A DNA stretch of 64,000 bases from a bacterium (GCA_021792615.1 JAJYUJ010000005.1:1-64000), one strand, 5' to 3'. Shown: positions 1 through 64,000, counted from the first letter of the stretch. The notes: generated by a model from the sequence alone, not told the origin. Made by a program: numbers and translations.

Positions 1-60
1 TCCGATCACTTCGAGTTTCACCTGAAGCGCTATATTTTTTCCGTCTATTATCTGTGCCAT
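1..60 (-). CDS. folD: Bifunctional methylenetetrahydrofolate dehydrogenase/cyclohydrolase, N-terminal fragment
   Basis: Only the first 20 codons are inside the window; the gene runs off the left edge. The peptide starts MAQIIDGKNIA and continues LQVKLEV, the usual FolD N-terminus in which the early Lys region leads into the first helix. The ATG is preceded by an AGGAAA Shine-Dalgarno. FolD interconverts methylene-, methenyl- and formyl-tetrahydrofolate in the cytoplasm. The assignment rests on a short but characteristic stretch, so it is good but not certain. The gene is divergent from the accessory island that follows. Confidence 0.75.
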   Translation of the reverse strand, partial: MAQIIDGKNIALQVKLEVIG

Positions 61-78
61 TGTATTTCCTGCAATTCC

Positions 79-109
79 AGTATATCAATTAGAAATTAAG
101 AGTTGTCAA
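79..109 (-). promoter_or_regulatory. Candidate sigma-70 promoter for folD
   Basis: On the minus strand a perfect TTGACA (104-109) is followed by GATATACT. Reading TATACT (79-84) as the -10 gives a 19-bp spacer; reading GATATA (81-86) gives 17 bp. It lies just upstream of the folD Shine-Dalgarno. The spacing ambiguity limits confidence. Confidence 0.4.
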
Positions 110-151
110 TATTTAAAGTTGTGATTACAGTATCTCAGGATAAGACACTGT

Positions 152-1000
152 ATGATCCAATTAACCGAAGATACGTATGAACAAATTCTTGCAGTCTGTT
201 TGAATAACAGTTCATCTTCTATAGACTTGACGCAGGCTTCTTTTATAGACCCCTGCGGTATGGTCGGTTTGCTCGAGATTGGTGAATTTTTTAAATCAAA
301 AGATATCGTGAATACTATTCAGCTTCCAGAATTAGAAGAAGTACTTAAATATCTTGAAAGAATGGACTTTTTCAAATTTGCCGACAACTATTTCAACCTC
401 ATACCTTCTAAGCCTGAAATACCGGAAAAATACAAGAGGAGTTCTTATTCCGATGTTCTGCTTGAGATTACGCCTATAGAAAAATCGGATGATATTCATT
501 TTATCGTTGGAAAGGTTAAAGAGCGCGCCAATGCAATCCTGAAAAAGCATCTAAATTATGATGAAAAAACAATAAACGACTTTATCGTGGCTCTATCAGA
601 GGTATGTCAGAACATCATTGAGCATAGTGAAAACAGAGGGTTTGTTGGCATACAGAAATACCGCTTCCAACATATCAATAAAAATGTCGTAAAGATTGCA
701 GTAATGGATATTGGCATAGGCTTCAAAAAATCTTTGTCAGAGCGTTTTATGTTAAAAGACGATTTTGATGCTATTGAAAAAGCGCTCATTCACGGTGCTA
801 CAAGATATACAGAAGAAGGAAGAGGTCATGGACTTGCTGCGGTAAGGCGTTTTGTGTCTCAGTGGAATGGAAAGCTCTCCATACGTTCAGGGACAGCAAA
901 ACTTTCAATCATCCCCGACTGGGCAAGAGGTAAAGAAAAGGAGATTAATCTTACCGAATTCCCCGGTGCCCAGATAAACATTATGCTACCACAAGTGTAG
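152..1000 (+). CDS. STAS-like / GHKL (HATPase) fusion, putative anti-sigma-type regulator
   Basis: This 282-residue protein seems to join two modules. Residues about 1-90 resemble a STAS domain (a hydrophobic strand then FIDPCGMVGLLEIGEF). Residues about 115-282 form a GHKL ATPase: N-box SEVCQNIIEHS near 147, G1 box DIGIG near 184, G2 box GRGHGLAAVRRF near 223. RsbW/SpoIIAB-type kinases have this ATPase and normally act on a separate STAS partner; here both are in one chain. There is no His-kinase dimerisation helix or membrane segment, so it should be cytosolic. It opens an AT-rich, same-strand island; a second STAS-like protein closes it. The Shine-Dalgarno (AGGA about 11 bp upstream) is weak. 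A regulatory role is inferred from fold only. Confidence 0.7.
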   Translation: MIQLTEDTYEQILAVCLNNSSSSIDLTQASFIDPCGMVGLLEIGEFFKSKDIVNTIQLPELEEVLKYLERMDFFKFADNYFNLIPSKPEIPEKYKRSSYSDVLLEITPIEKSDDIHFIVGKVKERANAILKKHLNYDEKTINDFIVALSEVCQNIIEHSENRGFVGIQKYRFQHINKNVVKIAVMDIGIGFKKSLSERFMLKDDFDAIEKALIHGATRYTEEGRGHGLAAVRRFVSQWNGKLSIRSGTAKLSIIPDWARGKEKEINLTEFPGAQINIMLPQV

Positions 1001-1120
1001 GTAGCAAACTTCCCCAACCTGCAAAGATTTCTCTTGACACAGAGAATAATACATGTTTCAATTGAATCAATTGAATTAGTAGAAGTTGTTTAAACGAAAA
1101 TTAATAAAAAGAAGAAGACA

Positions 1121-1270
1121 ATGAGCTTTGCAAAATGTGTGGCAAAGTTCGAGGAGTATTTCAATGACCCGGAGTAACACGATAAAATCTTCACAGAACT
1201 TGGGTTTAAATATGTAGAATATGGATATGGTGGCTTCTGTTTCGAATGTGAACAGAAACTGCGGCATTAA
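1121..1270 (+). pseudogene. Short reading frame interrupted by one in-frame TAA
   Basis: An ATG after a purine-rich AAAAAGAAGAAG stretch opens 18 codons (MSFAKCVAKFEEYFNDPE), a TAA at 1175-1177, then 30 more codons in the same frame ending in a second TAA. The second half (HDKIFTELGFKYVEYGYG, then a CxxC pair as FCFEC) reads like protein and needs no frameshift. It could be a decayed ~49-residue gene or chance. I recognise no family. It occupies most of the 403-bp gap between the regulator and the OLD nuclease. Confidence 0.35.
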
Positions 1271-1323
1271 CATTATAATAAATGCACCTTAAAAAATATT
1301 TTTTGAATAAAGAGAAAAAGAAT

Positions 1324-1380
1324 ATAGTATTTTCTATAGGTATATAAGAGATAACATCATGATCTGGATACTATTTTCTA
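1324..1380. promoter_or_regulatory. Paired repeats upstream of the OLD nuclease gene (candidate operator)
   Basis: ATAGTAT (1324-1330) and ATACTAT (1368-1374) are exact inverted repeats. The same segments also form an imperfect direct repeat, TAGTATTTTCTA (1325-1336) and TACTATTTTCTA (1369-1380), 11 of 12 matching, 44 bp apart (about four helical turns). They end just before the AGGAGG ribosome site of the next gene, a plausible place for a regulator to bind. The AT-rich background raises the chance of coincidence. Confidence 0.35.
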
Positions 1381-1403
1381 ATTATACAGAAGGAGGTTAT
1401 TAA

Positions 1404-3410
1404 ATGAAACTCCGACGGGCACGTATAACAAATTATAAATCTATTGTGGAAAGCGGTATTGTCGAGATTGAAGATGGTGTTACTGTCGTAATTGGCAAAA
1501 ATGAGCAGGGTAAAACAACCTTTCTTAAGTCTCTTGCATCATTCAATCGTGACTGGTCTTACAGACCAGGAGACCTACCCAATCATTTGAGACGTCAATT
1601 GGAAAAGGAACCGCCTGAAACTTTAGAAATTGTATCTTTATGGTTTAATTTAGAACCACAGGATCTAACAGAACTTCATAATCTAATAAACGATATTGAC
1701 CAGATTCAGGAATTAAAATGTGTTCGTTATTTTGATAACCATTATACATATTCACTAATTAGAGGCCAAGAAGAACAGCCAATCACTTTTGTTCCACTTG
1801 ATGTTTCAAAGGAAGCGTCACAGCTAAAGGAAGTTGCAAAAGCGCTAGTCACAAAATTCAATGCTCATGCTAATCGATTCCCACAATTTGCAGCTAGCAA
1901 AGAGCAATATTCACAGATTATTAATACCCTTCTAAATGCTTCTTTGACATCTTCACAGCATATTACAGATAGCGGTGAAACATTTATAACGGCACTTAAA
2001 AGTTTACCAGCACAAGATGCTGCAATACAACAAGACATTGCATCCGCATCTTCACAGGTTACCAATATTGTTGCTTCTGCTGCTTCTATTGCAAAACAAG
2101 ATCAAGGTGAAATATTTCAAAGCAAGCTTCCCATATTTTTATTTCATAGCACGAAAAGCGATGCAATTCCTAATGAAGTCCCGGTTACCGAGTTTCTTGA
2201 AGCGCCAGAAAAGATTTCTAGAGGTATGTTGCACCTATGCCGTGCCGCAGGTTTAACTATGGAAGAATTGAAAAAACTAGCTTCATCAGTAGATAGCTCA
2301 GAACGGCATAGTTATGAAGACTATTATACAAAATCCCTCTCAGGAGCAATTAATGAGTATTGGAAACAAGAATCTTATAAAATTTATTTTCAAATTGAGA
2401 ACGGGAAGCTTAATATCTCAATAAGCGATTCTACATATGACCAGCGTATTTTTCCTTCAGAGCGGAGTGAAGGATTTCAATGGTATTTGTCATTTTATAC
2501 AACGGTCCTCAATGAGATAGGGCCAAACAATAAGTTCATTCTTTTACTCGATAATCCTGGATTAGAGCTTCATATTGATGGGCAAAGAGACATTAAAAAC
2601 TTTCTTGAAAATAGGATCGCCTTCAATAGTCAAGTAATCTATGTAACACATTCACCATCAATGATTGATCCCTTCAACTTAGGTCAATTACGTAGAGTTA
2701 CACTTATGGGAGAAGAACAAGGAACCAAAATTGATGCTCGTTTGATTAAAGAAGGTAATGATTTCGATCTGCTAGAACCAGTCCGCGCAGCTATTGGAAT
2801 GAGCTTGGCAGGTAGTCTTATTGTAAGTGATTATACAGTTCTTGTTGAAGGAGCCTCAGATAAACCAATTCTGGATGCTGCATTTGGTGTGTGGCCGCCG
2901 GCCGATGGTCGTAAGGTGCTCATCAATGGGAGTATGTCTGAAAGTAAAGATGGCATACTCGCACGCTTTTATGCTCGAACCCAATTACCTTACATTGTTT
3001 TGCTTGATGCGGACTCTGCAGGAAGAAGTATAAAAGGTATTCTCATCTCTAAAGGAATCCCTGAAGATCGAATTCTTATGCTAAATGATATATTCACAGA
3101 TCGTCAAAATGACTTTGCAATTGAGGATCTTGTAAGCTGGGACTTTTACAGTAAAGCTGTTAAAAAAGAATATGCTGATTGGACTGAGGAGATCAGCAAC
3201 GATAGCGGCACACAAAAACGTGTAGAAATCTATGAGAAGGCTTTCAAGACCCGAAAGGGAATTGGTTTCAGCAAGAAACGAGTTGCTGAAACCATAGGGC
3301 GAATGCTTTATAATAATGAACATGACGATGAGACAAAAGATAATCTTCACAAGCTTCTTCAGGAGATAAAGAAGCGCTTTGGTTCTTCTACCGCCGGTGA
3401 AAGATCGTAG
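1404..3410 (+). CDS. OLD-family ATPase/TOPRIM endonuclease
   Basis: A 668-residue protein with the OLD nuclease architecture. Residues 31-38 hold the Walker A motif GKNEQGKT after an RNYKSI-type N-terminus (here ITNYKSI). A Walker B (ILLLDNPG, near 381) and the switch His (VTHSP, near 420) follow. A C-terminal TOPRIM domain carries the conserved Glu in LVEGASD (near 480) and DxD in LLDADSAG (near 533). OLD nucleases couple an ABC-type ATPase to metal-dependent DNA cleavage, and many act in phage defence. No UvrD-like GajB helicase is adjacent, so this is not Gabija; it sits next to a restriction-modification pair. The start has a strong AGGAGG, seven bases upstream. Family assignment is firm; a defence role is inferred. 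Confidence 0.88.
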   Translation: MKLRRARITNYKSIVESGIVEIEDGVTVVIGKNEQGKTTFLKSLASFNRDWSYRPGDLPNHLRRQLEKEPPETLEIVSLWFNLEPQDLTELHNLINDIDQIQELKCVRYFDNHYTYSLIRGQEEQPITFVPLDVSKEASQLKEVAKALVTKFNAHANRFPQFAASKEQYSQIINTLLNASLTSSQHITDSGETFITALKSLPAQDAAIQQDIASASSQVTNIVASAASIAKQDQGEIFQSKLPIFLFHSTKSDAIPNEVPVTEFLEAPEKISRGMLHLCRAAGLTMEELKKLASSVDSSERHSYEDYYTKSLSGAINEYWKQESYKIYFQIENGKLNISISDSTYDQRIFPSERSEGFQWYLSFYTTVLNEIGPNNKFILLLDNPGLELHIDGQRDIKNFLENRIAFNSQVIYVTHSPSMIDPFNLGQLRRVTLMGEEQGTKIDARLIKEGNDFDLLEPVRAAIGMSLAGSLIVSDYTVLVEGASDKPILDAAFGVWPPADGRKVLINGSMSESKDGILARFYARTQLPYIVLLDADSAGRSIKGILISKGIPEDRILMLNDIFTDRQNDFAIEDLVSWDFYSKAVKKEYADWTEEISNDSGTQKRVEIYEKAFKTRKGIGFSKKRVAETIGRMLYNNEHDDETKDNLHKLLQEIKKRFGSSTAGERS

Positions 3411-3478
3411 CCTATAAAAAAATAATATTAAATTGAATAAATTTAACATACGTATCAAAAATATAAAGGAGATATTAT

Positions 3479-4852
3479 ATGGTAAAAGGTGATATTCCTT
3501 TCGGCGCTCAGTTTTCACCCAGCCAGATTGATTTATCCAGAGTGATTGATTTATGTAATAAATATGAGGGCAACCGAACAGAATTAGAGAAAGCGATCCA
3601 GCAAGAATTTTTCAGCACCAAAGGGGAAAATGCTTATAATCAAGCAAAGCTTGCAATGAATACCGCTCTTGGACTAATTGCTTATGGAATTATAGATAGA
3701 AATGGTAACTTAACCGAACTAGGGAAAGACCTTCTTTCATTAAAAGATAATCCCTCTCAATTTTACAAACGTTTTGCTCAGCATATTCTGCTCAATCTGA
3801 GGGGATTGGATTTGGTTGAGACATCTCAAGATATGCAAGCAAGGAATGAGCATTTTGATCTTGTAAAATTTCGTGAATGGCTTGAAGAAAGAGGTATCCA
3901 CGTCCCCCGTGGTTCCGTTGGTATGAGCAGTATGAGATTATGGTTGGAAAAAGCAGGGCTTGTTAAGTCAACTGATTGGCAGATTGATCCTTTGGTATTA
4001 AAGTCACTTTTAGGTGCAGGAACAGAGGAAATTGATACTCTTGCGATGCTGTCACAAGAACAAAGGGCGTATCTGAAAGCTTTAACAAATATCTCTGATA
4101 AGAGAGCCTTCCCTGCAAATGAAATAGAACGATTGGCTACCCAACTATATGGTGTTAAATACAATGAAAAAATGTTGCCCAAACAAGTATTATACCCTCT
4201 GCAAGATATAGGATATATTAAAATCATAAAACAAACAGGAGGACGGGGAGCAAAGCCATTTATCGTTAAACCAACAAAAAAGCTAAAAAATGAAGTTATA
4301 GCACCCCTACTTGTGGCTTTAGAAAAACAAACCACATCTGATTTGAGACCGATGTTAAGAAAAGCGTTAAAGGATATTTTAAAGGATCTTATCCATGCAA
4401 ACAAACACACTAAAGGATTGGCTCTAGAAGCTTTAGCATTTTATTTGATGCGATTGGTAGACTTAACTTATATTGCTACCCGTTTACGGGGGAAAGCTAC
4501 CGGAGGTGCAGAAGTGGATTTAATATTTGAAGGAACAAGGTTTATTTTCAGCAGGTGGCAAATACAATGTAAAAACACCCGTATAGTCTCTCTTGATGAT
4601 GTAGCAAAAGAAGTTGGACTTACCTTCAAACTCAAATCAAATGTAATAATGGTTGTATCGACCGGCAGTATAAGTAGTGACGCTCGCAACTTTGCACATT
4701 ATATAATGAATACCACAAATCTTGATATTATACTTATAGACAGGGCTGATATTGAAAAAATAGGGGAAAATCCCATCTATATTTCTACAATCCTCGATAG
4801 AGAAGCAAAGAGAGCTATGCAAATAAAAAAATTGGAGATTAATAAAATATGA
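3479..4852 (+). CDS. Mrr-like (PD-(D/E)xK) restriction endonuclease
   Basis: A 457-residue protein. The C-terminal third has a Mrr_cat-type nuclease core: a helix with Glu (GLALEALAFYL, near 318), then GGAEVDLIF (Asp near 346) and the QxK element WQIQCKN (near 360), followed by alternating strands and helices (NVIMVVSTG). The N-terminal two thirds are mostly helical with winged-helix-like stretches, probably for DNA recognition. It overlaps the following methyltransferase by four bases (ATGA), typical of a translationally coupled R-M pair. The partner resembles M.PvuII, but this protein is about three times the size of R.PvuII and does not resemble it, so specificity cannot be read across. 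AGGAGA precedes the ATG. Confidence 0.78.
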   Translation: MVKGDIPFGAQFSPSQIDLSRVIDLCNKYEGNRTELEKAIQQEFFSTKGENAYNQAKLAMNTALGLIAYGIIDRNGNLTELGKDLLSLKDNPSQFYKRFAQHILLNLRGLDLVETSQDMQARNEHFDLVKFREWLEERGIHVPRGSVGMSSMRLWLEKAGLVKSTDWQIDPLVLKSLLGAGTEEIDTLAMLSQEQRAYLKALTNISDKRAFPANEIERLATQLYGVKYNEKMLPKQVLYPLQDIGYIKIIKQTGGRGAKPFIVKPTKKLKNEVIAPLLVALEKQTTSDLRPMLRKALKDILKDLIHANKHTKGLALEALAFYLMRLVDLTYIATRLRGKATGGAEVDLIFEGTRFIFSRWQIQCKNTRIVSLDDVAKEVGLTFKLKSNVIMVVSTGSISSDARNFAHYIMNTTNLDIILIDRADIEKIGENPIYISTILDREAKRAMQIKKLEINKI

Positions 4853-5814
4853 AAAAATATAAACCATATTATGAAACTAAATTAGGTTCCGCATATCTCG
4901 GAGACGCTTTTGATCTGCTTGATACCATTGATAAAGGCAGTGTTGATTTGATAATGACTTCGCCTCCTTTTGCTTTAAGGCGGAAGAAAGAATATGGCAA
5001 TGTTGATGCTGAAAACTACGTTGATTGGTTTTTACCATTTGCAGAAAAATTTTATGATGTACTTAAACCTAATGGTAGTTTGGTCATTGACATAGGCGGG
5101 AGCTGGTTACCCGGAAAACCTGTAAAAAGCTTGTATCATTATGAACTGCTTCTTGCTCTATGCAAAATACCTAATCGGACGTTATATTTAGCTCAGGAAT
5201 TCTTTTGGTATAATCCTGCTCGACTACCAACTCCGGCAGAATGGGTAAATGTGAGACGAGAGCGTGTAAAAGATGCCGTTGACAATGTATGGTGGCTTTC
5301 AAAAAATCCACATCCAAAAGCCAATAATCGCAAAGTACTGCAACCTTACAGCGATAGCATGCAGGAGTTACTCAAACGAGGATATAAAGCTAAACTCAGA
5401 CCAAGTGGCCATGATATTTCAACAAAATTCAGTCGTGATAACGGCGGAGCTATACCTCCAAATCTACTTGAAATTGCAAATACAGAATCAAACAGTAAAT
5501 ATTTAAGGGCATGCCGACAATTCAATCTGAAACCTCATCCAGCCAGATACCCTGCTGGTATTCCAGAATTTTTTATAAAATTCCTGACGGAGCCTCATGA
5601 TCTTGTAGTTGATCCTTTCGCTGGTTCTAATGTTACTGGCGAGGTTGCTGAAACATCCAATAGACGATGGTACTCATTTGAACTTAAAGAGGAGTATTTA
5701 AAAGGCTCTCTTTTTAGATTCGAAGAATTCTGCCCCACTGAGATAAAAAGTAATGGTTGCGTAAAAATGCAGCCTGAAGAAAAACCTATCCAATTACCTG
5801 TTTTATTCAGGTAA
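4849..5814 (+). CDS. Type II DNA (cytosine-N4) methyltransferase, M.PvuII-like
   Basis: A 321-residue beta-class methyltransferase. Catalytic motif IV TSPPFALRRKKEYGN starts near residue 37, and the SAM-binding motif DPFAGSNVTGEVAE is near 256, the order expected for N4-cytosine enzymes. From memory of M.PvuII, the segments around YVDWF, WVN.R..RVKDAV, RPSGHDI, GG.IPPNLL and HPAR.PA..PEFF match closely, so modification of a CAGCTG-like site is a reasonable hypothesis, but the target-recognition region was not compared by alignment. It protects host DNA from the nuclease encoded just upstream. Confidence 0.88.
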   Translation: MKKYKPYYETKLGSAYLGDAFDLLDTIDKGSVDLIMTSPPFALRRKKEYGNVDAENYVDWFLPFAEKFYDVLKPNGSLVIDIGGSWLPGKPVKSLYHYELLLALCKIPNRTLYLAQEFFWYNPARLPTPAEWVNVRRERVKDAVDNVWWLSKNPHPKANNRKVLQPYSDSMQELLKRGYKAKLRPSGHDISTKFSRDNGGAIPPNLLEIANTESNSKYLRACRQFNLKPHPARYPAGIPEFFIKFLTEPHDLVVDPFAGSNVTGEVAETSNRRWYSFELKEEYLKGSLFRFEEFCPTEIKSNGCVKMQPEEKPIQLPVLFR

Positions 5815-5830
5815 ACCTTGCGGATTTACT

Positions 5831-6112
5831 ATGGAAATAAATGGTAATAAAAATAAAACCAATAAGCTTAAATTCATCACTTATTCGCTGCCTCAACCAT
5901 ACAGCGTTAAATATATAGTCATAGTTGCAAATAGAGGCATAACCATAGAAGTCAATCATTTTATATCATTGCAACAAGCCAAAGGGGCTTTCAAAGAGAT
6001 AGCACTTGATTACGGTTTTGAACCTAAAAAGATAAACAATTCTGATAACTACGATGTTTCTATTTGGAAGTTGACAGAGGATCGATATAAAAGGGTTTTT
6101 TTGCATATTTAA
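5831..6112 (+). CDS. Small protein of unknown function (93 aa)
   Basis: I do not recognise this family. The first dozen residues are Asn/Lys-rich, followed by two predicted beta strands (YSVKYIVIVANRGITIEV), an amphipathic helix (SLQQAKGAFKEIALDYGF) and a C-terminal strand/helix (YDVSIWKLTEDRYKRVF). No signal peptide, membrane segment or metal motif is visible. It starts 16 bases after the methyltransferase on the same strand, so it is probably co-transcribed. The Shine-Dalgarno is weak. It could be an accessory or control protein of the R-M/OLD cassette, but nothing in the sequence shows that directly. Confidence 0.55.
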   Translation: MEINGNKNKTNKLKFITYSLPQPYSVKYIVIVANRGITIEVNHFISLQQAKGAFKEIALDYGFEPKKINNSDNYDVSIWKLTEDRYKRVFLHI

Positions 6113-6133
6113 GGTTTACGAATTAATAAAGCT

Positions 6134-6694
6134 ATGACCACCTATAACCTTTATAAACTTCTCAAAGAGGAGTTGAACAATGGCTCATCCGACCTTGTTA
6201 CGAGACCGTCCGGACAGGCGATAAGGGAACGGATTGAGAGGGATATTGCAAAGGAGAAGCAGGGTGATCTTATTGCCCTCGACTTTTCGAAAATAGGGAT
6301 AATTGACTACTCATGTGCCGATGAGATTGTGGCAAAGTTGATTTCAAGGCTTTGGGCTGGTGAATATGGTGATAGATATGTTATTTTGACTGGCCTTAAC
6401 GAGAACCAGAAGGAAAATATAGAGGTTGCTTTAGAGAGAAAAGACCTTGCTATTATGGCGGAAATGCAGGACAAAGAAAAAATCCTTGTCGGGTCCCTGA
6501 ACAATTATCTTAAGGAAACGCTCAATCTGATTATTAAAAAGGGCAGGATAACGGCCAAAGAGCTTTCTGATGCGATGGAACTCGAGTCTAATACGAGCGG
6601 GATGAGGCTGTTGAATCTTTACAAGAAAAGACTCGTTAAGAGAATTGATAAAGTAACAGAGAGCGGCAAAGTGTGGATTTATGAGAAGATTTAA
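6134..6694 (+). CDS. STAS-like (DUF4325-type) protein with C-terminal winged helix
   Basis: A 186-residue protein. Residues about 35-105 form a STAS-like fold (LIALDFSKIGIIDYSCADEIVAKLI), the pattern of DUF4325-type domains. The last ~60 residues look like a winged helix (GRITAKELSDAMELESNTSGMRLLNLYKKRLVKRI). Proteins of this kind are often encoded beside GHKL ATPases; here the nearest ATPase is at the other end of the island, with the nuclease and R-M genes between. A DNA-binding regulator whose STAS domain is a target for the ATPase is a natural guess, not shown. No clear Shine-Dalgarno is visible. Confidence 0.65.
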   Translation: MTTYNLYKLLKEELNNGSSDLVTRPSGQAIRERIERDIAKEKQGDLIALDFSKIGIIDYSCADEIVAKLISRLWAGEYGDRYVILTGLNENQKENIEVALERKDLAIMAEMQDKEKILVGSLNNYLKETLNLIIKKGRITAKELSDAMELESNTSGMRLLNLYKKRLVKRIDKVTESGKVWIYEKI

Positions 6695-6782
6695 CTTATG
6701 CGGCGCCGTTTGTATTACGTCCTAAACGAATCAAATACCTGTTCAACTTTTTTGATATGCAAAAAACAGAAAGCCTATATCC

Positions 6783-8216
6783 TTGTTTAAAACCCCGGAA
6801 TGGGTTATAAAGTTTAGATTAAATATTCAGATGAAGAACTGGCTTTTAAAAAATTGGCATATCGTAATACTTGCAAATGATGCCGTCGTCATATCGGTAT
6901 CATGGTTTGCCGCATATGTTCTGCGATGGTTGTCGACACCCCTTTTCGGATACGCAATAAACCCTTTCCATATATATGCAGAATCCTACCCGGTGATGCT
7001 CGTTTTGTGGGTTGCCACAAACAGCATATTCGGCACGTATAAACCGGGTAAGCTCAAGAAAAATCTCGAGGAAATCCAGGCTGTCGTACGCGGGGTCGTG
7101 CTTGCAGCCCTTGTCGTCATGTCGGTTTCTTTCCTGTTCAAAGAGTATGACTTTGCACGGTCCGTACTGCTTATCTTTATCGGTCTGACATTCCTCCTGA
7201 CCGGCATCTCCCGGGCGATCCTGTTCAGCATACCTAATAAGCTGAGAAAATCGGGATACGGCACTATCCGGTGTATCATTGCCGGAGCCGGCACAACCGG
7301 CATACGCGCATTGCAGAGGATCTCCGATCATCCCGAAAAGGGGTACGATGTTGTCGGTTTTCTCGATGATGACCCGGACAAATTAAAGATCAACATATCA
7401 AAAAGGCCGATCCTCGGCACAATCGACAATATACGCGAAACGGTGGAACGCTACGGCATCGAGGAGGTTTTTATAGCGATCCCTTCCCTGTCCCACGGCC
7501 GTATTATGGAATTGATCATGAAGTGCGAGGGCTTGCCCGTAGGCTTCAGGATAGCCTCGGACCTTTTCGGGGTTATCGCCCACAATGCGGATATAGAATT
7601 TATAGAGGACTTCCCGGTATTCGATCTCAAGGAAGAAAAAGAAAACCTGGCATACGCCTTTTTGAAAAGGTCCATGGATCTATTCATTGCGGGTATCCTC
7701 ATTATCCTGCTTATCCCATTCTGGATCATCGTACCGCTCCTGATCCGGCTGGACTCGAAAGGAGGTATATTTTTCGTTCATGAAAGGATCGGATTGAACG
7801 GCGAACCGTTCAGGATATACAAATTCAGGACAATGCATACCACAACAAACCCATACGCCTATTCACCCGGCAAAGCGGATGATACCCGGATAACGAGGAT
7901 CGGCAGGTTTTTGCGGCAGACAAGCCTCGATGAACTGCCGAACCTCCTGAATGTACTGAAAGGTAATATGAGTATCGTAGGTCCAAGACCTGAAATGCCG
8001 TTTATCGTCGAAAACTATGAGGAATGGCAGAAAAAGAGACTTACCGTTAAACCGGGTATAACCGGTCTGTGGCAAATTCTCGGCAGGAAGGACATCCCGT
8101 TGCAGGAAAACCTTGAGTACGATTTTTATTACATCAAGAACAGGTCCTTTCTTCTGGATATAATAATCGTTCTGAAAACGATCCCTGCCATTCTCTCGAG
8201 AAAGGGTGCATACTGA
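6783..8216 (+). CDS. Undecaprenyl-phosphate sugar phosphotransferase (WbaP/WcaJ type)
   Basis: A polyisoprenyl-phosphate hexose-1-phosphate transferase that starts exopolysaccharide or O-unit assembly on the inner membrane. The N-terminus has several hydrophobic segments (about residues 20-45, 55-75, 95-120, 125-145), then a CoA-binding-like Rossmann region (IIAGAGTTGIRAL, near 163). The C-terminal catalytic domain begins near 294 (KRSMDLFIAG) and carries KFRTM, RFLRQTSLDELP and GPRPE. The frame opens at a TTG; an in-frame ATG at 6831 (MKNWLLKNWH), just before the first hydrophobic segment, is an equally good start, and neither has a strong ribosome site. The next gene follows almost directly. 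Confidence 0.88.
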   Translation: MFKTPEWVIKFRLNIQMKNWLLKNWHIVILANDAVVISVSWFAAYVLRWLSTPLFGYAINPFHIYAESYPVMLVLWVATNSIFGTYKPGKLKKNLEEIQAVVRGVVLAALVVMSVSFLFKEYDFARSVLLIFIGLTFLLTGISRAILFSIPNKLRKSGYGTIRCIIAGAGTTGIRALQRISDHPEKGYDVVGFLDDDPDKLKINISKRPILGTIDNIRETVERYGIEEVFIAIPSLSHGRIMELIMKCEGLPVGFRIASDLFGVIAHNADIEFIEDFPVFDLKEEKENLAYAFLKRSMDLFIAGILIILLIPFWIIVPLLIRLDSKGGIFFVHERIGLNGEPFRIYKFRTMHTTTNPYAYSPGKADDTRITRIGRFLRQTSLDELPNLLNVLKGNMSIVGPRPEMPFIVENYEEWQKKRLTVKPGITGLWQILGRKDIPLQENLEYDFYYIKNRSFLLDIIIVLKTIPAILSRKGAY

Positions 8217-8220
8217 TACC

Positions 8221-10890
8221 ATGCCGGACAATATAAATGAGCAGTTGAACAGCGAACTGATGCCCCTGCTCAAGAGCATAACCAATACCAATAAAAACCT
8301 CGTCGTAAAGAATTACATCATAACGCTGCGTTCCCTTTTGAACGAGTTTCATAAATCAGGCCTTGGCGGTTATGATTTTGCGGTCATATTCAGCGACTAT
8401 CTCGATTTGCTCATGGAAAGGCTGTACGCGCTGTCGGGCACCAATCAGAACGCTGCATACACCCTGGTTGCCATAGGCGGATACGGCAGGAATGAATTAA
8501 ACGCTTACTCGGACATCGATCTCCTTTTTTTGTATCAGGACACGCTCTCGGAAGGTTTTCAGAACAGCATGCTGTATCCACTGTGGGATACGAAACTCGA
8601 GATAGGTCATAGTTCAAGGACCGTAGACGAATGTATAGAAGACGCAAAAAACGATTATACCTTTCTCACCTCATTGATGGACCAGAGGTTCATTGCGGGG
8701 AACTTCGGCCTGTTCGATTCCCTCCATACGCAGCTGTGCGGCCTGGTAAGGGGATCGCCCCAAATCTTTTTTCAGGAAAGGGAACAGGAACTTTATGCAC
8801 GGCGCGCAAAATATTCGACACCGGTTTACACCCTTGAACCGAACATAAAGGAGGGACCCGGCGGGCTCAGGGACGTTCATACCATGCTCTGGCTCACAAG
8901 ACTGTTTACGGATATTCCGGACATTACCGAATTCAAAAAATCGCCGTTTTTCGATTCCGATACGTATGAGCAATTTATTCGCAACTACAATATACTGATG
9001 AGACTGAGAAACGAGATGCACTTTTTAAGCGGCAGCAAGAATGACCGGCTGACCCTCGAGGTACAAAAACATCTCTCGACGTTTTCGGGTTATGAAAACG
9101 AAGAAGATGTCCTGGGGGTAGAAAAGTTTTTAGGCAATTTTTACGAGACCACGCACCGGATAGCAGAGCTTGCGGACGATTATATCCGGTACCTCAAAGA
9201 AAGGTATATCCTCCCCGGGAGCACGGAAAATACGGAATTCATAGGCGAATACTACATGATAACCCATAAGCAGCTCATGCTGAAGACCGGGAGTACCGAC
9301 ATCTACGAGAGGAAACCCGGGGAATTGATACATACCTTCCAACTACTCGTGGACCATGATGTAAAACCCGCGATTGCACTCAAAAACACCTTAAAAAAGG
9401 AGGCATTCCGGCTTCAGGAAGAGGAACGGATAGGCGCGTTATTCCCGTCATTTATGTCCCTGTTTGAGAGCAAGAACTTAAGTAAAATATTGTTTCTGAT
9501 AAATGATTATGGCATCCTCGGCATCATTATAAATGAATTCAAAGCAATAGCCAACAGGATACAGTACGACATGTATCATATTTATACCGTCGGCATACAT
9601 TCCATAAAAACCGTGGAAGAGATTGAGAAGATTCGGGATGGGAACAACGATAAATTCCTCAAGTCGCTGTATGAACAGGTAAAAAACAGAACCGTGCTTC
9701 TGCTTGCCGCGTTCCTGCACGATATCGGCAAGGGACACGGTAAAGACCACGCGAGGAAAGGCAGTGAAATGGCCTACAACATTGCAATCAGGCTCGGTGT
9801 TCCTGAGGCAGATGCCGAGCTCGTATCCTTTCTTGTCAGAAACCATCTGATCCTTTCCGACACAGCCCAGCGACGGGACATCAACGACGAGAAATTGATA
9901 TACGAATTCTCCAAGCTTGTAAAAAGGCGGGAAAATCTCAAGATGCTCTACCTGCTTACCGTTGCGGACCTGCGCGCAGTATCATCAATCGTCTGGACAG
10001 AGTGGAAGGGGGCACTCATCAATGAACTCTATAAAAGGTCCGAAGAAGCGCTTGAGCAGGGTCTTGATATGGCAAGGCTCACAACGGAGAAGTATCATAT
10101 CGCAAAAGAGCAGGTAAAAACAGACTTGAAGGGTATTGCCGATAACAGTATTATCGATGAGTTCCTCGACGGGTTCAAGTCCCGGTACTTCACGACCTAT
10201 TCACCGCAGGAGATTCGGGAACACTTCGATCTCATAAACCAATTCAAGACGGACGGTATCCTTGCCGTAGCAGGAACCGTCAATCCGCAGCACGGGTACA
10301 CGAAGATCAGCGTTTGCACTACGGACAGGCCCGGAATTTTTTCTATAATAGCAGGAGTATTATCGTCAACAGGGGCAAACATCATGGACGCGAATATCTC
10401 CGTGAGAAAAGACGGTATCATCATAGACGTTTTCCGTGTCGAGGATGTGGACAAACTCCATCCCTACCCTGAATACAAATTGCAGAAATTCATCAACGAC
10501 CTCAAGGAATGCCTGTCCGGAAAGATCGCGGTTGAGTCCCTGCTGTCCGCACGGTTTAAGCCTTCCATACTGAAAGACAAGGTCATCAACAAACAGCCGA
10601 CGGAGATCATCGTCAATGACGAGGTTTCCGACATATATACCCTCATTGAGATATATACGCAGGACAGGCAGCGGCTCCTGTACGATATAACCCGTACTCT
10701 CTCAAAATTCGATCTGAATATCGTCGTAGCCAAGATTACGACGAGGGTCGATCAGGTAGCGGATATCTTTTATGTCGAAAAAATCGGCGGTGGAAAGATC
10801 TCCGGTACACGGGACACAGAGACACTGGTTTCAGAATTGCGATCGATTATCGACAAAGAAAACAACGGTCAGCCTATCGATGGAAATTGA
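8221..10890 (+). CDS. glnD: [Protein-PII] uridylyltransferase / uridylyl-removing enzyme
   Basis: A bifunctional nitrogen sensor that uridylylates PII under nitrogen limitation and deuridylylates it when glutamine is high. All parts are visible in 889 residues: nucleotidyltransferase motif GGYGRNELNAYSDIDLLF near 86-103, HD hydrolase motif HDIGKGHGKDH near 500, and two C-terminal ACT domains (TTDRPGIFSIIAGVLSS, near 700; TQDRQRLLYDITRTL, near 807). Length is normal for GlnD. I chose the ATG four bases after the preceding stop; an in-frame GTG at 8206 would overlap the previous gene. Its 3' end overlaps the recombinase by 11 bases. Confidence 0.93.
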   Translation: MPDNINEQLNSELMPLLKSITNTNKNLVVKNYIITLRSLLNEFHKSGLGGYDFAVIFSDYLDLLMERLYALSGTNQNAAYTLVAIGGYGRNELNAYSDIDLLFLYQDTLSEGFQNSMLYPLWDTKLEIGHSSRTVDECIEDAKNDYTFLTSLMDQRFIAGNFGLFDSLHTQLCGLVRGSPQIFFQEREQELYARRAKYSTPVYTLEPNIKEGPGGLRDVHTMLWLTRLFTDIPDITEFKKSPFFDSDTYEQFIRNYNILMRLRNEMHFLSGSKNDRLTLEVQKHLSTFSGYENEEDVLGVEKFLGNFYETTHRIAELADDYIRYLKERYILPGSTENTEFIGEYYMITHKQLMLKTGSTDIYERKPGELIHTFQLLVDHDVKPAIALKNTLKKEAFRLQEEERIGALFPSFMSLFESKNLSKILFLINDYGILGIIINEFKAIANRIQYDMYHIYTVGIHSIKTVEEIEKIRDGNNDKFLKSLYEQVKNRTVLLLAAFLHDIGKGHGKDHARKGSEMAYNIAIRLGVPEADAELVSFLVRNHLILSDTAQRRDINDEKLIYEFSKLVKRRENLKMLYLLTVADLRAVSSIVWTEWKGALINELYKRSEEALEQGLDMARLTTEKYHIAKEQVKTDLKGIADNSIIDEFLDGFKSRYFTTYSPQEIREHFDLINQFKTDGILAVAGTVNPQHGYTKISVCTTDRPGIFSIIAGVLSSTGANIMDANISVRKDGIIIDVFRVEDVDKLHPYPEYKLQKFINDLKECLSGKIAVESLLSARFKPSILKDKVINKQPTEIIVNDEVSDIYTLIEIYTQDRQRLLYDITRTLSKFDLNIVVAKITTRVDQVADIFYVEKIGGGKISGTRDTETLVSELRSIIDKENNGQPIDGN

Positions 10891-11776
10891 TAACGCTATC
10901 GACACCTTCATAAATTATATAGCCTCTGAAAAGGGCTTGTCCAGAAACACCATTTCTTCCTACAGTACGGACCTCAAGAGATTTTCGGATTTTTTGCACG
11001 GCGCAGGCATAACGGATGTTTCCGGCATAACAACGGACAGGATCCTTGTTTTTCTCAAATCCTTGAAAACAAGCCGGCTGTCCTCATCTTCGGTCGTACG
11101 GTATCAGGTGACCATACGGAACTTTTTCAGATTTATGCTCAAAGAAGGAGTTTTGAAAAAAGACCCGGTCCATATACTTGAACTCCCGAAAAGGGACAGG
11201 AAACTCCCGCAGGTGATGAATGAATCGGAGATCGAATCCCTCCTGAACAGTCCGTCGCTGATACAAGATAAGAAACGTCAGTTACGGGACAAGGCCATGT
11301 TTGAGGTCATGTACGCAACAGGACTGCGCGTATCCGAGCTCGTTGGCTTGACGCTGAATTCCATCGAAATGACCGTGGGATTTATAAAGGTGAAAGGCAA
11401 AGGCAGCAAAGAGAGGATCGTCCCCATAGGTGACGCTGCAAAAGAAGCGGTTGCCCGCTACCTCGAAGAAGGCCGGCCGGCCTTCTTACGGCGTACAACC
11501 GATGCCCTTTTTTTAACTCAGCAGGGTGAAGCCTTTTCGCGGCAGGGATTCTGGAAGCTCCTGAAAACATATCTCAAGAAGACAAACATAACAAAGCTTG
11601 TTACACCGCATACCCTGCGGCATTCCTTTGCGACACATTTACTTGAACACGGCGCAGATCTCAGGTCTGTTCAACTCATGCTCGGACATTCGGACATTTC
11701 AACCACGCAGATCTACACGCATATCAATACGGAGATGCTCAAACGCATATACGACAAGTACCACCCCAGGAGCTGA
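10880..11776 (+). CDS. xerD: XerC/XerD-type site-specific tyrosine recombinase
   Basis: A 298-residue tyrosine recombinase expected to resolve chromosome dimers at dif. It has an N-terminal SAM-like core-binding domain (FINYIASEKGLSRNTISSY) and a catalytic domain with Arg in TGLRVSEL (near 150), Lys in KGKGSKER, HTLRHSFATHLL (near 244), GHSDISTTQIYTH and the nucleophilic Tyr near 280. The full length and lack of nearby repeats argue for a housekeeping Xer protein, not a mobile-element integrase. The frame is open further upstream inside glnD, but MEIDNAID is the natural N-terminus. Xer C and D paralogues cannot be separated reliably by eye. Confidence 0.85.
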   Translation: MEIDNAIDTFINYIASEKGLSRNTISSYSTDLKRFSDFLHGAGITDVSGITTDRILVFLKSLKTSRLSSSSVVRYQVTIRNFFRFMLKEGVLKKDPVHILELPKRDRKLPQVMNESEIESLLNSPSLIQDKKRQLRDKAMFEVMYATGLRVSELVGLTLNSIEMTVGFIKVKGKGSKERIVPIGDAAKEAVARYLEEGRPAFLRRTTDALFLTQQGEAFSRQGFWKLLKTYLKKTNITKLVTPHTLRHSFATHLLEHGADLRSVQLMLGHSDISTTQIYTHINTEMLKRIYDKYHPRS

Positions 11777-11800
11777 ACTACCGGCTATGCCTTTTCCGGG

Positions 11801-12055
11801 CTAATCGTGCTCTTTGAACGCCTTTTCCTGTTCCGGATCGTGTTTTCTGATCCACTCCATCAGCATTGCAGCGTGCTCTTTTTCCTCGTCCCTGTTGTGG
11901 GACAATATTCGCTTGAGACCGGGATCTTTTGTTGCTGCTATTCTCTGCTGGTACCAGTCTATCGCATCAAATTCCTCCGTCAGTGAAACACGCGCCCTTT
12001 CAAGGTCCTTCGATACATCATCGAGATTGTCCCAGTCGTTGTGTGTAGAAGACAT
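11801..12055 (-). CDS. EncFtn-like small ferritin, no visible encapsulin-targeting tail
   Basis: An 84-residue helical protein matching the encapsulated-ferritin (EncFtn) family. The first helix has LTEEFDAIDWYQQR and the second HNRDEEKEHAAMLMEWIR. Glu28, Glu58 and His61 line up with the ferroxidase ligands Glu32, Glu62 and His65 of the Rhodospirillum rubrum protein at a constant offset of four; Glu27, Asp30 and Tyr35 also correspond. EncFtn forms ring decamers that oxidise Fe(II), usually inside an encapsulin shell. Here the protein stops at KAFKEHD, without the C-terminal shell-targeting peptide, and no encapsulin gene is in the window. It follows two acyl-CoA dehydrogenase genes, with its own AGGAGG. 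Confidence 0.82.
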   Translation of the reverse strand: MSSTHNDWDNLDDVSKDLERARVSLTEEFDAIDWYQQRIAATKDPGLKRILSHNRDEEKEHAAMLMEWIRKHDPEQEKAFKEHD

Positions 12056-12064
12056 GGATACCTC

Positions 12065-13303
12065 CTATTTCAATTCCTTCCTTGTGTAATCAAGGATAGC
12101 CCTTGCCACAACGAGTCTCTGGATCTGTCCGGTACCTTCAAACACGTCGTAGACCTTTGCGTCCCTCATCCATTTCTCCAGCAGGTGTTTCCGTGAATAC
12201 CCTTCGGGTCCGTAGAGTTCTATTGCCTTCTGCGTAACTTCATCGACGACCGTACCGGCCTTTGCCTTTGCCATGGAGGCTTCTTTAAGATTCGGCAGAC
12301 TATGATCGAGCATCCATGCCGCCTTCCACGTGAGCAGCCGTGCCGCACTGATCTTTGCCTCCATATCCTCGAGCACCGTCTCTATATATCCTCTTTTGTG
12401 GAGAGGTTTGCCGTAATTTATTTCAAGGCCGTTCTTTACGACAAAATCCTCGTATACCAAGTCGAACGCGGAACGCGCAATGCCGATTGCCATGGCTGCA
12501 ACCATAGGACGTGTTGCATCGAACGTTTGCATTGCACCTTTGAATCCTTTTTCTTCTTTCTTCTCGCCGCCAAGGAGGTTGTCCTTGTGAACGCGGCAAT
12601 CTTCAAGCACGACCTCGGCCGTGTCCGAAGCACGTATCCCGAGTTTGTGCTCGAGCCTGGCCATCTTGAGACCCGGTGTTCCCTTCTCCACGACGAACGC
12701 CTTGATACCCGATCTGCCGAGATCCTTGCCGAGCGTTGCCCAGACAACATACAGGTCGGCCATATCGCCGCCCGTAACGAATATCTTGGTCCCGTTGAGT
12801 ATATAATAATCCCCGTCCTTGACTGCCGTTGTAGCAACTGCAGAGGCATCGGAACCAAAACCCGGCTCTGTCAGTGCCATAGCTCCGTAACTCGGCTTGG
12901 GGCCGTTCAGAACCTTCATAAACCGCTTCTTTTGTTCCGGGGTCCCTGCTGCCATGATCGCAGCGCCGCCGAGACCGGGCCCCGGAATTCTCAGGGTAAG
13001 TCCCGGACACCCCCATGCGATCTCTTCTATTGCAATGGCACCGAGGAGGTTCATTTCCATCTTCGGCCGGTCGTGCTTTTCTTTATGCTCTGATTTTTCT
13101 TCCGAGTCACCGCTTGCATTGGCAGTGGAAAAACTGAATCCCAGTGACCGGAACATCTCATGGGTCTTTTGTATGAATTCCGTAGGTTCTACGTGTTCCT
13201 CTTCATCGTATTTACGCGCTATCGGCCGCATAACATCGCGTGCATAGTTATGGGTAAATTCCCTTGCCATCTTCATTATAGGTGTGAATTCAAAGTCTAT
13301 CAT
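12065..13303 (-). CDS. Acyl-CoA dehydrogenase with charged insertion
   Basis: A 412-residue FAD-dependent acyl-CoA dehydrogenase that would oxidise an acyl-CoA to the 2-enoyl-CoA and pass electrons to ETF. The C-terminus keeps the catalytic Glu in VFEGTGQIQR (near 389); FAD/substrate motifs include ALTEPGFGSDAS and NGTKIFVTGGD. Unusually, the loop that normally reads like PEEYGG is replaced by a Glu/Lys/His-rich stretch at about residues 62-82 (SGDSEEKSEHKEKHDRP). The start was set at MIDFEF, behind a perfect AGGAGG; the frame is open further upstream into the neighbouring gene. The substrate is unknown. Confidence 0.88.
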   Translation of the reverse strand: MIDFEFTPIMKMAREFTHNYARDVMRPIARKYDEEEHVEPTEFIQKTHEMFRSLGFSFSTANASGDSEEKSEHKEKHDRPKMEMNLLGAIAIEEIAWGCPGLTLRIPGPGLGGAAIMAAGTPEQKKRFMKVLNGPKPSYGAMALTEPGFGSDASAVATTAVKDGDYYILNGTKIFVTGGDMADLYVVWATLGKDLGRSGIKAFVVEKGTPGLKMARLEHKLGIRASDTAEVVLEDCRVHKDNLLGGEKKEEKGFKGAMQTFDATRPMVAAMAIGIARSAFDLVYEDFVVKNGLEINYGKPLHKRGYIETVLEDMEAKISAARLLTWKAAWMLDHSLPNLKEASMAKAKAGTVVDEVTQKAIELYGPEGYSRKHLLEKWMRDAKVYDVFEGTGQIQRLVVARAILDYTRKELK

Positions 13304-13313
13304 GTAAGCCTCC

Positions 13314-14411
13314 TTATACAATCGCCATAAATTCTGATACTGCAAATGACCGTGCATCCCGGTACCACATCTCGACCGGATGTTCCCGTACGAAGCCATG
13401 GCCGCCGAGGATCTGGGTTGCGTTCCTCGTTATGAACATGGCTGTATCCGCGGCATACCGTTTTCCAAGGGATGCCTCCTTGTACGCGTCCATACCTTTA
13501 TCGAGCATCCATGCGGATTTCCATGCCATCAGACGGATCGCATCGATCTCCATTGCCATCTCAGCAAGGGTGAATGCTACCGACTGCCGTGAAGCGATCG
13601 GTTCTCCGAAAGCAATGCGCTCTTTTGCATAGGCAAGAGCATATTCGTACGCCGCCCTGCACACGCCTGTCGTAAGCGCTATGGAGGCTGTCCTCGCCCG
13701 CGCGAGAAGGTTCGCAAAACCGCCGGAGAGCTTCAACACCTCATTGCGCGCCACCCTTGAACCGTCCAGCGACAGGGTAAACTGTTTTAAAGCCCTTAAT
13801 CCCTGGTTTTTTTCTCTTTCCTTGACGGTAAAACCACCTGCAGGTACTATGAAACCGTCGATACCCGCAAGCCCCTCACCGCTGCCCTTTTTTGCAAATA
13901 CCAGGGTTGCAAGTGCGGAATCGGCAATCGAGACAAACGCCTTTTCTCCGTTCAGTACAAAATCGTCACCGTCATCCGCTGCGGTTGTTTTTAAGGATTC
14001 GATATCAAACCGCACGGAAGGTTCGACAAGTGCCGCAGTAAAACCCTGGAATTGGTCCGGCTTGTTCATCGTGAAATACTTTTTTTTCTGTTCTTCCGTA
14101 CCATACAGCATCAAGGGTATATTCATCAAAGACGGTGCCAGGATATTCACGGTCATCGAAAGATTGCCATAGGCGAGTTCTTCGAGTACGATAACGCTGT
14201 CCAGCGCGGAAAGCTGCCCACCTGCCCCGCCGTACGCCTCGGGGATGTATCCGGTCGTTAATCCCAGCTCATGTCCCTGTTTTATAATATCCGCCGGTAT
14301 CTCACCCGATTCATCTGCCGGCCTGTCTTGCTTTCGCATGATTGTTAAAGCAAAATCCCTGCACGTATCCCTGAGCAGGGCTTGTTCTTCGCTTAATTCA
14401 AAAGAAACCAT
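13314..14411 (-). CDS. Acyl-CoA dehydrogenase, short C-terminus
   Basis: A 365-residue acyl-CoA dehydrogenase-fold protein (N-terminal FELSEEQALLRDTCRDFA; YIPEAYGGAGGQLS; TRNATQILGGHGFVREHPVEMWYRDAR). It ends SFAVSEFMAIV, where family members usually continue through (Y/F)EGT(S/G)xIQ and another helix. The Glu of SEF aligns with the catalytic Glu, but its Gly-Thr context is lost and the final helix is missing. It may be a divergent active enzyme or the non-catalytic half of a heteromer with the dehydrogenase encoded immediately downstream. The ATG has an AGGAGG and the promoter lies about 30 bp upstream. Confidence 0.85.
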   Translation of the reverse strand: MVSFELSEEQALLRDTCRDFALTIMRKQDRPADESGEIPADIIKQGHELGLTTGYIPEAYGGAGGQLSALDSVIVLEELAYGNLSMTVNILAPSLMNIPLMLYGTEEQKKKYFTMNKPDQFQGFTAALVEPSVRFDIESLKTTAADDGDDFVLNGEKAFVSIADSALATLVFAKKGSGEGLAGIDGFIVPAGGFTVKEREKNQGLRALKQFTLSLDGSRVARNEVLKLSGGFANLLARARTASIALTTGVCRAAYEYALAYAKERIAFGEPIASRQSVAFTLAEMAMEIDAIRLMAWKSAWMLDKGMDAYKEASLGKRYAADTAMFITRNATQILGGHGFVREHPVEMWYRDARSFAVSEFMAIV

Positions 14412-14439
14412 AGTGCCTCCTTTGTGCTATTATGAGATG

Positions 14440-14468
14440 TATAAATATCTTTTTGATTAGGATGTCAA
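14440..14468 (-). promoter_or_regulatory. Sigma-70-like promoter for the acyl-CoA dehydrogenase/EncFtn operon
   Basis: On the minus strand TTGACA (14463-14468), a 17-bp spacer and TTTATA (14440-14445) lie about 30 bp upstream of the first dehydrogenase start. The spacing is ideal and the -35 perfect. It suggests the two dehydrogenases and the EncFtn-like gene are transcribed separately from the dap genes. Confidence 0.6.
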
Positions 14469-14540
14469 TAAACTTTAATATATAAAATGAACAAAACTGG
14501 ATAGCCGCTTTCGTTGGTATAACGAAGAATCAAACGCAGG

Positions 14541-14563
14541 TAAAAGCGAAAAGGTACTTTTCG
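14541..14563 (-). terminator. Candidate weak terminator after dapB
   Basis: Reading the minus strand after dapB, CGAAAAG and CTTTTCG form a perfect 7-bp stem with a 3-base loop, followed by CTTTTA. The stem is short and the T-run imperfect, so it may be only partly effective. It sits between the dapB stop and the next promoter, where a terminator is expected. Confidence 0.4.
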
Positions 14564-14608
14564 GTAAACCGATAGGTGACTTAACTATTATAAAAGCAAA
14601 TTTTCTTA

Positions 14609-15430
14609 TTATAAATTTTTGGTCAGGCCGAGCACATCGCCCATGGTGTAGACGCCGGGCTTTTTCCCCGCGATCCATTGAGCCGCAAGCAATGCGCCCT
14701 GAGCAAAGTTCTCCCTGCTCGTTGCCCTGTGCGTTATCTCGAGCCGTTCGCCGGTACCGATAAACATGACAGTATGCTCTCCCGCAATATCTCCTCCGCG
14801 CAGGGTCTGAATACCTATCTCTCCCCTCGGGCGGGTGCCTATTTGTCCATGGCGTTCATACCGAGCCACATCCGCAAGCTGTTTGCTGCGGGCATGGGCA
14901 ATGATATCGGCCAATTTCAGGGCAGTGCCGCTCGGTGCGTCGATTTTATTCTTGTGGTGTGCCTCTACAATCTCGGCATCAAAACTGTCATCTATCGTTC
15001 CTGCCGCGAGTTCCACAAGCTTAAAAAGCAGGTTTACCAGTACGCTCATATTGGGGGACTGGACGATGGCGGTTTCTTTTCCTGCCTGATGGATCATTTC
15101 CGTCTCTTCTTTCGAAATCCCGGTTGTCCCGATGACCAGGGATATTTTTTTCTTCCTCGCATACCCGAGGATTGCCATGGTCGAAGCAGGTATCGAGAAA
15201 TCTATAATACAATCAACGTGCGCCGTAATACTTGCGGGATCGTCGGTAACCATGACCCCGGAATTTTTACCCTGAATGAGCAGGCCGATATCAACGCCGA
15301 TGGACGAATGGCCCTTCCGCTCTATTCCTCCAACGATACGAAACAACGGGTTCTGGGACAGAAGCCGTGCTATCTGCAGGCCCATCCTCCCCATAACGCC
15401 GTTGACGGCAACGGCAACCGGATCAGCCAT
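14609..15430 (-). CDS. dapB: 4-hydroxy-tetrahydrodipicolinate reductase
   Basis: A 273-residue cytoplasmic NAD(P)H-dependent reductase, second step of the diaminopimelate pathway. The N-terminal Rossmann motif is VNGVMGRMG; VIGTTGIS, EAHHKNKIDAPSGTA (catalytic His/Lys region) and the C-terminal RGGDIAGEHTVMF are all typical of DapB. The start overlaps the dapA stop by eight bases, so the two are translationally coupled. It is the last gene of a lysA-dapF-dapA-dapB run; dapL is elsewhere in the window. Confidence 0.95.
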   Translation of the reverse strand: MADPVAVAVNGVMGRMGLQIARLLSQNPLFRIVGGIERKGHSSIGVDIGLLIQGKNSGVMVTDDPASITAHVDCIIDFSIPASTMAILGYARKKKISLVIGTTGISKEETEMIHQAGKETAIVQSPNMSVLVNLLFKLVELAAGTIDDSFDAEIVEAHHKNKIDAPSGTALKLADIIAHARSKQLADVARYERHGQIGTRPRGEIGIQTLRGGDIAGEHTVMFIGTGERLEITHRATSRENFAQGALLAAQWIAGKKPGVYTMGDVLGLTKNL

Positions 15431-16316
15431 TGATTAGCCCCAGTTCTGTCATGGTGGTCTTCAGCTTGTTGAGGTTTGGACCTGCCATGGGCGTAAGAGG
15501 GAGCCTTATTTCATTGGAAATCCAGCCACGCAGATGCGCTGCAGCCTTCACGGGTATGGGGTTACTTTCTATAAACATGGCATTGTGCAGCGGCCATAGC
15601 TTGAGGTTGATATCTATTGCTTTCTGCATGGTACCGCTCTTATACGCCCTGAACATCTCCACCATCTCGGCGGGTACTATATTCGATGTAACGGATATTA
15701 CACCTTTAGCTCCGATGGCAATACTCGGAAGGGCCGTAAAGTCGTCTCCGGACAGTACGATAAAGCCTTTCCTGCACAGCTTCATGGTCTCGGTGACTTG
15801 CTGCAGGGATCCTGTTGCCTCTTTTATGCCGATAATATTTTTAATCTCCGAAAGCCGTGCAACGGTTTCCGGCAGCATATTGACGCCGGTCCTGCCGGGT
15901 ACATTGTAAAGAATGAGCGGGATATCGACTGCTTCGGCAATCGCGCGGAAATGCTCGAACATGCCGTTCTGCGTCGGCTTGTTGTAATAAGGCGTTATCG
16001 TAAGCGCTGCGTCCGCTCCGGCTTTTTTCGCATGCGCCGTCAGCTTAATTGCCTCTTTTGTGTTGTTGGATCCTGTGCCGGCTATAACCGTCATTCTGCG
16101 GTTCACGAGCTCAAGGGTATAGTCGATGAGCATCTCATGCTCATCGAAGTCCAGAGTTGCGGATTCCCCGGTCGTCCCGCAGGGAACAATCCCGGAGATA
16201 CCGGCTTTTATCTGCATTTCTACAAGCGATTGGTAAGCCTTTTTATCGACCTTGTTGTCTTTGAAAGGTGTAATGATGGCCGTAATTATACCTTGGATCT
16301 CTTTTGTGTCAGACAT
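15423..16316 (-). CDS. dapA: 4-hydroxy-tetrahydrodipicolinate synthase
   Basis: A 297-residue TIM-barrel aldolase that condenses pyruvate with aspartate semialdehyde. Visible hallmarks are PCGTTGESATLDFDEH, the catalytic Tyr in YYNKPTQ and in LYNVPGRTG, and the Schiff-base Lys in IIGIKEATGSL. The length is normal. It overlaps dapF by eight bases upstream and dapB by eight downstream, so the three are tightly coupled. AGGAGAG precedes the ATG. Confidence 0.95.
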   Translation of the reverse strand: MSDTKEIQGIITAIITPFKDNKVDKKAYQSLVEMQIKAGISGIVPCGTTGESATLDFDEHEMLIDYTLELVNRRMTVIAGTGSNNTKEAIKLTAHAKKAGADAALTITPYYNKPTQNGMFEHFRAIAEAVDIPLILYNVPGRTGVNMLPETVARLSEIKNIIGIKEATGSLQQVTETMKLCRKGFIVLSGDDFTALPSIAIGAKGVISVTSNIVPAEMVEMFRAYKSGTMQKAIDINLKLWPLHNAMFIESNPIPVKAAAHLRGWISNEIRLPLTPMAGPNLNKLKTTMTELGLING

Positions 16317-17136
16317 CTATCTCTCCTCTGAAAACTTCTTCGGCGGGACCGGTCAGAAAAACATGGTTGTCCTTGGTCCATTCAATTTCAAGGTCACCGC
16401 CCCGTAAATGTATCAATACGTTTTCCCTGCTTTTATTGTTCAATACGCCTGCAACTCCAACCGCACATGCACCTGAACCGCACCCGAGCGTCTCGCCGCT
16501 CCCGCGTTCCCAAACACGCATCTTCAGTTCGTTATCGTTGATCTTTTCAACAAACTCCACATTGGTTTTTTTGGGGAACATCTTGTTGTTTTCAAGGGCC
16601 GGACCGTATTTCTCGACATTAAACTTGTCTATCTTGTCCATAAATATCACGGTATGCGGATTACCCATGGACACACAGGTGATCTTGAAATCCATGTCCT
16701 CTATCTTTATAGCCCTGTTGATGACCCTTCCGCTCAGCCGAACCGGGATAAGCTTGCCGTCGAACACGGGCTCTCCCATGTCAACCCGTATCTTATCGCC
16801 CTTGATTACCGGTTTTTTTATGCCTGCAAGCGTTTCAATTTCAAGTTCTCTTTTTTTTGTGTATCCGTGCTCTACAAGATACTTCGCGACGCAACGAATG
16901 CCGTTGCCGCACATTTCGACCTCTCCTCCGTCGGCATTAAATATCCGCATCCTGAAATCCGCGGTTTTCGAAGGCAGTATCATCAACAACTGGTCTGCAC
17001 CTATACTGAATGCCGGAGTGCACAGCCTCTTAATCAGTTCGGAAGAAAGCTTTTCTTCCTTTTTCAGAGAATCTATGATGATAAAGTGGTTGCCGGTTCC
17101 CTGCATCTTCGTAAATTTTATAGTCCTTTTAGACAT
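16309..17136 (-). CDS. dapF: Diaminopimelate epimerase
   Basis: A 275-residue cofactor-independent epimerase converting LL- to meso-diaminopimelate. Both active-site cysteines are present: one in EMCGNGIRC (first half), one in LGCGSGACA (second half), and the N-terminus KFTKMQGTGNHFI is typical. The gene overlaps lysA and dapA by eight bases each. Its product supplies both MurE (dcw cluster in this window) and LysA. AAGGAG lies at good distance from the ATG. Confidence 0.96.
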   Translation of the reverse strand: MSKRTIKFTKMQGTGNHFIIIDSLKKEEKLSSELIKRLCTPAFSIGADQLLMILPSKTADFRMRIFNADGGEVEMCGNGIRCVAKYLVEHGYTKKRELEIETLAGIKKPVIKGDKIRVDMGEPVFDGKLIPVRLSGRVINRAIKIEDMDFKITCVSMGNPHTVIFMDKIDKFNVEKYGPALENNKMFPKKTNVEFVEKINDNELKMRVWERGSGETLGCGSGACAVGVAGVLNNKSRENVLIHLRGGDLEIEWTKDNHVFLTGPAEEVFRGEIDV

Positions 17137-18403
17137 GGTTACTCCTTATTTTTATAAAGGAAGGGATCCTTTCGCCCTTTATAAGATCGTTATTCGTTTC
17201 TCTTTTTCGTATAAGATAATATTCTTTATCATCGACCAGAACCTCTGCTGCCCTTCTCCGCGAATTGTAATTGGATGACATTGAAAATCCATACGCGCCT
17301 GCACTCATCAGGGCTATGGCCCGGCCCTGTTCGAGCAAAGGCAGGTTCCGGTCATGCGCAAAAAAATCACCCGATTCACATATAGGGCCGACGACATCCT
17401 GTTTGAAAAGTTTCGAACGTGTTTCATCGACAGGAAGTATTTCGTGATAAGCGTCATAGAAACTTGGGCGTATTAAATCGTTCATACCTGCATCGACAAT
17501 CATAAATTTTTTCATTCCATTGTCTTTTCTGTATAACACCTTTGCTGCGAGAATACCAGCATTACCGGCAAGGACCCTCCCCGGTTCAAGAATAAGCCTG
17601 CCATCAAAATCTTTTAACGTTTTTTCTATTGCTCCCGCATAGTTGTCGGGAGACGCCGCTCTTTCATCTTTATAGGTTATGCCAAGTCCTCCGCCGATAT
17701 CCATGTAGCGTATATCTATCCCGTCTTTTCTGATTTCTTTTATAAGTCCCTGCACCCGTTTTAAGGCATCTATGACCGGTGATACCCCGGTTAACTGGGA
17801 ACCGATATGCATATCGACACCGACGACCTGCAGGTGATGTTTCGACCTGGCTATGGTGTATGCCTCACGTGCATACCTGATATCGATGCCGAATTTGTTC
17901 TTTTTCATGCCGGTTGATATGTAGGGATGGGTATGGGGGTTTATATCAGGGTTAACCCGGATGCTGACAGGAGCTTTTACACCCATCAAGCCCGCTGCCT
18001 CATCGATAGCATCGAGTTCTTCGATGGATTCGGCATTGAACATGAGAATATCTTCGGTCAGGGCATAGATTATTTCCTCCAGTGTTTTGCCGACACCGGA
18101 ATATACGATCTTTTTGCCGCGTATACCGGCACGGACAGCCCTGAAGAGTTCTCCGCCGGATACAATATCAGCACCCGCGCCCAGTGATGAAAAGAGTGCA
18201 ACGATAGCGGTATTGGAATTTGCCTTTACCGAGTAACAGATTAACGGCTTTGTTCTGACAAATGCATTCTTGAAAACATTGTAGTGGCGTTTCAATGTTT
18301 TCGCACTGTATATGTATACCGGCGTTCCGGTCTTTTCTGTTATAGCCCTGACACTGACATTTTCGCAGTACAGTTCTCCGTTTTTATAGCCAAAATAATT
18401 CAT
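17129..18403 (-). CDS. lysA: Diaminopimelate decarboxylase
   Basis: A 424-residue PLP enzyme of the alanine-racemase fold making lysine from meso-diaminopimelate. The PLP-binding Lys is in CYSVKANSN; HIGSQL, GGGLGI and EPGR (LILEPGRVL) follow, and the catalytic Cys is in GPICESGDF. The start was set at MNYFGYKNGEL, behind AGGAGA; the frame is open further upstream through a hairpin but has no ribosome site there. It is first in the lysA-dapF-dapA-dapB unit. Confidence 0.95.
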   Translation of the reverse strand: MNYFGYKNGELYCENVSVRAITEKTGTPVYIYSAKTLKRHYNVFKNAFVRTKPLICYSVKANSNTAIVALFSSLGAGADIVSGGELFRAVRAGIRGKKIVYSGVGKTLEEIIYALTEDILMFNAESIEELDAIDEAAGLMGVKAPVSIRVNPDINPHTHPYISTGMKKNKFGIDIRYAREAYTIARSKHHLQVVGVDMHIGSQLTGVSPVIDALKRVQGLIKEIRKDGIDIRYMDIGGGLGITYKDERAASPDNYAGAIEKTLKDFDGRLILEPGRVLAGNAGILAAKVLYRKDNGMKKFMIVDAGMNDLIRPSFYDAYHEILPVDETRSKLFKQDVVGPICESGDFFAHDRNLPLLEQGRAIALMSAGAYGFSMSSNYNSRRRAAEVLVDDKEYYLIRKRETNNDLIKGERIPSFIKIRSNHV

Positions 18404-18422
18404 TTCTGTCTCCTGTCCACCC

Positions 18423-18448
18423 CGGCAGAAAGGCACGGCTTTCTGCCG
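18423..18448 (-). promoter_or_regulatory. Strong hairpin in the lysA leader
   Basis: CGGCAGAAAG and CTTTCTGCCG are perfect 10-bp inverted repeats with a 6-base loop, about 20 bp upstream of the lysA ATG. No T-run follows on the minus strand, so it is not a standard terminator. It could block or expose the ribosome site, mark an RNA-processing site, or bind a protein. It is too small for a lysine riboswitch. Confidence 0.45.
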
Positions 18449-18562
18449 CATACTTTCGCCCGGGGGTTCATAATGAATGCCGTTACATCTGTTTTTTCTT
18501 TTATAATAGACATTGTCCGATAAAGCTACAGTTTTCGCGACCGGTATAAGGTGTTTATCGCA

Positions 18563-19669
18563 TTATCTCCGTCTTAATTGACCCGGCATTCTGACGGGGT
18601 AAACTATTTCATAATATTCGGACGGTGCACTTTCATTATGTTCCTCAGAGTTATCGACAGCCGTCACATAATAGGTATTAGGGCCTCGCGGTGCGCTTGT
18701 GTCCACATACGTTGTTCCTGATACCGGCTGTGCATTCAATTGTTTGAAGAATTTGTCTTTTCCCGATCTCCTGTAAATGTAATAGCCGAGTATATCCGAC
18801 TCTGTGTTCGGCTCCCAGCTTAAAGCAATGCCATTTTTCAACGGCGCCCCTGCAAGGCCGTACGGCCTTGCGGGTGATACAAGATCAACCGGCATCGCCA
18901 TTATCTCGGAAGACGGAACACTCTCAACCGCGGTATTGCCTATCTTCGACACGCTGGTAACCTCATAGAAGTAAGGGACATTATCCTTCAGATCTCCATC
19001 GATATAGGTCGTGCCCGATATCAGCGCCGGATTTATCGGGAACAGCGGGAAATTCCCCATCTTCAGGCTTCGGTAAATATTGTAATAAACCGTTCCCTTT
19101 ATTTTCGTACCGTCAATGTATGTACCCGGCTGATCCCATGACAGTTCTATAAAATGGGAGCCGGATTGCGCCCTGATATCGGACGGGGGCATGTACGGTT
19201 TATCCCAGAAGACAACGACGGGGACAGACGGATCGCTGACGATATCGTTTTTCGTAACCGTAAAGACAAGATAGGTATAGCGAAAACCATACTCTATATC
19301 CGTATCCTTGATATTCATGAACTGTTCGCCCGGTTGATATTCATACCGCCACTGTTTGTATACCTCTTTCTCGTCCGTATTGGCCTGACTGATGGGGATA
19401 CCCGCGCGTACCATGTTGAATCCTTTTATATTTTTCAAGACGGAACCGTCCGTATTTTTATCGGGGATCTTCCATAACAGCATGATGCTCCTGCCCCGTG
19501 CTGTTGCAGTGATGTTGGTGATGGCCACCGGTTTTGCAAGGGGATAGGGCACGGGAGGTGCCTTCAGGCCGCACCGTGCTGTGAGCAAAGCAAGCAGTAT
19601 CAGCAGGAGCTTACTCCCTATAATGCGCCTAATCTTGACTGCCGGTTTATGTATATGTGCGCTACCCAT
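18563..19669 (-). CDS. Fibronectin type III-repeat lipoprotein
   Basis: A 368-residue predicted lipoprotein. A hydrophobic signal segment (SKLLLILLALLTARC) leads into CGLKAPPVPYP; the Cys is the likely lipidation site, although Arg at -1 is unusual for a lipobox. Three fibronectin-III-like units follow (about residues 45-145, 150-250, 255-355), each with a Trp/Tyr core (LSWDQPGTY; LSWEPNTESDILGYYIYR). Similar small-to-mid lipoproteins sit between argH and lysA in related bacteria, so the location looks conserved; the role is unknown. The start is MGSAHIHK; an upstream in-frame start exists 11 codons earlier. Confidence 0.78.
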   Translation of the reverse strand: MGSAHIHKPAVKIRRIIGSKLLLILLALLTARCGLKAPPVPYPLAKPVAITNITATARGRSIMLLWKIPDKNTDGSVLKNIKGFNMVRAGIPISQANTDEKEVYKQWRYEYQPGEQFMNIKDTDIEYGFRYTYLVFTVTKNDIVSDPSVPVVVFWDKPYMPPSDIRAQSGSHFIELSWDQPGTYIDGTKIKGTVYYNIYRSLKMGNFPLFPINPALISGTTYIDGDLKDNVPYFYEVTSVSKIGNTAVESVPSSEIMAMPVDLVSPARPYGLAGAPLKNGIALSWEPNTESDILGYYIYRRSGKDKFFKQLNAQPVSGTTYVDTSAPRGPNTYYVTAVDNSEEHNESAPSEYYEIVYPVRMPGQLRRR

Positions 19670-19784
19670 AAATGTATCCTTTTCAATAGTACTTTTCTGC
19701 ACGAACGAGATAATCTTCCCCTTCTTTCTTGCCAGGGGAAAGAAGCGGTTTACATCCTCATACTGAACAACAAGATTTATTTGT

Positions 19785-19804
19785 ATAGCACAGAATTGTG
19801 CTAT
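19785..19804. promoter_or_regulatory. Perfect palindrome upstream of the lipoprotein gene
   Basis: ATAGCACA and TGTGCTAT are exact 8-bp inverted repeats separated by four bases. The site lies about 120 bp upstream of the lipoprotein start, between it and a methyltransferase pseudogene. It has the form of a dimeric transcription-factor operator; I do not recognise the factor. Confidence 0.4.
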
Positions 19805-19858
19805 TCTCTATGAAAAAGGAAGTGGATGTTATTTTAACTACACCCCTGCCTACGTTTC

Positions 19859-20114
19859 TCAACTGCTTCTCAAGGCACTGACAACGTTCATTCCTGAAGC
19901 GCGGACAGCAGGCAAGAACCGTCCCCGCGCCCCCACTATCCGGGCCATTTCGAGGGTATAAAAATGAGAGCAGTATCCCGAATCAAGAACGGTCATTCCC
20001 TCCCGGATAAACGGGGCAAATATTGACCGTGGCCGTTGCAGCCATCCACGGACCCTCCTGTCAAGCGCCCCGGCCCGTTCAACGGGGGCACACGCGGTTC
20101 TTATCGTGTTTCAT
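19859..20114 (-). pseudogene. Decayed SAM-dependent methyltransferase (N-terminal remnant)
   Basis: Reading the minus strand from an ATG with a good AGGAGA, the peptide begins MKHDKNRVCP; skipping one extra base in a CCCCC run it continues VERAGALDRRVRGWLQRP, then IFAPFIREGMTVLDSGYC and HFYTLEMARIVGARGRF, ending in TGA. This follows the N-terminus of a class I methyltransferase (expected: LDLGCGPGFFTLEMA), but the glycine-rich SAM loop is ruined (DSGYCSHFY) and nothing downstream of about residue 85 remains. The frameshift, damaged motif I and truncation all indicate a dead gene. It fills much of the ~560-bp space between the lipoprotein and tocopherol-cyclase-like genes. Confidence 0.72.
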
Positions 20115-20231
20115 GATTTCTCCTTGAGCCCTATATTCAATTTCAATGAGCTTCCCGGGGAAAAACCTGTTCTTTGCAGTAGATAATGGATTATGCTGTC
20201 ATACCGCATGTGGTTTTGATTGAACCTTCGC

Positions 20232-21362
20232 CTACTGATTACTATATTCGCCATACTCGCAGCCGGCATTTTTTATTGCAATATGATCTATCAGTATCGT
20301 TTGGTTTCTCTTCTTTTTTAAAAGCTTTATTTCTCCCTGCCCCGTTCCACCGTTCCAGAGTTTGTTGTGCAATTTTTTCCCGTTTGGTGCCTCGTAGTTT
20401 ATCAGGAGCATTTCATCTTTGCGGCACTCCAGCGTCAACTCCATGACTGATTGCCTGTTGGCAGCATGCACCTGCCATGTATTCATTGATGTGCCTTCCT
20501 TGAAGCTAAACGAGATACGTGTGCCCGTCCAAAATTTTGAAAAGTTATAATCATACATTTTTCCCTCGTAATACATCCCGCCGAGAAGCTTGCCCTGCAG
20601 CCCGATGCCGAATACTCTGGGCGTTCCCCCGCCCATCTCGACAGCAGAATTCGACAACACTTTCCCTGTGATAAGGCTTCTCATGTTACAGCTGCTGATC
20701 CACAACCAAGGCGAGGTAAAATCCCTTCCCCAATTTTTGTCTGCATAACCGTATGATTTTTCTGCAATGATGTCATACACCTCTCCATCAAACGTGACTT
20801 CTCCGCTGTACTCCGTCTTGATACCTTCGGCATGCCAGAACATTTCAAAAGCATTGATGGTACGGAAAAACCCCGAGGCACCGTAGCCGACATTGTAAGC
20901 AATTTTCTTCTGAATGGACAAGTCCCATTGCATACTGCCTGCATCACACATATATTCGGGATGCTCTTGAGCTTCGTGTGCGGATACTTCACAGGAGCCT
21001 TCCATGTGGGTTTCTGTCAGCGCACAACTGCCGATTTTTATGTTCAGTTCATGGGAAGGACAGGAGAAATCACTGATAGGATAAAAATTGTGGATTTGCT
21101 TTGCATTCTTTCCCCAGGCACCAACCTTGATCAGGGCGTACGAGGGTTTGACGTCCTTTGCACGGTTTTCCGGAAGCTGTCCCAGAACCACACGCGTACC
21201 ACCGAGAGCAGGATTGATGACAAAATATTCTATAAAGAATGTCTTTTCCTCACCGGTTTTTCTATTATACCCCGTAAAGTTATGCCACCACCAGTCATAC
21301 CCTTGCCGGGAAAGAGCACCCTTTAACATGAAAAGGTCCCGGCTCACATCACGTTTGTTCAT
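20232..21362 (-). CDS. Tocopherol cyclase-family protein
   Basis: A 376-residue protein resembling the tocopherol-cyclase family (PF14249). Visible features are the N-terminal YDWWWHNFTGYNR with FFIEYFVIN, the central GYADKNWGRDFTSPWLWISSCN, and strand-rich C-terminal repeats with W/Y spacing. Plant and cyanobacterial members close the chromanol ring of vitamin E; distant bacterial homologues have no proven reaction. The rest of the window suggests an anaerobe, so real tocopherol synthesis is unlikely. There is no signal peptide. The start MNKRDVSRD has a perfect AGGAGG. It sits between argH and the lysA lipoprotein, probably as an insertion into an older operon. Confidence 0.7.
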   Translation of the reverse strand: MNKRDVSRDLFMLKGALSRQGYDWWWHNFTGYNRKTGEEKTFFIEYFVINPALGGTRVVLGQLPENRAKDVKPSYALIKVGAWGKNAKQIHNFYPISDFSCPSHELNIKIGSCALTETHMEGSCEVSAHEAQEHPEYMCDAGSMQWDLSIQKKIAYNVGYGASGFFRTINAFEMFWHAEGIKTEYSGEVTFDGEVYDIIAEKSYGYADKNWGRDFTSPWLWISSCNMRSLITGKVLSNSAVEMGGGTPRVFGIGLQGKLLGGMYYEGKMYDYNFSKFWTGTRISFSFKEGTSMNTWQVHAANRQSVMELTLECRKDEMLLINYEAPNGKKLHNKLWNGGTGQGEIKLLKKKRNQTILIDHIAIKNAGCEYGEYSNQ

Positions 21363-21406
21363 TGCGGTCACCTCCTTATCATATACGAACAATGACGGTG
21401 AATTTG

Positions 21407-22840
21407 CTATATCTTTTTGAGGAGACTCTCGTAGTGCTTGATCTTTTTTTCGAGCTTTTCCAGAGCAATCCTCACCTGTTTTTCTGCAGTACCTCCGGGC
21501 ACAGCCCTGCCGTTGATGGAAGCCTTGATATCAAGTGCATGCCGGATGTCGGGCATGAACAGGGGAGAAAAGGTCTTAAAGGTCTCATATCCGAGTGAAG
21601 CCACATCGACGCCCTTTTTTATGGCATACAGTACTATTCTGCCGGTAACTTCGTGTGCTTTCCTGAACGGCATGCCCCGGCGTACCAGATAGTCTGCAAT
21701 GTCCGTCGCAAGGAGGTTGCCATGGGATAATGAGTCTTTCAACCTATCCGTGTTGAATGACAACCCTTTGATCAACGGTGCCCATACCTCGAGGACAAGT
21801 TTTGCAGTATCCACCGCATCGAATACCGCAGGCTTGTCTTCCTGCATATCCCGGTCATACGCAAGCGGCAGGCCCTTCATCATAGTCAGTAAATTTACAA
21901 GAGAGCCGTACACCCTGCCTGTTTTTCCCCGGGTGAGTTCTGCGACATCGGGGTTTTTTTTCTGCGGCATAATGCTGCTTCCCGTTGTAAACGCATCCGG
22001 CAGGGAAACAAATCCAAATTCATCGGTCGACCAGAGGACGATCTCCTCGGACAGCCGGGAAAAGTGCATCAAGAGCACACTGACGGTATAAACCACGTCA
22101 ATGGCAAAATCCCTGTCGGAAACTGCGTCAATGCTGTTTGCGCTTATCTCTTTGAATTTCAGGAGCTTTGCCAATGCCTCCCTGTTGACGGCGTACGGGG
22201 TGCCTGCAAGCGCTCCCGAGCCGAGCGGCATGACCGAGACAGCATAGTAAGCATGCAACAACCGTTCGATATCCCTGTTAAACATTTCCGTATATGCGAG
22301 CAGGTGGTGACTGAGCAATACGGGCTGGGCATGCTGGGTATGCGTAAATCCCGGCATAGGAATGCCCATGTATTTCGAAGCCTGCGAGCTTAGAGCGGAC
22401 TGTACATCCAGCAGCTTTGCAACGATACTCCTTACCTCATCGATCGCGTAAAGCCGGAATGCCGTGACAACCTGGTCGTTGCGGCTCCGGCCGGTATGGA
22501 GCTTGGAGGCGGTATCCCCGATGATTTGTTGCAGCCTTTTTTCGATCGCCGTGTGGATATCTTCGTCCCGTTCATCGAAAACAAACCGCTTTGTTTTGAA
22601 TTCAAGTTCGATCTTGTGCAGGCCCTGCTTGATGCGGTTGTATTCCGAAGGATCGATTACACCGGCATGCAGCAACCCTTCGGCCTGTGCACTGCTGCCT
22701 TGAATGTCGTAGAGCGCAAGCCTTGAATCCACAAGCAGGGAGTTCGTAAACCTATTGACAACCTCTGCAGGCTCCTGTTCAAACCTCCCGCCCCATAGCT
22801 TAAAAACGTTGTTCTTTTTCTGTTTTTTATCTTTTTTCAT
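21407..22840 (-). CDS. argH: Argininosuccinate lyase
   Basis: A 477-residue lyase that splits argininosuccinate into arginine and fumarate. Diagnostic segments are KLWGGRF near the N-terminus, HTGRSRNDQV, GFTHTQHAQPV and the fumarase-superfamily signature GSSIMPQKKNPD. The length is normal apart from a Lys-rich start (MKKDKKQKK). In related bacteria argH precedes the lysA/dap genes; here a tocopherol-cyclase-like gene, a pseudogene and a lipoprotein separate them. A 10-bp inverted repeat directly precedes the start. Confidence 0.95.
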   Translation of the reverse strand: MKKDKKQKKNNVFKLWGGRFEQEPAEVVNRFTNSLLVDSRLALYDIQGSSAQAEGLLHAGVIDPSEYNRIKQGLHKIELEFKTKRFVFDERDEDIHTAIEKRLQQIIGDTASKLHTGRSRNDQVVTAFRLYAIDEVRSIVAKLLDVQSALSSQASKYMGIPMPGFTHTQHAQPVLLSHHLLAYTEMFNRDIERLLHAYYAVSVMPLGSGALAGTPYAVNREALAKLLKFKEISANSIDAVSDRDFAIDVVYTVSVLLMHFSRLSEEIVLWSTDEFGFVSLPDAFTTGSSIMPQKKNPDVAELTRGKTGRVYGSLVNLLTMMKGLPLAYDRDMQEDKPAVFDAVDTAKLVLEVWAPLIKGLSFNTDRLKDSLSHGNLLATDIADYLVRRGMPFRKAHEVTGRIVLYAIKKGVDVASLGYETFKTFSPLFMPDIRHALDIKASINGRAVPGGTAEKQVRIALEKLEKKIKHYESLLKKI

Positions 22841-22841
22841 G

Positions 22842-22880
22842 ACTTGTTTATACTACATGAACAGGGACGGATAAACAAGT
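22842..22880. promoter_or_regulatory. Inverted repeat between ompA-family gene and argH
   Basis: ACTTGTTTAT (22842-22851) and ATAAACAAGT (22871-22880) are exact 10-bp inverted repeats with a 19-base gap, lying between the ompA-family stop and the argH ATG. On the plus strand a T6 run follows, giving a terminator-like look in the wrong direction for these genes. On the minus strand it would sit over the argH start region, so an operator or attenuator is possible. Confidence 0.4.
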
Positions 22881-22889
22881 TTTTTGTGG

Positions 22890-24509
22890 TTACTGGGACG
22901 TAATGGTAAACTCGACCCGCCTGTTTTCTGCCCTGCCTTTTGCAGTCCTGTTGTTCGCAATAGGCGAGGCCATGCCGTAGCCTTTTGCCGTCATTCGCCG
23001 GGCATTTACCCCTTTACGGACAAGATAGTTCATGACTGCCTCGGCACGGGCCTGGGAAAGCCTGAGGTTCGTCGAAGGTTTGCCGATATTATCGGTATAG
23101 CCTTCGATACGGATCGATATCCCGGGATTTTGTATAAGCAACCCGGCAAGTTCGTTCAATATGCCGAATGAAACAGGCATGATCCTCGATTTACCGAGCT
23201 GGAAAAAGATCTTCTCGGTTATCACGATCCTCTTTTTGTCTTTTTCTATGAATACCCGCTGCTTGTTCATTGCAACAGGCGGCGGTGCAGATTGTTCCGT
23301 CTCCAGAACAAAATCAACCGCTGTCTTGAAACCTTTGTCTATATGGATGTCCTTTGCCTGCGCCTTATACCCTGCCATCGAAGCAGACAGGGTATAATCG
23401 CCTGCCGGAAGTTTTATAAAGAACCCGCCGGTTGCAGCATCCCCGGTGACCTGTTGGCTTATCTGAGGCATACCGACAGCACGGGAATACACCGCAGCAC
23501 TTATTGTTGCCGTCAATGGTTTGCCCTCAAGATTTGTTACCCTGCCATAAGCAGCACCAATCGTGGATTGCTTTTCCAGTGCAATGACTGTGGAAACTGT
23601 CGCTCCCGGCTGTACGGTCACCGTGACCGTGCTGGCTGTATACCCTTCTTTATATGCAGACAGGGTAACACTGCCGGGTTTAAGGCCGGGTGTTGTAAAA
23701 CTACCGTTGATCGGGTCCGTCGAGAGATCCGTCAAGCCCGTATTTACCATCCGGACAATGGCCCTGCCCAAAGGAGCTGATGTTCCTTGATCGACCACCC
23801 TGCCCTGTATCTTGCCGGTATAGGTGTGTTCAGGAGACGAAAGCGGGATAAATCTCTTCACTACCCTGACGTTTTCCCGTTTGTTAAACGTATACGTAAC
23901 CATACCCACGACATACGGTATATCCCGTATACCTGCCTCTGCACTGATGATAAAATCATCTATTCTTATATTCAGCCCGATGGGGATGTATATGGTAGGA
24001 AAGGGCAGGTAGTATTTTCCTATTTGGTTCTCCAGGTCTTTGGCCTTTTGCGGATCAACACTCGGGTCGGTAGGCAGGCCCCAATGATACAGGTGGACAA
24101 TCCCCCAGCCCATGCCGATGCCGGTATAAAGATTTACAGGCCAGGAGGGAAATGCCGTAACAATCTCCGCCACATCAAACATAAACATATCGGCATGTGC
24201 TGCGGTAAAATCCTGTGTGTTGGGAAGTGTACGGTAATGGCTGTATGCAAGGCTGTACCTGCTCGAGAAAACCCCTTTGGGCCCGTCGCTTCCATAAGAA
24301 ATGTAGCTCACCCCGACGGTATATCCTTCCATGTTATAGGTACTGTCCGTAGTTTTGAGTGCATTTCTTGCAAATGAAGGCAGCCCTGTCCAGCCGGAAC
24401 TTACAGAGATGCCGCTACGTGCGACAGGATCCGCCATGACTCGGGGTACCAAAACCATGGAAACCACACCCATAAGAAACAGTACTAAGACATAACGGTT
24501 TTTTTTCAT
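22890..24509 (-). CDS. OmpA-family outer-membrane protein with carboxypeptidase-regulatory-like repeats
   Basis: A 539-residue exported protein. A signal peptide (MKKNRYVLVLFLMGVV ... VMA) leads into a strand-rich part (about residues 25-225) that may form a beta barrel. Two carboxypeptidase-regulatory-like beta sandwiches follow (about 230-320 and 320-415; GRVVDQGTSAPLGRAIVRM, GYTASTVTVTVQPG). The last ~110 residues are an OmpA peptidoglycan-binding domain (RIEGYTDNIGKPSTNLRLSQ, RAEAVMNYL, GYG, NRRVEF). It probably anchors the outer membrane to the wall. I chose MKKNRYV; a GTG eight codons earlier is also possible. It lies just downstream of a small lipoprotein gene and likely shares its promoter. 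Confidence 0.83.
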   Translation of the reverse strand: MKKNRYVLVLFLMGVVSMVLVPRVMADPVARSGISVSSGWTGLPSFARNALKTTDSTYNMEGYTVGVSYISYGSDGPKGVFSSRYSLAYSHYRTLPNTQDFTAAHADMFMFDVAEIVTAFPSWPVNLYTGIGMGWGIVHLYHWGLPTDPSVDPQKAKDLENQIGKYYLPFPTIYIPIGLNIRIDDFIISAEAGIRDIPYVVGMVTYTFNKRENVRVVKRFIPLSSPEHTYTGKIQGRVVDQGTSAPLGRAIVRMVNTGLTDLSTDPINGSFTTPGLKPGSVTLSAYKEGYTASTVTVTVQPGATVSTVIALEKQSTIGAAYGRVTNLEGKPLTATISAAVYSRAVGMPQISQQVTGDAATGGFFIKLPAGDYTLSASMAGYKAQAKDIHIDKGFKTAVDFVLETEQSAPPPVAMNKQRVFIEKDKKRIVITEKIFFQLGKSRIMPVSFGILNELAGLLIQNPGISIRIEGYTDNIGKPSTNLRLSQARAEAVMNYLVRKGVNARRMTAKGYGMASPIANNRTAKGRAENRRVEFTITSQ

Positions 24510-24537
24510 GAAAGCGTCTTTTATGTTTATCACAATT

Positions 24538-25023
24538 CTATTTTGATTTTGAGTTGGAGGCCTTCTGCCTGCTGCGTGCTTTCATTACTTCCATCATATT
24601 GTTATAGAGAAAAACTCCCTGTTTATTGCCGTCTGCCTGCGAACCTTTCAGTTTTTCCATGCTGCTGCTGGGCACATAACAATCGTACAGTTTCCAGCCT
24701 GCAGTGTCTCCGTCAATGCGTGCATCATAGCAGTTCCAATCTTTCACTATCCCGTAATACCATGAAACATCGGGCATGGTGTTGAGACAGCTTCCCATCA
24801 CGGCCCACTGGTCAACATCACTCATCAGGGAAGTGCGCTGACAATCCCGTACATCCGCGCTGACCTGGGGATTGTCCGGTATTTTATAGTAAAAAGCATG
24901 GAGTGCCGGCATACACCCCGACACTATCGAAAATATACCCGCACCGAACAGAAGAGCGAATAAACTTTTCACCCTTTTACGAATCCCTGCACCTTTTTGA
25001 ATGAATAAGCCTCTCGATTCCAT
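24538..25023 (-). CDS. Small lipoprotein of unknown function
   Basis: A 161-residue predicted lipoprotein: basic N-terminus (RKRVKS), hydrophobic stretch LFALLFGAGIF, lipobox IVSGC, with the mature part starting CMPALHAFYYK. The mature region has four further Cys (RDCQ, GSCL, WNCYD, YDCYV), consistent with two disulfides in the periplasm, and a Lys/Ser-rich tail. I do not recognise the family. It is first in a unit with the OmpA-family gene 28 bases downstream, suggesting a joint envelope role. AGGAGG precedes the ATG. Confidence 0.68.
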   Translation of the reverse strand: MESRGLFIQKGAGIRKRVKSLFALLFGAGIFSIVSGCMPALHAFYYKIPDNPQVSADVRDCQRTSLMSDVDQWAVMGSCLNTMPDVSWYYGIVKDWNCYDARIDGDTAGWKLYDCYVPSSSMEKLKGSQADGNKQGVFLYNNMMEVMKARSRQKASNSKSK

Positions 25024-25082
25024 AACTTGCCTCCTTATGAATTTATGAGAGCATAAACTCGCTAAAACCTCAAACGGGAAAG

Positions 25083-25111
25083 TATATATTGGACGAATCT
25101 ATGCTTGTCAA
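25083..25111 (-). promoter_or_regulatory. Near-consensus sigma-70 promoter for the lipoprotein/OmpA unit
   Basis: On the minus strand TTGACA (25106-25111), exactly 17 bp, then TATATA (25083-25088). It lies about 60 bp upstream of the lipoprotein start and downstream of the acyl-CoA ligase stop, and is one of the best promoter matches in the window. Confidence 0.68.
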
Positions 25112-25147
25112 GGCTCTGGAGGAGCCCATGGCAGAAACATTACTTCA

Positions 25148-26854
25148 TCATACACCAGCACCCTGCATCTTTTCCCGGTCGATGGTATCGGGCGTAACCC
25201 CTTCTTTTGATAAAACACCTTTGATGACCCGCTGGGTTTCTGTCTTCGGCAGTTCCTGCATAATGCGAAAATAACGCGGAATGGCAAACAGGGCGAGGTG
25301 TTCTTTCAAAAAGGAGCTCACTTCTTTGACATCCAGCTTCCCGCCTTCAACCGGTACCACGGCAGCCATAACATCATCCTCGCCAAGCTCCGAAGGTACG
25401 CCGTAAACCGCGCATTCGAGGATGCCCGGGTACTGCAGAATTGCATGTTCAACCTCATAGGCGGAAATGTTCTCCCCCCTGCGTCTCAGAGATTCCGTTT
25501 TCCTGCCGATAAAATAGAGATATCCTTTTTTGTCCGCATGGACGAGGTCTCCGGTATGCAGCCATCCGTCCCTGAGTTTCGACGAGGTCGCCTTTTCGTC
25601 CTTGTAGTATACCACGTCCTTATTGGCTTTTTTGCCGGTGAAGAAAATCAGCTCGCCGGACTGTCCCTGCCGTACGTCCTTGTTCTCATCGTCAACGATC
25701 CGGTACTTTGCGCCGAGCGGCTTGCCCATACTGCCGGCAGGCGCCTGCCCGTAGTTCATGACGATGATACCGCCGCCGTCCACCGCACCGTAACCCTCGA
25801 TCAGCTGAACGCCGAACCGTTTCTCGAACGGCCCCCACATGTCGGACGGGCACGCTGCAGAGAGCACGTGTTTCACCGAGTGATTGCGATCGCCGGCTTG
25901 CTGCGGCTGTTTCATCAAAATCGGGATGATACCGCCAATAGTGTTGAATACCGTCGCTTTGGTTTCGCGTACCTCGTTCCAGAACCTGCTCGCACTGAAT
26001 TTCTCCCTGAGCGCTACCTGTGCTCCGACGTTCATGGCTGCAGTAACGGTGAGCAGGATCGCGTTCGCATGGAACAGGGGCAGGCAGGTGAAATACACGT
26101 CGTCCCTGGTGAGGAGCACGCGGTTGATAAGCTTCATCTTCCGGACGTTCGTACGTCCGTAAAAGGTCGGTACGCCTTTCGGAAGGCCGGTCGTGCCGGA
26201 CGTGTAGAGAAGCATGCACCGATCGCCTTCCCGCGCGCTCACCCCCGGCTTCGCGGTGCTGATGCCGGGACCGTACGCCTCGTCCAGCACTTGCCGGGAC
26301 AGAGAGGATGCCGGGACCTGTTTGTCGGCACCGTTCGCGGTGATAACGAGCGGAGGCGAAGGAAGATCGCTTTTTATCTTTTCGTAGTACTGCAGGAGTT
26401 CCTGATCGATGCACGCATAACGCGCATCCGAGTGCTTGAATATATGCGCGAGCTGGGTCGAGCGCAGGGCTATGTTCACCGGCACCGCACACATACCGAG
26501 CTTTTGCGCACCGAAGAATACGTCGAGCCATCGCGGTGAATTCTTCATCACGATCGCGATCGCCTGACCGGGTTCTGCACCGAGTCCCCTCAAATAGTTT
26601 GCGACCCTGTTTGCGTTCCCGTCCATCTCCGCATAGGTATATGACCTGCCATAGAAGTCCAGAAACAGCCTGTCTCCGTGCCGGGCCGCGCACTCTTCTA
26701 ATAGCCCTGCGTGAGAAACATCGTGCGCTATGGTCAGCTTGCCCCGCGACCGGCTCAGGCGGATGGTATCCCCCAGCGTGCCGCGCCTGAATTCTTCCCA
26801 TCCCAGCACAACGGCCCCGGCGAATAATTTCCTCAGAAAGGTAGACGTCTTCAT
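25148..26854 (-). CDS. Acyl-CoA synthetase (AMP-forming)
   Basis: A 568-residue ANL-superfamily ligase that activates a carboxylic acid through an acyl-AMP to the CoA thioester. The P-loop MLLYTSGTTGLPKGV, the A5-type EGYGAVDGG, the hinge HTGDLVHADKKGYLYFIGR and the C-terminal RRRGENISAYEVE are present; the catalytic Lys region lies in KTETQRVIKGVL. The arrangement resembles fatty-acyl or crotonobetaine/carnitine-type ligases; substrate not predictable. MKTSTFL was chosen as start because GGAG lies eight bases upstream and the thiolase stop just before it; the frame is open far upstream. It ends the large lipid cluster. Confidence 0.9.
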   Translation of the reverse strand: MKTSTFLRKLFAGAVVLGWEEFRRGTLGDTIRLSRSRGKLTIAHDVSHAGLLEECAARHGDRLFLDFYGRSYTYAEMDGNANRVANYLRGLGAEPGQAIAIVMKNSPRWLDVFFGAQKLGMCAVPVNIALRSTQLAHIFKHSDARYACIDQELLQYYEKIKSDLPSPPLVITANGADKQVPASSLSRQVLDEAYGPGISTAKPGVSAREGDRCMLLYTSGTTGLPKGVPTFYGRTNVRKMKLINRVLLTRDDVYFTCLPLFHANAILLTVTAAMNVGAQVALREKFSASRFWNEVRETKATVFNTIGGIIPILMKQPQQAGDRNHSVKHVLSAACPSDMWGPFEKRFGVQLIEGYGAVDGGGIIVMNYGQAPAGSMGKPLGAKYRIVDDENKDVRQGQSGELIFFTGKKANKDVVYYKDEKATSSKLRDGWLHTGDLVHADKKGYLYFIGRKTESLRRRGENISAYEVEHAILQYPGILECAVYGVPSELGEDDVMAAVVPVEGGKLDVKEVSSFLKEHLALFAIPRYFRIMQELPKTETQRVIKGVLSKEGVTPDTIDREKMQGAGV

Positions 26855-26873
26855 GTGCGATACTCCGGTCTGC

Positions 26874-28268
26874 CTACTTTTCCAGGATATGGATACACAG
26901 TGCGGCCTCTTCGTTGCCGAGTGCTCCGCCGCCGTTCTCTGCCAGCGCAATGTGCGCGTCCCGGACCTGCCGTTTCCCCGCCTCGCCCCTGAGTTGCGTA
27001 ACAAGCTCGTTGATCTGCGCAAGGCCCGACGCACCGATGGGATGCCCGCGTGAGAGCAGCCCCCCGGAGGTGTTGATGGGTTTTTTCCCGCCGACCCTGG
27101 TCTCTCCCCGCTCCGCGTATACGCCGCCTTCTCCCTCGGGGAAAAATCCGAGTGCCTCGGTCTGGTGCAGCTCGCCGTACGCGGTCGCATCGTGCACTTC
27201 GGCAAGGTCTATGTCTTTCGGACCCAGCCCCGACTTCTCATACGCAATCCTGCCTGCCCGTTCCCCGATGTCCGGCTCGTCCTGGGTTCGCGTCCGTCCG
27301 GATGCAAGCACCGATGCCCTGACCTTCACCGCCCGCGCCAGCATGCCCAGCCGTTTCACGACGTCTCCGCTGGCGAGAATTGCAGAAGCGGCACCATCGC
27401 CGATCGGTGCGCACATCGCCCTCGTGAGGGGATAAGAGACCATGCGGTCGTTGAGGACATCGTCAACGGACACGTCGAAGGTATACTGGGCATTGGGATT
27501 CATGGTCGAGTGCCAGTGGTTCTTCGATGCTATGACGGCGAGCTGCCGCGGCGTGCTGCCGTACTTCTTCATATGTGCCCGTGCAGCAAATGCGTAGACA
27601 TCCATGAACGGCGAGTGATCGGCACCCGCTCCCTTGCCGGTGCCATTGAGGCCCGTGAGCAATTTTTTTACATTTCCGTAGCCCATGCTCTCGCCGAGAA
27701 TGACATACGTTGCAAACATGTCCCAGTAGTTCTGCAGTTTTCCGCGCATACCGGCCTTGTTCTTTTTCGTCCGCGGCCTCGTGACGCCGGCCGGTACGTT
27801 CTTCGGTACTTCGAGCATCTCCGGTGCTGTCTTCTTAATATATTCGATCTGATCAAAGATACCGCCCACATCGAGCCCGCTCATAAACCCGGCGAACATC
27901 AGGTACTTATTCATCGCGTAAACCTTTTCCACGCCGATCGCCAGGGACACGTCCGTCATCCCGGACGCGACGTCCTTCCATGCGCTGTGAAAGGCCGTTG
28001 ACCCTCCGGCGCATGCGTTTTCGACATTGGTTATGGGTATACCCTCTATGCCGAGGGGCCGCAGGGCGACCTGACCGCGGATACAGTGCTGGAAGTTCCT
28101 CATCCCCCAGCCAGAGTTGGAAAACCATGCGGACTGGATGTCCTTTTTTTCGATACCCGCATCCTTGAATACCCCCTCGATAGTCCAGGCCGCAAGTTCC
28201 TTGATGCTGTTATCAAGGTACCTGCCGAACTTAATGGTGTGCGAACCGATTACATAAACGTCTCTCAT
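26874..28268 (-). CDS. Thiolase (SCP2/lipid-transfer-type acetyltransferase)
   Basis: A 464-residue thiolase-superfamily enzyme. The nucleophilic Cys86 is in NACAGGSTAFH, the catalytic His in RGHPIGASG, and EVHDATAYGEL is the usual third block. The long loop between residues about 130 and 240 fits the SCP-x/DUF35-associated thiolases better than classical FadA. Enzymes of that class usually have a small OB-fold/zinc-ribbon partner encoded next door; none is present, and a ferredoxin gene lies immediately upstream instead. It would release acetyl- or propionyl-CoA from a 3-ketoacyl-CoA. AGGAGGAT precedes the ATG. Confidence 0.87.
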   Translation of the reverse strand: MRDVYVIGSHTIKFGRYLDNSIKELAAWTIEGVFKDAGIEKKDIQSAWFSNSGWGMRNFQHCIRGQVALRPLGIEGIPITNVENACAGGSTAFHSAWKDVASGMTDVSLAIGVEKVYAMNKYLMFAGFMSGLDVGGIFDQIEYIKKTAPEMLEVPKNVPAGVTRPRTKKNKAGMRGKLQNYWDMFATYVILGESMGYGNVKKLLTGLNGTGKGAGADHSPFMDVYAFAARAHMKKYGSTPRQLAVIASKNHWHSTMNPNAQYTFDVSVDDVLNDRMVSYPLTRAMCAPIGDGAASAILASGDVVKRLGMLARAVKVRASVLASGRTRTQDEPDIGERAGRIAYEKSGLGPKDIDLAEVHDATAYGELHQTEALGFFPEGEGGVYAERGETRVGGKKPINTSGGLLSRGHPIGASGLAQINELVTQLRGEAGKRQVRDAHIALAENGGGALGNEEAALCIHILEK

Positions 28269-28280
28269 CCTAAAATCCTC

Positions 28281-28604
28281 CTAAAATTTGCGCGGTGGTT
28301 CGGCACTGCCGCGGTCGAGATAATAGAAATGTTTCGTGAATTTAATGAATTCTTTGATCTCTATTGAATGCTGCGGACATATTGCAACACAATCCCCGCA
28401 TGATATGCAGAACGGCAATTCTTCGACCATGCGCGCTTTTTTATTCACGACTTCGAGGGAATGGGCCGGACACGGTTTGATACAGTAACCGCATCCGTCA
28501 CAGGTGTTCTGATCGATAACAACAACCCCGAAGGTAACATCCCTGCCGAGCTTATTGAAGCTCTCGATGTATATTCTTTTCTTTATCGTTAAGTGTTCAG
28601 ACAT
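28281..28604 (-). CDS. 2[4Fe-4S] ferredoxin-like protein
   Basis: A 107-residue iron-sulfur protein. Two cluster motifs are clear: CDGCGYCIKPCP (Cys35, 38, 41, 45) and CISCGDCVAICP (Cys66, 69, 72, 76), giving two cubane clusters by standard ferredoxin pairing. About 30 residues precede the first motif and a basic/aromatic tail (KFTKHFYYLDRGS) follows. It could pass electrons between the neighbouring nitroreductase-like flavoprotein and the dehydrogenases. MSEHLTIKK is the likely start, with GAGAGG ahead of it. Confidence 0.9.
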   Translation of the reverse strand: MSEHLTIKKRIYIESFNKLGRDVTFGVVVIDQNTCDGCGYCIKPCPAHSLEVVNKKARMVEELPFCISCGDCVAICPQHSIEIKEFIKFTKHFYYLDRGSAEPPRKF

Positions 28605-28614
28605 AGTATGCCTC

Positions 28615-29361
28615 TCAGTAAACGACTTTAAAGGTTCCATTCTCGCCGAACCAGTCGATCGCCTGCGTTTCCCGGCTGACATTCCCGTCGGGAACCCCGC
28701 GCGGATAGCCTATCGCAATAGACGTAACAAGCTTGTACGGATAGCGGATACCAAGACGTTTCCTCCACTTCGCGTACATCTTCAGCGGCGTCATAAAACT
28801 GACCCAGCATGTCCCCAGACCGTAGCTGTGTGCGGTCAGTACCATGTTCTCTCCTGCAATACCCGTGTCGAGTGACGGGTCACCCGGCGAACGCTTGTCC
28901 GCAAGCAGAATGAGCACGGTCGGCGCACCATGCCATAATCCAAGTTTTCCATCGGCGATAAGCCGCATGGCTCCGAACGGTACCGGATGGAACATATTCG
29001 GCAGAAAGCGCATCAGGAATTTTGCAACCCATTCCTTATGCTTTGTCCATGAACCGAGGTACCATGCAAACCGCATTACCAGTTTCAACTTTTTTATCAC
29101 ATCATCTTCCATTTCTTTGATCATCTTCTGGTCCTGCACCACGATAAACTTCCACGGCTGTCCGTTGCCGGCGGATGGTGCAAACCTGCCTGCTTCTATA
29201 ATCCTCCGGACGATGTATTCCGGAACTTGTTTGTTTTTCTCATAAAACCGGACGCTCCTGCGGCTGTAAATAACGTTTTCGACGGAATTAAACGCATCAC
29301 CAGGCTCCGGGAAGCGGGTACCCGTCTCAGGTGCAATTCGTGTATCATTCAGGTGTATCAT
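28615..29361 (-). CDS. Nitroreductase-family FMN protein
   Basis: A 248-residue nitroreductase-fold flavoprotein: SRRSVRFYEKNKQV near residue 35 (FMN-phosphate Arg cluster), FAPSAGNGQPWKFIVV near 60, and DTGIAGENMVLTAHSYGLGTCW near 165. Relatives reduce nitro groups, quinones or enones using NAD(P)H, or act on ferredoxin-linked substrates. It is immediately upstream of the ferredoxin gene, so a shared redox function is plausible. The start MIHLNDTR has AAGGAG; an in-frame upstream start lacks a ribosome site. The true substrate is unknown. Confidence 0.85.
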   Translation of the reverse strand: MIHLNDTRIAPETGTRFPEPGDAFNSVENVIYSRRSVRFYEKNKQVPEYIVRRIIEAGRFAPSAGNGQPWKFIVVQDQKMIKEMEDDVIKKLKLVMRFAWYLGSWTKHKEWVAKFLMRFLPNMFHPVPFGAMRLIADGKLGLWHGAPTVLILLADKRSPGDPSLDTGIAGENMVLTAHSYGLGTCWVSFMTPLKMYAKWRKRLGIRYPYKLVTSIAIGYPRGVPDGNVSRETQAIDWFGENGTFKVVY

Positions 29362-29401
29362 AGGTATTCTCCTTGCGGCACAAATGTATTCTTTGTGATC
29401 T

Positions 29402-30529
29402 TTATTGACCTTTCGCCATCGCACTTACCAGTCCGAGCTTACGCAGGGGGAACAGCCCCAGCAGCGCTTGTACCTGCTTGGCGTCCCGGAAACGCTTCTC
29501 CTGACCATAGTCTTTCATGTAACCGTTACCACCCAGGATCTGTATGCCGTCCGTAGTCAGTTTGCACGCCAGCTCGGACAGGTGCAGTGCAGCGGCACGG
29601 GCTGAGAGCCCCCACTGCGGGTCCTGCTGATCCACAGCCATCGCAGCCCCGGAAACTACCATGTCCGCTATCCCGGCCTGTACGGCCATGTCACCGAGCA
29701 ACATGCGCAGTGCCGACCAGTTGATAATCTCCCGGCCGCCCTGAAAGCGCTCCTGACTGTAGGAAAGGGCCTCCTGAAATGCACCCTTCATGATACCGCA
29801 CTGGATGGCGGCAACTGCCGCGTGCATTCGGTCGGAAGCATGATCGAAACAACGCGCTCCGTCGCCTTCCTTGCCTACCGGTCTTCCTTCAACCCCTGCA
29901 AGTGTAAGATCCACGCCGGGACATGCATGCAGACCCAGACTGAATATGGGCTCGCTCTTCGTAAGTCCCTTTCCTCCCTGGTCGATGAGAAAGAACGTAT
30001 ACCCGTCCTGACCTTTGATGCGTGCCGGTACCAGAGCATGACCTGCCATACCGCCAAGAACAACGTATTCGATCGTGCCGCTGAGACTGTAGGTACCACC
30101 GGTCCTGACGGCATCGAGACGGGTTTGGGTCTCGCCGGGGTTGCAGAAAGCCGGGTAAGCGATCAAGGTGGAGCGGGCATCGGTTGCCTGTCCCATGATG
30201 TCTTTCAGGGTATCTTTACCTCCGGCCGCAAGCATAATCTCCTGGGCAAGGACATTGGTAAAAATAATACCGCTCAAGCTGGCGTCCACCGCACTGATCC
30301 GGTCGAGGATGACGCACAGGGCACCGATGCCCTGCCCGGCACCGCTGCACTCCTCCGGTACGGTTATGCCCAGCAGCCCGGCTTCGTAAGCCCTGGCCAC
30401 CACGGGATCGAAAAAAGGTCCGAAGGGGTAGCTGTCGTTGACCTTCCGGTTAGCCGTGAGTTCTCTGACTGCGAAATTGTGTGCCAGGTCTTCAAAAGGT
30501 TTTAATTCGGATTTTATCGTCGTTAACAT
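29402..30529 (-). CDS. Acyl-CoA dehydrogenase-like protein lacking the canonical catalytic Glu
   Basis: A 375-residue acyl-CoA dehydrogenase-fold protein (TVPEECSGAGQGIGAL; DGIQILGGNGYMKDYGQEKRFRDAK). Where active family members read (Y/F)EGTxxIQR, it reads LLGLFPLRKLG, so the usual C-terminal base is absent. The Thr/Ser-rich FAD and substrate blocks are also weak (AYPAFCNPGETQ in place of ALTEPxxGSD). It lies 12 bases downstream of a dehydrogenase that keeps the Glu. In steroid and some aromatic pathways such pairs form alpha2-beta2 enzymes with one catalytic subunit, a good model here. It could also use a Glu elsewhere. Confidence 0.83.
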   Translation of the reverse strand: MLTTIKSELKPFEDLAHNFAVRELTANRKVNDSYPFGPFFDPVVARAYEAGLLGITVPEECSGAGQGIGALCVILDRISAVDASLSGIIFTNVLAQEIMLAAGGKDTLKDIMGQATDARSTLIAYPAFCNPGETQTRLDAVRTGGTYSLSGTIEYVVLGGMAGHALVPARIKGQDGYTFFLIDQGGKGLTKSEPIFSLGLHACPGVDLTLAGVEGRPVGKEGDGARCFDHASDRMHAAVAAIQCGIMKGAFQEALSYSQERFQGGREIINWSALRMLLGDMAVQAGIADMVVSGAAMAVDQQDPQWGLSARAAALHLSELACKLTTDGIQILGGNGYMKDYGQEKRFRDAKQVQALLGLFPLRKLGLVSAMAKGQ

Positions 30530-30541
30530 GGTTACCTCCGC

Positions 30542-32050
30542 CTATTCATCAAATGAACGGGCCTGCGGGATGGAACTCCCGATCAGGTTATTGAAAAGGT
30601 TGATACGGTTCAACTGATTGGTGCCTTCGTAGATCTGCAGGAGCTTGGAGTCCCGCAGGAACTTTTCGGCACCGCGCTCGTGCCGCAGTCCGGCCTGTCC
30701 CATCAACTCAACGGCCATCTGGCTGTTCTTTACTCCCATGTCTGTTCCTACGATTTTTGCCAGAGACGCCCACCCGGAACAGCGCTGCTGCACCTCCATG
30801 GACTGGCTGTCCACAAAAAGCCTGCGGAATATCCGCTGTGTGATCTCAAAGTCCAGGAGCGGGCTTATCAGGTAATTAAAAATGAATTTCGGCGCGTACT
30901 TCTGGTAATAATAGACCGGCTTTCGCTGGAGGATATTGTAGATGCCCCCCGGCAGCCCGTTGGCATAGTTCGCCTCGGTATAGCTCAGCCTGCCGATGAC
31001 GACGTTCTTGTACATCTCCGCCAGCATTGCCTGGGCCCACTCATGGTTGATGAGGAGCTTTCCGTCGACCTCGGTCTCGCCGGCGAACTTGAGGGCCGTC
31101 TCGTATGCCCCCCTGGCCACGCCGGTACCGAACGCCCCGACTGCCGGCCTGGTGACTGAGACAACAAAATGGATATACTGCTCTATGAGGTCCGCAATCG
31201 GCCGTGTCCCGAAGCCCTCCCGTATGCGGGAATCTCTCAGGACATATTCATCCGGTATAAAACAATCTTCAAAGATCAATTCGCTTGCTGGGCATGCCCG
31301 CTGGCCCATTTTGTCCTCGTGCTTGCCGAAGGTAAATCCTTTCGTACCGGTCCTGACCGCAAACGTCACGGTATTTTCCGAGGCCTTTTTCAGGTCCGAA
31401 TAGGCTATGAGGCAGCACCATTCGGAGACATGACCCATGGAAATGAAGATCTTGCTTCCGTTCACGATATAACCGCCCTTGACCTTCTCGGCGTGGCAGT
31501 TCAGACGGGCACGGTCGATCAGCTCATTCTCTTCCACATCCGTACCCGCGCCGGGCTCTGTTAAAGCAAGGGAAATGATGCACGGTTTGCCGGTCTTTTG
31601 TCCCCTGACCACCTCCCTGAATATCTTGTTGGCAAGGGACACGTTCCATGAAGCGAGGATCCCCGCCACACCAAGATAGTGGACAAAGACCACGTTTGCT
31701 ATGCCTACGCAGGCCGAGGAAAGCTCTTCGACCACATACGCGCTGGCAGGCATGTTGAACCCCTGCCCGCCGAACAACTTCGGAATAAACATGGTGTAAA
31801 AACCCCATTCATTGGCCTTTTTGACAAGGTCCCAGGGCAGGTACTCCGGGTCAGCATGCGTCTGCCGGTCAATCTCGAGTGCATGCGGCCGGACGACCTC
31901 ATCGTTGAATTTTTTTGCCAGGGCAACGGCCTTTCGGGTTTCTTTCAGCATACCCCTGGGTAGTTTCGGCATGGCCTGCAAACTGAACAGGCTTTCATCG
32001 AAGCGCGATTCACGGTCCGGCAAAGATTTACTTCCTTCCGGTGAAATCAT
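30542..32050 (-). CDS. Acyl-CoA dehydrogenase, long form
   Basis: A 502-residue acyl-CoA dehydrogenase, about 110 residues longer than usual. Motifs: FIPKLFGGQGFNM, SLALTEPGAGTDVEE, NGSKIFISMGH, and the catalytic Glu in LQIYEGTNQLNR near the C-terminus. The extra length is an N-terminal extension of about 45 residues (EGSKSLPDRESRFDE) and an insertion after about 340 (GIYNILQRKPVYYYQKYAP). It probably pairs with the Glu-less homologue immediately downstream. The start is MISPEGSK, preceded by AGGAGGA; an upstream in-frame start would overlap the neighbour. Confidence 0.87.
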   Translation of the reverse strand: MISPEGSKSLPDRESRFDESLFSLQAMPKLPRGMLKETRKAVALAKKFNDEVVRPHALEIDRQTHADPEYLPWDLVKKANEWGFYTMFIPKLFGGQGFNMPASAYVVEELSSACVGIANVVFVHYLGVAGILASWNVSLANKIFREVVRGQKTGKPCIISLALTEPGAGTDVEENELIDRARLNCHAEKVKGGYIVNGSKIFISMGHVSEWCCLIAYSDLKKASENTVTFAVRTGTKGFTFGKHEDKMGQRACPASELIFEDCFIPDEYVLRDSRIREGFGTRPIADLIEQYIHFVVSVTRPAVGAFGTGVARGAYETALKFAGETEVDGKLLINHEWAQAMLAEMYKNVVIGRLSYTEANYANGLPGGIYNILQRKPVYYYQKYAPKFIFNYLISPLLDFEITQRIFRRLFVDSQSMEVQQRCSGWASLAKIVGTDMGVKNSQMAVELMGQAGLRHERGAEKFLRDSKLLQIYEGTNQLNRINLFNNLIGSSIPQARSFDE

Positions 32051-32066
32051 AACTCCTCCTTTATCC

Positions 32067-32837
32067 TCAATCGTCGATGAGGTTCCTCGGCGGAAACAGG
32101 ACCATCTCATTGACCGGTATATACTGGAACACAAGCGGTTTTTTGCTCAAACCTATACTGTTCAGTTCCATGGCTATTTTGTGGTCATTGCCGATATCGA
32201 GCACCGCCGCATTCCTGTCCATGGTCTGCTTGAATTCGATGGGATTTGTATAGATGTTCGCGCAAAGGGGTACGCCGTCTTTCACGGAATAAGTCTTGAA
32301 CCTGAGTGTCTTACCCTGTGAAGTGCTTTGTTTTTTGCCCCGGAGTGAAAGGATCTTTTTGCCGTTCTCGGAAAGCGTACATTCGAGATACTCCTTTTCC
32401 CTCTTGAAGGCTATGTCCGCAATGAATTTTGGATAGCCGTAAAGCTCCACACCGGCATATCGGGCTATCTCCGTTGTAACAGGCAGGTGCCAGACATATG
32501 CATGGAAGCAGTGCTTGCCCATATCCGATAGTATCGTAATGCCCGGCACAGGCTTTTTACCGAAACCGATTATAATGGAGATGCTGAACTCATTGTACGG
32601 ATCGATGTCCGTTTTACGGTACTCGAACGCCGAGAATCCGACAAGACACCTTCCGGGGAATACCTCTGCAGGATGCATATCCGGATGCGGCAGGTATTTC
32701 TTCACCTTTTTTGTCGAGGCTGTGAATATTGCCGTCATGGCGGTGTTGTCGTAATAAAATACCGGGATCGTGCCTTTAAACCCCGATTCGTTCTGAACCT
32801 CCCATTGAACAATACCCTTGAACAGTTCTCCTTTCAT
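32067..32837 (-). CDS. Acetoacetate decarboxylase-family protein
   Basis: A 256-residue protein of the acetoacetate decarboxylase fold (PF06314-like). The central HLPVTTEIARYAGVELYGYPKF carries a Lys at the Schiff-base position; in the classical enzyme a second Lys follows and lowers its pKa, but here it is Phe. That change suggests a different reaction (aldolase, dehydratase or hydrolase, as in other superfamily members). The N-terminal FYYDNTAMTAIFTA and C-terminal strands fit a double-psi barrel-like core. It lies between an epimerase/dehydrogenase and an acyl-CoA dehydrogenase in a lipid cluster. Confidence 0.75.
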   Translation of the reverse strand: MKGELFKGIVQWEVQNESGFKGTIPVFYYDNTAMTAIFTASTKKVKKYLPHPDMHPAEVFPGRCLVGFSAFEYRKTDIDPYNEFSISIIIGFGKKPVPGITILSDMGKHCFHAYVWHLPVTTEIARYAGVELYGYPKFIADIAFKREKEYLECTLSENGKKILSLRGKKQSTSQGKTLRFKTYSVKDGVPLCANIYTNPIEFKQTMDRNAAVLDIGNDHKIAMELNSIGLSKKPLVFQYIPVNEMVLFPPRNLIDD

Positions 32838-32847
32838 ATGTTCCTCC

Positions 32848-33774
32848 TTATTTTGCTTTCAGGCTATCCACCATCTCGATAAACGCCTCTTCTGCCGTTT
32901 TTGTCGGCCTCCAGTGCAGATCTTTTTCGGCCTTTGCATTGCTTATGTTCATCGGATACCTGCCGAGTTCGACCCAATGGCTTGAAAAACTCATAATGCC
33001 GAGCTTGAAATTCAGGTCCGCAAGTACCTTTGCGATCCTGTAGGGAATGCCGATCGCTTTTTTATCCAATATCTCAGACATCCTCTTGATAGTCAGGGCA
33101 CCGGTGTGGATATTGAAAGCACCGGGATGGTCCTCGATAATGGCTGTAAAAAATGCACTGCTTACATCACCTTCATACACCAGCGGCAACCCGTATGTAT
33201 TCCCCCGCACGTACGTTATCACCGGAAACTTAACGACATCTGCGAAAAAGTTGTTGACATTTTTGCCGCAGAAAATGGAAGGGCGCATCCTCGTAAGGAT
33301 CATGTTTGGATTTTTTCTTTCAAACTCATCGAGCATCCCTTCAACGATCCGTTTGGTGTCTGAATAATAGGAAGCTTTATTCCCCTGAAGGGGAGAATCC
33401 TCGGTAATCGTATAATCACGATCAACACAACCATACGCTGCAACACTGCTTGCGATGACCAGTTTCCCGGGTTTATTTTCCTCACAGGAGGCGAGGAGAT
33501 TTTTTGTTCCGTTGAGATTGATATCATAGGTGAGCTTCTTGTCTTTTATCTCCTGAACAATGAAGGTCAGGTGAACAATGGTATCACAGCCTTTCAGCGC
33601 GTTTCCCAGGGCATTATCCCGCACATCGCACCGGACAAAGGTGAGCTTCTTATGCTGGAACAAAGGCTCCTTCAGATCGATACCGGTTATGGATTCGACC
33701 GCATCGCTGCGTACGAGGGATTTTGTGAGGAGCGTGCCCAGATAGCCGGATATACCGGTTATGCCTACCTTCAT
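32848..33774 (-). CDS. NAD-dependent epimerase/dehydratase (extended SDR)
   Basis: A 308-residue extended short-chain dehydrogenase. The nucleotide-binding motif is GITGISGYLG at the N-terminus, an acidic residue ends strand two (IDLKEP), and the catalytic YxxxK is in SYYSDTKRIVE, with ASSVAAYG supplying the Ser. Relatives act on nucleotide sugars or on 3-beta-hydroxysteroid-like and polyketide substrates; the lipid neighbourhood favours a non-sugar hydroxyl substrate. The start overlaps the TetR regulator's stop by four bases, so the two are translationally coupled. AAGGAG lies upstream. Confidence 0.83.
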   Translation of the reverse strand: MKVGITGISGYLGTLLTKSLVRSDAVESITGIDLKEPLFQHKKLTFVRCDVRDNALGNALKGCDTIVHLTFIVQEIKDKKLTYDINLNGTKNLLASCEENKPGKLVIASSVAAYGCVDRDYTITEDSPLQGNKASYYSDTKRIVEGMLDEFERKNPNMILTRMRPSIFCGKNVNNFFADVVKFPVITYVRGNTYGLPLVYEGDVSSAFFTAIIEDHPGAFNIHTGALTIKRMSEILDKKAIGIPYRIAKVLADLNFKLGIMSFSSHWVELGRYPMNISNAKAEKDLHWRPTKTAEEAFIEMVDSLKAK

Positions 33775-34403
33775 GACCCGCTCCTTTCTCTGTGAATGCC
33801 GTCGAGCGTAAAACTTACGAGAATTTTTACCAGTTCATCCCGTTCATATCCATCGTAAATATACAATTGTGCAACCTGCGAAAGCATTCCAACCATCGCC
33901 CATCCAATGGTTTTAGCCTCCAGACGCTTCATGGGCCTGATGAATCCAAGCTGGGACGCGGTCAAAACCCTTATGCTCGTGTCTTCTGCAATGTTCTTAT
34001 AGGTCTGCCATAAAATACCCGCCAATTCTTCATTGTGGCTCAAGCCTTCGCGGAAAAGGATCATGAAGTGGCTTCTGTAATTGTCCACATACTCGAAGAA
34101 CGAACTGTATATGGCGTGCTGTGCGGTGGTTATGTCCCCGGGGCCGGCTGTCCTGCCTTTAAATGACTCCAGTTGTTTTTGAAACACATCCTCTATGTAA
34201 TTTCTCAACTCAGAGCCTATTCGTACAACCGCTTCGCCGAACACATGGGATTTGTCTTTGAAGTACAGGTAAAACGTTCCGGTACCAACACCTGCTTTCT
34301 TTGTAATCATAGGAACGGTTGTCTTTCTGAATCCCTTTGCCCCTATTACCTTGATTGCCGCATCTATCAAGCGCCTCTTGATAATCTCTTTTTTATTTAC
34401 CAT
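33771..34403 (-). CDS. TetR-family transcriptional regulator
   Basis: A 210-residue regulator. The N-terminal helix-turn-helix is clear: LIDAAIKVIGAKGFRKTTVPMITKKAGVGTGTFYLYFKDKSHVF, here split for reading as the helix pair around residues 12-55 with the TGTFYLYF recognition end. The helical C-terminal domain (about 70-205) should bind a ligand, likely an acyl-CoA given its neighbours. It is encoded inside the operon, between the oleate-hydratase-like gene and the epimerase, and probably represses it. A small palindrome upstream of the first gene (36220-36231) is a possible operator. Confidence 0.92.
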   Translation of the reverse strand: MVNKKEIIKRRLIDAAIKVIGAKGFRKTTVPMITKKAGVGTGTFYLYFKDKSHVFGEAVVRIGSELRNYIEDVFQKQLESFKGRTAGPGDITTAQHAIYSSFFEYVDNYRSHFMILFREGLSHNEELAGILWQTYKNIAEDTSIRVLTASQLGFIRPMKRLEAKTIGWAMVGMLSQVAQLYIYDGYERDELVKILVSFTLDGIHRERSGS

Positions 34404-34430
34404 ATCGATCCTCTCGGAAACGCATCGAAC

Positions 34431-36050
34431 TTACCTGAGCAGGGTGGGAAGCATCTTGAACAATGCCAGAGGGTTATTGACCTGCGTGTAAACCGGAGGG
34501 ACCTTCTCACCTGTATTTAAAAGATTACTCACTGCTATTTTCGCACATCTGATCGAAGACTCGACCAGCATGACGCATTCTCCGCTCTCGGTAAACTGCC
34601 CCATAAAAGCAAGGTTGGTCGATCCTTGCGGTACTACCTGTGGCCTGTCGCTCCTTTTTCTCGGCAAAAAGTGACTCATGACATACGGCAGCATCGCCGG
34701 GACACAGGTCGAATTCTTGAGGATGAGCGGCAGCTCTTTATCAAACCCAAGATGGCCGCACACTTCCGTCATGATGTCCTCACCGTTGCATTCGGACATC
34801 TTCTTGTTTACATAGTTTCCCTTTTCAAACGGCATAAATCCGCATGCGGCCCATATATATCTGCCATTGGGCTGATTACGGAAGTGCGGCTGGGCGGGGA
34901 CAAGCACCGACGAATGCCAGTTGGACTCTGTTAACGTTACCATGTTTGCCTGGCCAGGCTTGTTTCCGGTAAACTTTTCGTACAAATTTATAAATGTCCG
35001 GTCCCTGCTGTCTACCATGAAAATCATCCACGCGGACTGATCTCTATGACTGTCGAAATTAGCAGGATTGCCCAGTCCGGAACCCGGACGTTTTTTTACG
35101 ATATTTTCCCAGAGTGTCCATGAGCCGTCCAGTTTCCCGCTTTCAAGGGCTGCCGGTTCCGTTACGGAACCCCGTCTCAAATCTGCAACCATCGATCCGT
35201 TGGTGACGAATACAAAGTCATTGTCTCCGACATCAATCTTTTCGTTTTTTCCGTTTCTTGCATAGTAGAAGCGTTCAACGGTCAACTCGTCCTGTACCGG
35301 TTTAAAATCGAGGTCTGTTACCTTGCACCGCATCTCAAAATGAACGCCTTTTTCTTCCAGCCATTTCCGCATTGGCTCGGTCATTGAATTATAATTATTG
35401 TACGGTGTGACCACTTCCGCCCTGCCGCTCACCATTTTATGGACATCCTGCATAAATCTGCGCGCATAGCGCTTCATCTCAACAAGATCATTCCAATACT
35501 CGATGGCAAACATCGAAGAAAAAACCTTCCAGAAATTGGTAGTAAAAAAGGTGGGATCGAACCATGAGTCAATCCGGCGGTTCTCGATCCGGCTTTCCGG
35601 GATGTATACCAGCTTTAACAACTTGCCCAGATGCTTCCATTTCAACCCCATGGACTCCGCATTATCGGTGCGTTGATGGGCATGGATTAAGCGCGATCTG
35701 GCGTTCTTTTTGTGTTTATCGTTATATTCGAAAATTTCATCCGTGACCGATTTATCCGGTTGATCCAAAGAAGGTATCTCCGATAAGACATCCCAGGTAC
35801 AATTGTAGACCTTACGATGAAACTTCCAGTCGCCGAACGTAAAGTAACTCGTATCAGGCGTGCCTTCACCGTATAAACTCCCGCCAACACTTTCCCGTCC
35901 CTCAAAAATATGGATATTCTTCCCCGAAACGTGTGCATCCCTCACAGCAAAAATAGCTGCGGACAAACCGGCCATTCCGCCTCCGGCAATATAGACCTTC
36001 GTTTTATCCGTTACAGCGGGGACCCGTCCGACAACACCTTTCACCTTCAT
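34431..36050 (-). CDS. Oleate hydratase-family flavoprotein (divergent)
   Basis: A 539-residue FAD protein of the oleate hydratase (myosin-cross-reactive antigen) family. The dinucleotide motif is YIAGGGMAGLSAA; GKNIHIFEGRESVGGSLYG, CTWDVLSEIPSLD and the YNNYNS block (with the conserved Tyr) follow. Family members add water to unsaturated fatty acids using FAD as a structural cofactor. By eye, the catalytic Glu of the RExEN-type helix is replaced here (the equivalent stretch reads WKFHRKVYNC), so the reaction may differ. It is first in the large lipid operon, ahead of a TetR regulator. The ribosome site is AAGGAGGG. Confidence 0.83.
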   Translation of the reverse strand: MKVKGVVGRVPAVTDKTKVYIAGGGMAGLSAAIFAVRDAHVSGKNIHIFEGRESVGGSLYGEGTPDTSYFTFGDWKFHRKVYNCTWDVLSEIPSLDQPDKSVTDEIFEYNDKHKKNARSRLIHAHQRTDNAESMGLKWKHLGKLLKLVYIPESRIENRRIDSWFDPTFFTTNFWKVFSSMFAIEYWNDLVEMKRYARRFMQDVHKMVSGRAEVVTPYNNYNSMTEPMRKWLEEKGVHFEMRCKVTDLDFKPVQDELTVERFYYARNGKNEKIDVGDNDFVFVTNGSMVADLRRGSVTEPAALESGKLDGSWTLWENIVKKRPGSGLGNPANFDSHRDQSAWMIFMVDSRDRTFINLYEKFTGNKPGQANMVTLTESNWHSSVLVPAQPHFRNQPNGRYIWAACGFMPFEKGNYVNKKMSECNGEDIMTEVCGHLGFDKELPLILKNSTCVPAMLPYVMSHFLPRKRSDRPQVVPQGSTNLAFMGQFTESGECVMLVESSIRCAKIAVSNLLNTGEKVPPVYTQVNNPLALFKMLPTLLR

Positions 36051-36145
36051 AGTACGTTACCCTCCTTGAGCTGAAATTAAAAAAATATCTCTGAAAAATA
36101 TCTTTCAATAAGCATCTCCCTGAAAGCGCCCCCACTAAAATTAGC

Positions 36146-36173
36146 TTTTTACACATATTCCATGCGATGTCAA
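36146..36173 (-). promoter_or_regulatory. Candidate promoter for the lipid operon
   Basis: On the minus strand TTGACA (36168-36173), 16 bp, then TAAAAA (36146-36151), about 95 bp upstream of the oleate-hydratase-like gene. The -35 is perfect and the -10 weak. It would drive the whole run of minus-strand lipid genes. Confidence 0.45.
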
Positions 36174-36410
36174 GAAAAATATATTCAGTATTATTGATTA
36201 TGTTATATCCATATTTTACATGTAGTTACATTATATATATGAATATTATTTCATATTTATTTCTCTTTTGTGAATTAACTTATAAAAAATATGCGTTTGA
36301 TAAATAGGAAAGTTTATGCAATGAACGAGGGGGTATCCACCCGGCAGTGAAGGGGCGAGCGTCAAATAAAGGTAGTCTTCGAAAATCCGGGAAAAGAAAC
36401 ACAGAAGTTC
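36174..36410. other. AT-rich non-coding stretch
   Basis: Between the lipid-operon promoter and the dispersed repeat I find no convincing gene on either strand. The part nearest the promoter is very AT-rich and contains ATGTA-GT-TACAT (36220-36231), a small palindrome about 47 bp upstream of the -35 box that could bind the TetR protein. The rest has no recognisable structure. Confidence 0.4.
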
Positions 36411-36514
36411 TGTCATTGCAGGCCGACGGGCACACAGCGAAGCTGGGTCGAGCAATCCCTATGCTTGTAGATTGCTTCGTCTTCCCGCCTCCGGCTGGAC
36501 TCCTCGCAATGACA
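36411..36514. repeat. Dispersed palindromic intergenic repeat, copy 1
   Basis: A 104-bp element bounded by TGTCATTGC and its reverse complement GCAATGACA. Internally, paired GATTGC/GCAATC blocks give nested inverted repeats. The complement strand shares a long core with the second copy near 60.1 kb: GATTGC, (C)GACCC, GCTT(C/T)GCTGTGT and GCAATGAC in the same order and spacing. Elements of this type (TCATTGCGAGGAG...) are known as dispersed repeats in several Desulfobacterota and relatives. It carries no gene. Confidence 0.75.
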
Positions 36515-36536
36515 AGCTTACAGAGGACTTAAACCT

Positions 36537-36606
36537 CGTCTTAACCCCCCTTTTCCCACTTATCAGGGGGGGTACTTTCACCTGTCAAGGGAGAATGAGG
36601 GGGTTA
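36537..36606. repeat. C/G-run inverted repeat next to the dispersed element
   Basis: AACCCCC at one end and GGGGGTT at the other form an outer inverted repeat, with an inner CCCCCC/GGGGGG hairpin. It looks like a second, unrelated class of intergenic repeat placed directly beside the palindromic element. It precedes the thioesterase stop, so it could also act as a bidirectional transcription stop. Confidence 0.45.
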
Positions 36607-36663
36607 CGGATCGCGGGATTGAGCGAATAAGTAAACTTTTCTCCCGTATGTTCCGGGTAACTA

Positions 36664-37137
36664 TTACGTTCCCTGCACCTTGCGGCCAAGGCGTTCTCTC
36701 TGACGCATCTCGCCCTGCTGCCATCGCTCGCGCTCTTCATCTGATACCAGCGATAGACGCGGGACCTCTACGGGACGTCCCTCTCCATTCAGTGCAACGT
36801 AGACGATATACGCCCGGTTCGTTATTCTTCGTCTGCCGGTTAGGATCTCTTCCGCTTCGACCACAACCTCTGTTTCCATGGAGGTGCGGCCCACATATGT
36901 AAGACGTGCACTGAAAGTGACAAGGTCACCTATATGGACGGGCTCAAGAAATGTAAGGGAATCCACGGCAACCGTGACAGCCGGTTCCCTTGCATGACGT
37001 GTGGCACACATAGCACCGGCATCATCCATAAGCTTCATGAGCACACCACCGTGTATATTGCCGAGGTTGTTTGCGTGCTCGGGCTGCATAAGCTGGCTCA
37101 AAACGAGTTCAGAATCTTTAACCTTTTTGGCTTCCAT
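36664..37137 (-). CDS. Acyl-CoA thioesterase (hotdog fold)
   Basis: A 157-residue hotdog-fold thioesterase of the YciA/acyl-CoA hydrolase group. The core NLGNIHGGVLMKLMDDAGAMCA contains the active-site Asp and the substrate helix; TVAVDSLTFLEPVHIGDLVTF is the usual next strand set. It would hydrolyse acyl-CoAs and regulate the CoA pool. The tail is Arg/Glu/Gln-rich (ERERWQQGEMRQRERL). It stands alone between the lipid operon and purM. AAAGGA precedes the ATG at good spacing. Confidence 0.88.
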   Translation of the reverse strand: MEAKKVKDSELVLSQLMQPEHANNLGNIHGGVLMKLMDDAGAMCATRHAREPAVTVAVDSLTFLEPVHIGDLVTFSARLTYVGRTSMETEVVVEAEEILTGRRRITNRAYIVYVALNGEGRPVEVPRLSLVSDEERERWQQGEMRQRERLGRKVQGT

Positions 37138-37386
37138 AGAAAGTATCCTTTCTCTTTTTTATCATTTAAAAGCCGTTCTACCCTTTTCAGTAACGGTTTT
37201 TGTTTAAATATAATCCTCAAAAGTGAATTGGGAAGACTGGCCCTCGTGAAAACGGGGTGAAGGAAGGTTGTGCTCAGAATACTCTGTAGTAAAAAGAACT
37301 TGTTTTTGCGGGCAGAAACGAATAACTCTGTCATCAGTACGGACAAACAAACCTTTGTATAGTATGTTCCGGGTTACTCTTCGATA

Positions 37387-38418
37387 TTATATAAATTCCA
37401 CCCTTTGCATTTTTTCGCCAAAGCGGCGCATTTCCCCTATGACAAATGCCTTCTGCCGCTGGGCTCGTATTGTGGTTAAGGCCTTTTGAGCGCTGTTCTT
37501 GTCCACAACGAGTACCATACCGAGTCCGTTATTGAATGTCCTTATCATCTCCATGTCATCGACATTGCCGAGCCCCTTGATCATCTCAAAGACCACTGGC
37601 CTGTCCCATGAATCCGTTTCAATAACAGCACTGAACTGTTTCGGGAAGACGCGCGGCAGGTTTTCGGTTATACCGCCCCCTGTTATGTGCGCCGCTGCCT
37701 TTATGAGCTTTTGTTGTACCAGCTTTTCTATGACCCGCACATAGATGATCGTCGGCTTGAGCAGCTCTTCACCGAGGGTGCACCCGAGCTCATCGATATA
37801 AGCGCCGAGCTTCATCTTTTTCTTTTCGAGGAGTACATACCGTGCCAGGGAATAACCGTTGCTGTGGAGCCCGCTGGAGCCTATGCCGATCAGCACATCC
37901 CCCTGCCGTATCGCAGACCCGTCTATGATCCTGTCTTTCTCGACAACGCCGGTCACAAATCCTGCAAGGTCATACTCGTCGTCCGCATAAAAACCGGGCA
38001 GTTCCGCTGTTTCTCCTCCTATCAATGTACAATCGGCCTGTTTACATCCGTTCACGATCCCCTTCACGATATCCGTAACGATGTCGAGACGGATCTTCGA
38101 TGTGGCTATATAATCGAGGAACACCGCGGGCCGCGCTCCGTTCACCACGATATCGTTCACATTCATGGCCACGAGATCGATGCCGACCGTATCGTGAATG
38201 TCCATCTCAAAGGCGATCTTGAGTTTTGTTCCCACACCGTCGGTCGACGTGACTATCACCGGATGCCTGTACTGCCTCCTGTCTATCTCAAACAGGCCTG
38301 CAAAACCGCCGATGCCCGACAGTACGCCTTTTTTGATGGTACTCCGCGCCAAAGGCTTTATCCGTTCGACAAAGGCATTGCCCTTGTCTATACTGACACC
38401 GGCATCGCTGTACTTCAT
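37387..38418 (-). CDS. purM: Phosphoribosylformylglycinamidine cyclo-ligase
   Basis: A 343-residue ATP-dependent ligase that closes the imidazole ring in purine synthesis. Typical PurM stretches: SGIGGFAGLFEI, VTSTDGVGTKLKIAF, DLVAMNVNDIVVNGA, LIGGETAELPGFY and GIGSSGLHSNGYSL. Length is normal. Only one base separates it from the ftsZ stop, so it appears to be the last gene transcribed from the division cluster. The upstream 250 bp after its stop hold no gene I can support. Confidence 0.95.
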   Translation of the reverse strand: MKYSDAGVSIDKGNAFVERIKPLARSTIKKGVLSGIGGFAGLFEIDRRQYRHPVIVTSTDGVGTKLKIAFEMDIHDTVGIDLVAMNVNDIVVNGARPAVFLDYIATSKIRLDIVTDIVKGIVNGCKQADCTLIGGETAELPGFYADDEYDLAGFVTGVVEKDRIIDGSAIRQGDVLIGIGSSGLHSNGYSLARYVLLEKKKMKLGAYIDELGCTLGEELLKPTIIYVRVIEKLVQQKLIKAAAHITGGGITENLPRVFPKQFSAVIETDSWDRPVVFEMIKGLGNVDDMEMIRTFNNGLGMVLVVDKNSAQKALTTIRAQRQKAFVIGEMRRFGEKMQRVEFI

Positions 38419-38419
38419 G

Positions 38420-39571
38420 TTAATCTGCTTTCTTTCTCAGAAATGTGGGAATATCGAGTTCATCTTCGTCATATCCGGTCAGCATGACCTTTTTAACGGA
38501 TTTCACAGAATCGATCTCGTCTATCTTTTTATCCGTGCGCTTAAACGCCGGGATATCCCTGTCTCCGTTGTTGTGGATAACCGAAAGCTTGCCCGGGTAC
38601 TTGTCCTTCGTATTCCTCTCTCCGAAGCCGGTCGCAATCACCGTAACATTGAGGTTTTCACCCATATTGTCGTCAATGACCGTGCCGTAGATCACATTGG
38701 CATTTTCATCGACCTGTTCCTTGACAAGCTCGCATGCCTCTTTCACTTCGTTGAGCGTAAGGGACGCATCGCCGGTAATATTGATCAACACACCTTTCGC
38801 ACCGTTTATGGATATATCCTCGAGCAAGGGGTTCGATATGGCTTCCTGAGCAGCATCCTTTGCCCTCTTCTCACCGCCGCTTTTCCCGGTACCCATCATG
38901 GCCATACCCATCTCGCCCATGACCGTTTTTACATCGGCAAAATCAACATTCACGAGCCCCGGGATTGTTATGATGTCCGATATGCCTCTGACGGCATGAA
39001 CGAGCACATCATCAACCTTCACGTAGGCTTCGAGTACCGTGGTCTTATTATCCGAGATATTGAACAACCGGTCGTTCGGAATAACGATCAGGGTGTCGAC
39101 ATACTGGCTCAGCTCTTCGATGCCCTTTTCCGCCTTTGAAATTCTCTTCTTCCCTTCAAATTCGAACGGCTTGGTCACTACGGCCACGACGAGCGCACCG
39201 AGAGACTTGGCGAGCTCCGCTATTACCGGACTTGCGCCGGTCCCGGTTCCTCCTCCCATACCCGCGGTCAGGAAGATCATGTCGGCACCGGTCAACGCAT
39301 CTTTTATCTTCGCCTCATCCTCCAACGCTGCTTCTTTCCCAATGTCCGGATTTGCACCAGCACCGAGCCCTTTCGTCAATTTGGCGCCGAGCTGAATTTT
39401 GTAGGTCGCCTTGTTTCTCGTCAGCACCTGCATATCCGTATTGGCAGCAATAAAGTCTACACCTTTCATTCCCTGCTTTATCATTGTATTCACGGCATTT
39501 CCTCCGCCGCCGCCCACACCAATCACCTTGATCTTTGCAGAATGATGATACTCATTACTTAACTCAAACAT
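38420..39571 (-). CDS. ftsZ: Cell division protein FtsZ
   Basis: A 383-residue tubulin-like GTPase forming the Z-ring. The GTP-binding tubulin signature [12 protein letters not shown] is intact, as are [14 protein letters not shown] near the N-terminus and DFADVKTVM in the T7-loop region ([11 protein letters not shown]) that completes the neighbour's active site. The C-terminus ends [14 protein letters not shown], the conserved tail peptide that binds FtsA and other partners. MFELSNEYH is the start, behind AGGAGG; an upstream in-frame ATG would overlap ftsA. Confidence 0.97.
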
Positions 39572-39572
39572 T

Positions 39573-40817
39573 TTATCCTCCTTTTCTAACAAACAATTTT
39601 GAAGCTATATTCGAAAAAAACTCTCTGATACTTCTCAGCAGATCTATGTCCCTGCCGTTGTACGCCCTGACATGTGTATGTTTACTCCCGTAGATGACCA
39701 ACCCCACCGCTGTTGCGTACGACGGGTCCTTCACGACGTCCGTAAGCCCTCCGACACCGAGGGGAAAACCGATCCGTACCGGCAGATTGAATATCTGTTC
39801 ACCGAGGTCGACAATGCCGTCCAGCAAAGAACTACCGCCGGTCAGGACAACACCCGCCGAAATAAACTCCTTGAATCCGGACTTCACGAGCTCCTTGTCG
39901 ACGAGAGACAGGATCTCTTCGACCCTGAGTTCTATTATCTCTGCGAGCGTCGAGCGGGATATTGTCCTCGGCTTCCTGTTGCCGATACCCGGGACTTCGA
40001 CCATCTCGGCCTTGTCCACGTTTGTCCTCAGCGCAGTGCCGTATTTTATCTTGATCTTCTCGGCTTCATGGATGGGCGTTCTTAAACCAACGGACACGTC
40101 CTTGGTGATGTGTTCGCCTCCAAGGCCTATAACACTCGTGTATTTTATGCTTCCGTCGTAGAATATCGCTATGTCAGTCGTGCCCCCGCCGATATCTACG
40201 ATAACGACACCGAGGTCCTTCTCTTCCGGGTTCAACACTGCTTCACTCGAGGCTATGGATTGAAGGGCGATGTCGGAAACGATAAGTCCCGACCTGTTGC
40301 ATGCCTTTATGATGTTCATCGAAGACGACATGTTCGCAGTCACGATGTGCACCTTGGCTTCAAGCCGTACGCCGGACATTCCGGTCGGGTCCTTTATACC
40401 TCCCTGATCGTCGATTATGAACTCATACGGTATAACATGGATGACCTCCCTGTCCTGGGGTATGGGCATAGCCTTTGCGGCATCAACGACCCTCTTGATA
40501 TCGCTTGCTTTCACTTCCCGGTCTTTTATCGCGATCACACCGTTACTGTTGAAGCTCTTGATGTGATCCCCGGCTATGCCGGTGTAGATACTCGATATGT
40601 CATAGTCGGACATAAGCTCCGCTTCTTCGATGGCCTGCCGAATTGCCTTGACCGTCGCTTCGATATTGATGATGTTCCCCTTGCTCAAGCCGTGAGACGG
40701 CGACACCTTCCCTATACCGACGATATCTATCATGCCTTCTTTCAGCTCTCCCACAATCGCGCATATCTTTGTTGTGCCTATATCAAGGCCAACAATCATA
40801 TTATCCTTTTTTGGCAC
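39573..40817 (-). CDS. ftsA: Cell division protein FtsA
   Basis: A 414-residue actin-like ATPase that tethers FtsZ to the membrane. The nucleotide-binding blocks are visible: [31 protein letters not shown] and [13 protein letters not shown]. The 1C subdomain lies between about residues 85 and 165. The C-terminus has the amphipathic membrane-targeting helix ([19 protein letters not shown]). Overlaps ftsQ by 17 bases, a sign of tight coupling. Confidence 0.95.
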
Positions 40818-41724
40818 TGTTGTTCACCTCCTTTAATGGATTCGCAACACCTGTGTTGCCTGTCAAAGAATGGCTGTTATGCCCCTGTCCATCCGTGCCG
40901 GACAGGACGCCCTGCTTATAACGGAAAACCCCCATACCGGAAAAACGCAGATCGACACGGGAAAACAGCTGCATCCTGTCTCCGAAATGCCGTATTAAAT
41001 CGTTCAACTTGTCTATCCTCGAAACAAGCTCGTTCCTGCCGAACTTGATTAGCAGTCCGTCTGTCGTGATTACCGAATACCCGGTAGCGTCGACGTGAAG
41101 CTCCGATATATCCTTTCCGACGACAATCGAATTCCGGTCGAGTTCCTGTATAAAGGACACAGCATCGGCGACGGGCTGCAGCGGTACGTCCATAAAGCCG
41201 GGGTTTCTGAACACAAAACCGGTAATAACCGGATAATTGGTTGAATCGTTTTCGTTCAACTGCTTGAAAATGATGCCGTGATCATCAACATAGTACAGCC
41301 TGTCCAGCAGGATCATACAGTATGCCTTTCGCTCGGTAACCGTAATATCGATCCTGTGCGGCGGCGACTTTCTTATGGACACGCTGTTTATCCAGGGTAT
41401 GGACAAAATGTTCTTTCTTATGGTTTTCAGCGGAATGGAGAAGATATTCTCTCCCATGCTCAGTCCTGAAGCCTTTATGATCTCCATCGGCAGAACGTGT
41501 TCGTATCCTCTGACACTCACCTGTTTCAGGGCAAATATTTTCGATGTGCTGACAAAGCCCGCAGCTTTATTGTACAAGACATAGCTGCCGAAACACAGAC
41601 CCGCGACGGCAAGGAGAGAGCCGGAATATTTCAGGTAGGAACGCATCCCGACGCGCCTCTTAAGGCGCATGTGCGATGCGTTCTTATGCCGCGCTTTGAA
41701 ATCAAAACCCACGAATTCACTCAT
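40801..41724 (-). CDS. ftsQ: Cell division protein FtsQ
   Basis: A 307-residue bitopic membrane protein linking early and late divisome parts. A basic cytoplasmic N-terminus (ARHKNASHMRLKRRVGMRS) precedes one membrane helix (about residues 33-50), then a POTRA domain (FALKQVSVRGYEHVLPMEI ... RIDITVTERKAYCMI) and the FtsQ-type beta domain. The C-terminus is Gly/Ser/Asn-rich and probably disordered. Between ddl and ftsA, its canonical place; it overlaps ddl by four bases. Confidence 0.9.
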   Translation of the reverse strand: MSEFVGFDFKARHKNASHMRLKRRVGMRSYLKYSGSLLAVAGLCFGSYVLYNKAAGFVSTSKIFALKQVSVRGYEHVLPMEIIKASGLSMGENIFSIPLKTIRKNILSIPWINSVSIRKSPPHRIDITVTERKAYCMILLDRLYYVDDHGIIFKQLNENDSTNYPVITGFVFRNPGFMDVPLQPVADAVSFIQELDRNSIVVGKDISELHVDATGYSVITTDGLLIKFGRNELVSRIDKLNDLIRHFGDRMQLFSRVDLRFSGMGVFRYKQGVLSGTDGQGHNSHSLTGNTGVANPLKEVNNSAKKG

Positions 41725-42674
41725 TCAATTTTTCCTTTTAACGAAGCAGATTGCAGTATGCCTTCAATAAGGCCTTCATAATTCATACCCTTGCTCTCGG
41801 CTATTTTCGGCACGTAGCTCAACGAGGTAAGTCCCGGGAGCGTATTGACTTCCAGCAGATATGGCCGGCCGGCAGATGCAACCTTGAAATCGATCCTCGA
41901 GTAAAAGCTGCATCCGAGCAGTGCATGCGCATTCAAAGCGGCCTCTTCAATAGACTTGACCACGCTGTCCGGAAACGATGGAGGGATATTGAACACCTCC
42001 ATTCCCTCCGTATACTTGACTTCGTAATCCAGGAACTCTCTTTGGGATCCGCCCTGAATCCCGATCTCCATGGATCCGAGGACTTTATCGTCATAAATCG
42101 CAACGGTAATATCCTTGCCCTCTATGAATTTTTCTATGAGCACACGGCGGTCATACTTGAAGGCCCCTGCAAATGCCGCGGGCAGATCTCCGGGCGCCGT
42201 TACCTTGCTGATCCCGATACTCGAACCTTCGCAGGCCGGTTTTATGATGTATGGCAGGTTCATACCACTCTCTTTTATCAGTTGCGCATACTCGATAGGC
42301 TTGTTCACGGCAAGGTATTGCGGCGTCAGTATGCCTGCACTGGTAAGAAGGTGCTTCGTAAAGATTTTATCCATTGCGACCGCACTTGCCGTCGTACCGG
42401 AACCTGTATACGGAATACCCATCAGTTCCAAAAGCCCCTGTACAACGCCGTCTTCTCCCCATTTGCCGTGGAGTGCGTTGAATGCTATCTCTATGTTCAT
42501 TTCTTTCAGTTTTAAGGGCAGGCCCCGGTCTACTTCCACCGTAACCGCATGATACCCGAGTGCGGTCAGCGCATGAAAAACCGCTTCGCCGGTCATCTTC
42601 GAGATGCCCCTCTCTGCGGACAGGCCGCCGAGCAAAACGCCGATCTTCATTTTTTTCGTTACCGTGTTCTTCAT
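41721..42674 (-). CDS. ddl: D-alanine--D-alanine ligase
   Basis: A 317-residue ATP-grasp ligase producing the D-Ala-D-Ala end of the peptidoglycan stem. Characteristic stretches: GVLLGGLSAERGISKMTG, NALHGKWGEDGVVQGLLELMGIPYTG, IIKPACEGSSIGISKV and the metal-binding LLEVNTLPGLTSLS. Length is normal. It overlaps murB and ftsQ by four bases each. Confidence 0.95.
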   Translation of the reverse strand: MKNTVTKKMKIGVLLGGLSAERGISKMTGEAVFHALTALGYHAVTVEVDRGLPLKLKEMNIEIAFNALHGKWGEDGVVQGLLELMGIPYTGSGTTASAVAMDKIFTKHLLTSAGILTPQYLAVNKPIEYAQLIKESGMNLPYIIKPACEGSSIGISKVTAPGDLPAAFAGAFKYDRRVLIEKFIEGKDITVAIYDDKVLGSMEIGIQGGSQREFLDYEVKYTEGMEVFNIPPSFPDSVVKSIEEAALNAHALLGCSFYSRIDFKVASAGRPYLLEVNTLPGLTSLSYVPKIAESKGMNYEGLIEGILQSASLKGKIE

Positions 42675-43588
42675 TGTTCACCTATAATAACGACTTCCAG
42701 TTCAAGTTTTACCTTGGTTTTCTCTTTTACTTTCTCCATACCCGCATCAATAAGCGTCATCACGTCTTCCGCATGCGCATTCCCCGTATTGACGATGAAA
42801 TTCGTGTGGAGCTCCGAATACTTCGCTCCCCGTACCCTGACACCACGCATACCGGCTTCGTCCAGCAGCATCCAGGCCTTTGTCCCATGAGGGTTCTTGA
42901 ATATCGAACCGCTGCTCGGGTAGTTGAGGGGTTGTGATTGCGTTTTTTCTTTAAGGACGGCCGCTATTTTTTTGCTCACGGCAGCCTTATCCGCCTTGCG
43001 GAGGTTGAAAACGGCCGATACGACGATGCTGCTCGAAGAGAGTTCTTTGCATGTTCTGTAGCCGAACCCCATTGCTTTTTTATTGAGTGTCCTTGTCTTG
43101 CCCGTCCTTTCTATAAAAGTAACGGTCTCTATGACATCCGACAGCGTGCCGTGCCCGGTACCGGCATTCATGACGATCGCGCCTCCGGTTGTGCCCGGTA
43201 TGCCGGCGAGCGGTTCCATGCCGGACAATCCGTTTTCCTCACAGTACTTAACGAGCCCTGCGAGAGGCTTGCCTGCCCCGGCTCTTATGCGCAAAACGGA
43301 TTCATCCTCAGAGACAACTTCAATAGAATCGAACGTGCCCTTCATCCTGAGCACCGGATTCTGAATGCCTCCGTCCCGTACGATAAGGTTGGTTCCGGCA
43401 CCTATAACAAAGTATCGCTGCTCGTTACGCTTGGCCCAATCTATGAAATTGAATATATCGTCTTCATCGCGCGGCGTAACCATGCACGCACAGAGGCCTC
43501 CGACCTGCATGCTGGTATATTCTTTCATCGGGACATCGAACAGGACATCACCTTTTACAATCTCTTTTATTTCTTTAAAATCAGGCAT
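42671..43588 (-). CDS. murB: UDP-N-acetylenolpyruvoylglucosamine reductase
   Basis: A 305-residue FAD enzyme reducing the enolpyruvyl group to give UDP-MurNAc. Motifs: YTSMQVGG at the N-terminus, YFVIGAGTNLIVRDGGI for FAD, GIPGTTGGAIVMNAG and the catalytic Ser in YPSSGSIFKNP. The absence of the extra C-terminal loop marks it as a type II (Gram-positive/anaerobe-like) MurB. It overlaps murC by eight bases and ddl by four. Confidence 0.94.
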   Translation of the reverse strand: MPDFKEIKEIVKGDVLFDVPMKEYTSMQVGGLCACMVTPRDEDDIFNFIDWAKRNEQRYFVIGAGTNLIVRDGGIQNPVLRMKGTFDSIEVVSEDESVLRIRAGAGKPLAGLVKYCEENGLSGMEPLAGIPGTTGGAIVMNAGTGHGTLSDVIETVTFIERTGKTRTLNKKAMGFGYRTCKELSSSSIVVSAVFNLRKADKAAVSKKIAAVLKEKTQSQPLNYPSSGSIFKNPHGTKAWMLLDEAGMRGVRVRGAKYSELHTNFIVNTGNAHAEDVMTLIDAGMEKVKEKTKVKLELEVVIIGEQ

Positions 43589-44957
43589 TCTTTTTTAACC
43601 TCTTAATAAACGCATCTCCGACCGTTAGTATATCACCGGCTCCCTGGGTTATGACCATGTCGCCCGGAACAACGATTTTTTCCAGCGCATCCACGATCTT
43701 GTCCTTATCCGGTATGTACCGGACGTCCTTGTACCCCATATCCTTCATGGCGCTGTAGAGCTTATACGCGTCCACACCTTCTATAGGCTCTTCTCCCGCA
43801 GGATATATGTCCGTGATAATGAGGACATCGGCCTGATAAAATGCCGTAAGAAAATCGTTGAACAACAGCATGGTCCTCGTGTACCGGTGCGGCTGAAAAA
43901 CGACAATGAGTCTGCGATTCCAGCCGTTTTTCGCACCCGCAAGCGTGGCCTTGATCTCTTTCGGATGATGACCGTAATCGTCCACGACGATGATATCGTT
44001 GATGTTCGCTTTTATCTGGAACCGTCTCTCCACACCATTGAATTTCTCTATCCCTTCCCGTATCTTTCCAGGCTCGAGTTCAAGCTCAACACCGGCGGCA
44101 ATTCCCGCAAGCGCATTGTATACGTTGTGTATGCCCGGCATATGAATGGTGAAAGAGCCGAAAGGCTTGCCCCGCACGATAACGGAGAAATCGCACGCTC
44201 CGCCTCTCTGAACCACATTGTATCCCTGAACGTCTGCCTGTGCGGACAGGCCGTACGTCATCCTTCTCACCTTGAGTCTCGGCATAATGGATGCGACGTT
44301 TTCTTCATCGAGACATAAGATCGCAAGGCCGTAGAAAGGTACCTTGTTGATAAATTCCACGTACGCATCCTTCTCCTTCTCAAACGTCTTGTAGTAATCC
44401 AGGTGTTCGGGGTCTATGTTCGTTACAATCGCGATGGTCGGGGTAAGCTTCAGGAAGCTGCCGTCGCTTTCATCCGCTTCGGCGACAAGGTACTCGCTCT
44501 GGCCGAGTTTGGCGTTGGAACCGAATATGTTGACCTTACCGCCGACGATGCTCGTAGGATCGAGCCCGCCCTCCGCGAGCACCAGGGAAACGAGGGAGGT
44601 CGTCGTGGTCTTTCCATGACTCCCCGCTATCGCAACGGCATACTTGACCCGCATTAGCTCGGCAAGCATCTCTGCTCTCGGTATAGCGGGTATGTTATGT
44701 TCACGTGCGTAGACGAGTTCGGGGTTGTCGTCTTTTACCGCTGAGGAGAACACAACGACGTGTGCGTCTTTTGCGTTCACCGCCTTATGACCGATCATAA
44801 TTGCAGCACCGAGGGCCTGGAGCCTTTCCGTTACCTTGGATGATTTGAGGTCGGAACCGCTTACCTCGTATCCTATATTCAGGAGAAGCTCGGCTATCCC
44901 GCTCATGCCGGCCCCCCCGATACCCACAAAATGTATGTGCCTTATTCTTTTGTGCAT
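43581..44957 (-). CDS. murC: UDP-N-acetylmuramate--L-alanine ligase
   Basis: A 458-residue Mur ligase adding L-Ala to UDP-MurNAc. The N-terminal UDP-binding motif is HFVGIGGAGMSGIAE, the P-loop GSHGKTTTTSL, and YGHHPKEIKATL with FQPHRYTRT belong to the C-terminal domain. I set the start at MHKRIRHI, which overlaps murG by 16 bases; an open extension further upstream lies wholly inside murG. Between murG and murB in classical dcw order. Confidence 0.95.
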   Translation of the reverse strand: MHKRIRHIHFVGIGGAGMSGIAELLLNIGYEVSGSDLKSSKVTERLQALGAAIMIGHKAVNAKDAHVVVFSSAVKDDNPELVYAREHNIPAIPRAEMLAELMRVKYAVAIAGSHGKTTTTSLVSLVLAEGGLDPTSIVGGKVNIFGSNAKLGQSEYLVAEADESDGSFLKLTPTIAIVTNIDPEHLDYYKTFEKEKDAYVEFINKVPFYGLAILCLDEENVASIMPRLKVRRMTYGLSAQADVQGYNVVQRGGACDFSVIVRGKPFGSFTIHMPGIHNVYNALAGIAAGVELELEPGKIREGIEKFNGVERRFQIKANINDIIVVDDYGHHPKEIKATLAGAKNGWNRRLIVVFQPHRYTRTMLLFNDFLTAFYQADVLIITDIYPAGEEPIEGVDAYKLYSAMKDMGYKDVRYIPDKDKIVDALEKIVVPGDMVITQGAGDILTVGDAFIKRLKKNA

Positions 44958-46042
44958 GTTTTTGCCTTTCCTGCCAGCGTTATCATTGCATCCACAATGT
45001 CTGACGCTGCACCGGGTTTTGCCCATTTCATCATCGCTGCGGACATGTCTTTCATCCTGCCTTCGTCGGCGATCAGGTCGTGGATATGTTTTACGAGGAG
45101 TCCCGGTTCTGTAGTTGAGGCAGGTATCGTAACAGCTCCGCCATGAAATAAAACTTCCCTTGCATTGAGCGTCTGGTGATCCGAGGCAGCGGACGGGTAC
45201 GGTATGAGGATGGACGGTATCCCGTAAGCTGCAAGCTCGAACAGGGTGGATGCGCCTGCCCGTGATACCGCAATATCCGCCTGCCCGAATACCGGTGCCA
45301 TATTGTCTATAAAATCAAACACATCCGCCTTGAATCCAAACCGGTCGTATGCGCTCTTGACAGAGCCGCGGTCCGCTGTTCCTGTCTGGTGTATGAACCT
45401 GACCATGTCCCTTATATCCCTGAGGCCGTCGAGCCCCTGCACCATCATCTCGTTTATCTGGTGCGCGCCCTGGCTCCCGCCGAGTATGAGGATGGTTTTT
45501 ACCGCTGCTGCATGCGACTTCCGCTCTTGCATTGCGTACCGGACCGGCAGGCCCGTCAACCGCGTCTTGCCGTCAGGCAGGTACTTTTGGGATGTTTCGA
45601 AGGATATAAATATCTCTTTCACGAACCTTGCAAGGACCTTGTTCGCAAGGCCGGGTACGGAGTTCTGTTCATGGATAGCGGCAGGGATACGCATCAGGAT
45701 TGCCGTCATGACGATCGGAAACGAGGCATACCCTCCTACACCGAGTACGGCATCCGGCATGAATTCCCGTATTATTCTTTTTGATTCTACCATAGATTCG
45801 AGCAGGAGGAATAGAGACGACAGTTTTTCCCCGGCTGTTTTGTTCTTGAAGCCCTTAACGCTCAGGAGCCTCCGGTTACCCGGAGGAAGCGTCCATTTTC
45901 TGCTTTCTATACCAGAATCCGATCCAACATACATATAGACAATACCTTCTTTTCTCTTTATGATCTCATTCATAACTGCCTGTGCGGGGAAAAAGTGTCC
46001 ACCGCTACCCCCACCTGCTATTATCAGCCTCATCGCTTCCAT
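44942..46042 (-). CDS. murG: UDP-GlcNAc--lipid I N-acetylglucosaminyltransferase
   Basis: A 366-residue GT28 enzyme making lipid II on the inner face of the membrane. The G-loop IIAGGGSGGHFFPAQAV is at the N-terminus, HEQNSVPGLANK, LGGSQGAHQIN and VSRAGASTLFELAAYGIPSILIPYP follow. The start MEAM overlaps the ftsW end by 38 bases; the ATG three codons on (MRLIIAG) is an alternative. Both are followed by the glycine-rich loop at the expected distance. Confidence 0.95.
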   Translation of the reverse strand: MEAMRLIIAGGGSGGHFFPAQAVMNEIIKRKEGIVYMYVGSDSGIESRKWTLPPGNRRLLSVKGFKNKTAGEKLSSLFLLLESMVESKRIIREFMPDAVLGVGGYASFPIVMTAILMRIPAAIHEQNSVPGLANKVLARFVKEIFISFETSQKYLPDGKTRLTGLPVRYAMQERKSHAAAVKTILILGGSQGAHQINEMMVQGLDGLRDIRDMVRFIHQTGTADRGSVKSAYDRFGFKADVFDFIDNMAPVFGQADIAVSRAGASTLFELAAYGIPSILIPYPSAASDHQTLNAREVLFHGGAVTIPASTTEPGLLVKHIHDLIADEGRMKDMSAAMMKWAKPGAASDIVDAMITLAGKAKTCTKE

Positions 46043-47123
46043 CGTTCACCCTTCTTGATAAATTCAATATTATGCCAACCGAGATAAGCTCTGCCGTCAA
46101 TGAACTGCCGCCGTAGCTTATAAACGGCATGGTAAGCCCCTTTGTCGGCAGCAGCCCCAGCGTAACCGCTATGTTTATAATCACCTGGAGGGCAATAAAT
46201 AAGGTCAATCCATAGACCGTTGCCTTCGTAAAGGTGCTCCCGGAACGTGCCGCTATGGAAAAAGCCCGGGTGATCAGAAAGATGAATACCCCGATCACCG
46301 CCGCTACACCGATAAACCCGAGCTCTTCCGCGATAACCGAAAAGATAAAGTCCGTATGTGCCTCGGGCAGATAAAACAACTTTTCAAAGCTGTTGCCGAT
46401 CCCGACACCCGTTATGCCGCCTGCACCGTAAGCAAGGGTGGACTGCACAATCTGGAACCCGCCCGTTTGCGCATGCTGCCAGGGATCAAGGAATGCCTTC
46501 ACACGGTTCAGCCTGTACGTGGAATGCATTACGAGTAACACGGCAACAGGTATGACGGGAATAATGACCAGAGCCAGAGACACAACGCTCGCACCCGTCA
46601 GATAGAGGATCGAGAACACCACGGTCGTGATAATGACTGCGCTTCCGAAATCGGGTTCCCTCAGGATCAGCACCAGGACGACGGCCGTGTAGATCAACGG
46701 CAGTAAAACAGGCGGTGCATTGTTGAGTCTCTGACCTTTTTCTTCGAGCACATGGGCTATAAGCACTATCAATACGGGCTTTGCGAATTCCGACGGCTGG
46801 AGCGTAAATGCACCGAGTCGCAGCCACCGGTGTGAGCCGCTGACGACAACACCGATATGCGGTACAAAGACAAGGACCAGCAATAAAATGATAAACCCGT
46901 ATAAGATGTTCGAGTATTTTCTCAGCAAATCGATGTTTATGACAGCGGCAAAACTTCCCGCGAGCAGCCCGAGGACGAGATACACAAGCTGACGCTCAAC
47001 AAAATAGTACTTTGTGCCGTACGCCTTCAATGCATAGATCGAACTTGCACTGAAGACCATGATCACGCCGAAAAGGCATAGTGCCAGGGTTGCAAGTATG
47101 ATGCCGCGGTCATAGTCCTTCAT
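46005..47123 (-). CDS. ftsW: Lipid II polymerase FtsW (SEDS family)
   Basis: A 372-residue polytopic membrane protein with about ten hydrophobic helices. The SEDS hallmarks are present: GSHRWLRLGAFTLQPSEFAKP, NRVKAFLDPW, ERLVY-type RQLVYLVLG near the start, and PEAHTDFIFSVIAEELGF with the GLTMPFISYGGSSL end block. It polymerises glycan strands at the septum with its partner penicillin-binding protein, encoded upstream in the same cluster. Gene order separates it from RodA. Confidence 0.93.
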   Translation of the reverse strand: MKDYDRGIILATLALCLFGVIMVFSASSIYALKAYGTKYYFVERQLVYLVLGLLAGSFAAVINIDLLRKYSNILYGFIILLLVLVFVPHIGVVVSGSHRWLRLGAFTLQPSEFAKPVLIVLIAHVLEEKGQRLNNAPPVLLPLIYTAVVLVLILREPDFGSAVIITTVVFSILYLTGASVVSLALVIIPVIPVAVLLVMHSTYRLNRVKAFLDPWQHAQTGGFQIVQSTLAYGAGGITGVGIGNSFEKLFYLPEAHTDFIFSVIAEELGFIGVAAVIGVFIFLITRAFSIAARSGSTFTKATVYGLTLFIALQVIINIAVTLGLLPTKGLTMPFISYGGSSLTAELISVGIILNLSRRVNDGSDEADNSRWG

Positions 47124-48480
47124 GCGGAGCCTCCCCGTTTATTTTTATAACCGCGGATGTAAACATGTCGCCCCTTTGCTTGTAATCGAGGAACATATCA
47201 AAGCTTGAACAAGCAGGGGACAGGAGTACACTATCACCGCGCCGTGCATCGTGGACCGCTGCAGCAACCGCGGATTCCATCGAATCAACCGGCGTTATTC
47301 TTACAAGGTCATGGAATGCCTTTGTGATCCGTTCTTTCGCTTCACCCATGACGATGAGCAGCTTCACCTTTTCCCTGATGAGCCCCGACAAAGGACTGTA
47401 ATCACCTTCCTTGTCCCTTCCTCCCATGATTAGGATCACCGGGGCAGACATGGTTTTCAGTGCAACAACCACTGCATCGACATTCGTGGCCTTTGAATCG
47501 TCATAGTATTTTATACCCCGGATATCCGCCACAAGCTGAATCCTGTGAGGAAGACCTTTGAAGCCGTTTATCGTTTCCTGGATAACACCGTCCGGCACAT
47601 CGAGCAGTTTTGACACGATAATGCATGCCATCACATTCTGGACATTGTGCTTGCCTGTCAAAACCGGGTTATTCAGAGTAAAGGCAGTTTTATATCCGGA
47701 CCCGTCAATAAAGAGTATCTCCCCGTTTTTATAATAAGCACCCCTCCTCGTCCTCTTGCTCGTGGTAAAACAGTAGGGCCTTGACTTGATCGTTCTCTTC
47801 CCTTTTACCGTGTATTTGTCTTCGGCATTGATGACCGCATAATCGTCTATGGATTGGTTCATGAATATCCTGAGTTTCGCCTTTGCGTAATCGTTTATGT
47901 CTTTATACCGGTCGAGATGATCGTCCGTGATGTTGAGCAATCCCGCTATCCATGGTCTGAAGCTGACGATACCCTCGAGCTGGTAGCTTGACAGCTCGAG
48001 AAGGTACAATCCGTATTCGCTGTCATGCTCAACGAGCTGAATAAACGGTGTGCCGATATTCCCCCCGACTCCGGCCTTTTTGCCCGCATTGTTCACTATC
48101 ATGCCGAGCAGGGTAACCGTGGTGGTTTTCCCATTGGTCCCGGTAATGCCGATGATTTTTTTCTCCGTGAATCTGGACGCAAACTCGATCTCGCTTATCA
48201 CCTCCGCACCTTTTTGCCGGGCCGTTTGAATGCCTTTCAATGCCATAGGCACACCCGGGCTGACAATAACAAGTTCTTCGTTGTCCAGCGCATTGCCGTC
48301 CCAGCCGCCGACCATGGTTATCGCGGATTTCATACTGTCGAGGCCGTTGATCTCCGAACCGGGTTTCCGGTCATAGCAGGTAACCCGGGCACCTCTCTTC
48401 AGGATAAAGCCGGTAACGGCAAGACCCGTACCGCCCATGCCGATAACCGCTGTTTTTTTGCCCCGTAATTCCATCATCAC
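47110..48480 (-). CDS. murD: UDP-N-acetylmuramoylalanine--D-glutamate ligase
   Basis: A 456-residue Mur ligase. N-terminal Rossmann-like motif VIGMGGTGLAVTG, P-loop GITGTNGKTTTVTLL, LELSSYQLEGI and NITDDHLDRY, then the C-terminal YDDSKATNVDAV and LLSPACSSFDMF blocks, all MurD-specific. It overlaps ftsW by 14 bases and mraY by four. Confidence 0.95.
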   Translation of the reverse strand: MMMELRGKKTAVIGMGGTGLAVTGFILKRGARVTCYDRKPGSEINGLDSMKSAITMVGGWDGNALDNEELVIVSPGVPMALKGIQTARQKGAEVISEIEFASRFTEKKIIGITGTNGKTTTVTLLGMIVNNAGKKAGVGGNIGTPFIQLVEHDSEYGLYLLELSSYQLEGIVSFRPWIAGLLNITDDHLDRYKDINDYAKAKLRIFMNQSIDDYAVINAEDKYTVKGKRTIKSRPYCFTTSKRTRRGAYYKNGEILFIDGSGYKTAFTLNNPVLTGKHNVQNVMACIIVSKLLDVPDGVIQETINGFKGLPHRIQLVADIRGIKYYDDSKATNVDAVVVALKTMSAPVILIMGGRDKEGDYSPLSGLIREKVKLLIVMGEAKERITKAFHDLVRITPVDSMESAVAAAVHDARRGDSVLLSPACSSFDMFLDYKQRGDMFTSAVIKINGEAPHEGL

Positions 48481-49553
48481 CTCAACTTGAGCGTTGCCAG
48501 GCCGAGGAGTGCGAGCAAAATGGATATGATCCAGAACCTAACCGTTATTTTCGGCTCGACCCATCCCTTCAATTCAAAATGGTGGTGAATCGGCGCCATT
48601 GCAAATACGCGCCTGCCGATCAATTTGAAGGAACTCACCTGTGTTATTACCGAGAGGGCCTCAATCACGAAAACACCTCCGATAATCGCAAGCAGTATCT
48701 CCTGCTTGAGTATAATGGCCACGATACCGAGAACACCTCCCAGTCCGAGAGAACCCGTATCACCCATGAATATCTCTGCAGGGTAGGTGTTAAACCACAG
48801 GAATCCCATAGAGGCGCCGATAACGGCGCCTGCGAAGGTTGCTATTTCTCCTGTCCCGGGAATGGCGGCGAACATCAGATATTCGGAGAATTTTACGTTG
48901 CCGAGCACATAGGCGAACACCGCATACACGCCGAAACAGGTCATAACAGGGACGATTGCAAGGCCGTCCTGCCCGTCGGTGAGATTAACCGCATTCGATG
49001 TCCCTATGACGATAAAGAGGAATAACACAAAGTACACCCAGCCCAGATTAACGACGAATCTTTTGAAGAACGGGAATGTGAGCGTATAATTCAAGTCGTC
49101 AAACCGTAAGAGCAAATAGATAACCGCAATGGTCAGGACCGTCTCAAGCACCAGCTTGTAGCTTCCCTTCAGCCCCTTTGAACTCCTGTCTTTAAGCTTT
49201 TTATAGTCATCCGTAAAACCGATGGCTCCAAAACCCAGGAGTGCGAACAGGAGTATCCATACATACACATTGGCGATATCCATCCACAGTAAGGTCGAAA
49301 CAAGAATGGACAGTATCATCAAGACCCCGCCCATGGTCGGCGTTCCTTTCTTGCTGATGTGGTTTTTGGGGCCGTCGGACCGCACAACCTGTCCCATGCC
49401 TATTCTCGTCATGAACTTTATAAAGGGGGCCCCGAAGATCATGCTGATAACCAATGCGGTTATCATCGCACTCAAGGTCCTGAATGTTATGTACTTTAAA
49501 ACATGAAATATAATAAATTGCTTTGCCAGTGGATATAAAAGATATTCAAGCAT
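48477..49553 (-). CDS. mraY: Phospho-N-acetylmuramoyl-pentapeptide transferase
   Basis: A 358-residue integral membrane enzyme that transfers phospho-MurNAc-pentapeptide to undecaprenyl phosphate (lipid I). About ten hydrophobic helices; conserved loops KKGTPTMGGVLM, GFTDDYKKL (Asp pair), NAVNLTDGQDGLAIVP and the metal/nucleotide part GDTGSLGLGGVLG, with the MAPIHHHFELKGW end block. Overlaps murD by four and murF by eight bases. Confidence 0.96.
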   Translation of the reverse strand: MLEYLLYPLAKQFIIFHVLKYITFRTLSAMITALVISMIFGAPFIKFMTRIGMGQVVRSDGPKNHISKKGTPTMGGVLMILSILVSTLLWMDIANVYVWILLFALLGFGAIGFTDDYKKLKDRSSKGLKGSYKLVLETVLTIAVIYLLLRFDDLNYTLTFPFFKRFVVNLGWVYFVLFLFIVIGTSNAVNLTDGQDGLAIVPVMTCFGVYAVFAYVLGNVKFSEYLMFAAIPGTGEIATFAGAVIGASMGFLWFNTYPAEIFMGDTGSLGLGGVLGIVAIILKQEILLAIIGGVFVIEALSVITQVSSFKLIGRRVFAMAPIHHHFELKGWVEPKITVRFWIISILLALLGLATLKLR

Positions 49554-50952
49554 CTTTGCTCCTCATAATACTATCGTACCCGCTCAATACCTGCTCCAGT
49601 TTCATGCTCCTTGACCCTTTTATATAAATCACGGTACCGTCTTTCGATAACGATACCAGTTCCCGGACAGCGGACTGGATATCGCCGGCCTGGAGAGCAT
49701 AAATCTGTTTTTTCCCGGATGAACGGATACCTTCAAACGTGTTGTCCGAGAACCTGCCCATCAAAATAAATTTGTTTATACCCTGTCCGGCAAGATACAG
49801 GCCGAGATCGAAATGGTGCTGCGCCGTCTGCTCGCCGAGTTCGAGCATATCTCCTATAACGGCTACGATCCTTTCTGCCCCGTACCGCTCTATAGCTGAC
49901 TGGAAACCACCTTGCATCGAATCCGGGTTGGCGTTGTACGTATCATCGATAATCGTTATGTTATTTTTATAGGACATGCTGTTGCCTCTCCCTTTGAATA
50001 CCGTAAACCGCTCGCACGCCGAGCGTATGGCGTCCCATCCTACCTGCAAGTGTCTTGCACACAGCATGGAGAGAGCCATATCGTAAAGATAGTGCTTGCC
50101 TGAAACCGGCGTGCTGAAGCTGCGCTCTTCGCCTTCATACAGAATCCTGAAATCCATGCCCTTATCCGTAAGGTTGTAAGAAAGTATTCGCAGCTGGGCA
50201 TGCCCGGAAAAACCCGCCGTGATGACCCTGCCCTTAAAGCGATTGGCTATATCCATGACAAAAGGATCGTCTGCATTCATCACCGCAGTCCCCTGCTGTG
50301 ACATGGCGGAAAACATCTCTGATTTTGCCCGTGCAACGCCCTGGAGGTCTTTGAAAAATTCAAGGTGCGCCCTGCCGATGTTCGTCAGAATGCCTATGTC
50401 CGGGGAAGCTATACCGGCAAGGTTTGCCAATTCTCCATACCTGCTTGTCCCGAGTTCCAGCACCCACACCTGCGTGTCCTGCTCCATGTTGAGTATGGAC
50501 AGGGGCAGGCCTATAAGATTGTTGAGATTACCCTGTGTCTTCCCGCACCTGAACGATTCCGACAGAAGCGCATACAGCATTTCTTTTGTGGTTGTTTTCC
50601 CGTTGCTGCCGGTGACGGTTATGACGGCCGGCTTGTACCGTTCCCGTAGAGCATGCGCCAGCGCTCCAAGGGATTGGACCGTATCCGGAACGGAAAAAAC
50701 AGCGGTCTTACCGCTGAATCCGCCGGCCAGATGCTCCAGGCTTTTATTGAGCACGACACCGGCAGCCCCCTGACGGACGGCATCGTTCGCAAAGGTATGA
50801 CCATCGAATCGTTCGCCTTTGATAGCAAAGAACAGCATATTCTGAAGAGGCTTCCTTGTGTCCGTCGATGCACCCTGAGCGCACCAGTCCGTGCCGGCAT
50901 GGGACACCGTTATGTTTTTTAACTTCTGCATATCCTGCATATCTATCTTCAA
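49546..50952 (-). CDS. murF: UDP-MurNAc-tripeptide--D-Ala-D-Ala ligase
   Basis: A 468-residue Mur ligase adding D-Ala-D-Ala (from Ddl) to the muramyl tripeptide. N-terminal FFAIKGERFDGHTFANDAV, P-loop VTGSNGKTTTKEML, GTSRYGELANL, TNIGRAHLEFF, and C-terminal DDTYNANPDSMQ plus IKGSRSMKLEQVL. Length is normal. It overlaps murE by four bases and mraY by eight. Confidence 0.95.
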   Translation of the reverse strand: MKIDMQDMQKLKNITVSHAGTDWCAQGASTDTRKPLQNMLFFAIKGERFDGHTFANDAVRQGAAGVVLNKSLEHLAGGFSGKTAVFSVPDTVQSLGALAHALRERYKPAVITVTGSNGKTTTKEMLYALLSESFRCGKTQGNLNNLIGLPLSILNMEQDTQVWVLELGTSRYGELANLAGIASPDIGILTNIGRAHLEFFKDLQGVARAKSEMFSAMSQQGTAVMNADDPFVMDIANRFKGRVITAGFSGHAQLRILSYNLTDKGMDFRILYEGEERSFSTPVSGKHYLYDMALSMLCARHLQVGWDAIRSACERFTVFKGRGNSMSYKNNITIIDDTYNANPDSMQGGFQSAIERYGAERIVAVIGDMLELGEQTAQHHFDLGLYLAGQGINKFILMGRFSDNTFEGIRSSGKKQIYALQAGDIQSAVRELVSLSKDGTVIYIKGSRSMKLEQVLSGYDSIMRSKDA

Positions 50953-52466
50953 TGTTTTATTCCAAAATAATCATGGACGTTTTCCCGGTCGCTGAAGTGA
51001 ATGGTTTTGTCTTTGAATATTTGATAGTCTTCATGTCCTTTGCCCGCTATGAGCAGGACATCGCCTTTCTCGGCTATCTCCAGTGCTTTCCTGATCGCCT
51101 GTTTCCTGTCCGCAACCACGGTATAAACCTTTGAATCGTAACGTCTGCCGGAATCCATCGATTCGACTTTCGGTGTATTTGTTATGCCTCTCTCTATTTC
51201 CGAGATAATGGTTTCCGGCTGTTCGGAGCGCGGGTTGTCGGATGTTATGACGGTTATATCCGCAAGCCGTACTGCAATTTCACCCATGATCGGCCTCTTG
51301 CCCTTATCCCTGTCTCCTCCGCACCCGAACACACATATTATCCTTTTCTTCTTCAACCCGCTCAATGCGGTCAAAACCTTTTCGAGCGCATCAGGACTGT
51401 GCGCATAATCCACGAACACATAAACATCCTTGGGGTTTTCTACCCGTTCCACCCTTCCCGGCACATGCTTCAACGCTCCAATCCCGTGTTTGATGTGATC
51501 GATGGATATGTTCGACACGATGGCAGTGGCAACCGCTGCCATGATATTATAAATATTGTAGGAACCCACAAGGGGTGACTTCAGGTCTATGATACCTATG
51601 GGGGTTGAAAGTTTCATCGTGATGCCGTCGAGCGATGCCGTTGACTCCACCGGCCTGATATCTGCCTGTTTTGAATTCCCGAATCTGAGAATATGGATGC
51701 CCCTTTTTATCCTGAGCTTGTTTATCCAGGGATCATCGCTGTTCAGGATGGCAAATTTCTTGCTCTTATGGCTTGCGACAAGCAGTTTCTCGAACAAGAG
51801 CGATTTTGCGGCAAAATAGTTTTCCATGGTCTTGTGATAATCAAGGTGGTCCTGCGTAAGATTGGTGAAGATTGCCACATCGAAGTCGATGCCGTTTACC
51901 CTGCCCTGTGCGATTGCATGCGAGGATACTTCCATGACGAGATCGGTCGCCCCCTGCGACAGATACTCGCTCATCATCATATTGAGGTCCAGAGACTCGG
52001 GTGTTGTATTGACGGCCTTTACCTTCTTATTCATATACCGGTAATTGATGGTGCCTATCACCATGGGTTTTTTTTTGGCTGAAGCGAGTATGGATTCTAC
52101 AAGATACGTCGTCGTCGTCTTGCCGTTCGTACCGGTTATCCCGACTACAAACAAGTCCGCAGCCGGGTTATTATAAAACTCCCTTGATAGTAGCGACAGT
52201 GCACTGCGGGGATCATCCACAATGATCTGTACTGCCCCGTCCATTGAAGGGTTGTATGTCTTTGCAACGATTGCAACCGCACCGTTGCGGACAGCTTCCT
52301 GCTCGTACTTTACGCCGTCCTCTTTTTCTCCGGGCATTGCTACAAACAAATAATTGTTGTGCACTTTCCTTGAATCATACGCAATGCCTTTGATTTCTCC
52401 GGATACATCTCCATGAAGAGATACAACATGGATGCTTTTCAATAGTTTCTTTATGTCCATACTCAT
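50949..52466 (-). CDS. murE: UDP-MurNAc-L-Ala-D-Glu--meso-diaminopimelate ligase
   Basis: A 505-residue Mur ligase adding the third stem residue. FVAMPGEKEDGVKY, GITGTNGKTTTTYLVE, TNLTQDHLDYHKTMENY and VFVDYAHSPDALEKVL are all present. The diaminopimelate signature appears as SDNPRSEQPETI: the DNPR motif marks diaminopimelate- rather than lysine-adding enzymes. This agrees with the dapA/B/L/F set in the window. Overlaps the penicillin-binding protein gene by four bases. Confidence 0.95.
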   Translation of the reverse strand: MSMDIKKLLKSIHVVSLHGDVSGEIKGIAYDSRKVHNNYLFVAMPGEKEDGVKYEQEAVRNGAVAIVAKTYNPSMDGAVQIIVDDPRSALSLLSREFYNNPAADLFVVGITGTNGKTTTTYLVESILASAKKKPMVIGTINYRYMNKKVKAVNTTPESLDLNMMMSEYLSQGATDLVMEVSSHAIAQGRVNGIDFDVAIFTNLTQDHLDYHKTMENYFAAKSLLFEKLLVASHKSKKFAILNSDDPWINKLRIKRGIHILRFGNSKQADIRPVESTASLDGITMKLSTPIGIIDLKSPLVGSYNIYNIMAAVATAIVSNISIDHIKHGIGALKHVPGRVERVENPKDVYVFVDYAHSPDALEKVLTALSGLKKKRIICVFGCGGDRDKGKRPIMGEIAVRLADITVITSDNPRSEQPETIISEIERGITNTPKVESMDSGRRYDSKVYTVVADRKQAIRKALEIAEKGDVLLIAGKGHEDYQIFKDKTIHFSDRENVHDYFGIKH

Positions 52467-54532
52467 CCCTTCGTCGCCTTCATGGAGTGAGGGCCGTCCC
52501 GTTTGCCGCTATACACGGACTTCTTCGCTTGCGGGATATACCGTGTGCCCGATCGCACGACGCGCCCGCCCTGCATACCCATTTTCATGGAAAACAACAC
52601 CCGTACGGGTCCCCCGGAATACGGGGTATAGGATCGGGGGCTCTGATCAACGGCATAACCGGAACCTTTTATCACGACATCGCTTATGCCTGCCTGCTTT
52701 GCTTGTTTTAGCACGGCCCTCATTGTTTTGCCCGCGAAATCGGGCACGAAGCCCGTCTGGGTTATTCCGTTGAACTGCGCCTGTTCTATATCCACGGACG
52801 AGGGCTCGCCGGAAGGCATTGCCATGATATTCAATTTCGAAGGAACACCGAGATACGGCAGCACCTTTTCCGCCACATCTTTGAAAACCGGTGCAGCGCT
52901 CGATCCTCCGTAAGGATTTTTTTGAGGATCGACAAGCATGATAAGCATAACAATCTTTGGATTGTGTGCGGGTACAAATCCGAGGAAAGATGCAACAAAC
53001 CTGTTTTTATAATACGTGCCCGTTAATGGATCGGGGATCTGTGCTGTTCCGGTTTTACCCGCCACCGTATAGCCGTTCATCGCCGCATTGATTCCCGTTC
53101 CTCCGTCATTGACGACACCGATCATCATATCGGTCATGATCCGTGCCGTATGCCCGGATATGACCCTTCTTCTGATGACGGGCTGAAACGTCTGGACCCT
53201 GCCGTCCGGTTTCCTTATCTCTTTTATGATCCTCGGTGCAAGCAGCAACCCTCCGTTGGCTATTGCAGACATTGCCGTAACAAGCTGAATGGGGGTTGCG
53301 GATACACCCTGGCCGAACGGTATGGTATCTATGGAAACGCCAGACCATTTGTCCACGGGGTTCAGTATGCCCGGGGATTCTCCCGGCAATTCAATGCCGG
53401 TCTGGCTGCCGAACCCGAATTGTCTCAGATACCGGTAAAGACTGGTACTGCCCAGTTTCTCCCCTATTTTCGCGGCACCGATGTTGCTGCTATACTTGAG
53501 AATATCTCCGATGCTGAGCATGTTGAAATCGCCTTCTGCGTCCTTTATGACTATGTTGTACACCTTGTAGTGGCCGTCCTCACAGAATATTTTTTCATTC
53601 GGGGAAATCACGCCGGCATCAAGGGCCGATGAAATCACAAACGGCTTGAATATAGAGCCAGGTTCATAGGTATTTTCAACAGCCGTATCCTTGAACACGG
53701 ACATGGGATAATCCCTGTACACATTGGGATTGAAGTCCGGTATGCTTGCCATTGCAAGTATCCCGCCTGTCGCGGGGTTCATGATGATACCGATGCCCTT
53801 CTTTGCTTCCTGCTCTGCTACGGCTTTCTTGAGCGCCTCCTGCAGTATGAACTGGATGTTCAGATCGAGAGTCGTCACGACACTGTCTCCGCTCGGTGAA
53901 ACATCGTCGGTGAGGTCACCCGTATAAATGGGGCTGTTGCGTCCATCGACATCGATGACCGCCGAAAACGGGGTGCCGCTTAAATACCCGTTCAGGGACA
54001 GTTCTATACCCGCAAGACCGTTGGAGTCTATACCGACAAAACCCAGTACATTGCTTGCAAGTTTAAGGTCGGGATAATACCTTCTGTATTCTTTCAAAGA
54101 GTATATACCCGGTAAATGGTATTGCATGAGTTTGCGTGCCGTGTCCGGATCGACAAGTCTTTTTATCCAGACAAACTGCCGGTCCGATTCCAGTTTTTTG
54201 AGAACGGTATCCGCGTTAAGCTTGAGGATGTTACCGGTAATGATCGCTGTCCTGCTTTTGTTTTTTATCTTTGCAGGGTCCGCATAAAACGAGTCTACCA
54301 GCACACTCTGTGCAAGTATCCTGCCGTCCCTGTCCATGATTAAACCCCGTGCCGGAAGAAGGGTGACCTCTCTCGAATACTGCTTTCTCGCTAACTCCGC
54401 ATACCTCCTGCCCTTTATTACCTCGAGGTAAAATGCCTTTGACAGCACAACTGCAAAACCTGCCATGATACACAGGTATATAATGAATAGTCTTACGAGA
54501 TGTTGTTCATGTATACGCTTTACCGAGTCCAT
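52463..54532 (-). CDS. ftsI: Septal penicillin-binding protein (FtsI/PBP3) with PASTA domain
   Basis: A 689-residue class B penicillin-binding protein. One N-terminal membrane helix (about residues 14-36) precedes a dimerisation domain and the transpeptidase: nucleophile Ser in EPGSIFKPF, SSN in KYSSNIGAAK, KTGT in VAGKTGTAQ. After it, about residues 595-660 form one PASTA domain (FVPDFAGKTMRAVLKQA), then a basic tail. A C-terminal PASTA is more usual in Gram-positive and deltaproteobacterial FtsI than in E. coli. It cross-links septal glycan made by FtsW. Two bases separate it from ftsL upstream. Confidence 0.94.
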   Translation of the reverse strand: MDSVKRIHEQHLVRLFIIYLCIMAGFAVVLSKAFYLEVIKGRRYAELARKQYSREVTLLPARGLIMDRDGRILAQSVLVDSFYADPAKIKNKSRTAIITGNILKLNADTVLKKLESDRQFVWIKRLVDPDTARKLMQYHLPGIYSLKEYRRYYPDLKLASNVLGFVGIDSNGLAGIELSLNGYLSGTPFSAVIDVDGRNSPIYTGDLTDDVSPSGDSVVTTLDLNIQFILQEALKKAVAEQEAKKGIGIIMNPATGGILAMASIPDFNPNVYRDYPMSVFKDTAVENTYEPGSIFKPFVISSALDAGVISPNEKIFCEDGHYKVYNIVIKDAEGDFNMLSIGDILKYSSNIGAAKIGEKLGSTSLYRYLRQFGFGSQTGIELPGESPGILNPVDKWSGVSIDTIPFGQGVSATPIQLVTAMSAIANGGLLLAPRIIKEIRKPDGRVQTFQPVIRRRVISGHTARIMTDMMIGVVNDGGTGINAAMNGYTVAGKTGTAQIPDPLTGTYYKNRFVASFLGFVPAHNPKIVMLIMLVDPQKNPYGGSSAAPVFKDVAEKVLPYLGVPSKLNIMAMPSGEPSSVDIEQAQFNGITQTGFVPDFAGKTMRAVLKQAKQAGISDVVIKGSGYAVDQSPRSYTPYSGGPVRVLFSMKMGMQGGRVVRSGTRYIPQAKKSVYSGKRDGPHSMKATKG

Positions 54533-54533
54533 C

Positions 54534-54854
54534 CTACCTGTCTATTGATAGTAACTGTTTGCTGTCCGGATAAACCATATTCAACCTCGTTTTCGCTATC
54601 GTTTCGATCCTGCTCCTGCTTTTGAGCGTGGCTATTTCAAGATTGTACTTATCGATCTGCTCGGTCAAGTTCTGTGTTTGTAAAGCCAGCGCGGACATCC
54701 GGTAACTTGCCGCTATGAAGTTTATCCGGCTCCATATCAGGATCAGGGTAAAGAAAAGGATCACCGCAAGCGTTATGAGGATCTTGAATGGAGCTATACT
54801 TATTGCCGGTACTGCCTGATAATCTATTGCTCTGTTATCTGCATAAGCTTTCAT
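54534..54854 (-). CDS. ftsL: Cell division protein FtsL
   Basis: A 106-residue bitopic protein. One membrane helix (about residues 24-44, ILITLAVILFFTLILIW) is followed by a predicted coiled coil (LALQTQNLTEQIDKYNLEIATLKS) and a short end (RIETIAKTRLNMVYPD) matching FtsL. It would bring FtsI and FtsW into an active complex with FtsB/FtsQ. Position between rsmH and ftsI supports the call, as sequence conservation in this family is poor. Confidence 0.83.
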   Translation of the reverse strand: MKAYADNRAIDYQAVPAISIAPFKILITLAVILFFTLILIWSRINFIAASYRMSALALQTQNLTEQIDKYNLEIATLKSRSRIETIAKTRLNMVYPDSKQLLSIDR

Positions 54855-54867
54855 ATACTATTACCTC

Positions 54868-55749
54868 CTAAGCTATCCGTTTTATGGCCCTCAGGCGTGC
54901 GCTCCGCGCCCTGGTGTTGTTCCGTAATTCTTCCGCATCCGGCACTGCCGGTTTGCGGGTAAGTATTTTGAATACCGGCTTTGCAAGAAGCGCAAACTGC
55001 CTGAATGCCTGTTTGACAATTCTGTCTTCGAGAGAATGGAACGATATGACGATCAGCACGCCGCCTACATTCAGAAAGTCTCCTGCCTTTTGCAGAAAGG
55101 CCTTCAGGTTTTCCAATTCATCGTTTACAAATATCCTTATTGCCTGAAATGTTTTCGTGGCCGGATGTATGCCGTGACGGCCGTGGACGGTACCCGATAT
55201 TACCGATGCGAGTTCTGCCGTATTTTTCAGGTGTGATTTTTTCCTTGCATCAACAATCGCTTTTGCAATTTTTCTGTACTGTCTTTCTTCGCCATATTCT
55301 TTTATAATTTTTGCAAGCCTTTCCTGGGCAAACTTGTTGACGACTTCGTAAGCGGTAATACCTTTTGACCTGTCATATCGCATGTCGAGCGGTCCCTCAC
55401 TTGAAAAGCTGAAACCACGGACGCTATCCTGTATCTGGGCAGTATTAAACCCGAGATCGACGATAATACCGTCAAATTTTTCACCGCCCGTTTCTTGTAC
55501 AATATCTTCGATATCCCTGTAATTGGCCTGGAGAAAACGTGTTCTTGCTTTAAATGCATCCAGATTTTCCTTTGCCCTGCTCAGCATGGTGTCATCCGCA
55601 TCCGAACAAACGACAAAGCCTCCCGGGACGGACGCTTCAAGGATAGCACGTGCATGCCCGCCCTCACCGGTTGTCGCATCCAGATACCTGCCGGTATCAC
55701 GTGGATTCATGTAGTCGATGACCTTGTTTAACATTACCGGTATGTGCAT
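54868..55749 (-). CDS. rsmH: 16S rRNA (cytosine1402-N4)-methyltransferase
   Basis: A 293-residue SAM-dependent enzyme (old name MraW). N-terminal HIPVMLNKVIDYM, SAM-binding DATTGEGGHARAIL, IIVDLGFNTAQIQDSVRGFSF here read as the DLG block, and VISFHSLEDRIVKQ are family markers. Length normal. It is directly downstream of mraZ in the usual dcw order with no gap between them. Confidence 0.95.
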   Translation of the reverse strand: MHIPVMLNKVIDYMNPRDTGRYLDATTGEGGHARAILEASVPGGFVVCSDADDTMLSRAKENLDAFKARTRFLQANYRDIEDIVQETGGEKFDGIIVDLGFNTAQIQDSVRGFSFSSEGPLDMRYDRSKGITAYEVVNKFAQERLAKIIKEYGEERQYRKIAKAIVDARKKSHLKNTAELASVISGTVHGRHGIHPATKTFQAIRIFVNDELENLKAFLQKAGDFLNVGGVLIVISFHSLEDRIVKQAFRQFALLAKPVFKILTRKPAVPDAEELRNNTRARSARLRAIKRIA

Positions 55750-56193
55750 CTATACTCCCAACTGAGCAATGCCTTTTTTGATATTCGAGAAGTTGTTTTT
55801 TATCCTCTGGTGTTCCTGTTCGAAGGTTGCAACATCCCAGATGGAAAAAATCTCGTCACCGCCTGCGATGATAACCTCTTCCCCGAGGTGTGCTTCTTCC
55901 CGGAGGTATGCGGGGATAAAAAGCCTCCCGAGGCCGTCTATCTCATATTCAAATGCATCACCGTAGTGGAACAGCTTATAATCTTCCACAACATCCAGCG
56001 TCGGCGGTAATGCCTTGATCCTTTCCTTGCGCAGTTTGAATACCTGATACGGGTATACCTCGAGCCAATTCTGGTTATTTGTCAGTATTACCCTGTTATC
56101 GTACTCATCGGTCAGTATTTTTCTGAATGCCGATGGCACGCTGACGCGCCCTTTTTTGTCAATCCTATGTCTGTATCTCCCAATAAACTCCAT
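55750..56193 (-). CDS. mraZ: Transcriptional regulator MraZ
   Basis: A 147-residue regulator with two AbrB-like beta units; the characteristic DxxxR signatures are DKKGRVSVPSAFRK near residue 12 and DGLGRLFIPAYLRE near 87. MraZ binds direct repeats in its own promoter and regulates the division cluster. It is the first gene of the cluster here and has three tandem repeats just upstream. The ribosome site is not obvious, so the leader may start close to the ATG. Confidence 0.95.
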   Translation of the reverse strand: MEFIGRYRHRIDKKGRVSVPSAFRKILTDEYDNRVILTNNQNWLEVYPYQVFKLRKERIKALPPTLDVVEDYKLFHYGDAFEYEIDGLGRLFIPAYLREEAHLGEEVIIAGGDEIFSIWDVATFEQEHQRIKNNFSNIKKGIAQLGV

Positions 56194-56200
56194 ACAATTT

Positions 56201-56257
56201 TGTTATACTCTTATGCCCCTTTATACCACTTCATACCACCATATAATTAAATGTCAA
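56201..56257 (-). promoter_or_regulatory. dcw promoter with MraZ-box direct repeats
   Basis: On the minus strand TTGACA (56252-56257), a 16-bp spacer and TATGAA (56230-56235, extended by an upstream TG) form a promoter. Overlapping and following it are 10-bp direct repeats in perfect phase: three clear copies (56211-56240; GTGG or GGGG followed by a TAT/CAT block) and a weaker fourth (56201-56210). Repeats with a 10-bp period are how MraZ sites are arranged in E. coli. Strong evidence for autoregulation. Confidence 0.72.
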
Positions 56258-56354
56258 GTTCTTATTGATAAAAAAACAGGGTACGGAACGCCAACAAAAC
56301 TGGAATTGCTATTGAGGAATCGAACGACCGCCAAAAGCAGCGGTTTCAATAATC

Positions 56355-57371
56355 CTAACTCACCTTTACGATTTGTTTACCGAGGTTTTCACCTTTGAAT
56401 AGTCCGATAAACGCCCTGGGTGCATTTTCAAGTCCCTCGACAACATGCTCTGCATATTTCAATTTCTTCTGCGAAACCCATTGTGCAAGCTGTCGGATAC
56501 CTTCATCGCTTCTGTCTGCATAATCCATCACGATGAACCCTTTCATCAATGCGCTCTTTACCAGCAGGTATGACTGCACCCTGGGGCCGGTTTCTGGCTT
56601 GGTCATATTATACTGGGATATCTGTCCGCACAGAACAACGCGTGCCTTATAGTTGAGCAGCGGCATAACGGCGTCCGAAATCTCTCCCCCAACATTATCG
56701 AAATAAATATCGACCCCGTTCGGACAGACATCTTTAATCGCTTTCTTTATGTCCGGGGCCGTTTTATAGTTTATTGCCGTATCAAACCCGAGATCGTGAA
56801 CGAGATAGCCGGTCTTTTCATCCGAGCCTGCAATCCCGATGACCCGGCAGCCTTTTATCTTTGCAATCTGACCCGCCACAGTTCCCACCGCTCCTGCCGC
56901 ACCGGATACGACAACGGTTTCTCCGGACGATGGTTTACCGATATCGAGTAAGCCGAAGTATGCCGTAAGCCCGGGCATGCCGAGTATGCCGAGTGCCGTT
57001 GATACGGGTGCGATCCCGGGATCGAACTTTCTGAGTTCCCTGCTGTCCGCCCCGTTGTAATCGCGCCAGCCCAGGTTGCCGGTAACGATGTCACCTGCTT
57101 TAAGATCCGGAGACTTGGTCTGCACAACCTCCCCAACAATGCCTCCTGTTATGGCCTTTTCGAGCTCGAAGGGGGAAATATAGGTTTTTACGCCGCTCAT
57201 CCGCCCCCGCATATACGGGTCGACGGAAAGGTACAGGGTCTTGACGAGCACCATACCGTCCCTGCACACGGGCATCTCCGTTTCGATAAGACTGAAATCT
57301 TCTTCCCGCGGCATACCCTCGGGTCTTCTTATCAAGATTATTTCTCTGTTTTTGTTCGTCGTCATGTGCAT
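56355..57371 (-). CDS. Zinc-independent MDR-family NADP-dependent oxidoreductase
   Basis: A 338-residue medium-chain dehydrogenase/reductase of the leukotriene B4 dehydrogenase/prostaglandin reductase-like group. N-terminal YLSVDPYMRGRMS, the nucleotide loop VVSGAAGAVGTVAGQIAKIKG, NYKTAPDIKKAIKD and YFDNVGGEISDAV are hallmarks; zinc-ligand cysteines are absent. Members reduce the double bond of enones with NADPH. It stands alone, upstream of the dcw promoter and divergent from sufS. Either of two near-adjacent ATGs may be used; AGGAGG favours the first. Confidence 0.9.
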   Translation of the reverse strand: MHMTTNKNREIILIRRPEGMPREEDFSLIETEMPVCRDGMVLVKTLYLSVDPYMRGRMSGVKTYISPFELEKAITGGIVGEVVQTKSPDLKAGDIVTGNLGWRDYNGADSRELRKFDPGIAPVSTALGILGMPGLTAYFGLLDIGKPSSGETVVVSGAAGAVGTVAGQIAKIKGCRVIGIAGSDEKTGYLVHDLGFDTAINYKTAPDIKKAIKDVCPNGVDIYFDNVGGEISDAVMPLLNYKARVVLCGQISQYNMTKPETGPRVQSYLLVKSALMKGFIVMDYADRSDEGIRQLAQWVSQKKLKYAEHVVEGLENAPRAFIGLFKGENLGKQIVKVS

Positions 57372-57457
57372 TCCTCCTTTGCACAGAATATAAGTACTCG
57401 AACACCCTCATTCCAGACACGGGAACAACCGGATGTTATAACGAGTCGTGCTGCTTG

Positions 57458-57486
57458 TTGATTTACAAACCAAAATGCTTTATATA
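57458..57486 (+). promoter_or_regulatory. Sigma-70-like promoter for sufS
   Basis: TTGATT (57458-57463), exactly 17 bp, then TATATA (57481-57486), about 25 bp upstream of the sufS start. Good spacing and boxes; likely drives sufS, sufU, thiM and perhaps thiE. Confidence 0.58.
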
Positions 57487-57509
57487 AAGTAACTTATTAA
57501 AAATGGAGC

Positions 57510-58745
57510 ATGGAGATGGATATTGAACGAATAAGAAAAGATTTTCCGGTACTGTCCCGCATGGTAAGGGACAAGAAGCTTGTATATCTTGACAACGCCG
57601 CAACCACGCAAAAGCCATCGGTCGTCATAGATGCGGTAGCCGACCTTTACAAGAACTATAATGCAAACGTTCACCGGGGCGTATACCTGCTTGCAGAGGA
57701 ATCGACACAGGCTTATGAAGATTCACGGGAAGCTGTGCGCAGGTTCATCAACGCGAACAGCACCAAAGAGATTGTTTTTACCCGCAATGCAACCGAGGCA
57801 CTGAATCTTATAGCCTATACATGGGGAGAAGCGAACATCCATGCCGGCGATGAGATCGTTGTGAGCATTATGGAGCATCACAGCAACTATGTACCGTGGT
57901 TCAGGCTTGCTCACAGAAAGGGTGCCGTTATCAAGATCGTGCCCTCAAGGATGGATGGAGAGCTTGATATGGACGCTTTCAAATCCATGCTGTCGGATAA
58001 AACCAAACTTGTCGGTATTGTACATATGTCGAACGTTTTCGGCACGATAAACCCGGTAAAAGAAATCACGGCGCTTGCGCACAAGAAGGGTGCCGCCGTC
58101 GTCGTTGACGGTGCACAGAGTGCACCGCACATGAAGATTGATGTCCGGGACATTGATTGCGATTTCTTTGCCGTATCGGGGCATAAGATGCTCGGACCGA
58201 CCGGCATCGGCGCATTGTACGCAAAAGAATCATATCTCGAATCCATGGAGCCCTTCTTAAGCGGCGGCGAAATGATCCTGAAGGTCACACTTGACAGCGT
58301 CGTGTACAATGAACTGCCGTGGAAGTTTGAAGCGGGTACTCCGAACTATGAGGGAGCGATCGGGTTAAAGGCTGCAATAGGGTATCTCGAAAAAATGGGG
58401 ATGGACACTATCGAATCCTATGAAAGAGAGCTGACGGCATATGCACTCGAAAAGATGAAAACGGTGCCGGGAATCTTTATCTATGGTCCTCTGCGTGCGG
58501 AAAAGAAGGGGGGCATCATTGCATTCAACATCAAGGGCGTTCACTCGCATGACATCGGTACGATTCTCGACAGCGAGGGTATAGCGATAAGGGCCGGCCA
58601 TCACTGTGCACAGCCGCTCATGATAGACTGCGGCGTATCCGCAATGGCAAGAGCGAGTTTCTATTTCTACAACACGAAGCAGGAGATAGATTCATTGGTT
58701 GCCGCGTTAAAGAAATCAAAGGAGATATTCGGTCATGTCGCTTGA
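57510..58745 (+). CDS. sufS: Cysteine desulfurase (SufS type)
   Basis: A 411-residue PLP enzyme that takes sulfur from cysteine as a persulfide. The internal-aldimine Lys is in VSGHKMLGPTG (near 225), YLDNAATTQKP is at the N-terminus, and the persulfide Cys is in IRAGHHCAQPLM (near 366), without the long loop of IscS-type enzymes. It is coupled to the next gene by an 11-base overlap. Two start ATGs (first and third codon) are possible. No sufB, C or D is nearby. Confidence 0.94.
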   Translation: MEMDIERIRKDFPVLSRMVRDKKLVYLDNAATTQKPSVVIDAVADLYKNYNANVHRGVYLLAEESTQAYEDSREAVRRFINANSTKEIVFTRNATEALNLIAYTWGEANIHAGDEIVVSIMEHHSNYVPWFRLAHRKGAVIKIVPSRMDGELDMDAFKSMLSDKTKLVGIVHMSNVFGTINPVKEITALAHKKGAAVVVDGAQSAPHMKIDVRDIDCDFFAVSGHKMLGPTGIGALYAKESYLESMEPFLSGGEMILKVTLDSVVYNELPWKFEAGTPNYEGAIGLKAAIGYLEKMGMDTIESYERELTAYALEKMKTVPGIFIYGPLRAEKKGGIIAFNIKGVHSHDIGTILDSEGIAIRAGHHCAQPLMIDCGVSAMARASFYFYNTKQEIDSLVAALKKSKEIFGHVA

Positions 58746-59157
58746 AGAACTCTTCAAAGAAATTATCATAGAACACTATCAGCACCCGAAAAACCAGGGA
58801 CACCTTGAGCATCCGGACGCCAAATCGGACGGCTCCAATCCCCTTTGCGGCGATGAAATAGCAATGGAACTCATCTTTGATGGTAACGTCGTACGGAATG
58901 TCATGTTTACCGGCAATGGCTGTTCGATCAGCCAGTCCGCAGCCTCACTGATAACAGAAGCGATAAAGGGAAAGACCATCGAAGAAACAAGGACCATCAT
59001 GAACGAGTATAAAAATATGCTCGCGGGAAAAGAATATAATGCAGACATACTCGGGGACCTCGAGGCCCTTTCCGATGTTAAGAGGTACCCTGCAAGGGTC
59101 AAGTGCGCGAGCCTGAGCGTCGCCGTGCTGGACCAGGCGTTACAGCAAAAAAAATAG
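58735..59157 (+). CDS. sufU: SufU/IscU-type iron-sulfur scaffold or sulfur acceptor
   Basis: A 140-residue protein with the U-type fold. Cys38 (NPLCGDE), Cys63 (GNGCSISQ) and Cys124 (RVKCAS) with Asp40 are the canonical ligands. The insertion between the second and third Cys (LAGKEYNADILGDLEAL) favours SufU over IscU; SufU binds zinc and accepts sulfur from SufS. It overlaps sufS. Thiamine genes follow in the same direction. Confidence 0.93.
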   Translation: MSLEELFKEIIIEHYQHPKNQGHLEHPDAKSDGSNPLCGDEIAMELIFDGNVVRNVMFTGNGCSISQSAASLITEAIKGKTIEETRTIMNEYKNMLAGKEYNADILGDLEALSDVKRYPARVKCASLSVAVLDQALQQKK

Positions 59158-59220
59158 TACACACAGCATGATGCACTTCATGGGTGAAACCAAGTTCTTT
59201 ATACGAAGGGGGAACAGAGG

Positions 59221-60009
59221 ATGAAAATAGATTATTTCGGTGATTTGAAAAAGATCAGAAATACTAAACCGCTGGTGCACCACATAACGAACTATGTCGT
59301 TATGAATGTGAGTGCAAATATTACACTCTCGCTCGGAGCTTCGCCGGTCATGGCACATGCGCTGCCCGAGGTCGAGGACATGGTCTCGATTGCCGGTGTG
59401 CTGTATATAAACATCGGCACGCTGAGCGACCGCTGGATCGAATCCATGCTTGCTGCCGGAAAAATGGCAAACAAGAAACACATTCCTGTATTGCTTGATC
59501 CCGTTGGTGCCGGCGCAACACGCTATAGAACGGAAACGGCAAAAAAGATTTTAAAGGAAGTAAAAGTCGACGTTCTCAAAGGCAATGCCGGAGAGATGCA
59601 GTCGCTTGCGGGAGAGAAGGTCATGGTCAAGGGCGTCGATTCCACAACCTCCGCAGGTATGGGAACGGCCGGGGCGCTTGCAAAAGAGTACGGATTGACT
59701 GCAGTCATTACGGGGCAAGAGGATTATGTATCAAACGGCAGTCAGTCGGCCACAGTAAAAAACGGAACCGAAATGTTTTCGCGCATTACCGGTGCAGGAT
59801 GCATGCTGGGATCCGTTATCGCAAGCTTCATGGCTGTTCAAAAGGATATGTTTGCGTCAGCGATCGAAGGGCTTGTTACGTTCGAAATTGCAGGAGAAAA
59901 GGCAGCGGCACGTACAAAGCTTCCGGGCAGTTTCATGACCGCACTCATAGACGAGATTTCACTTTTGAATGAGGACACGTACAAGCTCTCTGATGTTACT
60001 ATCAAGTGA
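59221..60009 (+). CDS. thiM: Hydroxyethylthiazole kinase
   Basis: A 262-residue kinase that phosphorylates the thiazole alcohol in thiamine salvage. N-terminal PLVHHITNYVVMNVSANITLSLGASPVM and later GAGATRYRTETA, LKGNAGEMQSLAG and ITGAGCMLGSVIASFMA (catalytic Cys in the anion hole) are all family markers. No TPP riboswitch is visible in the short space before it, where only AGAGG precedes the ATG. It lies directly after sufU. Confidence 0.94.
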   Translation: MKIDYFGDLKKIRNTKPLVHHITNYVVMNVSANITLSLGASPVMAHALPEVEDMVSIAGVLYINIGTLSDRWIESMLAAGKMANKKHIPVLLDPVGAGATRYRTETAKKILKEVKVDVLKGNAGEMQSLAGEKVMVKGVDSTTSAGMGTAGALAKEYGLTAVITGQEDYVSNGSQSATVKNGTEMFSRITGAGCMLGSVIASFMAVQKDMFASAIEGLVTFEIAGEKAAARTKLPGSFMTALIDEISLLNEDTYKLSDVTIK

Positions 60010-60041
60010 ATTTTATGCAGATACAGTCACTCTCGTTATGC

Positions 60042-60144
60042 TATCATTGCCATGAGCCTCAGAGTATGCCGCGCCGGAGCAGTCCCGCGACACGAGCGGA
60101 TTGCCGGACCCGGCTTTGCTGTGTACCCGCCGATCGCAATGACT
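60042..60144. repeat. Dispersed palindromic intergenic repeat, copy 2
   Basis: A diverged 103-bp member of the same element as at 36.4 kb. Ends are TATCATTGC and GCAATGACT; the centre keeps GGATTGCCGGACCCG and GCTTTGCTGTGT in the same order as the complement of copy 1. It lies between thiM and thiE, filling most of their 163-bp gap. The many substitutions show the copies are old. Confidence 0.68.
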
Positions 60145-60172
60145 CCGTAACGATGCTGAATACCCGCGCCGG

Positions 60173-60814
60173 GTGAATTCGAATATGCTCGTAAAACCCG
60201 AACTCCCGTCAGGCATATACGGCATTACCTCGCGTGATTTTGGAACATCCCACGAGCAATCTGCTCTCTATCTGCTGCAGGCAGGGGTAAAGATCATCCA
60301 ATACCGTGAAAAGGACGCACAAACACGGACAATGTTCGATGAGGCAATGAAGATCAAACTATTGTGCAAACAATACAATGCCCTGTTTATAGTCAATGAC
60401 AGAATAGATATCGCGCTTGCCGTTGATGCAGACGGCGTTCATGTCGGGCAGGATGATATGCCTGCCGAGATCGCCAGGAAGTACCTCGGCGATAAGATCG
60501 TAGGGGTATCGGTCAGGAATGAAGAAGAGGTAAGGACCGCACAAGCCCGGGGAGCTGATTACTTCGGTGCAGGCGCTGTTTACCCGACATCGACAAAGCA
60601 GGACAGCACCTGTATCGGTTTAGCCATGTTTGCAAAGATAGCAAAAATGGCAAAGGTCCCTGTTTATGCTATCGGCGGCATTACCATGAATAACCTCGGG
60701 GAATTAAAGCGATATAACATCCGCGGGGCAGCTGTGATTTCAGCCATCCTGAATACCCCTGCCCCGGAACATACTGCCCGGGAATTCATCCGCATCTGGG
60801 AATCAAAAGACTGA
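60173..60814 (+). CDS. thiE: Thiamine-phosphate synthase
   Basis: A 213-residue TIM-barrel enzyme joining the pyrimidine and thiazole phosphates. IYGITSRDFG at the N-terminus, VKIIQYREKDAQTRTM, FIVNDRIDIALAVDADGVHVGQDDMP and YAIGGITMNN are diagnostic. Start may be the GTG here or the ATG four codons later; neither has a clear ribosome site, possibly because a repeat inserted just upstream. Pairs with thiM for thiamine salvage. Confidence 0.93.
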   Translation: MNSNMLVKPELPSGIYGITSRDFGTSHEQSALYLLQAGVKIIQYREKDAQTRTMFDEAMKIKLLCKQYNALFIVNDRIDIALAVDADGVHVGQDDMPAEIARKYLGDKIVGVSVRNEEEVRTAQARGADYFGAGAVYPTSTKQDSTCIGLAMFAKIAKMAKVPVYAIGGITMNNLGELKRYNIRGAAVISAILNTPAPEHTAREFIRIWESKD

Positions 60815-60896
60815 CCAAAACATTTCACGCCGGTTGCTTTTTTTTGCACAATCTTTTATAGAGCAACATGAATACAAAGAAGAGAAGGAGACTGAC

Positions 60897-62066
60897 ATGC
60901 CGTTCAAATATGCACAAAGACTCGGGATGCTGCCGAAATACTTATTTGCCGAACTCGACAGGATTAAATCCGAACAGATTGCCGCAGGAAAGGACATCAT
61001 AGACCTCGGAGTCGGTGACCCCGATCTGCCGACATCCGTTGAGGTGGTCGAAGCCCTGCAATCCGCAGCTCAGGACCCGGCAAACCATATTTATCCCTCT
61101 TATTCGGGCATGGACAGGTTCAGGGAGGTTGCAGCACAATGGTTTTATGAACGATTCGGCGTCAAGCTCGATTACAAAAAACATGTCCTCTCGCTCATAG
61201 GATCAAAGGAAGGTATTGCGCATTTCCCTCTGGCATTCGTCAACCCGGGGGATGTCGTACTCTACACAGAGCCCGGTTATCCGGTGTATTTTGCTTCGAC
61301 CATCTTTGCAGGTGGAACAGCGTATGCCCTGCCCCTGACGCGGGAGAACGACTTTATACCGTCACTTGAGGACATTCCGGAGCAGATCCTGCAAAAAGCA
61401 AAGATGCTGTTTATCAATTATCCGAACAACCCGACATCCGCAACTGCCGGGGAAGCCTTCTTCAAAAAGGTCATTGCCTTTGCGAAGAAACACCATATCA
61501 TCATAGCCCATGATGCGGCATACTCAGAGATCTACTTCGGGGAGAAAACGCATTCCATACTCGAATATCCCGGTGCAATGGATGTTGCCATAGAGTTCCA
61601 TTCCCTGTCGAAAACATTCAGCATGACAGGATGGAGGATCGGGTTTGCCTGCGGCAACGAGGAGTTGATAGCAGGTATCGGCAAGATAAAGACGAACATA
61701 GATTCCGGTGTGTTCCAGGCAGTTCAGTGGGCCGGAATCAAAGCATTGACCCTTGGAGATGCGCTCACTGAGCCGCTGAGAAAGATATACAAAAAACGCG
61801 TACACATGGTTACTTCTGCGCTGTCCGCTGCAGGGCTTGATCCGTTCAACGGAAACTCCACGTTCTATATCTGGACGAAACTGCCCAACAATATCGATTC
61901 GATGTCCTTTACGATGAAGCTGATCCAACAGGCAGGCATCGTGGTTTCACCGGGCATAGGGTTCGGCAAGTCCGGCGAAGGTTATTTCAGGATCTCTGTG
62001 ACCAATAAAGATGAGCTTATCCAACAGGCATGCGAAAAAATAACGAAGGTATTGACTAAAGGTTGA
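60897..62066 (+). CDS. dapL: LL-diaminopimelate aminotransferase
   Basis: A 389-residue class I/II aminotransferase that converts tetrahydrodipicolinate directly to LL-diaminopimelate, replacing the DapD/C/E steps. LGVGDPDLPTS, YPSYSGMDRFREV, NYPNNPTSA, HDAAYSEIYF and the PLP Lys in EFHSLSKTFSMTGWRIG are clear; the last is the DapL-type SKTF(N/S)MTGWR. MPFKYAQRL is the start, with AAGGAG seven bases upstream. It completes the lysine pathway with dapA, dapB, dapF and lysA in this window. Confidence 0.93.
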   Translation: MPFKYAQRLGMLPKYLFAELDRIKSEQIAAGKDIIDLGVGDPDLPTSVEVVEALQSAAQDPANHIYPSYSGMDRFREVAAQWFYERFGVKLDYKKHVLSLIGSKEGIAHFPLAFVNPGDVVLYTEPGYPVYFASTIFAGGTAYALPLTRENDFIPSLEDIPEQILQKAKMLFINYPNNPTSATAGEAFFKKVIAFAKKHHIIIAHDAAYSEIYFGEKTHSILEYPGAMDVAIEFHSLSKTFSMTGWRIGFACGNEELIAGIGKIKTNIDSGVFQAVQWAGIKALTLGDALTEPLRKIYKKRVHMVTSALSAAGLDPFNGNSTFYIWTKLPNNIDSMSFTMKLIQQAGIVVSPGIGFGKSGEGYFRISVTNKDELIQQACEKITKVLTKG

Positions 62067-62176
62067 CCAGGACATGCAAGAGGGAAGCCAGCTCATCCAT
62101 GATAAGAAAGAGTTGTTCGTGTCTGCCCGCAAAACACATTCGAGGAATACCTTTATGTGTATGATTTTATTCGTGG

Positions 62177-62551
62177 CTAATGGATATGATTATGTCCGTG
62201 GTTATGTTCCAACTCATGCATGTTCCGGCCGCCTTGCAGTTCGCCGGTAATGAATTTCTCAATGGTATGTTTGATATCTCCACTTACCCCTACAATCGTT
62301 TGAATACCGAACCCGGAAAAAAAGTCCACTGCCCTCGGTCCCATACCACCGGCAATTATATAGTTTGCACCTTTTTGGTGTAAGAACTGTGGTATTTCGC
62401 CAGGCTGATGGTCTTCCAGCCCTGGATTATCTATTACCTCTTTTTTGCCAATCTTACCGTCTTCAATGTCCACAAGGGTATACGATTGACATCTTCCGAA
62501 ATGGGGCGATACAAAATCACCGTCCGTTGCTATTGCAACTCTTATCTGCAT
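62177..62551 (-). CDS. NifX/NafY-like (dinitrogenase iron-molybdenum cofactor) family protein
   Basis: A 124-residue protein of the NifX/NifB-C-terminal fold: RVAIATDGDFVSPHFGRCQSYTLVDIEDGK, EVIDNPG and IAGGMGPRAVDFFSGFGIQTIVG. Most members in non-nif contexts have unknown function but some carry metal clusters. The C-terminal 14 residues are His-rich (HELEHNHGHNHIH), a likely metal-binding tail. There are no nif genes nearby. The start MQIRV has a strong AGGAGG. Confidence 0.85.
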   Translation of the reverse strand: MQIRVAIATDGDFVSPHFGRCQSYTLVDIEDGKIGKKEVIDNPGLEDHQPGEIPQFLHQKGANYIIAGGMGPRAVDFFSGFGIQTIVGVSGDIKHTIEKFITGELQGGRNMHELEHNHGHNHIH

Positions 62552-62626
62552 ATTTTCCTCCTTAAATTTAATGCCGTCAGAAACCCGCATTTTATTCTCA
62601 TGGGGCGAACGAACAATCTTTTTTAG

Positions 62627-62655
62627 AAAATAAGCATATGTTCATAACTTGTCAA
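62627..62655 (-). promoter_or_regulatory. Sigma-70-like promoter for the NifX-like gene
   Basis: On the minus strand TTGACA (62650-62655), 17 bp, then TATTTT (62627-62632), about 75 bp upstream of the start. Confidence 0.5.
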
Positions 62656-62719
62656 GGCTTTCGGAATTTTATGATTATGAACCAAGCGCGGCAGAAACAT
62701 GCCGTTCAATCTGAAGACC

Positions 62720-64000
62720 CTAAAGATAATTTTTATAGTCTATCCATGAAAAGACGTTGTCTTTTGACTCGAGTTCGTCCAGCAGCCTGTGTTCTATCCG
62801 GTTGTTCTGTATCTGCTCATAGAGTTTCGTAAACCTCGCTATGTGAGATATAAAACGCCTTTTGGCGTATGCAACCATAGTGCCGGAATTCATGATAAAC
62901 GGCCAGTCGCTTGACTGAGCAAGCAGCAACTCCCGCAATGCCTGGTTTATTGCCCTGTGCAGTTTGAGGGATACGCCCGATATCTGCATGAGTTCATTCA
63001 TTCTGTCCTGAGCAATGTGCAGGTGCCGGTATATCCAATCGTTTGTCCCGTTCAGCCATACCTCATGGTATCCTTTATCGCCCCAGCTTGACTGGGAAGG
63101 CTGCGCAATCTGGTTCTCAGGGTACTCCTTGAGATACATGGCCGGGGTTATTGATTTTACAGGTCCGTTAATCTCGTGCAGTTTTCTGAAAACCTGTTCA
63201 AGAAAATCCGGCCCTTCAAACCACCAATGACCGAACAACTCCGCATCATACGTTGCTATAATAAGCGGCTTTCTGTCCATATTGTCTGCAAGGTATTCGA
63301 TATGTTTTCCCCGGTTAAATACAAAGTTGCCCGCATGTGTTATTATCTTATCCGCTGCCCGTTGAGGAACGTACGGCTGTTTTTGATCCGTTTTCCCTGT
63401 GATCCGGTAATACTTGATGCCGAGGTTCGAACGTGAACCGTCGCTGTGCAAGTAAGGCTTTACATACTCGAAATCGAGGTCATAGCCGACATCCCGGTAA
63501 AATTCCCGGTAATCGTAGTCCCCGGGATAGCCTTCTTTTGCACTCCAGACCTGTTTTGCAGACTGAATGTCCCTGCCAAAAAAGTTTACACCTGCCTCAG
63601 AGCAAAGAGGTGCATAAACGCCGTACCGCGGTCTGACGGATGCGTTCAATATTCCGTGTGCATCAAGAAAGGTATAGTGTATGCCATGGTGATTCAATAT
63701 TTTATCAAGTCCTTCTATGTACGCATTCTCAGGGAGCCATATACCTTTAGGTTGTGTTCCCAGATGGCGGATATAGGTTTCAACTCCGACATGCACCTGC
63801 GCATCCTGCCATTTTTCATCTACGATAAGAGGGAGGTATGCGTGCGTCGCTGCGGACGTTACGATCTCCACCGGTCCGGCCTCCATAAATTCCCTGAAAC
63901 CCAGTATGATATTTCCATGGTACTTGTTTTCGAACATATCCCTAAAATGGACAAACCGGCTGTGGTACATCTTCGCAAGAGGATTTATAGCCGGATCATT
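62720..64000 (-). CDS. GH57 1,4-alpha-glucan branching enzyme, C-terminal part
   Basis: The gene runs off the right edge; 427 codons are present and the frame is open to the window end (NDPAINPLAK precedes the first ATG seen). It matches GH57/DUF1957 branching enzymes: nucleophile Glu in GIWLPENAYIEG, acid/base Asp in IATYDAELFGHWWFEGP, and the C-terminal helical domain (WGDKGYHEVWLNGTNDWIY ... LLLAQSSDWPFIM). These make alpha-1,6 branches in glycogen. About 100 N-terminal residues should lie outside. Typical of anaerobes and thermophiles. Confidence 0.9.
   Translation of the reverse strand, partial: NDPAINPLAKMYHSRFVHFRDMFENKYHGNIILGFREFMEAGPVEIVTSAATHAYLPLIVDEKWQDAQVHVGVETYIRHLGTQPKGIWLPENAYIEGLDKILNHHGIHYTFLDAHGILNASVRPRYGVYAPLCSEAGVNFFGRDIQSAKQVWSAKEGYPGDYDYREFYRDVGYDLDFEYVKPYLHSDGSRSNLGIKYYRITGKTDQKQPYVPQRAADKIITHAGNFVFNRGKHIEYLADNMDRKPLIIATYDAELFGHWWFEGPDFLEQVFRKLHEINGPVKSITPAMYLKEYPENQIAQPSQSSWGDKGYHEVWLNGTNDWIYRHLHIAQDRMNELMQISGVSLKLHRAINQALRELLLAQSSDWPFIMNSGTMVAYAKRRFISHIARFTKLYEQIQNNRIEHRLLDELESKDNVFSWIDYKNYL

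Follow-up and report, generated by a model that had tools for sequence, protein, structure and literature searches.

A CapKS-like kinase and repressor as a likely docking frame for exchangeable restriction-modification and defence genes

The locus described here raises the question of why two STAS-domain proteins, one fused to a HATPase and the other to a winged helix, should stand on either side of an OLD-type ATPase and a restriction-modification (R-M) pair. It lies in a 64,000-nucleotide stretch of bacterial DNA, referred to as the window. The original prediction was that the six genes, if conserved as a block, could form a two-layer defence, in which restriction is constant and the OLD nuclease is gated by the STAS/ATPase switch. 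Its six plus-strand open reading frames were recovered at the positions given below, and its family labels were backed by Pfam, PADLOC, NCBIfam and PDB searches. The features of the locus are as follows.

119-6773, no strand: inserted unit, without counterpart in the sister genome G004 (from the junction sequences and a blastn comparison of the window with L085)
152-1000, plus strand: g1, predicted CapK-like STAS-HATPase kinase of 282 amino acids, without an N-terminal HTH
1034-1062, plus strand: putative promoter, with TTGACA at 1034-1039, a 17-nt spacer ending in TGT, and TTCAAT at 1057-1062 (placed by the TTGACA-operator spacing across loci)
1057-1075, no strand: putative operator, TTCAATTGAATCAATTGAA, the sole exact copy in the genome
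1121-1270, plus strand: decayed gene for a small Cys-rich protein, with an internal TAA stop (read directly; the gene lies 3' of the operator in L050 and L070)
1404-3410, plus strand: g2, OLD-type AAA_15 ATPase with TOPRIM-like motifs (cargo)
3428-3446, no strand: weak operator-like palindrome with three mismatches, between g2 and g3, of uncertain role (genome scan)
3479-4852, plus strand: g3, Mrr_cat restriction endonuclease (cargo)
4849-5814, plus strand: g4, M.PvuII-like N4-cytosine DNA methyltransferase (cargo)
5831-6112, plus strand: g5, small accessory protein
6134-6694, plus strand: g6, CapS-like STAS-winged-helix putative repressor, with the Ser60 codon at 6311-6313

Organisation and variation of the locus

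The window begins at a contig edge, and only the first 20 codons of a minus-strand folD are present there. In G004, whose flank is 97% identical to the window at the nucleotide level, folD adjoins the sugar transferase and nothing intervenes; positions 119-6773 (6.65 kb) are therefore an insertion. The six-gene block has a GC content of 34-39%, compared with 46-50% in the flank, so that the AT-richness on which the original prediction had remarked is real; it extends over the entire unit, as would be expected for a recent arrival. This genome alone carries g6 among the nine genomes of its small phylum. A transposon-like insertion was ruled out, as the ends of the insert lack a common direct repeat of at least 7 bp and a recombinase is absent. 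A phage-borne origin was also set aside, IMG/VR having yielded neither a g6 relative nor the promoter-operator pattern, although absence from IMG/VR is weak evidence.

The first bracket protein, g1, matches HATPase_c, and its AlphaFold model consists of a STAS-type N-terminal domain followed by a SpoIIAB-like HATPase (Z 11.9 to the SpoIIAB fold). A PDB search with the g1 profile gave no match; direct alignment to CapK with hhalign gave a probability of 96.7 and an E-value of 4e-10. The ATP-site motifs (E150, N154, H158, DxGxG and GxGxG) are conserved, and the N-box asparagine N154 and E150 are invariant and aligned with CapK, as in a GHKL kinase core. In g6, family searches detected a DUF4325 STAS-like domain and a winged helix. 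The best PDB matches of its profile were CapS structures (9Z72/9Z73, E 2.8e-6; 9Z71, E 9.5e-5), and hhalign to CapS gave E 1e-6. Its Ser60 is invariant in 36 homologues and aligns with Ser54, the phospho-acceptor of CapS. The AlphaFold model combines a STAS domain with a MarR-like winged helix; CapS structures were not among the matches when it was compared with a fold library extending to April 2026. The idea that g6 replaces LexA was rejected, since LexA occurs in 23/44 genomes with g6 and 80/251 without.

Between the two lies the cargo. The TOPRIM-like motifs of g2 (VEG..D and DxD) were read in VLVEGASDK and LLDADSAG, and its family matches to the GajA, AriA and Old profiles are partial only. 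Gabija (GajA-GajB) was excluded, because the GajA match is incomplete and no UvrD-like GajB helicase adjoins g2. The match of g3 to PF04471 (E 2.8e-5) is above the curated cut-off, and a PDB search with g3 gave no match. The 5' end of g4 overlaps the 3' end of g3; phmmer aligned g4 to 1BOO with E 2.8e-108 and PADLOC assigned it to MTase_II with 404 bits. No family match was obtained for g5, but the protein recurs at 39-61% identity in eight loci (L003, L010, L013, L015, L051, L061, L064 and L102), often directly 5' of g6.

Six genes conserved together is not what the related loci contain. Fifteen relatives of g1, 49-78% identical to it, came from records labelled Nitrospirae/Nitrospirota, Nitrospinae/Nitrospinota and Proteobacteria, and a g6 gene usually lies downstream in the same orientation where the contig extends far enough. 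With tblastn, clear homologues in these 15 loci were limited to g1, g6 and sometimes g5; g2 and g3 had none and g4 a distant match only. As g2-g4 are not common to other loci, the block as originally proposed is ruled out, and the OLD, Mrr and methyltransferase genes do not make up a conserved two-layer system. What recurs, with order and strand kept, is the pair g1 and g6, seen in some 30 loci from three or more phyla. In 295 sampled genomes of one phylum, g6 was present in 44 and g1 in 39; 36 had both, eight g6 only and three (G011, G046 and G090) g1 only. Neither g6 nor the operator was found in those three, which are possibly decayed units or incomplete assemblies. In several genomes g1 was unlinked from the operator and g6, or was not found. 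The distances among g1 proteins and among g6 proteins are correlated (r=0.83, or 0.57 without an outlier; 0/2000 permutations), for which common descent alone could be a sufficient cause.

The gap between g1 and g6 ranges from 107 bp to 8 kb, with 5.1 kb of cargo in the window, and in most loci, L067 being an exception, it is AT-richer than g1 and g6. Its contents are diverse, and most of the bacteria examined have a different R-M system in this slot. By Pfam the type II restriction family changes from one locus to the next, and includes TdeIII (L002, L007), BglII (L003), MjaI (L010, L015), XcyI (L013), MvaI/BcnI (L015, L061), EcoRII-C (L051), EcoO109I (L054, L064) and Eco57I-type (L050); L014 encodes an N6_Mtase + HSDR_N protein. 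Elsewhere the gap is occupied by genes for DinG helicases, an AbiEii-like NTase, ORF6N proteins or a protein kinase; some cargo (ORF6N, S23-like, DinG) is not plainly defensive. N6_N4_Mtase was found 13 times in cargo and twice among 67 proteins from outside the brackets, and about 12 restriction endonucleases were found in cargo compared with none among the first 25 families listed for those 67 proteins. The original prediction was right in placing the STAS/ATPase parts with R-M and defence functions, over which they look like a switch; g1 and g6 bracket R-M cargo in many loci. Exchange is seen in pairs of loci. L002 and L061 have common chromosomal flanks, and approximately 6 kb upstream, g1 and g6 all align while the cargo does not; L010 and L014 share g1 and g6-mutS but differ in cargo.

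Stumps consisting of the 5' part of g6 were observed at L048:5270-5350 and L098:9806-9919, each about 75% identical to an intact g6 close by; they precede newly placed cargo, an AbiEii-like gene and an R-M pair, respectively. These stumps suggest that incoming cassettes bring a foreign g6, which displaces the resident copy and leaves remnants of it behind.

The promoter and its palindrome

A palindrome, TTCAATTGAWTCAATTGAA, with the half-site TTCAATTGA, lies between g1 and the cargo and overlaps a TTGACA promoter. It is placed either directly after g1 or farther downstream, ahead of the main cargo. TTGACA stands 17-18 nt 5' of it in 31/37 loci and 22-26 nt in the other 6/37, and the palindrome accordingly spans the -10/+1 region. 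Within the 295 genomes, a site with no more than one mismatch was present in 34/44 genomes with g6 and in 1/251 without (Fisher p 2e-34, a value which overstates independence because the sampled genomes are related). In a second phylum the figures were 13/19 and 5/278, and every exact match was in a genome with g6. Some genomes with g6 have no site because the contig ends first. The copy number per genome is nearly always one. In this genome the only further match with three mismatches or fewer is the weak palindrome at 3428-3446, where 0.05 such matches would be expected in the window. The operator of L003 has three mismatches, and the site is still recognisable ahead of g6 genes of only 41-55% identity. 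It is found immediately 5' of g6 in the cargo-free loci L056, L071 and L078, and 36-65 bp upstream of distant g6 genes which have no g1 nearby. On sequence grounds, the conserved entity is an order: kinase (g1), promoter/operator, exchangeable cargo, repressor (g6).

One strong operator precedes the entire cargo, and R-M and OLD would therefore be co-regulated, which goes against constant restriction beside a gated OLD nuclease. In favour of such a two-layer system, its parts are neighbours in the window and share one orientation. With a single operator ahead of both layers, however, and with the 15 related loci lacking g2 and g3 and offering only a distant match to g4, we find it scarcely credible.

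Other genes were observed near the site. A Cys-rich protein of about 143 amino acids is encoded 5' of the operator at L053:13782-14216 (between g1 and the operator) and at L099:1742-2170, and a gene at L054:13233-13730, again between g1 and operator, encodes what by eye is a GroES-like co-chaperonin. In L107-L113, a galT-like operon is headed by g6-like genes of 44-53% identity, which have the operator close 5' and lack a neighbouring g1; these are a repressor-only branch.

Comparison with CapKS and other regulators

The closest known system is CapK+CapS (Chambers et al., EMBO J 2026; PMC13373217), in which phosphorylation activated by ssDNA leads to derepression. In that study all 443 capK genes were immediately followed by capS, the controlled operon lay behind capS, and TTAA-type sites were present at two promoters. 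CapK has an N-terminal HTH and a tryptophan, W68, which contacts ssDNA; loss of the HTH made no difference, and W68A abolished activation (PMC13373217). The present locus shares with CapKS a STAS-GHKL kinase and a STAS-winged-helix repressor with the phospho-serine conserved, a promoter that lies between the genes for these proteins and bears a palindromic site, and linkage to immune genes. It differs from CapKS in that cargo lies between kinase and repressor, the order of capS directly after capK occurring only in cargo-free loci; in that one strong TTCAATTGA-type operator is common to cargo and repressor; in that g1 begins at the STAS domain, so that the HTH is absent, and has no Trp at the position of W68; and in that the cargo is often type II R-M, frequently with a repair operon downstream. 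Because gene order, kinase HTH and W68, and TTAA-type operators all depart from CapKS, the locus is, judged by its sequence, a CapKS-like variant and not a strict member. For CapKS, neither the split layout nor the common operator nor an exchangeable R-M cargo is described. Nitrospirota are unmentioned in the main text of PMC13373217, and no description of this arrangement was found in the open-access literature searched.

By analogy with CapKS, the unphosphorylated g6 dimer would bind TTCAATTGAWTCAATTGAA over the -10/+1 region and repress a single operon made up of the cargo and g6 itself, giving negative feedback. Like CapK, g1 would be activated by ssDNA arising from DNA damage or phage replication, although the loss of the HTH and of the W68 counterpart means that its signal may differ. 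Active g1 would then phosphorylate g6 at Ser60, g6 would release the operator and the cargo would be induced. As cargo and g6 share a promoter, this induction would raise the level of repressor as well. The arrangement suggests a plug-in defence locus which the kinase turns on, probably upon DNA damage.

R-M systems are usually viewed as constitutive, or as self-timed by C proteins, which are small HTH proteins each belonging to one R-M system. The present locus resembles the latter in encoding a transcription factor with a palindromic site alongside R-M genes, and differs in that R-M systems of many types use a single kinase/repressor frame; among g1-g6 no small HTH-only (C-type) protein was matched, and g6 was the only DNA-binding regulator found. 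With SpoIIAB-SpoIIAA and RsbW-RsbV it has in common the kinase fold and a STAS substrate with an equivalent serine, but there is no sigma factor and the STAS protein has its own DNA-binding domain. In CapW/BrxR and CapH+CapP, too, a repressor that responds to DNA damage controls immune operons which are interchangeable (PMC13373217); their proteins (a WYL repressor, and a protease with an HTH protein) are of families unrelated to g1 and g6. That approximately eight unrelated type II restriction families, along with other defence genes, have a frame and an operator in common predicts that restriction is inducible, that the trigger is shared and that exchange has a ready route. The 19-bp site, being usually single in a genome and so specific, offers a handle with which uncultured phyla can be searched for unknown defence genes.

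In a Cytobacillus plasmid (L097:7905-11738), an HTH-less kinase and STAS-winged-helix pair stands directly 5' of a ThiF/DUF6527 (Bub-like) operon, in the canonical CapKS order and with a g1-like kinase.

Competing explanations and repair neighbours

We consider it likely, with good confidence, that this is a CapKS-like phospho-switch whose rearrangement has made it a docking site at which R-M and defence genes can be exchanged. The most substantial challenge comes from the genes beyond g6. In 33/62 loci a same-strand repair gene lies within 3.2 kb downstream (rmuC 18, cinA 8, mutS 5, dinG 4, ruvC 1), and recA stands behind cinA in seven. This is one pointer to DNA damage as the trigger; it also suits a reading in which g1, operator and g6 are an ordinary CapKS-type regulator of the downstream repair operon (rmuC, mutS, cinA-recA), the R-M cargo being a passenger at a tolerated intergenic site and its regulation incidental. 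The cargo-free loci, where the operator directly precedes g6, fit that reading as well. Yet the unit in the window has moved without any repair gene, and ORFs of at least 150 amino acids in the cargo, from operator to g6, number 59 plus and 0 minus, compared with 94 plus and 53 minus upstream of g1 (simple ORF picking, not a gene caller). The operator has, moreover, been retained after capture, and we regard this explanation as rather unlikely.

The same 59:0 orientation and operator retention, together with the correlation between g1 and g6, would go unexplained if the locus were a generic defence-island hotspot with g1 and g6 mere neighbours of the landing site and without a regulatory role. 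Cargo which is mostly AT-rich and foreign-looking, between g1 and g6 genes that track host GC in Nitrospirota-type loci, would suit such a hotspot; but external flanks differ between loci and the bracket itself travels, as the insertion of the whole unit in the window demonstrates, so that we think it quite improbable. A further view takes the palindrome as a recombination (attachment) site marking cassette insertion, and not a transcription operator. Its position on the upstream side of the cargo, in a single copy, could be read in that way. Cargo-free loci have it too, however, with its distance from TTGACA fixed at 17-18 or 22-26 nt, it stands 5' of the distant g6 genes without g1, there is no second copy at the downstream border, and no recombinase gene was seen; this view is very improbable.

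An extension of the docking-site reading accommodates the repair neighbours. A switch heading repair operons (cinA-recA, mutS, rmuC, ruvC) and vertically inherited may have turned into a general docking site, in which cassettes with their own repressor slot between operator and repressor, so that restriction and repair would form one DNA-damage regulon able to jump phyla. We hold this extension tentatively, at a little below an even call. Two further observations concern these repair-linked loci: the slot in the cinA-recA lineage (L055, L058, L075 and L077) contains ORF6N-type genes only and no R-M, and at L114:982-3819 (oriented) a g6-like gene lies between yebC and ruvC-ruvA-ruvB.
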